A DNA stretch of 36,698 bases, taken from NCBI GenBank assembly GCA_016198745.1, contig JACQHZ010000199.1, positions 1-36,698 of the forward strand, in the 5' to 3' direction. The notes under the pieces were generated by a model that was not told the DNA's origin, searched no databases, and saw nothing but the letters and a program-made list of their open reading frames with translations. Numbering within the stretch: the stretch's first letter is position 1; every line of letters begins with the position of its first letter. Position numbers and translations under genes: made by a program. This DNA comes from Verrucomicrobiota bacterium. GTDB lineage: Bacteria; Verrucomicrobiota; Verrucomicrobiia; JABWAM01. Positions 1-36,698 of the stretch are shown in pieces.

Positions 1-1
1 C

Positions 2-794
2 AGGAATTTCGCCTATCTTTACCGCGGCACGGCCATTCACAACATTGAGGGAGGTCCCCGCCTTGTCCTACTACCTGCCTGCATTAGTCTGGGCACACCG
101 GGTGACGGGAGATCCAAAGTACTTGAAGGCGTTTCACCGGATGCACGAGGATTATCTCTACAATCCCGACTGGTACCTGGCCGGCTACGAGATGCCCGGC
201 GTGCCCACGCGATCCGCTCCCCAGGACCGGCTCCACCGGTTGCACGCCGCGCTGCGGTGGTCCGCTTGGGTGGCCTGGCTCTCCGTTCATGCGCCGAACG
301 CGAACTACTACCAACACCTGTTCGATGAGTTTGCGGTCTGGAACACACGCCTGCTTCGCAACACGCTGCCGAGCGGCTTTGGCCACGACTACGACAACAT
401 GGCGCCCACCACGGCCGCCTATCCGGAGGAATGGATTGATCAACCGCTGCCGGCGGGTGGGACGGTCGGGCATGATGGCCTGGACATCTATGCGGCGATT
501 GGACGGGCCCGCATAGTTCCCTTCCGTAAATTACGGGCGCATAGCTATTTTGCCTTGGTGAAGATGGACGCGGTTGATGTCACCGTGATCTCCGCCATCC
601 TGTCCTGCTGCCGAACCCCGGACCATTTCACCTACTGGTACGATCCGGAGGACAAAATTGTGCCCCCCCACCTGAACCACCGTTCCTGGAGCCTCCAGTC
701 CCAGTTCGTCACCGCATGGTTGACCGCCTACTGGCGGCTCAGGGGAATGGGGGCGCTGGAAGCGAAAACGCCGGTTGGAGTTGCAACATCATGA
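2..794 (+). CDS. 3' part of an unknown, probably alpha/alpha-barrel carbohydrate-active protein (5' end outside window, likely frameshifted)
   Basis: The reading frame is open from the left edge, so the gene is partial. I do not recognise a named family. The visible part is rich in W, Y and H and has helical repeats such as [20 protein letters not shown], the look of alpha/alpha-toroid proteins (heparinase, six-hairpin glycosidase and related folds) acting on polysaccharide; this is inference from composition and context. The frame changes near 56-59: before it, frame 2 reads a protein-like [18 protein letters not shown], and after it frame 3 reads [14 protein letters not shown]. Removing one C of the CCCC run joins the two. 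The stop overlaps the ATG of pseudopilin 1 in ATGA, so the two are translationally coupled. Confidence 0.6.
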
Positions 795-1606
795 AACCTT
801 ATTTGGCGTTCAACAGCGGGAAGAAACGCGCCGACCCTGGGGCGCGGTTATCAGTTATCAGTTGCCAGTTATCAGTGATCAGTCACGGCGGTCTTCCGTT
901 TCCACTGATTACTAAAAAACTGATTACGGATAACTGTTCACTGATCACTCGCCGTTCCGCATTCACCTTGATTGAGTTGCTCGTCGTCATCGCCATCATC
1001 GCGATCCTGGCGGCGCTGCTGTCGCCCGCGCTCAAGAGCGCCCGGGACTCGGCCAAGCAGATTGCCTGCATGAGCAACCTGAAACAGATCGGGACGGCGT
1101 TCCTGCTGTACGCCAATGACAATGACGGCTACGCGATCGGATTCGGATACCCCGCGGGCAAAAACTGGTCCTACCAAACCGCTCCTTATATTGGGACCAA
1201 TGCAGTGGTCAAATGCCCGGCCGCGCAATTCATTGGCGCCGTCCTCTGCACGGCGCCCAACCAGTATTCGTCCCTATGGAACTCGCCCACAACGGCCTAT
1301 GAATTGAACCTGGACGGCTATGGGACCGGACCACCCACGCCACCCGCAAATCGTTGGGACGTGGCAAGCGATGCTGTCAAACTGCAAACCATTGTGGATT
1401 CTGCGGACACAGTGATCTTGTGGGACGGCCCCTACGGGACGTGGACCGCGTCTGACCCCACCGCGGGCCTTTTTCAGGTTTATCTCCTGCCGAACGGCGG
1501 GAGGCATCGAGGGGGCCTCAACGCGCTGTTCTGCGACAACCATGTGGAATTTGCCACCCCGACCAAGCCGCTCCGGCAGGCGCAATTCACGGCGGAAGCA
1601 GACTGA
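791..1606 (+). CDS. Pseudopilin 1 (type II secretion-like, prepilin N-methylation signal, C-terminal H-X9-DN)
   Basis: A 271-residue protein of the large PVC family of prepilin-like proteins with a C-terminal H-X9-DG motif. The prepilin peptidase site and transmembrane helix are [20 protein letters not shown] from about residue 58, with the conserved Glu at +5, then [21 protein letters not shown]. The C-terminus carries [12 protein letters not shown], which is H, nine residues, then DN in place of DG. The product should be processed and assembled into an inner-membrane-anchored pseudopilus. The start is the ATG in the ATGA overlap with the upstream gene. The 57-residue leader is far longer than usual and is encoded mostly by an inverted repeat of ATCAGT-type units (847-948). 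It is followed by a DUF4838 lipoprotein gene. Confidence 0.85.
847..948. repeat. Imperfect inverted repeat of ATCAGT units inside the pseudopilin 1 leader
   Basis: The left half repeats units such as TTATCAGT and TGATCAGT. The right half carries the complement, ACTGATTAC twice and ACTGATCAC, so the whole can fold back on itself. It is translated as [12 protein letters not shown] and [15 protein letters not shown], directly before the prepilin cleavage site at about 962. It looks like a dispersed repeat that has been captured as leader coding sequence. Confidence 0.7.
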
Positions 1607-1630
1607 CGCGCTCATCCGCGAGCACCGACC

Positions 1631-3481
1631 ATGCAACCCGTTCTCCTTGGCATCATGCTCTCACTGCCCCTCGCCCTCTGCTCTTGTGACCGTCGCGGCG
1701 GCACAACCTTGGTGAACAATGGCAAAACGGATTATACGATTGTCCTCTCGAACAAAGCATCTCCATCCGAAAGGCATGCCGCGAACGAACTCCGTCGTTT
1801 TCTGAAGGCTATCGCCGGCGTGGAGCTCCCGATTGTTACCGACCGGGACCCGCTGCCCGCCAAGATGATCCCTCTTGGCAAAAGCGCGGTCTTGGACAAG
1901 CTGAACGTCTCCATCGATTTCAACGATCTCGGAGACGAAGGATTCACGATTCGCACCGTCGGACCGCACTTGATTATTGCGGGTGGCCGATTAAGAGGCA
2001 CGATGTATGGAGTTTATTCCCTCCTTGAGGACGTCCTCGGCTGCCGGTGGTACACATCCAAGGTCAGCCATGTGCCAACCAAGCGCACGATCACCATCGG
2101 CGACCTGATGATTACGCAGAAGCCCAGTTTCGAGTACCGCGATCCATTTTATTACGATGCCTTCGAGGCGGATTGGGCGGCGCGCAACAAAGCCAATGGG
2201 ACTTACACGAAACTCGATAAACGCCGGGGCGGCAAAATGCTTTATGGAACCTGGTGTCACACTTTTTATATGTTGGTGGATCCCAAAATCCATTTTAAGG
2301 ATCACCCGGAGTATTTCTCCCTCATCAAGGGGAAACGCCGGTGGGATCTGGAATCACAGTTGTGCCTCACCAATCCGGAGGTGTTCAGGATCGCGCTTCA
2401 AACTCTCTCGGGATGGATCCGGGACAAGCCCGAAGCCAACGTGTTCTCCGTGTCGGCCAACGATGCGGACGGCCATTGCGAATGCGCCGCCTGCGCGAAA
2501 ATTGATCAGGAAGAAGGCAGTTGCGCCGGAACACTGCTCCGCTTCGTCAACGCGCTCGCGGACGAGGTGGCCAGGCAGCACCCGCGCATCATCCTTGACA
2601 CCCTGGCCTATGTGCATACGCTGAAACCGCCGAAGATCACCCGCCCCCGTCCGAACGTGAGAGTGCGGCTTTGTCCCCTGGAAGTCTGTCAGTACCATTC
2701 CTATGCGCAGTGCGAGCTTCAAGTCACCAAGGACTTCATGGCCCATCTGAACGGCTGGAGCAAGATCACCGGTAACCTCTATATGTGGCATTACGTGGCG
2801 CCCTACCATCACCTGATCCTGCCGTTCCCGGATCTGGACGAGATCACGACGGACGTGCCCATGTACAAACACATGGGCGTCAAAGGCGTGATGTTCGAGG
2901 GGAGTCACTGGCCGAATTCGGGCGAGTGGCTGGCGGAACTCAAGGCCTATCTCCTCGCCAAGTTGAGTTGGAACGCCAATGCGGACGCCAAGGCGATCAT
3001 CGCTGATTTTCTGAACGGATATTATGGCAAGGCCGGGCAACCGATCGGCGCCTGGCTGGACCTCCTGTGTGCGGAGGTGAAGCGGAGACCCAGGGTGCAT
3101 GGAACCTGCGGGCCGGAAGTGGATCTGATGCGCGACCGGGGCTTGGGCGTCGCGGACATTAATTGGCCAACCATGTACTGCCCGATTATGACCCCGGCCG
3201 TAATTGCGGAAAGCGAGCGTCTTTTGGATGAAGCGGAGAAACTGGCCGACACACCGGCGATCCTGGACCGGGTAAAACGCGTCAAACTGTCGCTGGAATA
3301 TGTGAGGGTGATGGAAACTGTCCAAAACGCCGCCCGCAGCGGCAATGCGGATGCCAGGACGGTTGCCCGGCAAAAACTGGACGCCTACTTCACCAAATTG
3401 GAATCGTTTGGCATCCAATATCTGGAACTGAGCGTTCCCCTGCGAAAAACATTCGATGAAATTGCCAAGCAACTCAAGTAG
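1631..3481 (+). CDS. DUF4838 family lipoprotein, probable secreted glycosidase-like protein
   Basis: A 616-residue protein. The N-terminus is a signal peptide ending in LALCSC, with Cys19 as the likely lipidated residue. Residues about 30-150 have the look of the GH20/GH67-type non-catalytic N-domain (ASPSERHAANELRRFLKAI; RGTMYGVYSLLEDVLGCRWY). The middle matches the DUF4838 pattern, with W-CHTFYMLVDP, HPEYFSLIKGKR and the Cys-rich CECAACAKID. DUF4838 proteins are common in polysaccharide-degrading PVC and Bacteroidetes bacteria and are presumed TIM-barrel hydrolases; the substrate is not known. The gene lies 24 bp after pseudopilin 1, most likely in the same operon. No strong Shine-Dalgarno is visible; the start was chosen because it gives the signal peptide. 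Confidence 0.8.
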   Translation: MQPVLLGIMLSLPLALCSCDRRGGTTLVNNGKTDYTIVLSNKASPSERHAANELRRFLKAIAGVELPIVTDRDPLPAKMIPLGKSAVLDKLNVSIDFNDLGDEGFTIRTVGPHLIIAGGRLRGTMYGVYSLLEDVLGCRWYTSKVSHVPTKRTITIGDLMITQKPSFEYRDPFYYDAFEADWAARNKANGTYTKLDKRRGGKMLYGTWCHTFYMLVDPKIHFKDHPEYFSLIKGKRRWDLESQLCLTNPEVFRIALQTLSGWIRDKPEANVFSVSANDADGHCECAACAKIDQEEGSCAGTLLRFVNALADEVARQHPRIILDTLAYVHTLKPPKITRPRPNVRVRLCPLEVCQYHSYAQCELQVTKDFMAHLNGWSKITGNLYMWHYVAPYHHLILPFPDLDEITTDVPMYKHMGVKGVMFEGSHWPNSGEWLAELKAYLLAKLSWNANADAKAIIADFLNGYYGKAGQPIGAWLDLLCAEVKRRPRVHGTCGPEVDLMRDRGLGVADINWPTMYCPIMTPAVIAESERLLDEAEKLADTPAILDRVKRVKLSLEYVRVMETVQNAARSGNADARTVARQKLDAYFTKLESFGIQYLELSVPLRKTFDEIAKQLK

Positions 3482-3497
3482 TTTTGACAGGACACCT

Positions 3498-3792
3498 ATG
3501 ACACCCAAAGAACGAATCACTGTGGCCCTGCGCGGCGGCAGGCCCGATCGCGTGCCGGTGACGCTCGGCCTGTCGGAGATGGTGCCGGTCCGCTATTGCA
3601 CGGATGACTACGTGCGGTTTCACTGGGTGGAGAAAATCCCGCTCTGGAAAGCCCGGGTGGAGATCGAACACGATCGGTTTGGCGCCGACGGGAAATGTAG
3701 ATCTGGCCGAGGTGAAGCGCGCCTTCCCCACGAAATCCGAGGAAAACCTGCGCGCGTTCGTCGAGGCTGGCCTGAAATACGGCCCGTATTGA
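3498..3792 (+). pseudogene. Truncated, frameshifted uroporphyrinogen-decarboxylase-family gene
   Basis: The ATG at 3498 begins MTPKERITVALRGGRPDRVP, the typical N-terminus of the URO-D/corrinoid methyltransferase family. The frame holds to FGADG (about 3694), then the homologous reading moves to the next frame as NVDLAEVKRAFPTKSEENL and ends at TGA 3790-3792. One extra base in the GGGAAA run explains the shift. The family is usually 340-400 residues, so only about the first 98 codons remain. The 17-bp spacing to the DUF4838 gene suggests it was once part of that operon. Immediately after it comes a fragment of an unrelated gene, so this is a deletion or recombination scar. Confidence 0.75.
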
Positions 3793-3793
3793 T

Positions 3794-3878
3794 ACGCACC
3801 GCCCCCGTTCCCATGCGAGACGGCTGTGTGCAGATCGTTGTTCCTGCTGGAAGTTGGAAGATGATCGTGTTGGAATGA
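3794..3878 (+). pseudogene. Orphan 3' end of a glycosidase-type gene, duplicated at 25457-25540
   Basis: These 85 bp encode a terminal segment like RDGCVQIVVPAGSWKMIVLE followed by TGA. Nearly the same DNA closes the remnant at 25100-25540 (RDGRVQIVVPEKSWKMIVLE); the shared stretch includes AGTTGGAAGATGATCGTGTT and the stop codon. The segment resembles the last strands of a C-terminal beta domain. It has no gene body of its own here and directly abuts the broken URO-D gene. Confidence 0.7.
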
Positions 3879-3881
3879 AAT

Positions 3882-4925
3882 CTAATCATGCGCCCGCTCC
3901 AATGGAACATACCGGTGATAGTCAGGGGATAACTTGCCGGTTTCAAAAAAGCGGGTAACGACCACGGTCAATTCGGTCAAGAATCTTTTCGTTGGAAACG
4001 GATAATGCGCGGGGACCGGGTCCAATCTGGCCGAATCCTTCCTGGACATCAGGAGGATCATTTCCGCTTGGGAAGGAATCGAAATCCCGCTCTGCAAGAG
4101 CGTGGTCATGATCGCCCCGGCCGACAGCGGAAAAAGGACCAAGATGCCCGTGCGATCATGCAAGCCGCGGGCCAATCTCCGGCAGGCCGCAATCATTTCA
4201 GGCGTTTGCATGGGAATTTGCACCAGTTCATGCGCAATGGGCTGAACGGACCAACGATCACAGGCTTCAGAAAACGCGTTCCGGTGTTCGAAGGGAATGC
4301 CCTTGGAGTAGGCGTTGATGAGGATCTTGAGAGTCTTGAATCCCCGTCGCAGAAGATCATGACAAGCATGGCGGATCGCCCCGGCCAAATCCACGTTCAC
4401 GCTCGGCAGGCGAATTCCCCGCTCAATATCGCCGATAACCAGAGTATGGGCGTTTGAGTTCTGAAACCGCCTGAGTTGACCGACGGAACAGGCATACAAC
4501 AGGTTCAACTCCGAAGGATTCCCGCCCCGGCTACAGATCGCCCGGATCCTTCCAATGGAGGCTTGTTCGAAAGTGCAGCGAAAACCTCTTTCGTGAAAAC
4601 GCGCCAAAAGCGGGAACAGCCAGTCCACCTGGTAGGAGGAACGCTCAAAATCCCGATCATTAAAGATGAACCGGACGGCTTGCAACCTGGATTTCCGGTT
4701 GCCCGAACGCGAACCATGCGAAATGAGCGTCCCATGCCGCGGGTGCGTCCTGAGCAAACCTTTTCTCGTCAGGATTCTGATCGCCGCGTCCAGGGTATTT
4801 CGCCCCACCCCCAGTTGCGCAGCCCAGGCGCGGCGACCCGGCAGCGGATTGGACAGATCCCCTCCTTGAATCTGCTCGGCAAACAGCCTCGCCAGTTGTT
4901 CAGCAAAAGTCAGCAGCCGCTTCAT
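3882..4925 (-). CDS. GntR-type N-terminal / LacI-type C-terminal transcriptional regulator
   Basis: A 347-residue regulator. Residues about 1-70 are a GntR-like winged helix ([39 protein letters not shown], then a wing [11 protein letters not shown]). The rest is a LacI/periplasmic-binding-like effector domain, for example [20 protein letters not shown] and [20 protein letters not shown], expected to bind a sugar. The ORF track starts at 5015, but the ATG at 4925 fits the domain start and has GGAAAG about 10 bases upstream. It is divergent from the pseudopilin 2 operon starting at 5071 and is the likely local regulator of block B. Confidence 0.82.
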
Positions 4926-5011
4926 GCAGCGAACATCTTTCCATGCCCGCCGCCCGAAGACGAGTCCAAAAAGGGACTGTGGCCCCAAAGTGGAGCCAGC
5001 AACTTCCTTTT

Positions 5012-5027
5012 GCATCCAGCCGGATGC
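5012..5027. promoter_or_regulatory. Candidate operator: GCATCC-N4-GGATGC palindrome
   Basis: A 6-bp perfect inverted repeat, GCATCCAGCCGGATGC, sits in the 145-bp divergent space between the GntR/LacI-type regulator and the next operon. It is a plausible binding site for that regulator. This is inferred from position and symmetry only. Confidence 0.35.
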
Positions 5028-5070
5028 GGTTCAGATTTCTGGAAGACAACCTGAAAAGGATGCTACAACT

Positions 5071-5388
5071 ATGACCCCGTCCATCCCGCCGGCCGGCATC
5101 GCTTCCATCTATTTCCCTGAATATCCCCAACACGATTGCATTTGGGATGTCAAACGGGGCGGGGACGGCAACATCTATTTTTCGCTTTGCAGTGAAGGCC
5201 AGGCCGCGACGGCGCGCCTGATGAGATTGGATCCCGCCGATCAGGCGATTGAACACCTGCTGGATTTCATGAACGAGTGGGATGTGGCCACCGAGCGCCG
5301 AGATCACCGCGTTTGCGGCGAACACGGCCAGATTTATCTGGGTGAAAGTGATCGGATTTCACATCTTTTCATTTATTATCCGCCTATT
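5071..5388 (+). pseudogene. N-terminal remnant of a beta-propeller-like gene (upstream half of the chimeric ORF)
   Basis: The segment reads [20 protein letters not shown], then DGNIYFSLC and [16 protein letters not shown], with the DG-x-IY blade pattern also seen in the intact propeller protein at 19223-20332. The likeness stops near 5388, where the frame runs on into low-complexity sequence and the pseudopilin. A family member should be about 370 residues or more, so most of the gene has been lost. Confidence 0.55.
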
Positions 5389-6417
5389 AAAAAAATGAAG
5401 CGTGGCGGCACAACGTCCGGTTCGGCCTATCCGACCACGCCAACCCGCGTTACGCCAGAGGCTTCGGCGAGGCGAGAGCGGTTGGGCAAATATGAACAAC
5501 CTAAAAACCCAGTTTCCGGAGGCGCCCTTGACGGCGATCAATCATCAGTCACCAGTATCCCACCAATGAACGATTCACGATTTACCAGAAGACTAACCGC
5601 TGATTTCGCGGATGACGCGGATAACAACTCCGCTTCCCGCCTGCCAATCGGCGGGCAGGTCGCGAGGGCAGGCTTATTCGTGAAATCCCTGCCCGCAGAT
5701 TGGCAGGCGGGCGTGTTATCCGCGGTCAAAATTCAGCATTCAGTATTCCCACTCCGCATTCGGCATTCGGCATTCGGCATTCGGCAATCCTCATTCACCC
5801 TCATTGAGCTATTGGTGGTCATTGCCATCATCTCGATCCTGGCGGCGCTGCTGTCGCCCGCGCTCAAGAGCGCCCGCGACTCGGCGAAAAAGATTTTCTG
5901 CATGAACAACCTGAAACAGATCGGACTGGCGTTTCACATGTACGGCGACGATTACAATGATTGGATCAACCCCGGCCAATACCCCATCCGCTACAACGAT
6001 GGCTCGGTGCTCAACTTCCGTCCCTGGCATGAGCGGCTCGCGAAACTCGGTCCGCTCAGTCCTTGCGATTACGGGGTGAAATACAAGGGCGCCGTTCGGG
6101 AAGGGAATACGTTCATTTGTCCGTCGGAAAAAGGCGTGTTCACCTATCAGCATTACACCGGCAACGCCTGGATTCTGGGCGCCCAAAGCGATCCCAGCAC
6201 CTACGCGTATCATCGTTTCAGGAGTCTAACGGCCAATCCGACCGATGTGATTTTAATTACCGAAAATGCCGCTGTCGCGGACTACCTTTTCAGCACGGTG
6301 GGCGACAATTACGTGGCGTATCGTCACCACCAACGGGCCAACACGCTGTATGCCGACGGACGGGTTGCGGTCAAAACGACATCTGAACTGAATGCCGAGC
6401 GCATGGTGGGAAAATGA
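5071..6417 (+). CDS. Pseudopilin 2 inside a chimeric ORF (truncated propeller-like N-terminus fused to H-X9-DG pseudopilin)
   Basis: The ORF opens at ATG 5071 after an AAAGGA Shine-Dalgarno. Its first ~105 codons are a remnant of another protein (see 5071-5388). The rest is a pseudopilin: prepilin site [20 protein letters not shown] at 5794, then [21 protein letters not shown], and C-terminal [12 protein letters not shown] (H-X9-DG). The region between (about 5390-5790) is made of repeats read as protein. An internal ATG at 5566 would give a 283-residue product with a 76-residue leader and may be the actual pseudopilin start, although it lacks a clear ribosome site. A 43-bp stretch around 5834-5876 is identical to pseudopilin 1. 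The stop overlaps the next gene in ATGA. Confidence 0.75.
5616..5724. repeat. Nested inverted-repeat element upstream of pseudopilin 2
   Basis: Inner arms of 21 bp with one mismatch lie at 5638-5658 and 5689-5709 (core CGCCTGCCAATC and GATTGGCAGGCG). Outer arms of 11 bp, CGCGGATAACA and its complement, lie at 5616-5626 and 5714-5724. The element is transcribed and read through in the chimeric ORF as [15 protein letters not shown] and [13 protein letters not shown]. It belongs to the same CCTGCC/GGCAGG repeat style as the elements at 8665 and 12753. Confidence 0.8.
5726..5792 (+). repeat. Tandem CATTCGG/GCATTC repeat forming the pseudopilin 2 leader
   Basis: Short units GCATTCGGCATTCGGCATTC run up to the prepilin cleavage site at 5794 and are translated as [19 protein letters not shown]. 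Such leaders built from short repeats are a recurrent oddity of PVC pseudopilin genes. Confidence 0.75.
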
Positions 6418-9338
6418 ATTTTATGCCGCGCACAATCCTGATTGCGTTGGTGATGGACCTCATCCTGGCGGCGGGACCCGCCTGGGGCGTCACGGTGGAA
6501 GCCACGCGCGCGCAAGCTCCGCCTGCCGTGGATGGCCGGCTTGACGATCCCTGTTGGCGACAGGCCAAGGCCATCACCGCGTTTACGCTCATGAACAGCG
6601 CGCAACCCGCGCAGTTTCCAAATAGCGCCTACGTGGTCTTTGATGACAACGCCATTTACATCGGGGTGCGCTGCGAAGAGCCGAACGTCGCCGACATCAA
6701 GACCAGGCTCATGCCGCACGACAGCGACGACGTGTATCGCACGGACTGCATCGAAATCATGCTCGACCCGACCTTGGGCAAGAACGATTATTATCATTTC
6801 GCGGTCAATGCGTCCGGCAGCGTGTATGACCGCGCCTGCACGCAGGGCGGCAATATTGGCGACAAGAAATGGGACGCGGAAATCACCGCGCATGCCTTTA
6901 TCGGCGACAAGTTCTGGTCCTGCGAAGTGGCCATCCCATTCTACAACCTCAACCTCACCCCGCAGGTCAAAAGCGCGTGGGGCGTCAATATCTGCCGCGA
7001 AAAAATGAATCCGTCGGAGCTTTCCGCGATTGCCGAGAAAGGCGCCTTTAACATCGCCGCCAGTTTCGCCGTGCTGCGCGGTCTCGACGTGGATTTCTCG
7101 CGTTATTGCTACCGCGTGGGTTCTCCGGTGAACACCGCCTGGGTCAAAGATGGATCGCTGGACGTTCAACTGGACGCCTCCGTCCTGAACGAGACCGGGC
7201 AGGATCGCGATGCGCTCCTGGAATGCTGGCTGATCAGTCCGTCGGGGAAGACGCATGTTGCCTCCGCTTCGGCGGTGCTTCCGTCCGGAATGGAGCAATC
7301 GCTGCGCGTGGGCCGGTTCCGTCTCGCGGAACAGGGCGACTACGCCTGCTTCGTGCGCGTGAGCGATCCGGGCGTCAAGCAGCCGCTGGCGGTAAGAAGA
7401 ACGTCGCTGCACATCGAGTATGTTCCCATGGCGATCCGATTGATTGAACCTTGGTATCGGGATGCCATTTTTGAGACTCAGAACATCAAGGAGATCATTC
7501 TGGACGTGGAACTCCGGATCCGGCCGGAGGAACTCAAAGACGCCTTGTTGGAAGTGCAACTGTGCGCGAAAGATTCCGGCCAGCCGCTGGAATCGAAGAC
7601 CGTCGCCAAGGTGAACGCGAGAAACCGGGTCGCCCTTGACGCCGTCAAGCTGGCTCCTGGGAAATTCGACCTTTTGGCCGTCTTAAAGGACCAGAATGGG
7701 AAGACGCTGGCCGATACGTCCCGCGTCATTCAAAAGCTGCCTTACAAGAAAGGCGAAGTCTGGCTTGGTAAGGACCTGCAATGGCGCGTGGATGGAGCGC
7801 CCTTCTTCATCAACGGCGCGTGGAATTATGGCGAGGATTTCATTCCTGGACTCAACGTGTTCGTCAACGAGAAACCAGGCGGGATCAGACTCCTCGCCTA
7901 CCGGCTCATGAATGAGATTTGCTACAAGATCGGCAAACGGATGCAGGAGAAAACGCTGAAGCCGGAAGACCTCGACCTGTGCCGCCGCGTCGCGCGCGAG
8001 TTCAAAGACAACCCCGGGCTTTTCGCTTACTACCTCGCGGACGAGCCGGAGTGTTTAAACTGGTCCGCCGGCGCCCTGGAGCAGGCGTACCAGGCCGTTC
8101 GCGAGGAGGACCCTTATCATCCCATGGTGATTTCCAACGATTCGATGGACGGACTCAAGTCCTACGCGCGTTGCGCGGAGATCAACGGCTTGCATCCGTA
8201 CCCGGTGATCTTGAAGGACAAGCGGATCAATGATCTCTCCGCGGTCGTTTCCTTTGTGGAGGCCGCCCAAAAGATATTTCGCGACAGTCCTCACAAGCAA
8301 ACCATCGCGTATCTGCATCAAGGATTCAATTACGGCGATTACGGCTCGGTCAACAACCGGGTTCCCAATTATCCGGAATTGCGCAACCAGGACTTGCTGG
8401 CGCTGATCTGCGGGGCGACCGGTTTCATCCAGTTCGACCGTGAGATCGCCCATTACCCGGAGCTTTCCATCGGCCTGCCCCATCTGACCAAGGAACTGGC
8501 GTATCTGGGGCCGATCGCGCTGGCGCCCAAGGCGATCGTTCAACCCGTCGCGTCGAGCGCGGCCATCAAGATGCTGCTCAAAGAATGGGACGGCGATCTG
8601 TATCTGTTGGCCTGCAACGCCTCGATGCAACCGCACGATGCGACGATCACCCTGCCGGGCGCGGGCCTGCCTGCGCCGCCGCGGCAGGCAGGCAAACGCG
8701 CCCAGCGATTCCAGGTCATCTCCGAAGACCGCGACATCAAGATCGCGCGCGACGCATGGACCGATCATTTCGACGCATTCGAGGCGCACATTTACTCGAC
8801 CGCAAAGAAGAAACCGGACCTGCTCGCGGTCAAGGAAATCTGCCGGCGGATTGACGCGGCCAACCAGAAACGCAAGAAACCCGGCAACCTCGTCTTTCAA
8901 ATGTTCGAGGGCGACGGCGTAATCCTCCGCGCTTCGTCCAACGAGGCGGCCAAGTTCCGACGCCCGGAAAACGGTCTCTGGCATCTGGTGGACGGCGTGA
9001 TTGACACCGGCGCGACCGACGGCATTGATCCGCGCACCCTGCTCCGTTGGCGGGACACCACGCCCAAACAATTTCCCGACTGGGTGGAAATCCAATGGCC
9101 GTCGGCCCGTTCCATCAGCAAGGTGATCATCTATCCTTTCAAGAAGAGCCTGAAGGATTACGCCGTTCAGGTATTCGTCGGCAACGACTGGAAGGACGTT
9201 GATAAGGCGACCGGCAAGAATGACGACGTCATCTTCCACGTGTTTGAGCCGGTAACTACCGACCGGGTCCGACTGTGGATCACCGCCGCCAACGGACCGA
9301 ACAGCTGGATTTCGGAAGTGGAGGTTTATGAGAAATAA
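6414..9338 (+). CDS. Secreted multidomain glycosidase-like protein (CBM9-like domain, TIM barrel, discoidin-like C-terminus)
   Basis: A 974-residue exported protein. A signal peptide ([25 protein letters not shown]) is followed by a CBM9-like fold at about residues 28-230 ([40 protein letters not shown]), beta-sandwich linkers, and a TIM-barrel-like part at about 445-780 with the acidic motif YYLADEPE as candidate catalytic acid. Residues about 870-974 resemble an F5/8 type C domain ([20 protein letters not shown]). It should bind and cut polysaccharide outside the cell; the substrate is unknown. The start overlaps the pseudopilin 2 stop in ATGA. A short palindromic repeat is inserted in frame near residue 751-760 ([11 protein letters not shown]). 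Confidence 0.8.
8665..8693. repeat. In-frame palindromic insert (10-bp arms) within the CBM9/TIM-barrel gene
   Basis: GCCTGCCTGC and its exact complement GCAGGCAGGC flank a 9-bp GC-rich loop. It is translated as [10 protein letters not shown] within the coding sequence. The same arms and reading frame recur in the dehydrogenase gene at 12753-12829. Confidence 0.85.
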
Positions 9339-9413
9339 CCGTAACTGTTCAGGAATCAGAATGAGAAATGATGCTCGACCCGACCCCCTCTATCACTCCC
9401 GGGCCCTTTTTTC

Positions 9414-9501
9414 GTCATTCCCGCGAAAGCGGGAATCCAGGTTTGTATTTGTGATGGACGAGCAACCCACAACACTGGATTCCCGCTTTCGCGGGAATGA
9501 C
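9414..9501. repeat. REPIN-like element: 27-bp perfect inverted repeat, 34-bp spacer
   Basis: Arms at 9414-9440 and 9475-9501 are exact complements. Each arm is itself a hairpin (ATTCCCGC GAAA GCGGGAAT). This is the widespread GTCATTCCCGCGAAAGCGGG repeat found in many bacterial genomes, here in the 186-bp gap between two genes of the operon. It could act as an mRNA stabiliser or attenuator. No RAYT transposase lies in the window. Confidence 0.92.
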
Positions 9502-9524
9502 AACAAAAGAATAGAGGAGACACA

Positions 9525-10280
9525 ATGAAACACATCCGACTCATCATCGTCGGCATCCTGCTTGGAACGTTCCTCGGCCTTTCCTGCGTGGCAGAAGAGA
9601 GCAAGGCGCCCGTGGGTCACTGGACGTTCAACGAGGGATCGGGCGCGACGGTCGCCGACCTGAGCGGAAATGAAAACCGCGGCACGATGGCCAACTCTAT
9701 GCGGGCGGTGGCTTGGAGCGCCGGTCGCAATGGCAAGGCGCTGCGGTTCAGCGGATCGCAAACGAATCGGAACGCGAACGGCTGCGTCGTGATCCCCAAT
9801 CTGACCAACAAATACGATTTCGACCAGGGCATCACGATTGAGGCGTGGATCCAATTGGCGGCGGGCATGACCCGCGCGGGCAACTACGAGCTGGTTTCCA
9901 ACACGGAGAGTGATCGGGGAAAAGGTTTCCGTTTGCGCGTTGCGTGGAGCCGGTTGATGTTCGGTTCCGGTGAAGGCGGCGGCGATGGCAAGGTCTGGCA
10001 GGCCGCGTCCGCGCCGGCGCGGACGTCGATCAAACCCGAGACCTGGTATCATGTGGCCGGCACGTACGATGGCTCGGTTTTCAGGGTTTATCTCGACGGC
10101 GAAGAAGTGGGGGTAAGCGATCCGAATCTCGCCTTGACCAGGGGCCAGAAAGATGTCTTCATCGGCGCGTACTGCGGCGGTTACGCTTACGGGTTTGAAG
10201 GTCTCATTGATGAGGTCAAGATTTACGATCGCGCGCTCGCGCCCGCTGAAATTCTCACGCACGCCAAACTTGTGCCATGA
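9525..10280 (+). CDS. LamG/concanavalin-like secreted protein
   Basis: A 251-residue protein with a signal peptide ending near LGTFLGLSC (possible but weak lipobox). The rest is one LamG-like jelly-roll: VGHWTFNEGSGATVADLSGN, GITIEAWIQ, TWYHVAGTYDGSVFRVYLDG and FEGLIDEVKIYDRAL are the standard strand motifs. Such domains bind glycans. A good Shine-Dalgarno (AGAGGAGA) precedes the ATG. It lies between two glycosidase-like genes, the first separated by a REPIN, the second joined by an ATGA overlap, so it is probably the glycan-binding partner of these enzymes. Confidence 0.87.
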   Translation: MKHIRLIIVGILLGTFLGLSCVAEESKAPVGHWTFNEGSGATVADLSGNENRGTMANSMRAVAWSAGRNGKALRFSGSQTNRNANGCVVIPNLTNKYDFDQGITIEAWIQLAAGMTRAGNYELVSNTESDRGKGFRLRVAWSRLMFGSGEGGGDGKVWQAASAPARTSIKPETWYHVAGTYDGSVFRVYLDGEEVGVSDPNLALTRGQKDVFIGAYCGGYAYGFEGLIDEVKIYDRALAPAEILTHAKLVP

Positions 10281-12436
10281 ACGCGCTCCCCAGAAAAAGC
10301 GCCCGCAACCGGCCGGAATCGCCGCGGGTCAATTGGTGGGAGCAAGCGCCGTTGCGGATCATCGAAATCTGCAACAACTTGTGCCTCGACATGCTCTCCC
10401 TCAAAGACGAGGCGGCGGTCGTCAAACGGTTGGGCGCAAATGTGCAGCACTTCCATTGCATGCTGCACTCGGCCAAACAATTCGGCTCATTCGGGTTGGA
10501 TGATCGCGGGCTTTTCTTCAAGACCAGTCTGGCGATAAAGAAAAATCCGGACCGCCTGGGCAAATATCTGCCATTGGCGCGCAAAGCCGGCCTCCGGGTC
10601 CTCGTCTATTTCAATGTCCACTGCTACACGGCCGAGTTTGGCAAGCGGCATCCGGATTGGCTGCAGATCAAGGAGTGCGGCGCGCCCAAGGACGATATCT
10701 ATGATACCGGCGTCTCTTTTTGCGTCAACACCCCGTACCGGGAATGGGTGTTTCAAATTTTGCGGGATTTGTGCGCTTATGATATTGACGGCATTTTTTA
10801 CGATGGGCCGGTTTTTTTCGCCGACACCTGTTACTGTGATTCCTGCAAACAACGATTCGCGCAAACAACGGGCAAAGAACTGCCGCTGAAATCCGATCCC
10901 AGGAATCCGCTGTGGAAACAGATGGTTGCTTTTCAGTCCGCGAGTTTGGCTGAATTCTTGAAGGACTCCAACGCCGTCATCCAGGAGGCGAAGCCTGGGC
11001 TGCTCTTTTACATGAACGGCAACAGCAACTGGCCGTCCTGGCCCACGGCGCGCGACAACCATGCGATTGTCAAGCACACCGGCATCCTGGGCGCCGAGGG
11101 CGGATTCATCTACGGTGACCTGAACCAAACGCCCATCTATAAGCCGGGGATGGCCGCCAAACTGCTTTCCTCGCAGTCGGTCGGCCGACCATGCGTCGTT
11201 TTCAACAGCGCCGGACACAAGCCGTGGTCATGGTATCTCTTGCCGCGGACTGAGATCAGCTTGCTCCTGGCGCAAACCATTGCCCATGGCGCGCAGGCCT
11301 GGGTTCCGTTCTTCCCGCCCGATCTCAATCAACCGGAACTCGACGTTGTTGCGCGTTACAATGCCTTCATCAAGAAGCATCCCGACCCGTTCTTCCAGGC
11401 AAAGTCTCTCGCCAAGGTTGCCCTTTTGTGGCCGTCGCGCTCCGCCAACTTCTACAGTGGTTCATCCGTTCCCCTGACCGATTTTACCAAAGCCATCCAG
11501 AGGAAGGAGGTGGGCGATGTCAGCAAGGAGTTTGTCGGGTTCTATGAGGGATTGACGCGCGCGCAAACGCCGTTTGACGTGATGGACGAGGCGCATCTGG
11601 ATGATCTTGGGCGCTATCAACTGCTGCTGCTCCCCAACGCCGCTTGTCTTTCGTCCGACGACGTTGCGCGCATCCGGAACTTTGTGGCGAAGGGCGGCGA
11701 TCTGGTCGCCACGTTTGAGAGTTCGCTTTATGACGAGTCCGGCGCGCGGAGGGATGATTTTCAATTGCGCGATTTGTTCGGCGTTGCCTTTAAGGGAAGC
11801 ATTTTCGGCCCGATGCATTGGGATTACGTTTCCCCGGTCGTGAAGGCGCGCGATGCCTTTCTTCGCGGGATCACGCGGCGATTTGTTCCGGCCACAACTT
11901 ATGGCGCAAAGGTGGAATCCGCCAGCGGAACGGTTTCGCTGTCGTTCTGCGAAAAATTGAAGGGTTGTTATGATGATCTGCCGGACCTTTCGAACCTGCC
12001 CTTCTTGATCCGGAACAATTACGAAAAAGGGCGCGTGGTTTATCTGGCGGGAACATTTGGGGCGACGCTCAACAGCTTTCGTTTTCCCGAATATCTTCTG
12101 CTCGTAAGAAACCTGTGCAACGCCCTCAGCCGGCCTGCCGTCGCTATCGTGAACGCGCCGTGGGTTGAGGTCCAGTTGGCCGGCAAAAAGGACGCCGTAT
12201 TTCTTCATCTGATCAATCACGCATCCGGGCTGAAACGACCGTTAACCCAACTGCATCCGTTGGCCGAAATAAGGATTGAACTTCGTGAAATGCAAATTGA
12301 GAAAGCGCGCGCGCTCCGGCTGAACCGGAGCTTGTCATTGCATCGCTCGCGCAACCGAATGTTCCTGACTCTGCCGCGGCTGGATGATTATGAAGTCATC
12401 GCCATGCGCCTTCACAACCAGGTCTCGTCGGTTTGA
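10277..12436 (+). CDS. Glycoside-hydrolase-like protein (GHL6-type barrel plus GH42 trimerisation-like domain)
   Basis: A 719-residue protein with no signal peptide. The N-terminal half is a TIM barrel of the hypothetical glycosyl hydrolase 6 type, with DIDGIFYDGPVFF followed by the Cys motif CYCDSCKQRF, which may bind a metal. The second half is a beta-galactosidase trimerisation-like (GH42-M) domain: PFDVMDEAHLDDLGRYQLLL and VARIRNFVAKGGDLVATFES. The C-terminus is a small beta domain. A cytoplasmic or unusually exported oligosaccharide hydrolase is likely; substrate unknown. It overlaps the LamG gene in ATGA. A fragment of a close paralogue lies antisense at 24913-25044, and a distant paralogue is at 17274-19226. 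Confidence 0.78.
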   Translation: MNALPRKSARNRPESPRVNWWEQAPLRIIEICNNLCLDMLSLKDEAAVVKRLGANVQHFHCMLHSAKQFGSFGLDDRGLFFKTSLAIKKNPDRLGKYLPLARKAGLRVLVYFNVHCYTAEFGKRHPDWLQIKECGAPKDDIYDTGVSFCVNTPYREWVFQILRDLCAYDIDGIFYDGPVFFADTCYCDSCKQRFAQTTGKELPLKSDPRNPLWKQMVAFQSASLAEFLKDSNAVIQEAKPGLLFYMNGNSNWPSWPTARDNHAIVKHTGILGAEGGFIYGDLNQTPIYKPGMAAKLLSSQSVGRPCVVFNSAGHKPWSWYLLPRTEISLLLAQTIAHGAQAWVPFFPPDLNQPELDVVARYNAFIKKHPDPFFQAKSLAKVALLWPSRSANFYSGSSVPLTDFTKAIQRKEVGDVSKEFVGFYEGLTRAQTPFDVMDEAHLDDLGRYQLLLLPNAACLSSDDVARIRNFVAKGGDLVATFESSLYDESGARRDDFQLRDLFGVAFKGSIFGPMHWDYVSPVVKARDAFLRGITRRFVPATTYGAKVESASGTVSLSFCEKLKGCYDDLPDLSNLPFLIRNNYEKGRVVYLAGTFGATLNSFRFPEYLLLVRNLCNALSRPAVAIVNAPWVEVQLAGKKDAVFLHLINHASGLKRPLTQLHPLAEIRIELREMQIEKARALRLNRSLSLHRSRNRMFLTLPRLDDYEVIAMRLHNQVSSV

Positions 12437-12529
12437 GACATTAAGGCATGGCTTTGCCAGTGTTTCAAATTCCGCAGCGGCAACGTTGGCGCTTGCGAAA
12501 GCCGGGGGCAATCGGATAGGTAAATTCCC

Positions 12530-13099
12530 ATGGATCGAACCCAAGCCATCGTAATCCCTGCGCTCAATCGCGCCGAACTCCGCGAAATCGAAGTGCCCGC
12601 GCTTGAAGCGGGCGAAGTTCGCATCCGCACGTTGCACACTTTGTTAAGTATGGGCACGGAAATTTCCATTGCCACGGGCCAACGGATGGAGAGCGCCAAG
12701 TTCCCGTATGTGCCGGGCTACCAGGGCGTGGGCCGAATCGAAGCGTGCGCTGACCTGCCTGCGCCGCCTGCCCGCCGCCCGCCTGCTGCTGCGCGGGCAG
12801 GCTTGGCAGGCGGGTCGCGGCAGGCAGGTGGGGTGAAGGATTTCCGCGAAGGCGACCTTGTGTTGTTCCAGGGCGGGCGCGTGCTCCCGCCGCACCACGC
12901 CGTCTGGGGCGGGCATCAGGGCGTCGTGGTTTGCTCGACCTACGGTTTGTTTCGTTGTCCGCCGCAGATCTCTTTCAAAGTCCCGTTCGGTCCAAACAGA
13001 TTTTTTCCGAGACTGCGCTCGGGAAAAAAGGCTTCGCAACCCATTGCAGCCCAAAAGGTTTTTGAAACTTACGACCAACATGTTGGTTCTAATTTATGA
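12530..13099 (+). pseudogene. Truncated zinc-type (MDR) dehydrogenase with palindromic insert
   Basis: The ATG at 12530 follows GGATAGG at a normal distance. The first ~135 residues look like a medium-chain dehydrogenase GroES-like domain: LLSMGTEISIATGQRM, YVPGYQGVGRIEA, VKDFREGDLVLFQGGR. A 77-bp palindromic repeat is inserted in frame after GRIEACAD (translated LPAPPARRPPAAARAGLAGG). After GVVVCSTYGL the likeness ends: the Rossmann domain (about 200 residues) is missing, and the frame runs through unrelated sequence to a stop at 13099. It is probably a non-functional remnant of a sugar or polyol dehydrogenase at the end of block B. Confidence 0.7.
12753..12829. repeat. 77-bp nested palindromic repeat inserted in frame in the dehydrogenase
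   Basis: Outer arms ACCTGCCTGC (12753-12762) and GCAGGCAGGT (12820-12829) are exact complements, with inner arms GCCTGCCCGC and GCGGGCAGGC. It is a longer relative of the 8665-8693 element, and both are read in the same frame, starting LPAPP and ending RQAG. Confidence 0.85.
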
Positions 13100-13112
13100 G
13101 TAGCTGGACGGT

Positions 13113-14039
13113 TCACACGTCCTGCGCTTCCCGGTAGGCGACCGGTGTTTGGCGATTCCAACGTTTGAAGACCGTGTAGAAAAACGGCAGGCCCGCAAAA
13201 CCGCACTGCTGCGCAACCTCTTTGATACCCAGGTTGGATGTCCGCAACAAAATGCCGGCCTGCGCCATACGACGGCGTTGCAGGAAGACCACCGGACTCA
13301 CGCCGGTCACCGCCCGAAAGAGTTTGCGCAAGTGCACTTCGCTGACCGAGATGGACCGGGCCATGTCCGGCACTCCCAGGCGGGAATCCGCCAGGCGTTG
13401 CTCGATAAGTTCCAGGACCGGCATCATGCGAAGCAGGCGTTGGGGAGGGAGGCCGGGCTGCTGCGGAGTAAACAGCCGACCGTGGTGGGTCAAGAGATAA
13501 AACAACAGGTTGAAAATAACCGCCGTCATGGCGCGGGACCATCCGGGCGCTTGCCGTGCATAGATCTGCGCCAGTTCGGCGGATGCGTTTACAAAAGGCG
13601 TGGACCGCGTCGCGGGCACGTGCCAGGGAAAACCCATAAGGTCAAGGAGGTCCATCCCGCCGAAAAGGGTTGCGTGAAAGTGCACTGCATAGAAGCGCGC
13701 CCGGATCCCTGGTTTCAGCTGCAGGCTATGAGGGGCACCCTTGCGGATCAGGACCAGGTCGCCGGCGCCGAAACGAATGGTCCGGCGGTCCCCACCGATG
13801 ATCGCCGTTCCCCATCCGTCCGGGTAGCAGAACCAGAACGAATCACCCCCCACCCGCGGGCGGAGAAACCACCCGGGCCGGCATCTCCATTCCTTGGTCG
13901 AAATGGGCGTAATTTGGACCAGGTCCAACCATCGCGCCAGGTTGCCGTCGGGGTCGGGCAACGGGTCCGGGTAAGGCGCAAATGAGGCCGGGCTGCGCAC
14001 GTCCTCGACCGGCCGGTTGTAAATCCACTTGGTCCGCAT
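13113..14039 (-). CDS. AraC-family transcriptional regulator
   Basis: A 308-residue regulator. Residues about 30-165 form a cupin-like AraC ligand domain (RRTIRFGAGDLVLIRKGAPH, RARFYAVHFHATLF). Residues about 205-305 are the AraC/XylS double helix-turn-helix: RLADSRLGVPDMARSISVSE, HLRKLFRAVTGVSP, QAGILLRTSNLGIKEVAQQC, and GFAGLPFFYTVFKRW. It is divergent from the pseudopilin 3 operon and is the likely sugar-responsive regulator of block C. It converges with the truncated dehydrogenase, 13 bp away. Confidence 0.92.
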   Translation of the reverse strand: MRTKWIYNRPVEDVRSPASFAPYPDPLPDPDGNLARWLDLVQITPISTKEWRCRPGWFLRPRVGGDSFWFCYPDGWGTAIIGGDRRTIRFGAGDLVLIRKGAPHSLQLKPGIRARFYAVHFHATLFGGMDLLDLMGFPWHVPATRSTPFVNASAELAQIYARQAPGWSRAMTAVIFNLLFYLLTHHGRLFTPQQPGLPPQRLLRMMPVLELIEQRLADSRLGVPDMARSISVSEVHLRKLFRAVTGVSPVVFLQRRRMAQAGILLRTSNLGIKEVAQQCGFAGLPFFYTVFKRWNRQTPVAYREAQDV

Positions 14040-14087
14040 GTTTCGAAAAATGAAAGAGAATGAGCGGTTTCGTCAATAGACAAAATA

Positions 14088-14123
14088 CAGTTCAATCTCT
14101 ATCTTAACTGAAATCAGTTCAAT
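14088..14123. promoter_or_regulatory. Candidate AraC operator: two direct CAGTTCAAT repeats
   Basis: CAGTTCAAT occurs at 14088-14096 and again at 14115-14123, a 27-bp period, in the 92-bp space between the divergent AraC gene and pseudopilin 3. Direct half-sites are typical for AraC-family binding, although usual spacing is nearer 21 bp. This is inferred from position and repetition. Confidence 0.4.
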
Positions 14124-14131
14124 GTCGAAAA

Positions 14132-14854
14132 ATGCACTGTCAATATACCAGGAGAGCAACGCATCGTGACAGGACTGGTTTGCACTACGGGGATCGACCG
14201 CGGTTATCAAGCAACCGGCCCGTTTGCGCTTTCACGCTCATTGAATTGCTCGTCGTGATCGCGATCATTTCTATTCTTGCAGCGTTGTTGTCGCCGGCGC
14301 TGAAGGCGGCGCGCGAACAGGGCCGGGCGGCAGTGTGCATGAGCAACTTAAGACAGATCGGCGCAGCCTGTCTGATCTATGTCAACGACAACAACGGGAT
14401 CACGGTTTCCTACTCTTTGGGGGCGGGGGGAATGTGGTATGACCTGTTGCACTCTTACCTGACGACCGCGAGCGACCCTAACCGTTACCCAAAAATCATT
14501 CAATGTCCATCCCACACTCCGGCGGAGGGCAGCGTGGCGGTTGTGAACCTGATCATCAATGGCGCGGTCGGACCGGACTATCAGGCCCTGCCCTACGGAC
14601 GTTCCGTCCGCGATGGCGCCAGCAATATCGAGTTGCAGAACCTGTCCGCCACGGCATGGTTCCTGGATGGCGGCATCACCGAAATCGCTTTCCGGAAAGA
14701 CCTCGAAAGCATCCCGATTTTCCGGAACATCGTCTGGCGGCATCGCAACGGCGTGAACGCGCTCTACGTCGACGGCCACGTCGGCTGGCGAGCGAAGAAT
14801 ACGGTGGATCTCACGGGCGGCAGTGGCACGGATGATTTCTGGGGCTGGCGGTGA
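14132..14854 (+). CDS. Pseudopilin 3 (prepilin signal, C-terminal H-X9-DG)
   Basis: A 240-residue pseudopilin. A 33-residue basic leader is followed by [20 protein letters not shown], with Glu at +5, then [21 protein letters not shown]. The C-terminus carries [12 protein letters not shown], an exact H-X9-DG motif. It differs in DNA from pseudopilins 1 and 2 and its leader is not repeat-derived. It is the first gene of block C, divergent from the AraC regulator and 7 bp before the six-hairpin-like gene, so it is expected to be induced together with the carbohydrate enzymes. Confidence 0.87.
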
Positions 14855-14861
14855 GCGGACC

Positions 14862-16061
14862 ATGAATCGGCAAAACGCCATCGATTCCCTGCGCCAGGCC
14901 TGCGACTGGCTGATCGCGCGCTCGCGCGTTCCTTGCGAACAGATTCCCGATGGCGAAAACGTCTATGGCTACCGCTACGCGACCTGGAAAGGATCGGTTC
15001 GCGAGTACAATGCGCGGAAGCGCCAGTGGGTTTCATTCGCGCCGATCTGGCACACGGGGCAGGCCATCAAGGCGTTGGTGCTGGCGCACCATGTGGCGGG
15101 CGACAACGGCTTCCTGGAGGCCGCCCGGCAATCCGCTGAGTTTATCCTGGCCGCCCAGATCACGGATCCCCAGAATCCAAATTGCGGCGCGCTTCTCTCC
15201 CACGAAGGCCAAGCGGATGTCTGCAACATTTCCTGCGGACTGGAGAGTCTGGACGGTTTGATCCTGCTTGGCGAGCAGACCCGCGAAGCGCGCTACTGGG
15301 AGGCCGTCCTGCGTCATCTTGAGTGGGCTGAACGGAAAGCCTACATCCCAAACGCCGGTTTGTTCTACGACCATTTTGCGCCGGCCACCGGCGCAGTGGT
15401 CGAACAACCCCTGACGGTTGAATGCGGCTTTCCGGGTCGGCCGCTGCTCGACGACGGGGTTTTTTTGAAAGGGTTTCAGCGAACGCGGCGTTCCTCCTGG
15501 CGGGACATTTTTTTCGCGGTCGCCGACCGGTTGCTCAAGCAGGAAAACCCGCCCGGCAACTGGATTGCCTTTCCGCCCTGCAACCGGAGCGCGGGAACGA
15601 TTCACCCGCGTCACGCCTACTGGTGGGGGCGGCCCCTGATCATGGCGTGGCAGGAAAGCGGTGATGAACGGCATCTCGCCTGCGCGAAACGTTCCGCCAA
15701 CTGGTACTTGTCGGCCATGCGCCGCGATGGAGGTTTTTTCCGCAACACCTACACGGATTTCAGCACCCCGTCTTTCGGCCAGGAGATGAGCGGCATTTTT
15801 GCCGGCTGTTGTCTTTGGCATGACTTGATCGTATCAGGCAACGGCGCGGCTTATCGCGGCGCCATGCAGACCGCCCTGGCTTTCGGACAATCCCTGCAAT
15901 TCGTCAAGGTTTCCGATCCGAACCTGAAAGGCGCCGTTCTCGAAGTCGTGCAGCCACCGGATGGCACCGATGCCTGTCCTTATCTCATCCGCGATCTGGG
16001 AACGATCTTTTACGTCCAGGCGCTTGCGCTGGCGCTTCGCGACGGCCTGTTGGTTGCCTGA
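14862..16061 (+). CDS. Six-hairpin glycosidase-like (alpha/alpha-barrel) protein
   Basis: A 399-residue protein with no signal peptide. Repeated helical pairs suggest an alpha/alpha toroid of the six-hairpin type: WHTGQAIKALVLAHHVAGDN, SAEFILAAQI, SLDGLILLGEQTREARYWEA, RHAYWWGRPLIMAWQESGDE. Related folds include unsaturated glucuronyl and rhamnogalacturonyl hydrolases, which process oligosaccharides in the cytoplasm; this assignment is inference. The ORF track begins at 14823, but ATG 14862 lies just after the pseudopilin 3 stop and starts at the first helix. It is followed 19 bp later by the URO-D-family gene. Confidence 0.65.
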   Translation: MNRQNAIDSLRQACDWLIARSRVPCEQIPDGENVYGYRYATWKGSVREYNARKRQWVSFAPIWHTGQAIKALVLAHHVAGDNGFLEAARQSAEFILAAQITDPQNPNCGALLSHEGQADVCNISCGLESLDGLILLGEQTREARYWEAVLRHLEWAERKAYIPNAGLFYDHFAPATGAVVEQPLTVECGFPGRPLLDDGVFLKGFQRTRRSSWRDIFFAVADRLLKQENPPGNWIAFPPCNRSAGTIHPRHAYWWGRPLIMAWQESGDERHLACAKRSANWYLSAMRRDGGFFRNTYTDFSTPSFGQEMSGIFAGCCLWHDLIVSGNGAAYRGAMQTALAFGQSLQFVKVSDPNLKGAVLEVVQPPDGTDACPYLIRDLGTIFYVQALALALRDGLLVA

Positions 16062-16080
16062 CCTGGCGCGAGACGAAACC

Positions 16081-17277
16081 ATGAGGAATTTCGCTCAACT
16101 TCACCGTGACGTTGTGTTCGGCCGATCGGGCGGCAAGATCATCTGGCAGCCGCGCATCCAGTGCTGGTATTCCGACAAGGTTTTCGCCGGGCAGGATTTG
16201 CCGCCGCCTTTTACCGGGATGAACATCATCGAGATCTACCGGAGGTTGAAATGCTCCCACCGGCTTTACAAGTGGTACAATCCGTGTTTTCGGCGAATTG
16301 ACCCGCCAGCCTTGCACCGGGTCGAAGAAAAATTGAATGCCACGGATACCAGGACCACCATCGCGACGCCGCTGGGCAAACAAGTCCGGATCGATCGCCG
16401 AACTCCCAACAGCCCGTGCTCCATTCATGTGAAATGGCCGGTCGCAAGCGAGGCGGAACTCAGAGTGGCAACGTGGATCGAGGAAAACACCTTATGGGAA
16501 TGGGACCAGGAACGGTTCGACCGCAGTATCCGCGAGGTCGGAGACCTGGGAGCGCCAACCATGTACCTGCCCCGGATGAATCTCCAGGATCTCTACATCA
16601 ACACGATGGGTGTCGAGCAGGCCACGTATGCATTGTTCGACTGGCCGGACACGGTTGCGACCTACTTCCGCGCGATGGATGCGAACCATGACCGCCTGCT
16701 CGATCTGGTTGCCGCCTCACCGATCGAGATCATCAATATGGGCGAGAATCTCCACGCCGGGACCATGCCGCCGTCGCTCTTCCTGAAGCACCATCTGCCG
16801 GCTTGCCAATCTCGTTGTGCGAAGCTGCACGCCTCCGGCAAGTTCGTCTCTTCTCACTGGGACGGCGACTGCGGACCTCTGCTTCCGTATGCGCGCGCGA
16901 CCGGTCTGGATGGCATCGAAGCGATCACGCCGGAACCCCAGGGCGATGTGACGTTGGAGGCGGTCAAGGAATCGCTGGGCGATGACTTGTTGCTCTTGGA
17001 CGGTATTCCCGCAGTGCTCTTTGACCGGACTTTCCCGGTTGAGATGTTGACCGAATGCGTCCGCAAACTGATCGACCTATTTGCTCCCCGGCTTGTGTTG
17101 GGAATCTCCGATGAACTATCCTCCACCGGGGATATCGAACGAGTCCGTCTCGTTGGCGAAATGGCCGATGCGTACAACGCGAAGCAGAACCGCTTCCCCG
17201 GATTGCAGGAGACCGCGGTCGCTCCATTGACTTCGCACTCGGTCAATAATGGGGTGGATGCCCGAATCATTGCATGA
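16081..17277 (+). CDS. Uroporphyrinogen-decarboxylase-family protein (likely not heme synthesis)
   Basis: A 398-residue protein of the URO-D/MtaA superfamily. Typical parts are the mid-protein EIINMGENLHAGTMPPSLF, then FVSSHWDGDCGPLLPYARAT and GLDGIEAITPEPQGDVTLEA near the active-site rim, and a C-terminal APRLVLGISDELSSTGDIER. In PVC bacteria such proteins are common next to glycosidases; they may be corrinoid-dependent methyltransferases acting on methylated sugars or aromatics, but no substrate can be read here. It is distinct from the broken copy at 3498. The stop overlaps the next gene in ATGA. The upstream extension in the ORF track (15961) is within the previous gene. Confidence 0.75.
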   Translation: MRNFAQLHRDVVFGRSGGKIIWQPRIQCWYSDKVFAGQDLPPPFTGMNIIEIYRRLKCSHRLYKWYNPCFRRIDPPALHRVEEKLNATDTRTTIATPLGKQVRIDRRTPNSPCSIHVKWPVASEAELRVATWIEENTLWEWDQERFDRSIREVGDLGAPTMYLPRMNLQDLYINTMGVEQATYALFDWPDTVATYFRAMDANHDRLLDLVAASPIEIINMGENLHAGTMPPSLFLKHHLPACQSRCAKLHASGKFVSSHWDGDCGPLLPYARATGLDGIEAITPEPQGDVTLEAVKESLGDDLLLLDGIPAVLFDRTFPVEMLTECVRKLIDLFAPRLVLGISDELSSTGDIERVRLVGEMADAYNAKQNRFPGLQETAVAPLTSHSVNNGVDARIIA

Positions 17278-19226
17278 AGAGACCTTTGCCAGCGTGGCTG
17301 CACGGCGGCTGTGACGCCTATTTCCTGAACGAACCCCTGGTCTTCCTGCGCCGACGCTGGCCGGTTTCGACGACCCTGGAGAAGGATTTTCTTCAAAGAC
17401 ATTCGCCGCCCTTCCTTCGGAACCTGAAGCGGCAAGGGGTGGAGTTGTACATCTGCCATTATCACAAAGGCTTTGGGCCGCGGATCGAGAACCGGGAACT
17501 GCCGCTGGTGAGCAAGACCATCCGGCGGTGCAAAACGATCGGTCTGAAGACCGGCGTCTATATCCGGCTCGACAACGTGGTGGCGGAAACCTTTTTCCAG
17601 GAAATCCCCGCGGCGCGCACGTGGCTGGCGGTCGATTCCGCGGGCCGGCATCCGGACGCCATCGGGCAATACTTTCGGAAGCGCGTGTGCCTGCGCCACC
17701 CCGGTTACCGGCAATATCTGCGCGGGGTGATTCGCGAGGCCGTGAGAAAACTGGGAGTGGACGTGGTGCATCTGGATGGCGCCTGGATGGGACCCGAAGC
17801 GGAAGCCTGCCATTGCCCAGGTTGTTGCGCGGCTTTTGTTGAGTTTCTGCGCGCTCGTTACCCGACGAAGCGCGCGCGGGTTGCGCGGTTTGGGTTTGAG
17901 AATCTTCAAGAAATCCGGCCGCCGCTGCATTCGGCCGATTTGCCGCCGGTACGGATTCATCGGATCATCGATCCGGTCCTGCAGGAGTGGATCGGCTTTC
18001 GCTGCCGCACGCTGGTGGAAACGCTGCGCTTTTTCCGCGACGCGGCCAAGCGCGAGAACTCCGGGGTGGTGGTCGAGGCGAACTACTTCATGCCTGCCGG
18101 CGCCAATGCGGCGCTGCTCGTGGGAGCTTGGACGCCGTGGGTGGCGCGGGAGGTGGACGCCGTTTGGAGCGAATCGGAGGATGACGGCAGCTATCGGCCA
18201 GACGGCATCCTGGCAACGCGGGCCCGCGCCTTCAAGACGGCCCGCGCGGGCGGCGCGCAGGTGTTCTACGCGCCGAAAGGCGCGACCTCGTGGTGGGAGG
18301 GGGTGGTCTTTGGACGGGGCGCCGTCCGCTTCACGCCAGAGGCGGCGGCCTCGGTTGCCCTAGCGCGTTTCGCGGCCCGGCACCGGCGGCTCTGGCAGGA
18401 CGCGGAAAGCGCGGCGGAGGTGGCGGTGTTCCGGGGATTCGCTTCGCTGTCCTTCAATAGCCGGGAAACTCATCGCTCCGCCGTCCTGGTGGAGCAGACT
18501 CTGCTGCAGCATCATATCCCGTTCGACATTCTTTTCGATGAAGACCTGGCGAATCTTCGTCGTTACCGCGCGCTCGTGTTGCCCAACACGGAATGCTTGT
18601 CCGACGAGCAAATCCGCGTCATCAGCCGCTACGTCGAAACCGGCGGCGGCCTCGTGGCCACCGAGGACGCTTCGCGTTATGACGACTGGGCGCGCCAACG
18701 GGCAGCGTTCGGCTTGGCGCATTTGTTCGGGATCAAGACGCGGCCGCGCGATGGCGCATGGCGCGGCCTGCGGCGGAATCATGGCCAGGGACGGGTGGCG
18801 TACGTCGCGGAAATCCTGGCCGGCGGTCCCGAACGCTATGTCACCGACAGCCCCGATTTTGCGGATTACGGTTTCACTCGCGACCAATGGCATCTGCCGC
18901 AGAACGCGCTGGAAATTGTCCAGGCCGTGGACTGGGTGGTCCGCGGCGATCATCCCGTGCGGCTCATCGCCCCGCCGTTTCTGTTGTCGAATGCCGAAAA
19001 GAACGGCCGGCGGCGGTTGGTGCATCTCCTCAACTTCGACGCGGGTCGGCCGGTACAGGACGTGATCGTGCTTTTCCGGCCGAGCTGGGCAAGCCGGGTG
19101 CGTGGAGTCGTTTGCCACGAACCCGGAAAAAAGCCCCGGCGATTGCCGGTGGCCGCCGTCAATGGCCGCGCCGAAGTCCTGGTCCCGCGCGTTGACCCTT
19201 ACGCGCTGCTGGTGGTGGAGTCATGA
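17274..19226 (+). CDS. Glycoside-hydrolase-like protein with GH42 trimerisation-like domain (paralogue of 10277 gene)
   Basis: A 650-residue protein. The N-terminal TIM-barrel part has VDVVHLDGAWMG followed by CHCPGC, the same DG...C-x-C-x2-C arrangement as the 719-residue protein at 10277. A GH42-M-like domain follows (HIPFDILFDEDLANLRRYRA; VISRYVETGGGLVATEDASR), then a C-terminal beta domain ending NGRAEVLVPRVDPYALLVVE. No signal peptide is evident. Expected to cut an oligosaccharide; substrate unknown. It is coupled by ATGA overlaps to both neighbours. Confidence 0.77.
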   Translation: MKRPLPAWLHGGCDAYFLNEPLVFLRRRWPVSTTLEKDFLQRHSPPFLRNLKRQGVELYICHYHKGFGPRIENRELPLVSKTIRRCKTIGLKTGVYIRLDNVVAETFFQEIPAARTWLAVDSAGRHPDAIGQYFRKRVCLRHPGYRQYLRGVIREAVRKLGVDVVHLDGAWMGPEAEACHCPGCCAAFVEFLRARYPTKRARVARFGFENLQEIRPPLHSADLPPVRIHRIIDPVLQEWIGFRCRTLVETLRFFRDAAKRENSGVVVEANYFMPAGANAALLVGAWTPWVAREVDAVWSESEDDGSYRPDGILATRARAFKTARAGGAQVFYAPKGATSWWEGVVFGRGAVRFTPEAAASVALARFAARHRRLWQDAESAAEVAVFRGFASLSFNSRETHRSAVLVEQTLLQHHIPFDILFDEDLANLRRYRALVLPNTECLSDEQIRVISRYVETGGGLVATEDASRYDDWARQRAAFGLAHLFGIKTRPRDGAWRGLRRNHGQGRVAYVAEILAGGPERYVTDSPDFADYGFTRDQWHLPQNALEIVQAVDWVVRGDHPVRLIAPPFLLSNAEKNGRRRLVHLLNFDAGRPVQDVIVLFRPSWASRVRGVVCHEPGKKPRRLPVAAVNGRAEVLVPRVDPYALLVVES

Positions 19227-20332
19227 AAATCAAGCACGTCACCCACCACGTCCTCGCGGATTACCGCGGGAAGCAACTGTCGGATTTTGCGGGCGATCCG
19301 TACGAGTTGAAAGCGAACAACCCGGAGTGTTTCAACAACCTGGTGGCCTTTTGCTGTCTGTTGCACCATCCTGATGGTTGCTTGTACTGCGGCCTGACCC
19401 GCTTCAACGGCGACATCCTTTACCGTTTCGATGTGCGGACGAAACAGTTTGAATCGCTGGGCTACCAGCGGGTTAGCGAGCTATTCGAGTGCAAGATTCA
19501 CCGCTCCCTGGAACTCGCGTCGGATGGCGCGATCTACGGGGCGACCGCCGGCTTGCATTTCGAGAACCGTCGTCTGGAAGCGCCGGGCGGCGCCCTCTTC
19601 CGCTACGACCCGAAAAGCAAGCAACTGCGCAAGTTGACGGTACCCGTGCCGCACGACTATATCCAGACGATCACGCTGGATGAACGCCGGCGCCTGATCT
19701 ATGGACAAACCTACCCCGTCTTTAAGTTTTTTGTGTATCACCTCGATGACGGCACGGTGGAGAACTACGACTACACGGGCAGCATCTCGCACATCAGCGC
19801 AATCGACGACCGCGGGTGTTACTGGTCAACCTGGAATGGCGTGCAACACTGGTTGTACAAGTATTGTCCGGACCAGCGGAAAATCCATTGGTTCAAACAC
19901 AGCCTGCCGAACGCGCGGTGCGATTCGAACATCATGTATCCCAATGCCGGTCCCATTGACTGCATGATTAACGGCGGCGATGGTTGGCTCTATGTCGGAA
20001 CCTGCGGCGGATCGCTTTGCCGGCTCCACGCGGAAAGCGCGGCGGTCGAATACCTCGGCCACCCCGCGCCCACGCGACGGTTGCCCGCGCTGAAGAAATT
20101 TCGCGACCACCTTCTGATCGGCTGTTGTGGCGACGAGGATGGCGGTTGTCTTTTCACGTATGACACCCGCGCCCGGCATTTCGAGGCGCTCGGCCCGATC
20201 ATCGACAGCCAAACCGGCCTGCCGCTGTATCGCACGCACGACCTGGCGATCGGTCCGGATGGGCGGGTCTATGTCGGCGAAACGGACGTGCCCACGCGGT
20301 CGGGTTACCTGTGGGAAGTGGAACTCGAGTAG
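19223..20332 (+). CDS. Beta-propeller protein (SMP-30/YVTN-like repeats)
   Basis: A 369-residue protein with repeated blade motifs of the form DG-x-[LIV]-Y-x-G: DGCLYCGL, DGAIYGAT, DGWLYVGT and DGRVYVGE, interleaved with RYDPKSKQLRKL and TYDTRARHFEALG. This is a six- to eight-bladed propeller of the kind found in lactonases, lyases and sugar-binding proteins. No signal peptide is seen. It overlaps the upstream glycosidase gene in ATGA. A truncated relative forms the start of the chimeric ORF at 5071. The enzymatic role cannot be read from the sequence. Confidence 0.68.
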   Translation: MKIKHVTHHVLADYRGKQLSDFAGDPYELKANNPECFNNLVAFCCLLHHPDGCLYCGLTRFNGDILYRFDVRTKQFESLGYQRVSELFECKIHRSLELASDGAIYGATAGLHFENRRLEAPGGALFRYDPKSKQLRKLTVPVPHDYIQTITLDERRRLIYGQTYPVFKFFVYHLDDGTVENYDYTGSISHISAIDDRGCYWSTWNGVQHWLYKYCPDQRKIHWFKHSLPNARCDSNIMYPNAGPIDCMINGGDGWLYVGTCGGSLCRLHAESAAVEYLGHPAPTRRLPALKKFRDHLLIGCCGDEDGGCLFTYDTRARHFEALGPIIDSQTGLPLYRTHDLAIGPDGRVYVGETDVPTRSGYLWEVELE

Positions 20333-20368
20333 AACCGTTGAAAAACAATCACAAAGAAGGAACTGACG

Positions 20369-22381
20369 ATGAAACATCCAATCTTCCTGGCGCAATCTGT
20401 CTTGCTCACGGCCATCCTGCAAACGGCGCTGACGGCGAGTCTTGACGCTGTCCCGCCTTGGGATGAAAAAAAAAAGACGCTTGAGCCTCAGGACGTTGAT
20501 CGCTTATTCGTGGGCGACCTGTATCCTCCCACCATGCCTCTGGGCGAAAGCCTCTGTCCATGGCAAGTGAACGACGCGCTCCTGGCAGAGGCGCAAACCG
20601 ACGGCGTGATGCAGGTGGATGCGGAGACGACGTTGAATGGCCAGCCCACGCTGCGCCTCCAGGCCGCAGAGGGGCAAACCGCTTGCGGCGCAACCTGGGT
20701 CAAGCCGGTCGAGGAAGGCCGCACGTACCGTTTTGCCGCCGTGGCGCGCCGCGCGCCGCCGGCGGAACCGAAAGAGGGTCAGCCGTTCGGCGGATGCCGG
20801 CTGCGGTTGACCTGGCGGGACGAGGCCGGGAAGTTGATCCTCACCCGGGACCGGTTGGAGGCGCGCACTTCCAATGAAACCGCGTGGATGCAGGTGGAGG
20901 CGGTCGGTCTGACGCCTTCCGGTGCGCGGCAGGCGGCGCTGGCGATCGAGGGCGTGTGCCAGCCCGGCGAAAGCTTCGCCCTGGGAGATTTCCGGTGGGG
21001 TCCCGTCCAGATGGCGCCGGTGGAAGTCACCCTCTTCCCACGCGTCCTGTTGTCGCGCGCGGAGCCTTTGACCATCCGGATCGCGCGCTCGCACGTATCC
21101 AGCGTGACCGCCGACGGGACGATGCGGATTGAACTGGTCGGCGCGGACGGGAAGGTTCATCGCCAGTGGCGCGAGAAACGGCTCGTCACCCTGCCGTGGA
21201 CACGAACCATTCAGCTTCCCAAGGATGCCCCGACCGACGAACAGTTTTGGGTGCGGGTTGCCATTGAACCGGTCAAGCCGTATCCCGGCGCGCAAGGCTG
21301 GCAATGGCGCGAACCGGTGTTTGCCGGTTCGAGGGCCGAAGGGCCAGCGCGCTTGAAGGACGAACGGTTCGTGTTCCAGGGAAGGAAACGATTCCTGATC
21401 GGCGCCTACCACGCGCAGCCGGAGGATTACGCCGTCCTCAAGGCTGCCGGGTTCAACGCGATCCTCGCCAAAGCCGGTCCGGTTGCCGAGGCCACGCAGA
21501 AGCTGGATGCGCTCCACGCGGCCGGGATGGCGGGGCTGTTCGACCCCGGCAATCGGTTCCGCGGCCACCAGGCGCGCACCAGGGAATTGGCCGCCGCGAT
21601 TGGCAGCCACCCGGCGCTCGCCGCCTGGGTGCTGTGCGATGAGCCGACCCGGCACGGGGTCGGCCCCCGCGAATGCGCCTGGGCCTGCGAGTGGCTCAAG
21701 TCGCTCACGCCGGAAATTCCGGTGTTCCTCAACGACACCGGTCCCTACCAGTTTCACCGCTTCATTTCCACGGTGGACGTGTTCAGCGCCGACCCGTATC
21801 CCGTGGCCACCAAGTCAAAAGAGGAGATCACTGCGGATCCACCACTGGACATGGTGACCCGCTGGATGACCCTCATCCGGAACGCCAAACCATCCGGCCG
21901 GGCGTTCGTCGGCGTCATCGGCTCGTACGCCGGCGAAAACACACGCGCTCCGACGGACCTCGAACTCAAGAACATGGCCTGGCAGGTTGTCGCCGGCGGC
22001 GCGGCGGGTTTGAAATACTATTCGATCCGCGATCCGGATTGGTATCTGCCCAAGGAGCCGCTGTTCAAAACCGTGGCGGAAATCAACCGGGATCTCCAGG
22101 CGCTCGAGCCGTGGCTGATCACCCGGCCGCTCGCGTCGGACGAAGCGCCGATCCAGGCTCAGGCGGACCTCCCGGACGCGCTCGTCGCCGCCACCTGGGA
22201 AAGCGAAGGCCGGTATCTCCTGCTGCTGGTCAATCTGGAGCGAACCGAACGCAAGGTGTCGTTTCGGAAGAGCGGTCCGGCGGAGGATGCCAAGTGCATG
22301 TTGGACAATGGCCGTGCGTTTCCCCGCCGAGTCACCCTCAAGCCCCTGGAGACGGTCTGGCACCGGTTCAAGGTTGATTAG
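20369..22381 (+). CDS. Secreted TIM-barrel glycosidase-like protein
   Basis: A 670-residue exported protein with signal peptide (HPIFLAQSVLLTAILQTALT) and a good Shine-Dalgarno (GAAGGAAC) before ATG 20369. The first ~300 residues are beta-sandwich, with a CBM-like segment TLRLQAAEGQTACGATW. From about residue 330 a TIM barrel follows: GRKRFLIGAYHAQPEDYAVL, WVLCDEPTRHG (the Glu is a candidate catalytic acid), VFSADPYPV, and a C-terminal strand region YLLLLVNLERTERKVSF. The DEP motif and layout resemble the 974-residue protein at 6414, so both may belong to one undefined glycosidase group. It is the last gene of block C; a hairpin at 22417-22477 follows. Confidence 0.75.
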   Translation: MKHPIFLAQSVLLTAILQTALTASLDAVPPWDEKKKTLEPQDVDRLFVGDLYPPTMPLGESLCPWQVNDALLAEAQTDGVMQVDAETTLNGQPTLRLQAAEGQTACGATWVKPVEEGRTYRFAAVARRAPPAEPKEGQPFGGCRLRLTWRDEAGKLILTRDRLEARTSNETAWMQVEAVGLTPSGARQAALAIEGVCQPGESFALGDFRWGPVQMAPVEVTLFPRVLLSRAEPLTIRIARSHVSSVTADGTMRIELVGADGKVHRQWREKRLVTLPWTRTIQLPKDAPTDEQFWVRVAIEPVKPYPGAQGWQWREPVFAGSRAEGPARLKDERFVFQGRKRFLIGAYHAQPEDYAVLKAAGFNAILAKAGPVAEATQKLDALHAAGMAGLFDPGNRFRGHQARTRELAAAIGSHPALAAWVLCDEPTRHGVGPRECAWACEWLKSLTPEIPVFLNDTGPYQFHRFISTVDVFSADPYPVATKSKEEITADPPLDMVTRWMTLIRNAKPSGRAFVGVIGSYAGENTRAPTDLELKNMAWQVVAGGAAGLKYYSIRDPDWYLPKEPLFKTVAEINRDLQALEPWLITRPLASDEAPIQAQADLPDALVAATWESEGRYLLLLVNLERTERKVSFRKSGPAEDAKCMLDNGRAFPRRVTLKPLETVWHRFKVD

Positions 22382-22416
22382 GGACTGTTATGAAATAACA
22401 TATACAAGTTTAGTGT

Positions 22417-22477
22417 GTGGCATAGCCGCCCCCGGCTGTGGTTCCCCTCGATGCACAGCCGGGGGCGGCTGTGCCAC
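22417..22477. repeat. 24-bp inverted repeat (GTGGCA-AGCCGCCCCCGG type)
   Basis: Arms at 22417-22440 and 22454-22477 match at 23 of 24 positions, with a 13-bp loop. It lies 36 bp after the block C stop and could end the transcript, although no T run follows. I recall similar GC-rich hairpins as dispersed repeats in Verrucomicrobiota. Confidence 0.85.
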
Positions 22478-22606
22478 ATTCCCCCATGTTGTAAAGGTTA
22501 TTATTTAATGGCCCTTAGCGCCCATCACACGCCGTCGCTTGCGGGTCTGAGGTAGCCCTTCGCCAGGCCGCCCCTCCCGACCCCATCGGTGTTAATTAAG
22601 GCGCTG

Positions 22607-22693
22607 TTTTCTTAATCGTAATCGTAATCCTGCTCGAAATCTCTTCTGTGCCAATGGTTGAGAAGATTAAGATTACGAGTAAGATTAAGAAAA
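22607..22693. repeat. Imperfect inverted repeat of AATCGTAATC units
   Basis: TTTTCTTAATCGTAATCGTA on the left pairs with GATTACGAGTAAGATTAAGA on the right, about 35 bp apart. The arms are built from GATTAAGATTACG-like units. It lies 28 bp before the transglutaminase-like start. Confidence 0.75.
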
Positions 22694-22721
22694 TGACCGT
22701 AGGTGCGCTAACTTAACACGC

Positions 22722-23450
22722 ATGCTCCCGACCCTCATGACCACCCCTTTCGCCGCCATCATCGAACGTCCCATCCCGCCCGTTGCGGGGATCGACCTGG
22801 AGCAGGCGCTGAACTACGTGGACAGCCGCGGGCTGCCTCTGGAGTGGTTTTATACGTCGTTCACCTGTCCGCGCACCTTCTACCGTCCCGGCTCGCGTCC
22901 GCAACTGGCGGAATTCATCCAGCGTCAGAATCTCGATCATGGCCGGAATGTGGCGACGGTGCGGGCGGTGCTCCAGGCAGTCAACCAGGGTGTCCGGCAT
23001 GCCTGCTTTTTGAACCGCCCCGTGCCGGCGGACCGCGGTCTCACGGAAGAAGGCCTGCTGGAATCCAGCTGCGGCTGGTGCAATGAACAGGCCCGGGTCG
23101 CGGTGGCGCTGTCCCAGGTGGTCGGCATTCCGTCGCGCCTCGTGTTCGCCAGCATGAAGACCGGACGGGGCCACGTGATGTCGGAGTTCTATATGGACGA
23201 GCGCTGGGCCTTGGCGGACCAGACGATCGGCTTCCTGTTCCAGACCCCTGCGGGCGAAACCGCCAACGTCCTCACGATCCGGACCGCGCCCGCCCTGGCG
23301 GACGAGATCAACGCGTTTTACCGGGAGGCGCTGCTGGCAACCCGGCCGCTGGCGCCGAACCCCGCGCAGTGGGACGAAAGCTTCACCTACATCCACAAGC
23401 CGCTGGAGCTTTTCCACCACGTCGGCTACTGCAACTACTTCGTGCATTGA
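22722..23450 (+). CDS. Transglutaminase-like (papain-fold) protein
   Basis: A 242-residue protein with the transglutaminase-like core: SCGWCNEQARVAVALSQVVG (candidate Cys), GHVMSEFYMDERWALADQTI (candidate His and Asp), and VVGIPSRLVFAS. The order Cys-His-Asp and the spacing fit the bacterial transglutaminase superfamily, which includes peptidases and amide hydrolases. A second in-frame ATG at 22737 (MTTPFAAIIERP) is an alternative start. No signal peptide. It precedes the lyase-like gene by 17 bp, so it is likely its operon partner, but the substrate is unknown. Confidence 0.78.
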   Translation: MLPTLMTTPFAAIIERPIPPVAGIDLEQALNYVDSRGLPLEWFYTSFTCPRTFYRPGSRPQLAEFIQRQNLDHGRNVATVRAVLQAVNQGVRHACFLNRPVPADRGLTEEGLLESSCGWCNEQARVAVALSQVVGIPSRLVFASMKTGRGHVMSEFYMDERWALADQTIGFLFQTPAGETANVLTIRTAPALADEINAFYREALLATRPLAPNPAQWDESFTYIHKPLELFHHVGYCNYFVH

Positions 23451-23467
23451 CTGATCGGGCCAAACCA

Positions 23468-24937
23468 ATGATGCAACCAACGCCGCATCTCCTGGACAAG
23501 CGCAGCCCCAAAGGGATGGAGATCTACCAGTTGACTGGCGAACCAACGATCCCGTCGGCCCATGTGTACATGGAGGCCCAGATTTTCACGCCGGACTCGA
23601 AGCGGTTCGTGCTGCATCGCTCCGCCCATGCCCACGGCAGCGACCCGCATGATCCGGAGCACCGGTACCTGCTGTGCGATCTGGAGAACAACGGCCGGCT
23701 CACGCCCCTGACCGAGGAAACGGGCGCGACCGCGCCGTCCGTGACGCCGGACGGCAAGCACCTGTACTACTTCGCCAACGAAACGGAGGTGGGTGGCGGA
23801 CGGTTGATCCTCAAGCGAGTCAACCTCGACGGCACCGACCGGCAGACCATCCTGGCGGTGGACGCGCCCTTGCCGGGCACGCGGTTTCGTCCCAGCCGGA
23901 TCCCCCCCCTTTCCACGATTTCCTCGGACGGCAAACGGCTGGCGTTGCCGGCCTTCCTTGGCGACGGACGGACGGAGGATCCGCCCTGGGGCCTGATGGT
24001 GTTCGATCTGGAAAAGGCCCGCGTGGCGCTCATTCTGCACGGGACGACATGGGGCAATCTTCATCCTCAATACAGCCGCTCGCACGACCCGGAGCGCGCG
24101 CATGACCTTCTCATCCAGGAAGACCATGGCAACCGGTATGCGCCGGACGGCCAGGTGCTCCAGCGCCATGCGGCTGCGATTGATCAAGACCCCCGGCGTT
24201 GTGAAGAGGCTGACGTCCTGGGCCTTGCCCCGGCGCAGAGTTACTCGGGGCTGGCGGCGGACATCCACGTCATTCGCGACGACGGGACGAACCTCCGGAC
24301 CATGCCGTGGGGGCGGGACGGCAACGAGAAATGCCAGGGGCACCAATGCTGGCGGGGACGCAACGAATGGGCCATCACGTCCACCATGACCCATCGGCCG
24401 AACAGCTACAGCCTGATTGAGTCACTGGCCGTGCCCGTCGCCGGCCATGCCGGAGCGCGCGCGCCGGGCGGAATTCGCAACGTGCTGAGCCGGGAGATTT
24501 GCCAGCCGTGGTTCTATCACTTCGCGACGGACATCGAAGGCCATCGGTTCATCAGCGACGCCATGCCTCCCGGTCAGCCGGCCGAAATCCACTTTGGCGC
24601 GCTGGGCGAACCCGGCCGGGACCCGCTACGTCTGCGTCGTGTGCTCACCGCACGCGGCCCGGTCCGCAAGGAAACCCAGATGCATCCCTTCCTGTCGCCG
24701 GACGGCAAACTGGGTTTCTTCAACTCGGACGAGTCGGGAATCCTTCAGGCCTACCTGATCAAGGGGCTTGATGCCCTGCCGCTCAATCACGACGCCTTTG
24801 TCAGGGTGGTGCGGCAGGCACTGAGAAGCGCACCGGTTGTTGAGGTTTTAGCCGCCAAACCTAATCGCTACGTGATACCGACGTTTCTTCGTTCAAATCG
24901 TAATGGCCGGGTGACTCCGAAAAAATCGCGCAACTGA
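23468..24937 (+). CDS. Oligogalacturonate-lyase-like (PL22-type) seven-bladed propeller, C-terminus probably altered
   Basis: The protein (489 residues from the ATG at 23468) is TolB-like, with blades such as PSVTPDGKHLYYFANETEV, STISSDGKRLALPAFLG and MHPFLSPDGKLGFFNSDESG. Metal-ligand-rich segments NLHPQYSRSHDPERAHDLLI and NEKCQGHQCWRG fit the oligogalacturonate lyase (PL22) family, which cleaves unsaturated pectin oligomers. The normal end should be close to GILQAYLI (about 24760). The last ~50 codons have no propeller look, and the final ones run into the antisense GH42-M-like remnant that begins at 24913, so the 3' end seems to be a rearrangement product. The assignment to pectin is inference. 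Confidence 0.65.
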   Translation: MMQPTPHLLDKRSPKGMEIYQLTGEPTIPSAHVYMEAQIFTPDSKRFVLHRSAHAHGSDPHDPEHRYLLCDLENNGRLTPLTEETGATAPSVTPDGKHLYYFANETEVGGGRLILKRVNLDGTDRQTILAVDAPLPGTRFRPSRIPPLSTISSDGKRLALPAFLGDGRTEDPPWGLMVFDLEKARVALILHGTTWGNLHPQYSRSHDPERAHDLLIQEDHGNRYAPDGQVLQRHAAAIDQDPRRCEEADVLGLAPAQSYSGLAADIHVIRDDGTNLRTMPWGRDGNEKCQGHQCWRGRNEWAITSTMTHRPNSYSLIESLAVPVAGHAGARAPGGIRNVLSREICQPWFYHFATDIEGHRFISDAMPPGQPAEIHFGALGEPGRDPLRLRRVLTARGPVRKETQMHPFLSPDGKLGFFNSDESGILQAYLIKGLDALPLNHDAFVRVVRQALRSAPVVEVLAAKPNRYVIPTFLRSNRNGRVTPKKSRN

Positions 24938-25044
24938 AAATCATCCTTCCTCTCGCCGGACTCATCATAAAGCGATCTCTCAAATGTGGCGACCAAGTTG
25001 CCGCCATTCGCCACAAAGTTCCTGATGCGCGCGACGCGCGCATC
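24913..25044 (-). pseudogene. Fragment of a GH42-M-domain glycosidase gene (paralogue of the 10277 gene), antisense
   Basis: On the - strand this reads VARIRNFVANGGNLVATFER and SLYDESGERKDDFQLRDFFG, nearly the same as VARIRNFVAKGGDLVATFES and SLYDESGARRDDFQLRDLFG in the 719-residue protein at 10277. Only about 44 codons remain. It points the opposite way to all its neighbours. Confidence 0.85.
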
Positions 25045-25101
25045 TTCTGCCTGGTCTCCGACGGCGAATTGCACGAGGACGCGACCTGGGAGGCGGCAAT
25101 G
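25033..25101 (+). pseudogene. Fragment of a transketolase gene (thiamine-diphosphate motif)
   Basis: On the + strand this reads ARIFCLVSDGELHEDATWEA, matching the transketolase N-terminal subunit segment around the cofactor GDGE motif (GDGELNEGxxWEAA in the family). Only about 23 codons survive between two other remnants. The junction with the antisense fragment lies in a GCGCGC repeat, consistent with microhomology joining. Confidence 0.6.
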
Positions 25102-25540
25102 GGGCTTGATCCAGCAGATGCTCGTGTACGGACGAAACAAGGAATCCACCGACAGCGTGCTCGCCACCTTCCTGCCGCTCGGCCTCGCGGACAACCTCTG
25201 GCACGGCTGGATTGACGAGCAGCGGCTGAAGCAGGTCTGGGCGATCCAGGATGCGTTTCATTGCGAGGAGGCGGAGTTCGTGCCGTATTGGGACTCCGCG
25301 CGCGAGGTGACGACCTCGCCTGAATTGAAGACGTTGGTCACAAGTGTGTGGCGTCGAAACGACAAGCGGCTGGCGGCGGTCTGCAACCTCGGCGAGCAAG
25401 CGTGCAAAACCACCCTTCAACCGAAGAGAGCGGTCCAGTCGGCGGTGGACGCCGAGACGCACAGCCCCGTTCTCGTGCGAGACGGGCGCGTGCAAATCGT
25501 TGTTCCCGAAAAAAGTTGGAAGATGATCGTGTTGGAATGA
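25100..25540 (+). pseudogene. C-terminal remnant of a glycosidase-type protein
   Basis: From the Trp codon at 25100 the frame reads GLIQQMLVYGRNKESTDSVL, LPLGLADNLWHGWIDEQRLK, AEFVPYWDSAREVTTSPELK, RRNDKRLAAVCNLGEQACKT, and ends in a beta segment VQIVVPEKSWKMIVLE plus TGA. This is the layout of the end of a large GH-like protein: helical face, then a C-terminal beta domain. The N-terminal half is absent and no start codon with a ribosome site belongs to it. The last 84 bp are duplicated at 3794-3878. I cannot name the family with certainty. Confidence 0.65.
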
Positions 25541-25604
25541 AATGACAAACTATAACTTCTCAGGTTGCCAGGGTTCAGGGGTTCAGCGGTTGATAATCAC
25601 AGAG

Positions 25605-26102
25605 ATGAAAGCGGCAATCCTCCACAAGCCGGGCGAGTTGGAAATCGCCGGCATCCCCACGCCGCGCCCCAACGATTATCAGACGTTGGCACGCATGGAG
25701 GCGTGCGGGGTTTGCTCCGGAACAGACACGCACATCTGCGAAGGCACGATGCCGTTCCCGATTGATTACCCGAGCGTGTTCGGCCACGAGGGCGTGGGTA
25801 CGGTTGTGGAAACGGGCCGACGCGTCTGCCGATACAAATTCGGCGACCGCGTTCTCCGTCCGTGCGCCATCTATCCGGGCCAGTGGGTGAACGGTCTGGG
25901 GTCGAGTTGGGGCAGCTACGCCGAGTACGGCCTCGTCACCGATCTCGACAGATGGCGCGAGGAACAAACCAACCCCGGCATCAAACGCAATACCTGCCGC
26001 ATCATTATTGAGGCCGGCGGCGCGTGCAAAAACCGCGTTGGCTGGAATGGGGAAAGAGCCCGCACAAAGAGTATTGCAGTTTTCGTGCGAAGGGATTATT
26101 AA
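25605..26102 (+). pseudogene. Truncated zinc-type (MDR) dehydrogenase, second copy type
   Basis: From ATG 25605 the frame reads MKAAILHKPGELEIAGIPTP, ACGVCSGTDTHICEGTMPF, and VFGHEGVGTVVETG: a threonine/sorbitol-dehydrogenase-like GroES domain with the catalytic zinc Cys and GHE residues intact. Likeness ends near WGSYAEYGLV (about residue 110). The remaining ~50 codons do not look like the family and the NAD-binding domain is missing, so the product is probably not an enzyme. It is truncated at a point similar to that of the dehydrogenase at 12530. Confidence 0.72.
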
Positions 26103-26126
26103 GTTGCGACAGGATTGTCTCGCCTC

Positions 26127-26636
26127 ATGAATTCTTCATCCAGCGTCACCTACGACTCGAAAATCGAGGGCAACCTCGTGGTCACGAGCGCCAACGCGGC
26201 GATCAACTGGGTGCGGAAAAATTCGCTTTGGCCCATGCCGTTGGGACTGGCCTGTTGCGCCATCGAACTGATGGCCGCCGGCGCCGCGCGCTTCGACATC
26301 GCCCGCTTCGGGGCGGAGGTGATGCGGTTCTCGCCGCGACAGGCCGATCTTCTGATTGTGTCCGGCACGGTGACGTACAAGATGGCCGCCGCCGCAAAAA
26401 GAATCTACGACCAGATGCCTTCCCCCAAGTGGGTGATCGCCATGGGCGCCTGCGCGTCCAGCGGCGGGATGTACCGCAGCTACGCGGTTCTCCAGGGCAT
26501 TGACCGCCTTTTGCCGGTGGACGTTTATATCTCCGGTTGTCCTCCGCGACCGGAGGCCCTGCTGGATGGCTTGATGAAAATCCAGAAAAAGATCGAATCC
26601 GAACCCGCCCTGCGGCGGCTCAAGGTGGCTTTATGA
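26127..26636 (+). CDS. nuoB: NADH-quinone oxidoreductase subunit B-like protein (orphan)
   Basis: A 169-residue NuoB-family protein, close to normal length. The N2 iron-sulfur cluster cysteines are present: the [12 protein letters not shown] pair, [10 protein letters not shown] and [13 protein letters not shown]. The family motif [20 protein letters not shown] is also there. NuoB carries the terminal cluster that reduces quinone in complex I, or the equivalent in membrane hydrogenases. Unusually there is no nuoA, nuoC or nuoD beside it: upstream is a dehydrogenase remnant and downstream a FecR-domain gene, with which it overlaps in ATGA. The ORF track start (26115, TTG) is less likely than ATG 26127. 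Confidence 0.85.
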
Positions 26637-27676
26637 AAAATATGCGATTTCTGATTGTAATTTCATTCGTTTGGTCGGTTCTGTTGCTGTCCGCTGCAGA
26701 GGACCAGGACCCGTTCGACACTTTCACGGTCCAGCAAGCGCACGGCGACGCGTGCGAAATCAAATCGGCCGGCGCTTCTGCGTGGAAACCGGCAAAGGAG
26801 GGGGAAACCCACAAGGCGGGTTCCGCCGGACGGACCGGCAGCCAGAGCACGCTCACGGTTGCCTTTGATGCGAAAAACCGTTTTCGACTGCTGCCCAAGA
26901 CGGAAATCGTGATCCGAGTCAGCACGCGCGACGCGAAGTTCCGCAAGGTGGTGGACCTGACCATGAACAAGGGGGGTGTGGAAGTGGACCTGGGCGCGTT
27001 GCCTGAAAACTACCAGCTCAAGGTGCAAACCCCCACTGCCGTGTGCGGCGCGGTCGGGACAGAATTCACGGTGAACACCACCGACGATCAGAGCAACTTT
27101 TTTGTGTGCGAAAACGGAACCATCTTTGCACAATCCACCGAGGACGGAAGCTTCAGCGCGCCGACAATTGGCGCGGGACAATCGGTGAGGGCCGACCTTG
27201 CCCCCGGCAAGGAGAACTCTTATGGGCGCATCGAAACCAAAGGCGGAAAAATGCCTGTCGTGCTGGGGGCGGACGATCACCGGTTTGATGTTCAGGATGG
27301 CACAGTCTTCCTGGTTGCCCAGGCGTTCACCGAGAAGACCGACCAGGTGGCCCTGAAGGTGGAGAAGGGGGGCGTGAGCGACAAAGATAAAGATTACAAG
27401 GCGGGCTACTACGCCATTGACGGCAAGGAGGTCACCAATTTCTCTTCGGACAAGCAGGGAAAAGGTCCCGCCCTCGTGGAAGATTACCTGGTTGCAGCCA
27501 AAAAAGAGGGAAATACACGGACCAAATTGAAGCAGGCGGAGTCCCCCGATGAAAAGGAACGCCTGACGCGCGAACTCGATGATGCGGCCAAGAAAGCCAC
27601 GGAAAAGCGCCGGGCATTGTTCGAGTATCGAAAAGTCATCCGCGACGCCGTTCGCGGCAACATGCGGCTGCGTTGA
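26633..27676 (+). CDS. FecR-domain exported protein
   Basis: A 347-residue protein with a signal peptide ([18 protein letters not shown]). Residues about 30-165 form a FecR-like domain: [54 protein letters not shown] and [15 protein letters not shown], the typical beta-helix-like repeats ending in the GTEF motif. The C-terminus (about 295-345) is charged and likely coiled coil ([20 protein letters not shown]). FecR proteins in other bacteria pass periplasmic signals; without a sigma factor nearby it may be a periplasmic sensor or structural component. Its start overlaps the nuoB-like gene, and a beta-barrel gene follows. Confidence 0.85.
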
Positions 27677-27744
27677 GCCACAGCCGCGGTTGCAAGGGCT
27701 TGTCGGGCGGAAATTTGACCTTCGAAAAATTTCAAAAATTTTTA

Positions 27745-27773
27745 TTGACGTTTATGGCGCGTTGAATTAAATA
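27745..27773 (+). promoter_or_regulatory. Candidate sigma-70-type promoter of the beta-barrel gene
   Basis: TTGACG (27745-27750), a 17-bp spacer, and TAAATA (27768-27773), with an A/T-rich stretch AAAAATTTCAAAAATTTTTA just upstream that could be an UP element. The start of the beta-barrel coding region is about 38 bp downstream. Confidence 0.6.
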
Positions 27774-27810
27774 TGTGCGCACCAAGGAGAACCAACAACC
27801 TTTAACCATT

Positions 27811-28767
27811 ATGAAAACCAAACTCTGCAGTCTTCTTTTTGCGATCGTCATTCCTGCCGCGACGTGGGGATCCTGGGGGACAACCAACGTCATGAACAAT
27901 GCGGGCAGTGACAACACCACACCCGAACAGCAGACCGCCAACGCGGTGGCGCCGACGGTCAATCCAACCTTCAACCTGGTGAATTCGCTTTCATCCATGT
28001 TGAGCGCGCCCGGTCCTTCCAGCCCATTCATGCGTTCGGGGGGACAGAAAGGGTTGCAGTTCAAGGATCCGGTGGTGTCGCCCGGTTTCTCGTACCGCCG
28101 TTCCGATGACGGCGATCCGGGCGGGTTCGGCGGCAACGAAGTGGGCGGCGATCTGGCGGTGGACGCGGACATCTATGACGGTTTGATCACAGGATTGATT
28201 TATCAGCACCTGTATCGGGGGGCGGAAAACGCGGTGGGCACCAGCGAGCATCTCGATTCCAACGGTGTTTCGTTGTATTTCGCCAAGCGATTCAACAACC
28301 TTGTGAACGCCGGCTTGGCGTACAACTACGCCGGCACCGATCACAACCTGACTCGTAAGGTGGTCGCCAACCTGGACCGTGATTCCAATGGTTTCAGCGC
28401 CATCCTCGGGCTTAGCGACAAGAAAGGCAAATGGAACTGGTCAACCACGACGAGTTTCGGCTATGCCGCGGATGACTACGAACAGCAGAAGGACCTCGAC
28501 ACTGGTCGCTTCACATGGAGCGGCGGATTGGCGTATGATATCACCAAATACTTCACACTCGGCGCCACGTTCAATTATCACTTCTTCGTCTTTCAGGACG
28601 TCTTTCCCGGCGCCAAGATCCGCGATGACGACTACTGGACGGTTGGGCCGCAGTTCCAGTTCTTTCCCACGGATAATCTGACGGTCACGTTGGATTTCAA
28701 CACTGAGGAAGGATACGCCGGTGTCAGCGCCTACAACGCCCGCCTGGGGTTGAGCATCGCGTTCTAA
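27811..28767 (+). CDS. Outer-membrane beta-barrel protein (autotransporter-like barrel)
   Basis: A 318-residue protein with a signal peptide (TKLCSLLFAIVIPAATWG), a Pro/Asn/Ser-rich linker, and a C-terminal barrel of alternating strands: VGGDLAVDADIYDGLITGL, NAGLAYNYAGTDHNL, WSTTTSFGYAADDYEQQ, FTLGATFNYHFFVFQDVFP, LTVTLDFNTEEGYAGVS. It ends in LGLSIAF, with the terminal Phe that marks outer-membrane barrels. The ATG at 27811 gives the signal peptide; AAGGAG lies about 21 bases before it, unusually far. It has its own promoter (27745-27773) and follows the FecR gene by 134 bp, so they may act together at the envelope. Confidence 0.85.
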   Translation: MKTKLCSLLFAIVIPAATWGSWGTTNVMNNAGSDNTTPEQQTANAVAPTVNPTFNLVNSLSSMLSAPGPSSPFMRSGGQKGLQFKDPVVSPGFSYRRSDDGDPGGFGGNEVGGDLAVDADIYDGLITGLIYQHLYRGAENAVGTSEHLDSNGVSLYFAKRFNNLVNAGLAYNYAGTDHNLTRKVVANLDRDSNGFSAILGLSDKKGKWNWSTTTSFGYAADDYEQQKDLDTGRFTWSGGLAYDITKYFTLGATFNYHFFVFQDVFPGAKIRDDDYWTVGPQFQFFPTDNLTVTLDFNTEEGYAGVSAYNARLGLSIAF

Positions 28768-28790
28768 CCGGAATCCATCACCCGGCTTCA

Positions 28791-28821
28791 GGGCAGGGGC
28801 GTTCGATGAACGCCCCTGCCC
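28791..28821. repeat. Perfect hairpin (14-bp arms) overlapping the caspase-like start codon
   Basis: Arms GGGCAGGGGCGTTC and GAACGCCCCTGCCC flank the loop GAT, so the ATG at 28806 straddles loop and arm. It belongs to the same GGGGCGTTC/GAACGCCCC family as the palindrome at 29793-29820. It could end the beta-barrel transcript or hide the start codon. Confidence 0.9.
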
Positions 28822-29747
28822 CAGTTCTTGAGATGGGAACCACGGAGCATTTGTCGGCGAAACAGCCGTCGTGGTCCCATGACTGGCTGGTGCATTTCTG
28901 GAAAATGGTGGTCAGCGGCTGTTTGCTGCCATGGACCGGCAGCTTGGCGGCTGGTCAGGCGTCCCCCGCCCAAGGATGGGAATGGGATTTCCCGGCACAT
29001 ATTGCCACGGCTGTGTGCACCCAATTCCCATGGGTCAGCGATCTGCCGATGACGGGCGAGACCGTCCGTCTGCTGCGGCGTTGCGCGTTGGATGGGTTGG
29101 GACTGCCCGCCGCCCGGATGGATCATTGGAGCAACGGGTCTGCCGATGAGTTCGTCGCATGGCTGAATGATTTGGCAAAAAAAGGGACGCTGGATTGCAC
29201 CCTGATTCTCTATTTCTCAACCCACCAGCAAAGCGATGGCCGCCTCAAATTCACCACCGGTCCGGACCTGTCCGCAAATCGCATGGTTCACGTCGTGAAT
29301 GCGGCGGCCGTTAATTTCAACCGCCTTCTGCTGATCAACGACAGTTGTTACGCCGCTGCGCTCGAAAAGGGAGGATCGTTCTCCGACAAGGTCATTCGTC
29401 TTTACGCATCCACGGAGCGCGAAACATCCCGCGACCTGGACTTTGACCGCGGACCCGCCGGTCTGGAAGATTTCGCGGCGAACGAACGGCGTTTCCTGCG
29501 AACCAGGCTGCAATGGGAACCCCGCGGCATGAGTTTTCTTGGGTTGATGGGATTGAAGTGGGCCCTGCGGCTCATGGAGAAAAACGACGAAGGCGTGGAC
29601 CTTCAAACTCTTGTGTGCGAAATGATCCGCTGCCGCGACCTCTACAATGAGGATGTCCGGCAAGCCAGGGCCCAGCATCCCGTCCTCGCGCCGGCGAACG
29701 CGAACTTCACCCTCGTGCGGCGCGCCCGATCATCAGCCGCGCCGTAA
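28806..29747 (+). CDS. Caspase-fold (peptidase C14/C13-like) protein
   Basis: A 313-residue protein. The pattern fits the caspase-haemoglobinase fold: a helical segment TGETVRLLRRCALDGLGLPA before a strand-His motif TLILYFSTHQQSDG (candidate His), then a strand-Cys motif FNRLLLINDSCYAAAL (candidate Cys), then VIRLYASTERETSRDLDF. The usual SGHG is changed to STHQ, so activity is not certain. A membrane-like segment MVVSGCLLPWTGSLAAG lies near residue 35. The start at 28806 is within a hairpin; ATG 28833 (MGTTEHLSAKQ) is an alternative. It lies between FecR/beta-barrel genes and a CHASE2 cyclase, a signalling context. Family assignment rests on motif shape only. Confidence 0.6.
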   Translation: MNAPAPVLEMGTTEHLSAKQPSWSHDWLVHFWKMVVSGCLLPWTGSLAAGQASPAQGWEWDFPAHIATAVCTQFPWVSDLPMTGETVRLLRRCALDGLGLPAARMDHWSNGSADEFVAWLNDLAKKGTLDCTLILYFSTHQQSDGRLKFTTGPDLSANRMVHVVNAAAVNFNRLLLINDSCYAAALEKGGSFSDKVIRLYASTERETSRDLDFDRGPAGLEDFAANERRFLRTRLQWEPRGMSFLGLMGLKWALRLMEKNDEGVDLQTLVCEMIRCRDLYNEDVRQARAQHPVLAPANANFTLVRRARSSAAP

Positions 29748-29776
29748 CGCGCCGAGGCGCGCGCCCGACGCGCGAA

Positions 29777-29854
29777 CGACAAAATTCTTGGTGTAGGGGC
29801 GTTCAATTGAACGCCCCTACGGCGGGCGTTACGATGTGACCAAGAATTTTGTCG
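29777..29854. repeat. Nested inverted repeats: 28-bp perfect palindrome within 15-bp outer arms
   Basis: Outer arms CGACAAAATTCTTGG (29777-29791) and CCAAGAATTTTGTCG (29840-29854) are exact complements. Inside is a 28-bp perfect palindrome at 29793-29820 centred on GTTCAATTGAAC. The inner part is the same repeat family as 28791-28821. The whole lies in the 176-bp gap between the caspase-like and cyclase genes. Confidence 0.9.
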
Positions 29855-29923
29855 CACACCCGCGCCCAACCAGTGGTTCATCCCGGCTTTCAGAACGTTG
29901 AGGACCATGCTATGAAATGATGT

Positions 29924-32419
29924 ATGCGACGCCAAAAGCGGTCTTCTCCCGCCATCTTCCTGATCTGCGCGGCCATCGCGCTCCTGGCTGCCATTGCGAA
30001 TCAGATGGGATGGTTCGATCATCTCGAAACGAAAACGATCGATGAACTTTTCCGTCGGCGCCATCGCTTGAACACGTGGCTCAAGCGTGTTCACGTCAGC
30101 GGGAACGTGGCCCTTGTCGCCGTGGATCAAAAATCGGTGGAGCCTTCGATGTCAAAGTCGAAGCATGCCGACCGATGGGGTTCCGGTGGTTGGGTGACCC
30201 GCGACCACTGGCGAAACGCCATCTATTTCCTCGTCAATCACGAGAAACCCAGCGTGGTGGCTTACGACATCCTCTTTCTTCCTTACCGCACCCAAAGTGG
30301 CTCAAAAGGAAACTCCGCCGGTTCCGAAGGCGGTTTGATCGACCAATTCTTGAAAGGGAAAAAAATGCCTTTTCGGGAGATGGTTCTCGAAGAAGACTTT
30401 CCCCGGCTCGATTTGCTGAACGCTCTGGATTACGCGTGCAACACCGCTTTCGCGTCGCGGTTTTACGACGTCGAGGATGCGCGTTCGGAGGGCAAGATCA
30501 TGCCGCATTTCATCATGGCGTATGACTTCACCCGTAAAGAGGTGGAGGGGGGAACCGTATGGAATGTGGGACAGGAGGGAGTGGAAGACCGGGTCAAGTG
30601 TCTGAAGCGCCAGGCAATCCCCGCCGCGTGGATTCACAATGTTCCTCCTGATTATCCCTATGCCGACAATGCCACGCTTCCGTTCGAGGAGCTTGCCACG
30701 GCCCCCGTTCACCTCGGTTTCATCAACGTCCCGCGCGACCCAGACGGCAATATCCGACGAGTTCCTCTCGTCCTTGGCTTTCGTGATCCGACTCATCACG
30801 ACGGTCCTGTCTTCGTGCCGTCCATCGCCTTGCGGGCGTGTCTTCTCCACATGGGCATCAGCCTGGAATCGAAGGCGACGCAAGGAATTCCTTCAGCCGC
30901 GTCCGGTATGCGGGTTGAGTTCGGCAGGGAAATCCGGCTTTGGAACCGGGAACGCGAAATCCACATTCCAGTGGATCGCCATGGAAATTTGTTTCTGAAC
31001 TTTGAAGGCACCATTGCTGATTTTCCCAGAGTGCCTTATATCGATATCCTGCGCTACGGCGAAGTCCTCGATGCGGAGGCCGTCGGCAAGCTTCCCGATA
31101 CGCCCGAGATGAAAGCGCACCTGGAATTGGCGCACGAAGTCAAACGCCGGCTCGAAAACAAAATCGCGCTGATCGGACTGACCTTTACCGCAGGAGGGGA
31201 CATCGGGCCTTGCGCAATTGATTCCAACGTTCCGTACGTGTTCATCCACGTGGCCGCGATCGACAACATTCTTCGAGCCAGCTTCATGCGGCCCATGGAA
31301 GCGGCCCCGGTGATCGTCCTGCTCGCAGGCCTTCTGGGGTTCATGGGAATCGCCAACGCCTTTCCCCAGGCCCACCTCTCTGCGGTCGGCACGGCGGGAG
31401 TCCTGGCCGGCTTCCCTTTGGCGGCGATGGTCTTGTTCTACTTCAACATCACCTGCGTCCCCATCGTGTTGCCCGAACTTTCGGCGCTCGTGGCCTTCGG
31501 GGCGATCTCGCTTTACCGCTACCAGGTGGAGCAGAAGGGGCGGATCGAAATCCGCAAGAAATTCTCGGCCATGGTGTCGGGACGCGTATTGCAGTACATG
31601 GAAGATCATCCAGAACGGCTTTCCGGCGAACGGCGCGAAGCGACCATGTTCTTTTCCGATGTCGCCGGCTTTACCAGCATCTCGGAAAAACTCTCCCCTG
31701 AACAGCTCAGCCAAATCCTCAATGATTACCTCACGCCCATGACCGATCTCATCCTCAGTCGGGATGGGTATGTGAACAAATACGCGGGCGACGGGATCAT
31801 GGCCATCTGGGGCGTCACGTATCCCCAGCCGGATCACGCGGTCCAGACCTGCCTTTCCGCGCTGGAACAACAGGAAAAAATCCGCGAACTCAAGCCCGTC
31901 TTTGTCGAGAAGTACAACGTCCCGCTCAAGGTTCGAATGGGATTGAACTCCGGGATCGTTTCGGCGGGCAACATGGGTTCCCGCAATCGGTATGAATACA
32001 CCGTCATGGGCGACCCCGTGAACTTCGCGGCCCGCCTGGAGCCGGCAAACAAGGATTACGGCACCTTGATCATGATCGGAGAACAAACATACGCGCTCGC
32101 GAAAGAACAAATCGTTGGACGCCTTTTGGACCGGATCGTGGTCTATGGGAAAACGGAACCGGTGGCCGTGTACGAGTTGGTCGGCAGAAAAGGCGAGGTC
32201 CCCGACCCCCTCCTCGAAACCATCGCGCATTTTGAAAAAGGACTTCGCCTCCACTGGGAACGGGATTGGAAGGGGGCGCTCGCGGCTTTTGAAGCCGCGC
32301 TTCGCCTCCTGCCCGCCGACCCGCCGTCCCACACGTTCATCAAGCGGGTGAAAGAGTATGAGACCCAACCGCCTACCCCCGAATGGAAGGGCGAATATGT
32401 CCGACACGGCAAGAGTTGA
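29924..32419 (+). CDS. CHASE2-domain class III adenylate/guanylate cyclase
   Basis: An 831-residue membrane protein. An N-terminal helix (FLICAAIALLAAIANQM) leads to a CHASE2 extracytoplasmic sensor at about 35-455 (VALVAVDQKSVEPSM; LGFINVPRDPDGNIRRVPLV; LENKIALIGLTF). Three transmembrane helices follow (about 460-530), then a class III cyclase domain at about 560-735 with metal Asp in MFFSDVAGFTSISEKL and NKYAGDGIMAIWG, and GDPVNFAARLE near the end. The C-terminus is a TPR-like helical tail (HFEKGLRLHWERDWKGALAA). It should make cAMP or cGMP in response to an envelope signal. Its neighbours (FecR, beta-barrel, caspase-like) suggest one pathway. The ATG follows no strong ribosome site. Confidence 0.93.
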   Translation: MRRQKRSSPAIFLICAAIALLAAIANQMGWFDHLETKTIDELFRRRHRLNTWLKRVHVSGNVALVAVDQKSVEPSMSKSKHADRWGSGGWVTRDHWRNAIYFLVNHEKPSVVAYDILFLPYRTQSGSKGNSAGSEGGLIDQFLKGKKMPFREMVLEEDFPRLDLLNALDYACNTAFASRFYDVEDARSEGKIMPHFIMAYDFTRKEVEGGTVWNVGQEGVEDRVKCLKRQAIPAAWIHNVPPDYPYADNATLPFEELATAPVHLGFINVPRDPDGNIRRVPLVLGFRDPTHHDGPVFVPSIALRACLLHMGISLESKATQGIPSAASGMRVEFGREIRLWNREREIHIPVDRHGNLFLNFEGTIADFPRVPYIDILRYGEVLDAEAVGKLPDTPEMKAHLELAHEVKRRLENKIALIGLTFTAGGDIGPCAIDSNVPYVFIHVAAIDNILRASFMRPMEAAPVIVLLAGLLGFMGIANAFPQAHLSAVGTAGVLAGFPLAAMVLFYFNITCVPIVLPELSALVAFGAISLYRYQVEQKGRIEIRKKFSAMVSGRVLQYMEDHPERLSGERREATMFFSDVAGFTSISEKLSPEQLSQILNDYLTPMTDLILSRDGYVNKYAGDGIMAIWGVTYPQPDHAVQTCLSALEQQEKIRELKPVFVEKYNVPLKVRMGLNSGIVSAGNMGSRNRYEYTVMGDPVNFAARLEPANKDYGTLIMIGEQTYALAKEQIVGRLLDRIVVYGKTEPVAVYELVGRKGEVPDPLLETIAHFEKGLRLHWERDWKGALAAFEAALRLLPADPPSHTFIKRVKEYETQPPTPEWKGEYVRHGKS

Positions 32420-32526
32420 GCGCCAACCCTGTTTGAAAAAGACGCGGTTTTTCAAGCCTGTTTCGCAGGCGGATTTTCGCCCGTTGACAAGCCGCGTCTG
32501 CTGCCGGAATTTCCATCATTTGAATC

Positions 32527-33345
32527 ATGCTGCATGTTCATTCCATTGAATCCATTGATTTGCCCGAACTGGCGCCTTATCGGACTCTGAGACGCCAGGC
32601 GGAGCATCGGTGTCAGGGCATCTTCGTGGCGGAAGGCGAGAAGGTCGTCCGTCGCCTGCTGGAAAGCCGATTTCCGGTGGTCTCGCTTCTGCTCCAGGAT
32701 GAATGGTTTCCGGTATTCGAACCGCTTCTTCACAAAAGGCCCGAAGAAATCCGCGCGTACGTGACGACCAAGGCGCAACTGGAAAAACTCACCGGCTACC
32801 CGCTGTTTCAGGGAATCCTGGCTGTCGGGAAAATCCCGCCGCCGGCGTCCCTTGAACAAATCCTGCAAACCTGCGGCCGCCCCTGGCTGCTGGTGGCCGT
32901 GGAAGGGATCACCAATGCGCACAACATGGGGGTGGTGACGCGCAATTGCGCGGCGTTTGGGGCGCACGCGATGGTGATGGGGGAGACTGCCTGCAGCCCG
33001 TTTCTGCGGCGGGCTGTGCGCAATTCCATGGGCGCGATCTTCCAGTTGCCGGTTGTCGAGACGGATTGTCTGGTCGGAATGTTGCACGGCCTGCGCGCTC
33101 GACAGGTGCGTTGCATCGCCGCGCATCCGCACGCCGCGAACCTGGCTTTGCCGCAGTGCGATTTCACGAAGGACATCTGTCTGGTGTTTGGAAGCGAAGG
33201 TCACGGTTTGTTGCCGGAGACGTTGAGCGCCTGCGACGAAACCGCAGCCATCCCCATGTCGGGACAGGTGGATTCGTTGAACGTCGGAAGCGCCGCCGCC
33301 GCGTTTCTCTACGAAGTCGGCCGCCAGCGGGGACGATTTTGTTGA
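32527..33345 (+). CDS. TrmH/SpoU family RNA 2'-O-methyltransferase
   Basis: A 272-residue SPOUT methyltransferase. The N-terminal substrate-binding region has RRQAEHRCQGIFVAEGEKVV and GYPLFQGILAVGKIP. The three SpoU motifs follow: motif 1 ITNAHNMGVVTRNCAAFGA (the usual NxGxxxR), motif 2 ICLVFGSEGHGL and motif 3 IPMSGQVDSLNVGSAAAAFL, which form the knotted SAM site. It methylates a ribose of rRNA or tRNA; which site cannot be told. It lies 108 bp after the cyclase and converges with the DUF4159 gene. Confidence 0.93.
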   Translation: MLHVHSIESIDLPELAPYRTLRRQAEHRCQGIFVAEGEKVVRRLLESRFPVVSLLLQDEWFPVFEPLLHKRPEEIRAYVTTKAQLEKLTGYPLFQGILAVGKIPPPASLEQILQTCGRPWLLVAVEGITNAHNMGVVTRNCAAFGAHAMVMGETACSPFLRRAVRNSMGAIFQLPVVETDCLVGMLHGLRARQVRCIAAHPHAANLALPQCDFTKDICLVFGSEGHGLLPETLSACDETAAIPMSGQVDSLNVGSAAAAFLYEVGRQRGRFC

Positions 33346-33359
33346 GTGGCCGCAACCCT

Positions 33360-34127
33360 TCAATGGGTCAGGGCGTAAGTGACGATGTTGGCGCCGACCT
33401 TGTACGGGAGATCGCCCCATTGACCGACGCCGTTCCAGTCCCAACCGCAACAGGTGTCCGCGTCGCTGTAAAAAGAAATCATCCGCCCGCGATGAAAAAA
33501 TCCCTCGCCCCCCTGTCCTTTGCGTCTTTTGGACGGTGATTCTGGCGATGAATCGTTGTTGTCCCCATACATGTTCGGAAGACCGTTTGGAAATTCATAA
33601 GGAAAGCGGTAAATGTCGTGGTTGAAAGGCAACACCTGAAACCGTCCCTCCGGAAAAATGGACTGAACGACATCGTGGATGCATTTGGCGAAACTGCCGA
33701 ACTTTTGCAGGCTCTGTGTGTCGCCGCCGCAGTCTTCGATATAAAGAAAACCGCCTCTTTCCAGGTGGGTCTTCAGATTTTGCTTCTCCGGATCTGATAT
33801 TTGAAAGGTGAAGTGACCGTTGATATAGAGCATCGGATAATCAAAAATGCGCGAATCCGTGAGGCGCAAAACCTCGGTTTTTTCGTTTGCCGTCACGATT
33901 TTCTTCAGGTTCAACCAGCGCATGAATTTTGGAATGAAATCCTTCACATGCGCCTCCTGTTCGGCGCGCACATCCTTCCATGAGCCGCCGCTGTACTCGA
34001 TCATCACAAAAGTGAACGAGGGTGTTTCTGCGGACCTCAGACGCGGCGCGGCAGCAAAAAAAAGAATGGCAAGGCTCACAAGAAACCCATTGATCCCGAA
34101 GGTCCAGTATAATTTGACGATTCCCAT
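33360..34127 (-). CDS. DUF4159 family exported protein
   Basis: A 255-residue protein with an N-terminal membrane segment or signal peptide (GFLVSLAILFFAAAP). The conserved body is the DUF4159 pattern: VMIEYSGGSWKDVRAE, YPMLYINGHFTFQISDPEKQ, LKTHLERGGFLYIEDCGGD, and a C-terminal GQWGDLPYKVGANIVTYALT. The glutamine-amidotransferase-like fold has lost its catalytic Cys in the family. DUF4159 genes usually travel with MoxR, DUF58 and von Willebrand factor genes, and here it is divergent from moxR. Its role is unknown. Confidence 0.88.
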   Translation of the reverse strand: MGIVKLYWTFGINGFLVSLAILFFAAAPRLRSAETPSFTFVMIEYSGGSWKDVRAEQEAHVKDFIPKFMRWLNLKKIVTANEKTEVLRLTDSRIFDYPMLYINGHFTFQISDPEKQNLKTHLERGGFLYIEDCGGDTQSLQKFGSFAKCIHDVVQSIFPEGRFQVLPFNHDIYRFPYEFPNGLPNMYGDNNDSSPESPSKRRKGQGGEGFFHRGRMISFYSDADTCCGWDWNGVGQWGDLPYKVGANIVTYALTH

Positions 34128-34199
34128 TCTATTTGCATTTCAGCATAATGCCGGGATTCTGCAACGACAACCGTGCATTGACAACAAGCCCATTCTCCC

Positions 34200-35192
34200 A
34201 TGACTCCGCCTCCTGATGAACTTGCTGTGATCGAACGTGCGCGCGCCGCGTGCGCCGCTCTCAAAACCGAAATTGCGAAGCAGGTCATTGGTCAACAGAC
34301 TGTGATCGAGCATCTTCTGCTTTGCCTGCTGAGCGGCGGCCACGCGCTTCTCGTGGGAGTGCCGGGTCTGGCCAAAACTCTTCTGATCCGCACGATGGCG
34401 AGAGCCATGCATCTGAAATTCCGTCGCATCCAGTTCACCCCAGACCTCATGCCCGCTGATATCACGGGCACAGACATCATCGAGGAAGATCACGCCACGG
34501 GCCGCCGGCAGTTCGTTTTTTCGCAGGGACCTCTTTTCGCAAACATCATTCTTGCGGACGAAATCAACCGCACGCCTCCCAAGACGCAGGCCGCCCTGCT
34601 CGAAGCGATGCAGGAACACTCGGTCACGGTTTCCAGCAAGACTTACGCTCTCGAAGAACCCTTTTTCGTGCTGGCAACGCAAAACCCCATTGAACAGGAG
34701 GGCACCTATCCGCTGCCCGAAGCGCAACTGGACCGGTTCATGTTCAATCTGCTCCTGGACTATCCCGCCGTGGCCGAGGAAATCCGCGTGCTGGAAGTCA
34801 CCACCACCGGCGATGTCGCGGAGATCCAACCCGTGGTGACGGGCGATGAAATCCTGCAGTTTCAACGGACATTGCGGCGCATCCCTGTGCCGAAAGCGGC
34901 CCTCGAATACACCGTGCGCCTGTTCCAGGCCACGCGTCCGTCGGCGCCCAACGCCACCCCCGACGTCAAACGCTTCGTGCGATGGGGCGCCGGTCCCCGC
35001 GCATCGCAGCAGCTCATTTTTGCAGCCAAGGTGCGGGCCGCCATGGAAGGCCGTTACAACGTCGAAATCGCCGACCTGAAGGCGCTCGCCCCGCCCATTC
35101 TTCGCCATCGGATTTTGCTTAACTATCATGCCGAAGCCGAACGCCTCACCACGGAACTGCTGATCGCCAGGCTGATTGCCGAGGTGAAATGA
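34200..35192 (+). CDS. MoxR-type AAA+ ATPase
   Basis: A 330-residue ATPase. Walker A is GVPGLAKT at about 53-60, Walker B IILADEINR at about 117-125, sensor 1 VLATQNPIEQEG, and arginine-finger/sensor 2 regions LPEAQLDRFMFNLLLDYPA. The lid domain follows from about residue 225. MoxR proteins act as chaperones for metal insertion or assembly of envelope complexes with von Willebrand-factor and DUF58 proteins; here only the divergent DUF4159 gene accompanies it, and the usual DUF58 partner is replaced downstream by a convergent topoisomerase gene. No strong Shine-Dalgarno precedes ATG 34200. Confidence 0.93.
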   Translation: MTPPPDELAVIERARAACAALKTEIAKQVIGQQTVIEHLLLCLLSGGHALLVGVPGLAKTLLIRTMARAMHLKFRRIQFTPDLMPADITGTDIIEEDHATGRRQFVFSQGPLFANIILADEINRTPPKTQAALLEAMQEHSVTVSSKTYALEEPFFVLATQNPIEQEGTYPLPEAQLDRFMFNLLLDYPAVAEEIRVLEVTTTGDVAEIQPVVTGDEILQFQRTLRRIPVPKAALEYTVRLFQATRPSAPNATPDVKRFVRWGAGPRASQQLIFAAKVRAAMEGRYNVEIADLKALAPPILRHRILLNYHAEAERLTTELLIARLIAEVK

Positions 35193-35210
35193 TCTTGGTC
35201 CCCGCCTGGT

Positions 35211-36698
35211 TCAGTTCTCCCCGGCGGGTTTCTTCTTCGACGGACGCGGAGCGAATTCCCAGCCGAGTTTGCCGCCTTTTTCAAGAATCAGATGCGCGCT
35301 GAACGGGCGTTTTTTTGACGAGACAAACTGGTTCAGAAGATCGGTCTTGCCGTCGCGCAACAGTTTTTCCATCTGATCGGCCGGGATGTCGCGCCCCTTG
35401 ATCTTCTTCGAGATCCGAAATTCGCACCTGGGTTCCGGCAACGCCCGATGTTCACAGCAGTAGGCCATGTTGGTTTCGCGCACCGGCGACTTGCAGATCG
35501 GACATGCGCCCAGCGATTTCTCGCTGATAAATTCCAGCCCGCCGTTGCCGCCGTTTGCCGCCGCGGCGCCATCCCACGCCATGCTCACCTTGTGATCGTC
35601 GCCGATGACCAGCATGGCGGAGAAGGGCCGCCCCAGTTTGCTGCGAAAACCGTCCAGAGGCCCGATCTTGCGGTCACGCAGAAGGCTTTCAACCTCGGCA
35701 ACCGTCAGGCTCTTGCTGGCGATGGATTTCCAGACCTGAAAATCGCATCCCTTGGTCGAACACTCAAACCATTTGAATGTCTCGCGCATTTTGCCGCCGC
35801 ACTTCGGACAGGACGCCTGGATCGTTTCCTTTGATTCAAACGTCTTGTCGTCATAACGCCGGGCGTCCTCGACGATTTTGCGCGTCAGGGTTTCGATCTG
35901 CTGCATGAAGTCGCGCCGGGCAAGCCGCCGGTGTTCCATCTCGCGGAGTTTGTATTCCCATTCGCCCGTCAACTGGGGTGAGCACAGCTCGGGGATCGGG
36001 ATGGAGCGAAGCATCTGGATGAGCGACATCCCCTTCGATGTGGGCAGCAGGTCGCGCCCTTCGCGGTGAAGATATTCCTGCGCCAGAAGCTGTTCGATGA
36101 TCGCTGCGCGCGTGGCCGGCGTGCCGAGGCCGCGCTCTTTCATCGCTTCGCCCAATTCCTCATCGTCCAGCAGTTTGCCCGCCCCTTCCATCGCGCTGAG
36201 CAGCGTCGCCTCCGTGTAGCGCGGCGGGGGTTTGGTTTCGAGCGCCTTGACTTCGATCGGATCGCCGACGGGCTTCTCGCCCGGTTTCACTTCGGGGATG
36301 CGGCCCTCCTCCTCTGTCTCGCGTCCATAGACCTCCAGCCAACCGAGTTCCTTCAGAATCTTGCCTTCCGTCTTGAAAGGCTCGCGCTCCACGGTGGTGA
36401 TGCGCGTCGTCACCTCGAACACAGCCGGCGGATAAAACACCGCCAAAAAGCGTTTGCAGATCATGTCGAACACCTTCTGCTCGATGTCGTCCAGCGGTTT
36501 CGCGCCTTCCGTTGTCGGGATGATGGCGAAGTGATCGGAGACCTTCTCGTTGTTGAAAATGCGTTTATTGGGTCGAACCCAGCCTTCTTTTGCGATTTTT
36601 TCGGCGAAAGGCGCATAGGGACATCCCTGAAGCGCCGAAAGCGTTTGCCTGACGGTGGCAATGTAATTTTCCGGCAGCGCGCGCGAATCGGTGCGCGG
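35211..36698 (-). CDS. topB: Type IA DNA topoisomerase, TopB-like (5' part outside window)
   Basis: The - strand frame is open from the right edge; 495 residues are visible. The first codons read PRTDSRALPENYI, the segment right after the active-site tyrosine (YPRTDS in the family), so the Tyr lies one codon beyond the window. Next come NNEKVSDHFAIIPT (HHAIIPT in topoisomerase III), KERGLGTPATRAAIIEQLL and the core end. The C-terminus has zinc-finger-like CPKCGGKMRETFKWFECSTKGC-type and CPICKSPVRETNMAYCC repeats with GRPFSA and KRPFSAHLIL modules, then a basic tail. Topoisomerase III relaxes and unlinks DNA. TopA cannot be excluded. It converges with moxR, 18 bp apart. The ORF-track start at 36473 (GTG) is internal. 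Confidence 0.9.
   Translation of the reverse strand, partial: PRTDSRALPENYIATVRQTLSALQGCPYAPFAEKIAKEGWVRPNKRIFNNEKVSDHFAIIPTTEGAKPLDDIEQKVFDMICKRFLAVFYPPAVFEVTTRITTVEREPFKTEGKILKELGWLEVYGRETEEEGRIPEVKPGEKPVGDPIEVKALETKPPPRYTEATLLSAMEGAGKLLDDEELGEAMKERGLGTPATRAAIIEQLLAQEYLHREGRDLLPTSKGMSLIQMLRSIPIPELCSPQLTGEWEYKLREMEHRRLARRDFMQQIETLTRKIVEDARRYDDKTFESKETIQASCPKCGGKMRETFKWFECSTKGCDFQVWKSIASKSLTVAEVESLLRDRKIGPLDGFRSKLGRPFSAMLVIGDDHKVSMAWDGAAAANGGNGGLEFISEKSLGACPICKSPVRETNMAYCCEHRALPEPRCEFRISKKIKGRDIPADQMEKLLRDGKTDLLNQFVSSKKRPFSAHLILEKGGKLGWEFAPRPSKKKPAGEN

Follow-up and report, generated by a model that had tools for sequence, protein, structure and literature searches.

Remnants of unrelated genes lying side by side between a PD40 gene and nuoB in a Verrucomicrobiota genome

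Clusters of gene remnants that arise through gene decay are well known, as described for Rickettsia (PMC2374718) and in a survey of 64 genomes (PMC522871). The locus described here is like those clusters in that truncated genes of unrelated functions adjoin each other, with intact relatives elsewhere, and in that short pieces remain after deletions; it is a clear member of this known kind and not a new system. The variable ORFs listed for Rickettsia include type I restriction-modification products (PMC2374718), to be compared with the fragment called E below. Unlike the known clusters, the sources are here mostly glycan-use genes, some of the pieces derive from paralogues still carried in the genome, and the present host, unlike that of Rickettsia-type clusters, is not known to be host-restricted. 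Our literature search gave general pseudogene papers, and none was found on such a locus in Verrucomicrobia.

The window, i.e. the whole stretch of DNA that was analyzed, comprises 36,698 nucleotides and makes up the entire contig C110 of a 6.43 Mb assembly in 522 contigs, which is 74% complete with 3.1% contamination. Sequence comparison showed that positions 24770–26030 hold pieces of at least five unrelated genes within about 1.2 kb, one of them antisense. The features of this stretch and its two boundaries are as follows.

23369..24937, + strand: PD40 gene (beta-propeller, oligogalacturonate-lyase-like) that has lost its stop codon; PD40 Pfam match at 2.3e-10
24770..24913, no strand assigned: stretch of 144 nt between the PD40 gene and fragment A, weak matches only
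24914..25036, − strand: fragment A, central part of a gene for a GHL6/GH42M glycosidase; 108/123 nt agree with window 11784-11662
25024..25036, + strand: microhomology GATGCGCGCGACG at the A/B junction; 11/13 between the two source genes
25024..25102, + strand: fragment B, GDGE region of a gene for the N-terminal half of transketolase; 73/79 nt (92%) identical to C513:33504-33426
~25109..25540, + strand: fragment C, C-terminal ~143 codons of a GH123_N-like glycoside hydrolase; GH123_N at 6.3e-6
25553..25592, + strand: degenerate end of a dispersed element (TAACTTCTCAGGT and GTTCAG repeats), 40 nt; 95% to contig C505, 88% to contig C288
25605..25967, + strand: fragment D, codons 1–121 of a gene for a zinc-dependent dehydrogenase; ADH_N at 6.1e-15
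25961..26030, + strand: fragment E, from the interior of a type I restriction hsdR gene; DNA and protein matches
26127..26636, + strand: intact nuoB, the right-hand boundary; NuoB equivalog PRK14815 at 3.6e-97, over cut-off

The four remnants that a first-pass annotation had named, corresponding to A–D, were thus all present, with matches not attributable to chance. That list was, however, incomplete, since the dehydrogenase piece ends near 25967 and is followed by the 70 nt of hsdR, which had been missed; the disturbed stretch furthermore starts near 24770, upstream of the earlier limit at 24913. At this left-hand side, homologues of the PD40 gene are 58–67% identical and their alignment ends at about 24769 (window codon 466–467). 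The four homologues with readable ends stop directly there, while the frame in the window continues for about 55 codons into fragment A. Protein matches to 24770–24913 reached only E ~0.02, to unrelated or antisense frames. As to the right-hand side, the idea that a housekeeping region begins there was not borne out, nuoB being alone here, as in the same-family genome G002 and seemingly in G003. It lies solitary beside a FecR-type gene (26127-26636; L011, L012), outside any nuo operon; an adjoining nuoC is apparently absent in G002 and G003, and several other relatives have nuoB followed by nuoC.

Fragments A, B, D and E each correspond to a portion of a longer intact gene and break off within it; fragment C was compared with distant relatives only. 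Fragment A, which also gives weak LBP_M/GH42M Pfam matches, resembles the intact GHL6/GH42M gene of the window itself (10277-12436, 88% identity), and the gene on contig C513 that matches fragment B is a Transketolase_N gene (Pfam 5.7e-40). Fragment C covers positions 851–921 of the 969 in the GH123_N profile and aligns at about 30% with the C-terminal end of genes of about 1000 aa on contigs C301 and C363, and its last 90 nt (25454-25543) recur at 3791-3881, 85% identical. Fragment D retains its start codon and is, from Met at 25605 to about 25967, 55–57% identical to intact 344-aa genes in two other genomes (G239 and G274), whereupon homology stops in mid-gene, at codon 121. For fragment E the DNA identity was 74–79% over 61–70 nt in four genomes, with 37 nt at 86% in a fifth, and at the protein level two ORFs, of 975 and 1050 aa, were 57% identical; one of them, in genome G030, gives matches to EcoEI_R_C and ResIII. 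Neither C nor E had a close intact source in the assembled part (74%) of the genome.

The fragments are not linked by any one frame that would give a plausible product. Fragment A is antisense and, because B and C lie in different frames, no fused protein is made; judged from sequence, the fragments likely lack any function of their own. A frame of 184 aa (24986-25540) is open across part of the locus and could be taken for a real composite protein, but it reads A and B in the wrong frames, it has a protein match over C only, and its C part lacked a homologue at E 1e-15 in other genomes of a 286-genome class sample. With these frames, and with no conserved fused protein in relatives, a composite functional gene was rejected as exceedingly improbable.

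How the pieces came together is best studied at the A/B junction, which is the only junction of the mosaic with both source sequences known. The first-pass annotation had suggested a GC-rich microhomology at one junction, and this was confirmed at 25024-25036, where the GH42M source reads GATGCGCGCAACG, the transketolase source GATGCACGCGACG and the window the 13-mer listed above, with the letters of the window switching from the first source to the second inside the shared sequence. Simulated random joins of the GH42M and transketolase genes gave at least 11/13 in ~2.6e-4 of cases, or about 1 in 4000. The D/E join is compatible with a short shared stretch as well, to judge from the two parents, both of which read Glu-Gln there.

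On contig C513, a GH42M paralogue stands beside the transketolase gene, divergently, in the same order and orientation as A and B. This GH42M copy has itself collapsed, since sequence matching window 10316-10865 runs directly into sequence matching 12347-12414, a loss of 1.48 kb, and the join is TCGCGCAA, an exact 8-nt repeat (8/8). We regard this collapse as the strongest evidence for short-homology deletion in this genome; candidate internal deletions with overlaps of 6–13 nt were also seen in G001, a same-family genome that was sampled. Short direct repeats are known to give rise to deletion by illegitimate recombination or replication slippage, and both the C513 repeat and the 11/13 of A/B are like such events in having short shared sequence of which one copy is kept. 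In distinction to them, both parents are known for only two junctions here, the other junctions being deduced.

Formation of the remnants through deletion and joining is supported by the short homology that A and B share at their join and by the agreement in gene order with C513. We consider it fairly likely that a glycan-use region was worn down by serial deletions, several of them probably at short homologies, leaving the pieces side by side. At the outset this region would have been redundant or transferred; one deletion after another, a number of them probably joining short and nearly identical sequences, would have reduced it until all that was left from the PD40 gene to nuoB was a row of gene pieces that had not been adjacent before. 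We infer that the pieces were at one time parts of a single uninterrupted stretch, and that they were joined by deletion rather than by insertion. As a comparison locus for the undeleted state, C513 supplies the A/B neighbour pair only. Three of the pieces are just 70–123 nt long and enclosed on either side, which would take several deletions with closely spaced ends.

Those same lengths could instead suggest that short gene pieces were copied into a single break by template switching or end joining, with short homology guiding the copying during repair or stalled replication and with the fragments never having been together beforehand. Microhomology-mediated template switching and filler-DNA insertion are known to join short pieces with short homology, as seen here; A, B and E have unrelated DNA on both flanks, A and B resemble genes still in the genome, and short homology fits capture and deletion alike. 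However, A and B have diverged by 8–12% from their nearest copies with some third-position bias, and are hence not recent copies, and an actual gene pair on C513 shows the order and orientation that they have; divergence and order together favour deletion of an old neighbourhood. Furthermore, a search of the assembly, 74% complete, for the Ku family PF02735 gave no match, whereupon Ku-dependent end joining was rejected. Taken together, we find copying into one break unlikely.

The differences to the surviving copies at codon positions 3/1/2 were 9/4/2 for fragment A, 3/2/1 for fragment B and 21/13/7 for the C513 copy compared with the window gene, which are too few sites for dating the breakage. 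Because of this excess at third positions, the copies probably accumulated part or all of their differences while they were still working genes, ahead of their decay. Divergence also bears upon whether reads from different strains or loci were falsely joined, as might be suspected for a fragmented, incomplete and partly contaminated assembly with repeats at many contig ends. No fragment is identical to its source, though, and the 8–15% divergence fits such an artefact poorly; B and E are shorter than one read, joins at 13 imperfect bases are not normal for assemblers, and comparable fragments occur on C513 and in G001. An assembly artefact therefore seems highly unlikely.

Fragments D and E may come from outside this genome. 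The closest homologues of D belong to uncultured Verrucomicrobia MAGs of the same class, and a wider contig scan with the dehydrogenase gave the same two MAGs together with distant Paenibacillus and Clostridia genes. An alternative is a failed recent horizontal transfer, by which glycan genes from another lineage were broken on or soon after arrival. In line with that, the close relatives of D occur in genomes of another family (G239, G274) but were absent from the four same-family genomes sampled, an hsdR fragment is typical of mobile regions, and bacterial pseudogenes are enriched in transferred genes (PMC522871). Against it, relatives of A and B are present within this genome, no tRNA lies beside the locus, no integrase was seen among the window genes scanned, and the composition is not strikingly different. 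We hold such a transfer to be possible yet doubtful; it overlaps with the wearing-down by serial deletions that we prefer, a reading that makes no claim on where the decayed region came from. Insertion linked to a tRNA was rejected, with no tRNA in the window.

The earlier suggestion of deletion and joining thus stood, whereas that of a hot spot at the border of the glycan region did not, with further remnants being found inside that region as well as on C513. The two additional sites in the window are these.

3498..3881, + strand: second remnant site, with a weak URO-D-like start, a 31-codon tail and a tail of fragment-C type; 85% to 25454-25543
12530..13109, + strand: third remnant site, with the first part of a further zinc dehydrogenase, an insert of CTGCC-rich repeat and a dispersed repeat; bchC/PRK10083 N-terminal matches

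The URO-D profile start at the former site is weak (E 0.26). The dehydrogenase at the latter resembles, by inspection, the dehydrogenase gene of G239 that directly precedes the intact relative of fragment D, so that two neighbours of one operon type seem to persist here as stumps with 12.5 kb between them. Nor was a hot spot supported by the density of low-copy short duplicated fragments, as self-comparison of sampled sequence gave a mean of 21 pairs per 585 kb here against 31 in G001, counting all short low-copy similarities rather than proven remnants and with this same-family genome as the only control; an unusual fragment density in this genome was accordingly rejected.

Several repeat families were noted in the window. 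A CTGCC/GGCAG-rich palindromic repeat (12437-13112), in frame inside the dehydrogenase stump at 12530-13099, has copies on many contigs, often at contig ends, and the same holds for a second repeat around CCAACATGTTGG near 13070-13109. An intergenic palindromic repeat at 22414-22505 (TGTGGCATAGCCGCCCCCGGCTGTG / CACAGCCGGGGGCGGCTGTGCCACA) has copies on C513 and other contigs. Three copies of a conserved leader of DUF1559/N-methylation (pseudopilin-like) genes are found at 952-1128, 5788-5944 and 14220-14361, and this leader family is present in high copy across the genome.

A further family is that of short elements, 94–253 bp, bounded by an inverted 13-nt end, TAACTACTCAGGT ... ACCTGAGTAGTTA, of which the window has an example at 25553-25565. 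The 13-nt end has 82 exact copies in this genome, where its reversed control has 0; the four further family genomes that were searched have none, and the genomes G030 and G050, both unrelated, have 16 and 10, respectively. Paired ends were located as follows.

L060:7631-7803
L083:7077-7202
L085:14525-14764
L092:7250-7343
L093:118-370
L106:1570-1690
L107:9151-9281

The interiors of these elements are unrelated palindromic sequences, being REP sequences of CATTCCCGC type or sequences of TGGCACAGGCGTCCC type or CTGTAGGC type, while a fourth type has GTTCACGG arms around a small ORF, MKIERFEDIEAWQLARELTRRVHHLT, which may resemble a four-helix-bundle (S23/IVP) protein. At G147:C51:29969-32527, opposed exact copies of TAACTACTCAGGT lie 2559 bp apart, an interval whose length would be compatible with an autonomous transposon. 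When a sampled sixth of the present genome was searched for IS66-type proteins with a simple motif, no convincing match was obtained. Among the papers searched, none was found that prints the 13-nt motif as the end of such an element, and the elements are arguably more novel than the remnant locus.

One such end lies at the C/D junction, and these elements are possible helpers of fragment capture. The mosaic would in that case have formed by short-homology capture from elsewhere, as part of an ongoing, possibly element-aided, scattering of 50–250 nt fragments throughout the genome, which we judge to be quite improbable. Should the fragments have been copied in, fragment shuffling in bacteria could be studied with this lineage as a model.

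With regard to annotation, the short ORFs at 24986-25540, 25542-26102, 3456-3878 and 12530-13099 are likely remnants and should be kept out of gene counts. Under the serial deletion that we favour, the locus would display, in one readable stretch, the piecemeal loss of redundant genes in large glycan-degrading genomes.
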